DNA of 10,511 bases from Treponema sp. (GTDB lineage: Bacteria; Spirochaetota; Spirochaetia; Treponematales; Breznakiellaceae), in NCBI GenBank assembly GCA_031275035.1, contig JAISPH010000016.1:1-10511 (forward strand), given 5' to 3'. The notes beneath the pieces were generated by a model. That model searched no databases and was not told where the DNA came from. It worked only from the letters and a program-made list of their open reading frames with translations. Positions within the stretch are counted from its first letter, which is position 1. Every line of letters starts with the position of its first letter. Of the stretch, positions 1 to 10,511 are shown in pieces. The position numbers and the translations under genes are program-made.

Positions 1-81
1 GCGCCATAATCCGCCTTCCTGGCGGATTATGGCATTGGAGACGGGGCTGGAACCCGAGGCGATATATACGAACTGCGTTTA
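1..81. repeat. Left copy of long terminal inverted repeat
   Basis: Bases 1-56 are a perfect reverse complement of 10393-10448. Extending inward to base 81 (partner 10368) adds only three mismatches, at 57, 71 and 73. The copy comprises a hairpin cap (3-33), a unique-looking linker ending in GGAACCCG (49-56), and the first palindromic unit of the adjacent array. The window begins exactly at base 1 of the match, so the repeat may extend further left out of view. No target-site duplication can be assessed and no transposase is encoded between the copies. Confidence 0.93.
3..33. repeat. Hairpin cap of left inverted repeat
   Basis: GCCATAATCCGCC (3-15) and GGCGGATTATGGC (21-33) are perfect 13-bp complementary arms around the 5-nt loop TTCCT. 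The same hairpin recurs at 10416-10446. No T-run follows on the minus strand within the window, so it is not a textbook intrinsic terminator. It could still act as a 3'-end stabiliser, a recombination or recognition site, or a protein-binding site. Confidence 0.9.
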
Positions 82-255
82 TATGCGGGGGATGGTGATA
101 TATACGAAGTGCGTTTATATACCGGGCTGGTGGATGTAACACGCATTCGCTTTATTTCCGGGCGGGGGGCGGGTTTGGGACAGGTCCGCGGCGATATATA
201 CGCAATGCGTATATATGCCAGGCGGATGGATGTAACACGCATTCGCTTTATTTCC
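61..255. repeat. Left array of ~37-bp-spaced palindromic units
   Basis: Five units share an ACG core at 68, 104, 141, 200 and 237, giving spacings of 36, 37, 59 and 37 bp. Three units (61-86, 98-123, 193-217) have arms like ATATATACG and CGTTTATAT around a short centre. The unit at 194-216 is a perfect 11-bp-arm palindrome around A205. The other two units (131-159 and 227-255) belong to a second type containing GATGTAAC and GCTTTATTTCC. Spacers are G-rich. The orientation is opposite to that of the array at the other end of the window. The block lies downstream of the minus-strand operon and has no credible coding content. Confidence 0.88.
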
Positions 256-263
256 AGGCGGGA

Positions 264-276
264 GGCGGATTATGGC
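264..276. repeat. Orphan half of the hairpin cap
   Basis: GGCGGATTATGGC is an extra exact copy of the right arm of the cap hairpin (21-33), without its partner arm. It sits just after the last in-phase left unit, so the left block has a cap arm at both of its edges. This may mark the inner boundary of a copied element. Confidence 0.75.
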
Positions 277-281
277 GTCGA

Positions 282-302
282 AGTTTGGGTAATGCCCAAA
301 CT
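282..302. repeat. 8-bp-stem hairpin
   Basis: AGTTTGGG (282-289) and CCCAAACT (295-302) are perfect complements around the loop TAATG. A second inverted repeat follows five bases later. No T-tract adjoins it on either strand. Its role is unknown; it may be a 3'-end structure of the minus-strand operon. Confidence 0.7.
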
Positions 303-306
303 CCAC

Positions 307-342
307 CTGTCCGCCAACGGCATCCATACCGCAGGCGGACAG
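307..342. repeat. 9-bp-stem extended hairpin
   Basis: CTGTCCGCC (307-315) pairs perfectly with GGCGGACAG (334-342). Inside the loop, CGG (318-320) can pair with CCG (329-331), extending the structure. Function is unknown. Confidence 0.65.
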
Positions 343-426
343 CCTAAAAACAGCGACGTCCTTGCCACCGCCCTGCGGGCGCAATCCGGCATGGAGAGTG
401 GTGTGGGTCTAGGACGAGTCTGGGGG

Positions 427-452
427 CATATATACGCAATACATATATACGC
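427..452. repeat. Isolated array-like element, direct-repeat form
   Basis: CATATATACGC occurs twice, at 427-437 and 442-452, as an 11-bp direct repeat with a 15-bp offset. It uses the half-site of the array units, but in tandem rather than inverted orientation. It stands about 70 bp 3' of the transglutaminase stop codon and about 200 bp from the last array unit. Confidence 0.7.
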
Positions 453-522
453 CAGAAAAGGACGGAGCGGATGCAGGCGTCCGGCGCTCTCCACATCTGT
501 TCCTCGTCTTTGCGGTTTTTCT

Positions 523-3500
523 TCACTCCTCCGTAAAGATCGCCTCCCCCAGGGCAAGGGCAAAGGCGCTCATATCCCCCGCCGCAAACGAAGCCAGGGG
601 AATGTTGCGCCGGAATACCGGTTCGCCCCGGAAACTGTCGTAGAGCTCGCAGGCAAATTCGTCTCCGGCCGCCGTCAGGCTGAGCCGGAATCTGGGCCTG
701 CCCGCGCCCCCTGCCCGCTGCGGTTCAACGCCTATGCGCCGGAGGACCCGGCGCAGGTTCCGTTCTGTCCGGCGACCGGGATCGCCGCTTTCCAAACTGG
801 CGGCAGTGCCGGCGCTAATGACAAGCTCCACGGGCAGCCTGATTCCCCGCTGGCGAAGGGCGCCCCGGTTAAGGGCATAGAGCCGTTCTCCGGGACGCTG
901 GGTATCTTCGCCGGTTCCGGCGGCGGCCCGGAGGAATATGCCGCCCAGGCCGGGCCGGGCAAGTTCGGCGTACACATCGGCAATGATGTCCCGCTCCCAA
1001 ACGGGATCAAGGCTTTCCAGCGCTTTCCGCAGCAGACCTCCGTTTCTCCGTAAAATTCCTTCTTCGGCGTCGTAGGAAGGTTCAGACAGGGGTATAAGGG
1101 GAATTTCAAGATCCCTGGCGGCCCTCAGGTAGCTTAAACCCCGGCGGGGATAGAACTTAAACGCATTATAGTACTGCAGCAGGGCCTCCAGATGGGGCCC
1201 GCCGTCTTTCATCCTCAATGACGGAAAACGGGACGGGCTGTAATCGTTGGCGGAAAGGAGGCTGTACTTTTCAAAAAGGCGGCGGTGAACAGCGGCCTTA
1301 AACCAGCGCCCGGTTCTCCGAAACCGGCCCTGTACCCAATCCCCGAAAGAGGCGTAGAAGGTAAAGGCTTCGGTCTTCTCAAGGCCTTCATAGGTCTTGT
1401 AGAGGATCTCGTGAAGATCCCGCCTGTACTGTACCGGATCGGTGCCGTAGTTGAGCATCCAGGAAAGATCGCCGGTATTAAGGCTGTCTTCGCCGTAAAG
1501 CCGGGCCTCCTCGAGGCGGCCCGCGATCTGATAGACCTGGGCCAGATCCATTTTGGAAAGGGTAGAGGTATCGGCCTGGTAAGCATCCTGAAATTCCCCA
1601 AGAGCTCTGGCAATATCAAGCTGGCGGAGAAACAGTTCCCCCTGCATCAGCCGCCCCGAAACCCGGCTGCGGGAAGCAAGGGACAGGCCGGTCCGGTTAA
1701 ATGATTCAGCATAGCGGTAAAAGCGGCTCTCCAAAATTGCCAGATTGTAATGGGCCACCGCGACAAAGTCCCTGTCCCCCAGGGCCGCTCCCCGCTCTAT
1801 GGCGTCCAAATAGCGGCTCTTGGCGTCGCCGTAGCGGAACATATCCGCATAGATCGTTCCCAGGGTCATGGAAATATCCGCGTCCGTTCCGTTGCGCTTA
1901 ATAAAAGCCTGAATAAGATTTTCCGCATCCCCAAGGCGGTGCAGTTTGTAATACATCCAGCCCAGATGATTTACCGCTTCCTTGTTATCCCCGTCTAAAA
2001 CCAGGAGCCGTTCCAGATAGCCCGCGGAAATCCCGTTCTCGTTAAGATGTCCCGATGTTTGAAAAAGCTGGTACAGCAGCCCCGGATCGGAAGGAAGCGC
2101 CCGGTCAAGTTTTCGGTACTCGTCCCGGGCAAGGCGGTAGAGCCCCCGGCTGAAGTAGAGATCCCCCAGGGTCCAGGGAAAGCGTATGTCTCCGGGGAAA
2201 CGTTCCGCCCCCTCCGTATAGAGTTCGACGGCCCGCTCCCAGAATTCCCCGGCCTGGGCTTGAGAGGCTTCGTCAAAAAGCCGGTCCGCCTCGCTGCCCT
2301 GGGCTCCGGCCCGGTCCCCTGCGGGGATCAGCATAAAAAGGATGAGCAGCAGCGCCGGAACGCCGCCGGCAGATTCGTCCTTCCGTCCTGCAGGCAAAAT
2401 AAGCGCCAGGGGCGGCAGGAGCCAGGCAAGAAGCCGCCGTCCCGGAACGACCGACCTTTTGTATCCGGCGGAAAAGAAAACATAGGCCTCCTGCATCGCC
2501 TTCAGATCCGCGGAGGTATAGGCGGGGGCATAGCGGGCGGCGGCGGCGCACTGATAGAGACGGTAGACCCCGGGAACAACGGAGTCCATGGCTTTGGCCC
2601 ATTCGGCCCCGGTAACGGAAGCCGTCCGCCGCCGGCCGGCCAGGGCAAGCCGCCTTAAAACATGGTCCCAGAGAAGGACCCCCTTCCTGCGGGGCTTCCG
2701 GCTCAATCCTGAGGCGGCCAGCGGGGAAAGGCGCATAAAAAGCATGGCCCCCGCAAAAAATACAACGCAGAGGAAGATCCAGCTTCTCCGGATAAAACGA
2801 ATCGTCCATTCTCCGGCGGCGGCAAGGGCCGAAGCGTCCGCTTCGCCGGTCCCTTCCCGGGGAACCAGTCTGGAATGGTTGTTCAAAATTTCCTTAAGCA
2901 GCCGTTCAAAGCTGTCCTGTACATCCGAGGGAAGCCGGAATTCTTCATTCTCCGCCATTATGGTCGTGGTCGGGTCGTATTCTATCCAGCCGTATCCGGG
3001 ATACCGGACTTCTACCCAGGCATGGGCCATGTCCGCCCTGACGGGGTAATAGTCAAAGGTATTAAGCTGGGGATCGATAAAGAAACCCACCGCCGTCCTG
3101 GCGGGTATTCCCAGGGAACGGAGAAGTATGGTCATGGCAAAGGCATAGTATGAGCAGTAGCCCTTCTTCGACTTAAAGAGAAAGAATTTAAGCTGATCCC
3201 CGTCGGGGGCTATCCCCGGTTTCAGGCTGTACCGGTATTCGCCGAATTTAAGCCCCTCGTAGATACCCTGTATCTTTTCCCAGTAGTTTTCCAGGCCCGC
3301 AGTCATTTGCCGGGCATAGGCGGCAATTTCCTCATCGCCGCCGTACTCGGTATAAAAGGCATACTCCCCGGCGCTCAGGCCCAGCTCCGCCGGAGAAGGC
3401 ATACCCCGGACCAGGCTTATCAGTTCGAGGAGGCCGGCTTCACTGACCCGGCTCCGCACTCCATAGGCGGAACTGAAGGAAGAAGCGTCCCAGGTATCAA

Positions 3501-4611
3501 AGGGGATAATCTCTGCGGGTTCCTTCATGGCGATAAAGGCGGCGGCGTCAAAATTTACCAGGTAGTATTCCTGGTTTGTCATGCGGGTATTCCAAACATC
3601 TTCGGTCTCCAGCGCCGTTTTTCCCTGGGGAAGCTGCCGGGGATGGGCCCGCTCGTCAATATCCCCGGCGTGGAAAAATCCCCGGTCTTTGGAATAACCG
3701 GACAGTACAAAACGGCGGAGCAATATGTGGCCGTCTTCCCTGTCTTTTTTTACAATAAAAATCAGATCGTCGTTCATCGAGATTTCATTTTCCAGCCGCA
3801 GAAACTGGGAAAAGTCAAAACGGAAAAACTTGGGCTCCAGAAGGCCGCCGCCGCGGTTCAGGGCCCGTTCCTGGGAAGGCCCGATGAACAGTACGCTCCC
3901 CGCCAGGATCAGAATAAACAAAGCCAGACCCGTCCAGAGGCCTTCTTTTTTTTTCAGCCGGTATTCCGGAGGGATGGAGAGCATCACCGCAAGAATCTGC
4001 AGAAAGAGGATCATCCCAAAAAAGGCAATCGTAAAAACCGGCCAGCGGTATGCCTCCATCCCGGCGGTCCGGGCAATAGAGAAGAGGACCACCAGGAGGG
4101 CATCGGCGGCGATGATGTCGGCCCGCAAAAAGCGCCGGGACCGGAGGGAGCCGTAGGTGCCCAGGGCGGTCCAGTAAAACGGGACAAGGGAGACAAAGTT
4201 GTTGTGATCCAGCCCAAGGAGAAGGGAATCCAGGATCAGCGCCGGTCCCGGTATAAAAAGCCGGGGAAGGGCAATCAGGGCCCGGGCCGCCCAGGGTATC
4301 AGGATCAGGGTGATTACCGCCGCCGGAGGAGGCATCCGCCTCTTAAAGAGCCTCCAGGCGGCGGCAAAGGCCAGAAGGAGGGCGGCGGCGAAAACCGGGG
4401 TATCCGCCAGCTCCGCCGCAAAGAGACGAAACTGCCAGAGTATGCCGAAGAGGGCCAGGGAACGGAGTATCAACGCCGCAAGCCATTGCCGATCCGCCGC
4501 CGTTACGGGCAGCCCCCCGCGCAATACCGGAACAGGCTTAGAAACAGAGACGCCGGGCACGGATTCCCCCCCTGCAATTATAGATACGCACACAGCCTTC
4601 GGCGGCGGCAT
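523..4611 (-). CDS. Membrane transglutaminase-TPR fusion protein (TgpA-like)
   Basis: This predicted inner-membrane protein of 1362 aa is about twice the length of usual TgpA-type transglutaminases. Around six hydrophobic segments lie within residues 42-244, followed by an extracytoplasmic region and a transglutaminase-like core. The triad is Cys486 (GYCSYYAFAMTILLRSLGIPAR), His530 (MAHAWVEV) and Asp546 (IEYDPT). A further membrane segment lies at about 610-628. Two hydrophobic segments follow at about 727-742 and 751-763; the second ends in AGA-Q (768-771), resembling a signal-peptide cleavage site. TPR-like helices run from about 785 to 1010, then a C-terminal region I do not recognise. The chemistry (transamidation, cleavage or binding) cannot be fixed from sequence. 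It is the last gene of the MoxR/DUF58 operon. ATG 4611 has GAGGGAG nine bases upstream but overlaps DUF58 by 74 nt; GTG 4560, behind a G-run, is an equally possible start giving 1345 aa. Confidence 0.93.
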   Translation of the reverse strand: MPPPKAVCVSIIAGGESVPGVSVSKPVPVLRGGLPVTAADRQWLAALILRSLALFGILWQFRLFAAELADTPVFAAALLLAFAAAWRLFKRRMPPPAAVITLILIPWAARALIALPRLFIPGPALILDSLLLGLDHNNFVSLVPFYWTALGTYGSLRSRRFLRADIIAADALLVVLFSIARTAGMEAYRWPVFTIAFFGMILFLQILAVMLSIPPEYRLKKKEGLWTGLALFILILAGSVLFIGPSQERALNRGGGLLEPKFFRFDFSQFLRLENEISMNDDLIFIVKKDREDGHILLRRFVLSGYSKDRGFFHAGDIDERAHPRQLPQGKTALETEDVWNTRMTNQEYYLVNFDAAAFIAMKEPAEIIPFDTWDASSFSSAYGVRSRVSEAGLLELISLVRGMPSPAELGLSAGEYAFYTEYGGDEEIAAYARQMTAGLENYWEKIQGIYEGLKFGEYRYSLKPGIAPDGDQLKFFLFKSKKGYCSYYAFAMTILLRSLGIPARTAVGFFIDPQLNTFDYYPVRADMAHAWVEVRYPGYGWIEYDPTTTIMAENEEFRLPSDVQDSFERLLKEILNNHSRLVPREGTGEADASALAAAGEWTIRFIRRSWIFLCVVFFAGAMLFMRLSPLAASGLSRKPRRKGVLLWDHVLRRLALAGRRRTASVTGAEWAKAMDSVVPGVYRLYQCAAAARYAPAYTSADLKAMQEAYVFFSAGYKRSVVPGRRLLAWLLPPLALILPAGRKDESAGGVPALLLILFMLIPAGDRAGAQGSEADRLFDEASQAQAGEFWERAVELYTEGAERFPGDIRFPWTLGDLYFSRGLYRLARDEYRKLDRALPSDPGLLYQLFQTSGHLNENGISAGYLERLLVLDGDNKEAVNHLGWMYYKLHRLGDAENLIQAFIKRNGTDADISMTLGTIYADMFRYGDAKSRYLDAIERGAALGDRDFVAVAHYNLAILESRFYRYAESFNRTGLSLASRSRVSGRLMQGELFLRQLDIARALGEFQDAYQADTSTLSKMDLAQVYQIAGRLEEARLYGEDSLNTGDLSWMLNYGTDPVQYRRDLHEILYKTYEGLEKTEAFTFYASFGDWVQGRFRRTGRWFKAAVHRRLFEKYSLLSANDYSPSRFPSLRMKDGGPHLEALLQYYNAFKFYPRRGLSYLRAARDLEIPLIPLSEPSYDAEEGILRRNGGLLRKALESLDPVWERDIIADVYAELARPGLGGIFLRAAAGTGEDTQRPGERLYALNRGALRQRGIRLPVELVISAGTAASLESGDPGRRTERNLRRVLRRIGVEPQRAGGAGRPRFRLSLTAAGDEFACELYDSFRGEPVFRRNIPLASFAAGDMSAFALALGEAIFTEE

Positions 4612-5785
4612 CGTAACGTTCTCCCTCGTAGAGAAAAAGCAGATCCGTCTGCCGGTTTCCCCGGCGTTTCAAAAAACGGTCCAGAACGGAATCCGCCGCC
4701 CCGGTCCGGGGCAGGGCCAGGACAAGGACCCCGCCGGCGTCTCCCTCCGGCGGAAGAGGCAGCTCCCCCGGATCGGTCAACGCTGCGGGATAGGCCAGAA
4801 CGGCGGCCAGTTCCGGGGGACTGCCCCCCAGGATGCTTCCCCCGGCATAACCGGTTTCAATAATCAGCCCCGACTCAACATAGGCCATAACCCCCGCCAG
4901 GGCATATTCACAGAGCAGATCCACTCCGCGGAGGCCCCCCTCTTCATCGTACAAGCGGGGATCCCGCTGGGTATCCAGCAGCAGCGTAAGCTTCCCCCGG
5001 GGCGGAGGTTCCCGTTCTTCCTCCCGGACAAAGAGATCCCCCGCATGGCCGTAGAGCTTCCAGTTGATCCGCCGGGGATCGTCCCCGGGCACATAGGGCC
5101 GGTGATCGATGAGATTGTCGCTGCGGAGAAAACGGGACGCCGCCCGGCGTTCAATCCCGCCGCCCCGAGGGGCCGGGGGAAAAAATTCCGCCCCCGCTCC
5201 GGGCAGGGCCAGCAGCCGGGGGAGGCGGTCCTGGGGCACGGGGATACGGATACGGAAAAGGCCCAGGGCGTCGCCGATGGTAAATTCATCGCGGGGCCCG
5301 TAGTAGGCGCCCCGTTTTTCTACGGGAAAAGAGAGGGCGTCCTTATCCGGCACGCCGGGATCAAAAACATGGCGGATAACGCGCCCGTCCCGGGTCGTCA
5401 GATTCAGCTCATAACGGAGAAGCACCCCCGGCAGGCGGATAAAACCCTTCCCGTCCCCCCGGAATACCATCTCCCCCCTTCCGCCGGCGGCGGTTTCCCG
5501 GGGCGCAATACGGGCCAGAAGAAGAGAAGCCCGCCGCCGGTGGAAAAGGCCAAGAACCAGCGAGGCGGCCAGGGTATAGGCCAGAACCGCAAAGAAGACC
5601 GTTCCGGTCAGGGTCAGAACCAGCTCTCCCCGCAGGGTCCCCAGGGTAAAGGCAATAACGCCGGTGAGCAGCGCAAAGATCCCCATGGTCCGGGGAACGG
5701 GCAGAAGAACGGGAAAAGGCCGGGCCGGAACCGTACCGGAGGGGAGGACCGGATCAGCCGGCCTTGAGCCCGTTGATTCGCGCAA
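4538..5785 (-). CDS. DUF58 family protein
   Basis: A 415-aa protein with two N-terminal membrane segments (about 36-52 and 54-80), a beta-rich middle part, and the DUF58 signature at 229-251 (RPYVPGDDPRRINWKLYGHAGDL). A strand ending LLLDTQ (268-273) begins the von Willebrand-A-like fold that often follows; its metal site looks degenerate because the usual DxSxS is absent. DUF58 proteins are routinely encoded beside MoxR ATPases and are thought to be their partners in envelope-protein assembly; the biochemical role is not established. The chosen start is TTG 5785, because GGGAG lies seven bases upstream and the first in-frame ATG (5686) has no ribosome-binding site. This start overlaps the end of the MoxR gene by 32 nt, which suggests translational coupling. 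Confidence 0.95.
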   Translation of the reverse strand: MRESTGSRPADPVLPSGTVPARPFPVLLPVPRTMGIFALLTGVIAFTLGTLRGELVLTLTGTVFFAVLAYTLAASLVLGLFHRRRASLLLARIAPRETAAGGRGEMVFRGDGKGFIRLPGVLLRYELNLTTRDGRVIRHVFDPGVPDKDALSFPVEKRGAYYGPRDEFTIGDALGLFRIRIPVPQDRLPRLLALPGAGAEFFPPAPRGGGIERRAASRFLRSDNLIDHRPYVPGDDPRRINWKLYGHAGDLFVREEEREPPPRGKLTLLLDTQRDPRLYDEEGGLRGVDLLCEYALAGVMAYVESGLIIETGYAGGSILGGSPPELAAVLAYPAALTDPGELPLPPEGDAGGVLVLALPRTGAADSVLDRFLKRRGNRQTDLLFLYEGERYDAAAEGCVRIYNCRGGIRARRLCF

Positions 5786-6710
5786 GGCAGATCTCCCGGA
5801 TTAATTTTTCCCCCTGGGCCCTGGGATCCCGCAGTCTCAGCCGGTGGGTAAGGACAGGAACGGCCAAAACAGTAATATCTTCGTCGATCACATAATCCCG
5901 GCCTTTAACCAGGGCCAGGGCCCTGACCGCGGCAAGCAGATGGAGCGCCGCCCGGGGAGAAGCTCCCAGCAGAAAACCCCGGTGAGTACGGGTGTCCCGG
6001 ACTATATCCGCAATAGCTCCCTTCAAACCGGGATGACAGAAAATCCCCGCCGCGGCCGACCGGAGGGCGGTAAAATCCGCTTTCCGGATCACCGGTTCCA
6101 GGCTTTTCAGGGCCCCTTCGGCGGGGTTTTCTTCCAGAATGGCCAGTTCCGCCCCGCGGTCGGGGTAGCCCAGGGAAAGGCGCATCATAAAGCGGTCCAG
6201 TTGGGCCGCCGGCAGGGGAAAGGTTCCCTCGCTTTCGATAGGATTCTCGGTGGCAATAACAAAGAAGGGCTCCGGGGGCCGGTGGGTAGAGGCGCCGATA
6301 GTTACCTGGCCTTCGGCCATTACCTCCAGCAGGGCGGATTGTACCTTGGGGGTGGTCCGGTTGATCTCGTCCGCCAGAACAATGTTGGCCAATACCGGAC
6401 CGGGTACAAAACGGAAGGACCGGCTTTCGGGATCAAATACATCGACCCCGGTAATGTCATAGGGAAGAAGGTCCGGGGTAAACTGAATGCGCTTAAAGAG
6501 CAGGGGCCTTTTGCCGTCGGCGATAAGCCGGGCAAAGGTCTTGGCCACCGTGGTTTTCCCCAGTCCGGGGTTATCTTCGATAAGCACATGACCCCCCGCA
6601 AGAATCGCCGCAGTAAGCAGTTCCAGAAATTCCCGTTTTCCCCGGATAATCCGGGAAGCCCCCTCCAGCAGGGCCGATACCGCGGCGGCGGATTCCAGTT
6701 CAATATCCAT
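5754..6710 (-). CDS. MoxR family AAA+ ATPase
   Basis: A full-length cytoplasmic MoxR ATPase of 318 aa. Walker A is NPGLGKTT (47-54) and Walker B is IVLADE (110-115), followed by the family hallmark INRTTPKVQSALLEVM. Sensor 1 is ATENPIE (153-159), LDRF (171-174) lies in the arginine-finger region, and sensor 2 is GASPRA (249-254). MoxR proteins are ATP-driven chaperones that usually work with products of adjacent DUF58 or VWA genes, matching the next gene here. It is the first gene of the minus-strand operon. ATG 6710 has only a weak ribosome-binding site (GCTGAAATT precedes it). A possible -10 hexamer, TGTTAT on the minus strand (6725-6720), would give a very short leader. No active-site residue is obviously missing. 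The family call is firm; the physiological substrate is not known. Confidence 0.97.
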   Translation of the reverse strand: MDIELESAAAVSALLEGASRIIRGKREFLELLTAAILAGGHVLIEDNPGLGKTTVAKTFARLIADGKRPLLFKRIQFTPDLLPYDITGVDVFDPESRSFRFVPGPVLANIVLADEINRTTPKVQSALLEVMAEGQVTIGASTHRPPEPFFVIATENPIESEGTFPLPAAQLDRFMMRLSLGYPDRGAELAILEENPAEGALKSLEPVIRKADFTALRSAAAGIFCHPGLKGAIADIVRDTRTHRGFLLGASPRAALHLLAAVRALALVKGRDYVIDEDITVLAVPVLTHRLRLRDPRAQGEKLIREICLARINGLKAG

Positions 6711-6772
6711 AATTTCAGCATAACACAGCGGAAGCGGTTGCGTATATCCGCAAAAAAGATTACCTTACCACT
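6711..6772. promoter_or_regulatory. Divergent control region between the two operons
   Basis: This 62-bp gap must hold the promoters of both the MoxR operon and the lipoprotein operon. It contains an inverted repeat, TTGCG (6738-6742) and CGCAA (6749-6753), around a 6-nt loop. TTGCGTATAT (6738-6747) is identical to a half-site in the last right-array unit (10376-10385). A weak plus-strand promoter is possible: TTGCGT (6738-6743), a 17-bp spacer, TACCTT (6761-6766). Its -10 would lie six bases before the ATG, implying a leaderless or near-leaderless mRNA, which agrees with the lack of a Shine-Dalgarno. The promoter assignment is tentative. Confidence 0.5.
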
Positions 6773-7519
6773 ATGAAATACTTTACGGTACTCATAGCGG
6801 CATTCTGCCTTTTAACGGGATGTGCCACCCTCGGGGGAGGCAGGGATCTTTCGTCTCATTCGCCGGTAAACATTGTCTCGGTGGTTTCAAACTACGATAT
6901 TAACTGGGACGGCGAAGGGCCTTCCCTGGAACGGAGCCTTGCCACCAGCACCGGCGCCTTTGTCAAAAGGGCCCTTCAGAAGAATCGCCAGGAAACCAGG
7001 GTGCGCATCTCCAAGGCCGATGAGCTTATAAACGAAGCGGACCTGACTCTGCGGGGCATTGCCGCCGACGCGGGGATTGCCGCCTTTGCCGGGAAGGACG
7101 AGGTCATTGCCGCCCAGGCCTATGCCGGCGCCAGGATCAACCCCCGGCAGGATAACGAGGATACCGTCGCCGCCGAAGGCTACCGTTTTGTCTATTTCCG
7201 GGACAAGGACTTCCCCGGAAACATGGCCCGGGAAACCGGCGCAGGCAGCCTTATGTTTGTAACCTTTTCCTTTACCAAGGTCGTAGCTTCGGGGGTGGCG
7301 AGAAACGGCACCATGCGGGCCAAGGTTGAAATGAACGTGCGGATCGTCAGTGCGGCGGGGAAAACCATTTTCAACAGAAGCCTCAACCTGACCAGCAGCG
7401 AGAAGATCCCCGTCTCCGGGGGCTACTATGAAGAGCCGGATCTGATGCAGCTCTTCCGTTCCGCCATCAGCGACATCTGTTATGAATTTGTTGCCCAGTT
7501 TAAGTCAACCAAATGGTAA
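6773..7519 (+). CDS. Predicted outer-envelope lipoprotein of unknown function
   Basis: A 248-aa protein opening with a short basic/hydrophobic signal sequence and the lipobox LLTGC, with lipidated Cys17. It should therefore be exported and anchored as a lipoprotein. The mature part has alternating beta-strand and short helix patterns: VNIVSVVSNYDINWDGEG near the N-terminus, and a strand series around 160-215 (SLMFVTFSFTKVV, VEMNVRIVSAAGKTIF). I recognise no named family. It is the first gene of the plus-strand operon and lies 44 bp before the regulator gene, with no terminator in between. There is no convincing ribosome-binding site before ATG 6773, but the lipobox position supports this start. 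A structural or surface role in the envelope is inference only. Confidence 0.85.
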   Translation: MKYFTVLIAAFCLLTGCATLGGGRDLSSHSPVNIVSVVSNYDINWDGEGPSLERSLATSTGAFVKRALQKNRQETRVRISKADELINEADLTLRGIAADAGIAAFAGKDEVIAAQAYAGARINPRQDNEDTVAAEGYRFVYFRDKDFPGNMARETGAGSLMFVTFSFTKVVASGVARNGTMRAKVEMNVRIVSAAGKTIFNRSLNLTSSEKIPVSGGYYEEPDLMQLFRSAISDICYEFVAQFKSTKW

Positions 7520-7551
7520 GCCGGCCCGGGAACAGCCGCCCGCAGTTTTTC

Positions 7552-7557
7552 AGGAGA
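7552..7557 (+). promoter_or_regulatory. Ribosome-binding site of the regulator gene
   Basis: An AGGAGA-type Shine-Dalgarno lies about seven bases before ATG 7564 and fixes that start. It contrasts with the weak or absent sites before the lipoprotein and MoxR genes. Confidence 0.75.
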
Positions 7558-7563
7558 TAACAG

Positions 7564-8904
7564 ATGAGCGTTATTGGCATTATTAATTCAGATTCAAAAT
7601 TCAAAGAATCCATCGATCTTGCCTTCAGCCATAATTCAGAATACGAGATAAAGTATCTTATCGAAGAAGACGCCATCCTGGAATTTTTAAACTATGAACT
7701 GCCGGAGATTGTCGTAATCAATTTCTCCGATCCCGCCATCAATCTAAACGAAATCATATCCCATGTAAAAAACGACAAATGGATTCTTAACTTCGGCATT
7801 ATCGGCCTTTATTCCCACGAACAGGACGAAGAGGAGGAGCTGCTAAAAAAGTACAAGGCCGTTAATGTCCTTACCCTGCTTGACAACTACCGGCTCCGTT
7901 CCCATCTGGTAAAAAGCCTTCAAATTATCGAAGAGAACTATCAGATTATCTTTCAGCGGGAATTTACCAAAAATCTCCTGGACGGCGTTTCGGGGGGGTT
8001 CACCATTGACAACGATCTTCTGGCGGTCCCCCTGTATGCCGCCATCGGCGCCACCATCCTGGCCCAGCGGGGGCTTGTCAATCCCGACAGCAAGATGCAC
8101 CTGCAGCTGGCCCTGGGCGAACTTATCGTCAATGCAATAGAACACGGCAACTGCGGCATTAGTTATGACGAAAAAACCGAAGCCCTGAATCAGGGGCTTT
8201 CGGTGGTCGATTTGGTGGCGAAAAAATGCAAAGACCCCGCAATCATGGCAAAGAAAGTTGAGTTCCAGTGGGAGATTCAAAAGGACCGGAGCATCTTTAT
8301 CATCCGGGACGAAGGAAAAGGCTTTGACGTTAAGGCCCATCTGCGCAAGATAGCCGGCCAGGACCAGATGAGCCTCCATGGCCGGGGCATCAAAATGGCG
8401 GCGCTCTTTTCCCAGGAGCTGAAATACAATTCCACGGGAAACCGGGTTGCCCTGATCCTGCGCCATGATTCGTCGGTAGAACACGAGATCCCCCTGGGTT
8501 TCTCCAAAGAACAGGTCCTCCTGGTCAAACCCGGAGAAATTATCATACGGGAGGGGGAGCCCAGCGACAACCTCTACTACATTTCCAGCGGCAAGTACAG
8601 CGTTTTCCACAACCGGAAACAGGTGGGCTCCCTTTCGCCCCAGGATATCTTTATGGGCGAGATGTCCTTCCTCCTCGGCCAAAAACGATCCGCCTCCATC
8701 AGGGCGGATACCCAGGGAAAACTTATCCTCCTGCCCCGGAGAAATTTTATCAACGTAATCCGGGAATATCCCCACTACGGCATATTCCTCTCCAAGCTGC
8801 TGGCAAAGCGCCTGGTCAGAAGTAACGATCAAAATGCCAGGCTGATGGGCGGGGTTAAGGGTGAAACTCCGCCGGTTCCGCCGGAGGGCGGTCATTTGCC
8901 GTGA
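7564..8904 (+). CDS. Pseudo-receiver / RsbW-like ATPase / cyclic-nucleotide-binding regulator
   Basis: A soluble 446-aa regulator with three apparent domains. Residues 1-125 look like a response-regulator receiver fold, but the strand that normally ends in the phospho-acceptor Asp reads IVVINFSD, with Asn53, so it is probably a pseudo-receiver. Residues about 150-305 are a GHKL ATPase of the RsbW/SpoIIAB (HATPase_c_2) type: N-box ELIVNAIEHG (186-195), G1 box RDEGKGFD (248-255), G2-like HGRGIKMA (272-279). Residues about 315-425 form a cyclic-nucleotide-binding domain with a phosphate-cassette-like stretch GEMSFLLGQKRSASIRA (365-381). RsbW-type kinases bind or phosphorylate sigma-factor or antagonist partners. 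This one may couple a nucleotide signal to partner switching, but no partner gene lies nearby. Its stop codon overlaps the start of ddl, so the two are probably co-translated. Confidence 0.9.
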   Translation: MSVIGIINSDSKFKESIDLAFSHNSEYEIKYLIEEDAILEFLNYELPEIVVINFSDPAINLNEIISHVKNDKWILNFGIIGLYSHEQDEEEELLKKYKAVNVLTLLDNYRLRSHLVKSLQIIEENYQIIFQREFTKNLLDGVSGGFTIDNDLLAVPLYAAIGATILAQRGLVNPDSKMHLQLALGELIVNAIEHGNCGISYDEKTEALNQGLSVVDLVAKKCKDPAIMAKKVEFQWEIQKDRSIFIIRDEGKGFDVKAHLRKIAGQDQMSLHGRGIKMAALFSQELKYNSTGNRVALILRHDSSVEHEIPLGFSKEQVLLVKPGEIIIREGEPSDNLYYISSGKYSVFHNRKQVGSLSPQDIFMGEMSFLLGQKRSASIRADTQGKLILLPRRNFINVIREYPHYGIFLSKLLAKRLVRSNDQNARLMGGVKGETPPVPPEGGHLP

Positions 8905-10052
8905 GCGGAAAAATCACCGTGGGCATTGTCTTTGGCGGCAGATCGGCGGAGCATGAGGTTTCCCTCCAGTCGGCAAAGAATGTCTTCGACGCCATAGACC
9001 GGGACAAATACAAACCGGTGCTCATCGGCATCGACAAGTCGGGCCGCTGGCTGCTGAACGATTCGGAGCATTTCCCCGCCGGCGGCGCTGTTTCCGGCGG
9101 CGCCGCCGCGGCCCTTGCGCCGGGGCCCGGACCTGCCTGTACGGAAGAGGCCGGCCGGGACTGCCCCGCGGAAGGCCCCGCCCTCCCCCGGACGGGACGG
9201 GGCGGCATCGTGAACCTGTCCGCGCCCGGCGGCGCCGGGGAGATTGCCCTGGATGTGGTTTTCCCCATCCTGCACGGACCCTTTGGAGAAGACGGCACGG
9301 TCCAGGGCTTTTTCAAACTGGCGGATCTTCCCTTTGTAGGGGCCGGAGTGCTCGGTTCCGCAGTAGGCATGGACAAGGACGTGATGAAGCGTCTCCTCCG
9401 GGACGGCGGCGTTCCCATCGGCAGATACCGGGTCCTTCGTTCCGGCGAAACGCTTCCCGGTTTCGCCGCGCTGACGGAGGAACTGGGACTTCCCCTCTTT
9501 ATCAAACCGGCCAATATGGGTTCCTCCGTGGGGGTAAGCAAGGTCCGTACCGAAGAGGAATTCGTCGCCGCCGTTTCCGGCGCCTTTGAGTACGACGCCA
9601 AGATCGTCATCGAAGAATATATCCAGGGCCGGGAACTTGAATGTTCGATACTGGACGGCGGAGAACCCGCGGCGTCCCTGCCGGGGGAGATTATCCCGTC
9701 CCACGACTTTTATTCCTACGAGGCGAAATACCTTGACGAAAAGGGAGCCTCCCTGGAAATCCCCGCCAGACTTTCCCCGGAAAAAACCGCGGAGATACAG
9801 AAGCTGGCCATACAAACCTTCCAGGTCCTCTGCTGCGAGGGCCTTGCCAGGGTAGACTTTTTTATGAAGGCCGACGGAACCATTCTGGTAAACGAGATCA
9901 ACACCATGCCGGGATTTACCAAGATCAGCATGTATCCCAAACTCTGGGAGGCCAGCGGCATTTCCTATACCCGGTTAATCGATAAACTAATCGAACTTGC
10001 CCTCCGCCGTTTTGAAAAAGAAAAAAAACTGAAAACCAGCGTTGCCCTGTAA
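8901..10052 (+). CDS. ddl: D-alanine--D-alanine ligase
   Basis: An ATP-grasp ligase that joins two D-alanines for the peptidoglycan stem peptide, in the cytoplasm. Diagnostic motifs are all present: FGGRSAEHEVSLQSA (11-25), HGPFGEDGTVQG (125-136), KPANMGSSVGVSKV (202-215), EEYIQGRELECSIL (238-251), RVDFF (317-321) and NEINTMPGFT (331-340). Lys276-Tyr277 in YEAKY matches the Tyr that favours D-Ala over D-lactate; VanA-type depsipeptide ligases have Phe there. At 383 aa it is longer than typical Ddl (about 305-360), owing largely to an Ala/Gly/Pro-rich insert at about 58-112. GTG 8901 is the start: it overlaps the upstream TGA in a GTGA junction, with GGAGGG 12 bases upstream. It is the last gene of the operon and is followed by the right repeat array. 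The function call is firm. Confidence 0.97.
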   Translation: MSGKITVGIVFGGRSAEHEVSLQSAKNVFDAIDRDKYKPVLIGIDKSGRWLLNDSEHFPAGGAVSGGAAAALAPGPGPACTEEAGRDCPAEGPALPRTGRGGIVNLSAPGGAGEIALDVVFPILHGPFGEDGTVQGFFKLADLPFVGAGVLGSAVGMDKDVMKRLLRDGGVPIGRYRVLRSGETLPGFAALTEELGLPLFIKPANMGSSVGVSKVRTEEEFVAAVSGAFEYDAKIVIEEYIQGRELECSILDGGEPAASLPGEIIPSHDFYSYEAKYLDEKGASLEIPARLSPEKTAEIQKLAIQTFQVLCCEGLARVDFFMKADGTILVNEINTMPGFTKISMYPKLWEASGISYTRLIDKLIELALRRFEKEKKLKTSVAL

Positions 10053-10068
10053 AGGCCGCCCCCTGCCT

Positions 10069-10174
10069 GCATATATACGCAGTTCATATATATCCCACCC
10101 GCCCCGCATATATACGCAGTTCGTCTAACTGGCCTTTTCCCCGTCTATAGACGTACTTCGTATATATCGCCCCT
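10069..10174. repeat. 106-bp direct repeat, copy 1
   Basis: This segment, spanning three array units, recurs at 10253-10358 (offset 184 bp) with five substitutions and no gap. It shows that the right array grew by segmental duplication of several units, not only one unit at a time. Confidence 0.88.
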
Positions 10175-10252
10175 TCCCCGGCATATAGACGCAATTCGTC
10201 TAATCGATCCCTGCCCGGAAATAAAGCGAATGCGCGTTACATCGCCTCCCCG

Positions 10253-10358
10253 GCATAGAGACGCAGTTCGTATATATCCCACCCGCCCCGCATATATACG
10301 CAGTTCATCTAACTGGCCTTTTCCCTGTCTATAGACGTACTTCGTATATATCGCCCCT
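10253..10358. repeat. 106-bp direct repeat, copy 2
   Basis: The second copy of 10069-10174. Differences are two T/G changes in the first unit's left arm, one A/G at its centre-right arm, one G/A in the second unit (TTCGTCTAAC becomes TTCATCTAAC), and one C/T before the third. Confidence 0.88.
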
Positions 10359-10367
10359 GCGCCGCGT

Positions 10368-10448
10368 TAAACGCATTGCGTATATATCGCCGCGGGTTCC
10401 AGCCCCGTCTCCAATGCCATAATCCGCCAGGAAGGCGGATTATGGCGC
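10368..10448. repeat. Right copy of long terminal inverted repeat
   Basis: Reverse complement of 1-81, perfect over 10393-10448 and with three mismatches over the remainder. It runs from the innermost shared palindromic unit through the linker (CGGGTTCC at 10393) to the hairpin cap and ends at 10448. The following bases (10449 on) cannot be compared with the left side because the window starts at base 1. Confidence 0.93.
10416..10446. repeat. Hairpin cap of right inverted repeat
   Basis: GCCATAATCCGCC (10416-10428) and GGCGGATTATGGC (10434-10446) form a perfect 13-bp stem with loop AGGAA. No T-run follows in the direction of ddl transcription, so simple intrinsic termination is not evident. 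Confidence 0.9.
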
Positions 10449-10454
10449 CCCGAG

Positions 10455-10511
10455 ATGCCTCATTTAGAAAATGTTACCGTAGCTGTTGCTGCTCCCGCGT
10501 CTGAACACGGT
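10455..10511 (+). CDS. Possible 5' end of a further gene (partial)
   Basis: From ATG 10455 the frame stays open for 19 codons to the window edge (begins MPHLENVTVAVAAPASEHG). It starts seven bases beyond the end of the inverted repeat. There is no good ribosome-binding site, and the piece is too short to recognise, so this is only a candidate. Codon choice here (GCT, GTT) is less GC-rich than in the neighbouring genes. Confidence 0.25.
   Translation, partial: MPHLENVTVAVAAPASEHG

Follow-up and report, generated by a model that had tools for sequence, protein, structure and literature searches.

Two copies of a dispersed element related to TD-2 probably form the inverted repeat at the ends of two divergent Treponema operons

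Introduction

The Rfam family TD-2 (RF03162, clan CL00124), reportedly described in an earlier published paper, is a three-hairpin element with a GAGUUU/AAACUC middle hairpin, whose 3′ hairpin has a stem of about 14 bp and an A(N)GGA loop. Our literature search found no paper on the function of TD-2 or on a link between TD-2 and CsrA. Palindromic repeats are also known from the REP/BIME type, which are organized in arrays and come with RAYT, the REP-type Y1 transposases. With regard to the loop, the high-affinity target of Csr/Rsm proteins is given in PMC4005645 as A(N)GGAX, presented by a stem with a closing C-G pair; if N is absent, the proteins bind less strongly. For another Rfam family, TwoAYGGAY (RF01731), a role involving CsrA was put forward from a motif argument (PMC4333381).

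Here we analyse a stretch of 10 511 nt from a Treponema sp. genome (contig JAISPH010000016.1 of assembly GCA_031275035.1), hereafter the window, in which a long inverted repeat surrounds a cell-wall gene and a MoxR operon.

Results

An exact inverted repeat lies past the ends of two operons

The window holds six genes, which their spacing suggests form two divergently transcribed operons. The left operon encodes, in order, a MoxR ATPase, a DUF58 protein and a transglutaminase/TPR protein; the right operon encodes a 248-aa protein, a HATPase/cNMP-binding protein and Ddl.

523..4611, − strand: transglutaminase-core and TPR protein, 1362 aa (PF01841, 5.5e-23; TPR families)
4538..5785, − strand: DUF58 protein (PF01882, 1.8e-5, just above its cut-off)
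5754..6710, − strand: MoxR-type AAA ATPase (PF07726, 2.6e-57)
6773..7519, + strand: 248-aa protein with no Pfam family; lipoprotein-like N-terminus, judged by eye
7564..8904, + strand: HATPase and cyclic-nucleotide-binding domain protein (PF13581, PF00027)
8901..10052, + strand: D-alanine–D-alanine ligase, Ddl (PF07478, 2.4e-71; PF01820)

Direct comparison confirmed the repeat of the preliminary description: bases 1–56 are the exact reverse complement of 10393–10448, and the likeness extends to 81 bp (1–81 versus 10368–10448) with 78 of 81 bases matching (96%) and mismatches only at 57, 71 and 73. Each copy carries the same perfect 13 bp stem with a 5 nt loop, at 3–33 and 10416–10446 respectively, again as first described; we refer to this hairpin as the cap. 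The hairpin-core pattern had two matches in the window and none in 200 dinucleotide-preserving shuffles.

1..56, − strand: left copy of the 56 bp repeat, ending at the window edge; BLAST matches to TD-2-bearing loci of relatives
3–15/21–33: stem of the left hairpin, loop 16–20; AGGAA in the sense of left-operon transcription (− strand)
34–56: leader of the left copy
10393..10448, + strand: right copy of the 56 bp repeat, leader 10393–10415
10416–10428/10434–10446: stem of the right hairpin, loop 10429–10433; AGGAA in the sense of ddl-operon transcription (+ strand)

Both copies are situated past the 3′ end of an operon, the cap hairpin starting 363 nt (right) or 489 nt (left) beyond the stop codon. 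They have the same sense relative to their own operons and, because the two operons are transcribed divergently, look inverted on the chromosome. The proposal that the repeats are paired 3′ boundaries of divergent operons is thereby supported. That they bound the segment is less secure: the repeat is real, but base 1 is the edge of the window and the left copy may run further outward. The window start is presumably the end of the contig; this edge may be an assembly break, because contigs of relatives tend to end near TD-2 (see below).

The cap is related to the last hairpin of TD-2

The cap recurs in related genomes, in agreement with an early suggestion that the repeats are two inverted copies of a dispersed element. 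Among the 195 genomes of the family, nine had loci matched by positions 2–40 of the repeat (four candidates scored per genome, so that copy numbers are lower bounds), and a scan of genome contigs for the hairpin core returned eight loci, three of them in Treponema MAGs. No further copy of the whole 56 bp was seen in the 195 genomes of relatives, and an exact 31-base pattern of the repeat had no match in viral contigs. The pairing of the two copies had been regarded as incidental should their sequence occur at many unrelated loci; such occurrence was found for the hairpin, but not for the 56 bp as a whole.

In the relatives, the loci matched by the cap are series of hairpins. BLAST alignments of the cap included 97% over 34 nt (L007, genome G003) and 89% over 38 nt (L006, genome G002), and the latter locus is a TD-2 above threshold with 61.1 bits. 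Using the Rfam gathering score of 48.7 bits as cut-off for membership, TD-2 was above it at L037, L039 and L006/L024 (one locus, the 61.1-bit match) and below it at the match itself in L029, L030 and L032, as well as beside the match in L036 and L038. The counterpart of the cap in TD-2 is the 3′ hairpin, whose form it has with its 13 bp stem and AGGAA loop. Neither window end gave a TD-2 match at E ≤ 10, nor did the whole window at E ≤ 1, and we therefore call the copies TD-2-like rather than members of the family.

The flanks inside the repeats were examined likewise.

57..261, − strand: left array of ∼28 nt units; unit 1 like GGCATATATACGCATTGCGTATATATCG, unit 2 like GGAAATAAAGCGAATGCGTGTTACATCC
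262..395, − strand: TD-2-like remnant (fold and BLAST)
352–372, − strand: terminator-like site
10065..10392, + strand: right array, period ∼37, 9.1 copies by TRF

Next to the left array we found further parts of a TD-2-like element: a hairpin with an ATGGAT loop (307–342), a hairpin of the middle type (280–306, GGAGTTTGGG..CCCAAACTTC) and a second cap hairpin reduced to one arm (264–276), which is interrupted where the array starts. By BLAST, this remnant matches L006 (74% identity, 70 nt) and L001 (79% identity, 53 nt); Rfam TD-2 had no match in it at E ≤ 10. Beside the right copy, neither of the upstream TD-2 hairpins was seen. The window thus contains no uninterrupted three-hairpin TD-2 element, the left parts being split by the array.

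The adjoining arrays are specific to the lineage

The units of both arrays are ∼28 nt long and many are 36–38 nt apart; in the right array, a 115 nt block recurs at a spacing of 184 nt with 93% identity. Folded singly, several units give weak, imperfect hairpins and others little structure. The units of the two arrays point the same way relative to transcription. The two arrays also resemble each other in inverted orientation, less well than the repeat does, so that the likeness between the window ends extends past 81 bp.

Related arrays were found on four contigs of genome G002, and the other 194 of the 195 genomes gave no match (at most four candidates scored per genome). Judged by eye, the arrays in G002 are not restricted to 3′ ends: one lies between two gene starts (C17), one starts at a gene end (C95), and one starts directly after half a cap hairpin that supplies the TAA stop of the upstream frame (C97).

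The sister genome has the gene block without the repeats

The closest genome found, G002 (Treponema sp. MAG Im510_bin16), encodes all six proteins in the same order with 82.9–92.1% identity, as a comparison of gene order in a close relative, proposed at the outset, established. Its DNA is 86.5% identical to the window over 522–10059, and the similarity ends at the outer gene ends. Neither repeat copy is present at the corresponding sites flanking the six-gene block: a different repeat array is found behind ddl, and the other side is without such a repeat. Because the block exists in G002 without them, the repeats do not define the segment; either they are younger than the gene block, or they were lost in G002. 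In two further genomes (G001 and G003), the HATPase/cNMP gene was the only one of the six found in the stretch compared.

The array close behind ddl in G002 (L019:12690–13170) is a distinct tandem array with units like GACCCGGAGTCTTTAGATTCT, accompanied by other repeats. The intergenic space of the sister species seems to fill with unrelated repeats.

Stems of TD-2 change as whole base pairs

We surveyed TD-2 in the 195 genomes and obtained matches in 85 of them at E ≤ 0.001 (55 above cut-off), as compared with none of 14 controls; 19 candidates were scored per genome, which makes copy numbers lower bounds. Features were studied in 120 of the listed matches, mainly the best-scoring ones. Among 102 distinct 3′ hairpins, 1420 of 1434 pairs were Watson-Crick, with six G-T, three A-C and five other pairs, and the middle hairpins were similar (1090 of 1112 Watson-Crick, 10 G-T). 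The hairpin finder scores G-T as a mismatch and may trim stem ends, so wobble pairs at the ends were possibly missed in these counts. As a control, 33 tRNAs from three of these genomes had 42 G-T in 697 pairs (ARAGORN draws standard and G-T pairs only, and hence gives no A-C count). When TD-2 copies behind homologous genes were compared, 36 of 112 stem pairs had changed on both sides, one on one side, and 75 were the same; these are eight comparisons, not independent of each other (three form a triangle), at protein identities of 36–91%, three of them at 36–59%. Stem pairing in the relatives is maintained while the stem sequence changes.

The near lack of wobble pairs is unlike the usual evolution of RNA and points to a process at the level of DNA, and TD-2 and the repeats of the window might indeed be DNA-level palindromes of the REP or MITE kind that spread by copying and have no RNA function, their perfection being maintained by template-switch correction or by conversion between copies. 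The two-sided stem changes fit this explanation, as do the lineage-specific flanking arrays and the accumulation of TD-2 near contig ends, which is expected of repeats (12 of 30 loci at ≤ 350 bp from an end versus 2.9 expected). However, homologous genes of different genomes have TD-2 at an identical position behind them, which suggests retention, and the conserved loop is left unexplained. Nor are REP-type Y1 transposase genes consistently linked to TD-2. Y1_Tnp matches were obtained in four of six genomes, but when 15 of the 18 loci with such a match were scanned, TD-2 was present at only two (once above and once below cut-off); genomes G001 and G103, with 11 and 19 TD-2 matches respectively, had no Y1_Tnp match, and a perfect-hairpin scan around 13 of the Y1_Tnp loci revealed no common cap. 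From these loci of relatives, mobilization of TD-2 by a RAYT/REP system seems improbable. We regard a palindromic DNA repeat in general as a possible, if not a likely, account.

Several other observations were made at these loci. Genome G089 has 12 Y1_Tnp matches, several of them in 177-aa frames (L088, L090, L092, L094–L102); these make up a multicopy family of Y1 transposases, for the most part with no TD-2 close by. In genome G075, two TD-2-like copies (L034 ∼1490–1535 and L040 ∼1490–1530) come after short frames with identical final residues (AWTHIP), by eye as if the element had truncated a gene family near its start. Near TD-2 at L023 (∼1500), L128 and L163, the C-termini of frames look by eye like those of FGE-sulfatase/DGR variable proteins (GFRLLRP-type).

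TD-2 is frequent at gene ends

An opposite-strand open reading frame of at least 100 codons ended at the 3′ hairpin of TD-2 in 37 of the 105 matches with enough flank, as compared with 14 of 104 at the TD-2 5′ end and 206 of 2400 at random places. In the 27 such ends that we drew, the stem starts inside the frame (15 cases), 2–8 nt past the first stop-codon base (11 cases) or 13 nt past it (one case). The strand directly following these stop codons is the non-GGA strand, with UCC loops. The proteins encoded next to TD-2 are diverse, with 20 clusters among 31.

This preference, together with the position of both window copies past operon ends in the sense of transcription, could also mean that the caps are ordinary 3′-end hairpins, acting as transcription terminators or in protection of mRNA 3′ ends. 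A terminator-like site does lie in the left flank (352–372, − strand) and could end left-operon transcripts ahead of the left cap. Yet neither cap is among the 28 terminator-like sites of the window (shuffles, 15.9 ± 4.0); the right cap has no T-run after it, and the left cap runs up to the edge of the window; and the distances of 363 and 489 nt from the stop codons, like the conserved loop, do not fit. Intrinsic terminators were rejected because the caps are absent from the terminator-like sites, and we consider ordinary 3′-end hairpins as a whole unlikely.

The loops resemble the CsrA binding motif

On the TD-2 strand, A(N)GGA loops were found in 96 of 102 distinct 3′ hairpins, in 67 of 85 first hairpins and in none of 101 middle hairpins (among the 120 listed matches), a count that is partly circular given that the matches came from a model already containing GGA loops. 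For this reason we also applied a stem-only pattern in which the loop was free. Among 75 of the sites listed, it returned a GGA/TCC loop in 42 of 55 fully paired and in four of 20 imperfectly paired stems; this pattern is less biased, yet its sites overlap the same TD-2 loci. Each window cap has the sequence C-AGGAA-G, which lacks N, on the sense strand of its own operon, and both have the loop and the C-G closure of the CsrA/RsmA motif, A(N)GGAX.

Of 17 genomes searched for CsrA, 15 have the gene; 16 of the 17 had TD-2, the exception being G003. The two genomes with no CsrA match, G159 and G187, have nine and six TD-2 matches and are possibly incomplete. In the sister genome, csrA adjoins a frame that by eye is FliW-like, and its product has an arginine at what we take, also by eye, to be the position of the RNA-binding Arg44 of E. 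coli CsrA. When the GGA strand was compared with the neighbouring genes in 87 of the 120 matches (33 with an open reading frame across were set aside), it was opposite to the upstream gene in 47, the same in 26 and at an edge in 14; for the downstream gene, the numbers were 56, 19 and 12 respectively. The window copies, being on the sense strand of their operons, have the minority arrangement. TwoAYGGAY had no match at E ≤ 1 in the 17 sources searched. One locus in a genome of the treponeme family (L100:624–703) matched Flavo-1 RNA (RF01705) above cut-off.

Discussion

Each copy of the inverted repeat is probably the 3′ portion of a TD-2-related, dispersed multi-hairpin element and is joined to a short-unit array otherwise seen in the sister genome alone; the copies sit past the last genes of two divergently transcribed operons. 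We further propose that each copy would function as a stable hairpin at the 3′ end of the RNA, and with this role included we still lean towards the explanation as a whole. The AGGAA loop, closed by C-G, is a candidate docking site for CsrA; as a mechanism for the caps, CsrA docking is a tentative proposal built on motif and gene content. More speculative is the extension that TD-2 and its relatives make up a dispersed family of CsrA-docking hairpins in treponemes, in which the loop would be conserved, the stems would vary as whole Watson-Crick pairs and the elements would settle on gene ends.

Two further explanations concern the window itself. An assembly artefact, in which one copy was misjoined at a contig end, is suggested by the left copy beginning at base 1 and by the tendency of relatives' contigs to end near TD-2; it is very improbable, since the inner flanks differ in array order and in the remnant, which is on the left only, so that the copies look like two distinct loci. 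An invertible segment or a composite mobile element with terminal inverted repeats, for which long identical inverted arms ∼10.3 kb apart would speak, is scarcely credible given the same block in the same order and without arms in the sister genome, the recurrence of the cap at unrelated loci of relatives and, as the preliminary description had noted for transposases, the absence of Pfam families for recombinases or transposases from the six genes. Inversion or mobility of the segment has gained no support.

A TD-2-related identity of the two copies would remove a tempting but very probably wrong reading of this window, namely that of a flipping or mobile 10 kb segment. In a wider context, the copies in relatives point to a function for TD-2 that can be tested, in an Rfam family so far without one. 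The great excess of two-sided over one-sided stem changes (36 versus 1) is unusual for RNA and bears on how palindromes stay perfect. If the family does dock CsrA, a function would be assigned to an Rfam family of unknown role, and these spirochaetes would have a multi-locus CsrA sponge or 3′-end regulon alongside FliW.

How does this locus compare with the known systems? With TD-2, the likeness lies in the cap and its adjoining flank (positions 4–40 of the query), which align with the TD-2 3′ hairpin in the sister genome and others, and in the ATGGAT-loop hairpin and the GAGTTT hairpin retained in the left flank; in contrast to TD-2, the window copies have no match to the model at E ≤ 10 and the element is broken by a repeat array. 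REP/BIME repeats with RAYT are likewise short imperfect palindromes in polar arrays between genes, whereas the loci of relatives scanned showed no consistent linkage of TD-2 to Y1 transposases. TwoAYGGAY and the Csr/Rsm sponge RNAs share repeated hairpins, A(N)GGA loops and C-G closure with the elements described here; unlike them, TD-2-like elements are dispersed and multicopy, and their strand is mostly opposed to that of the neighbouring genes.
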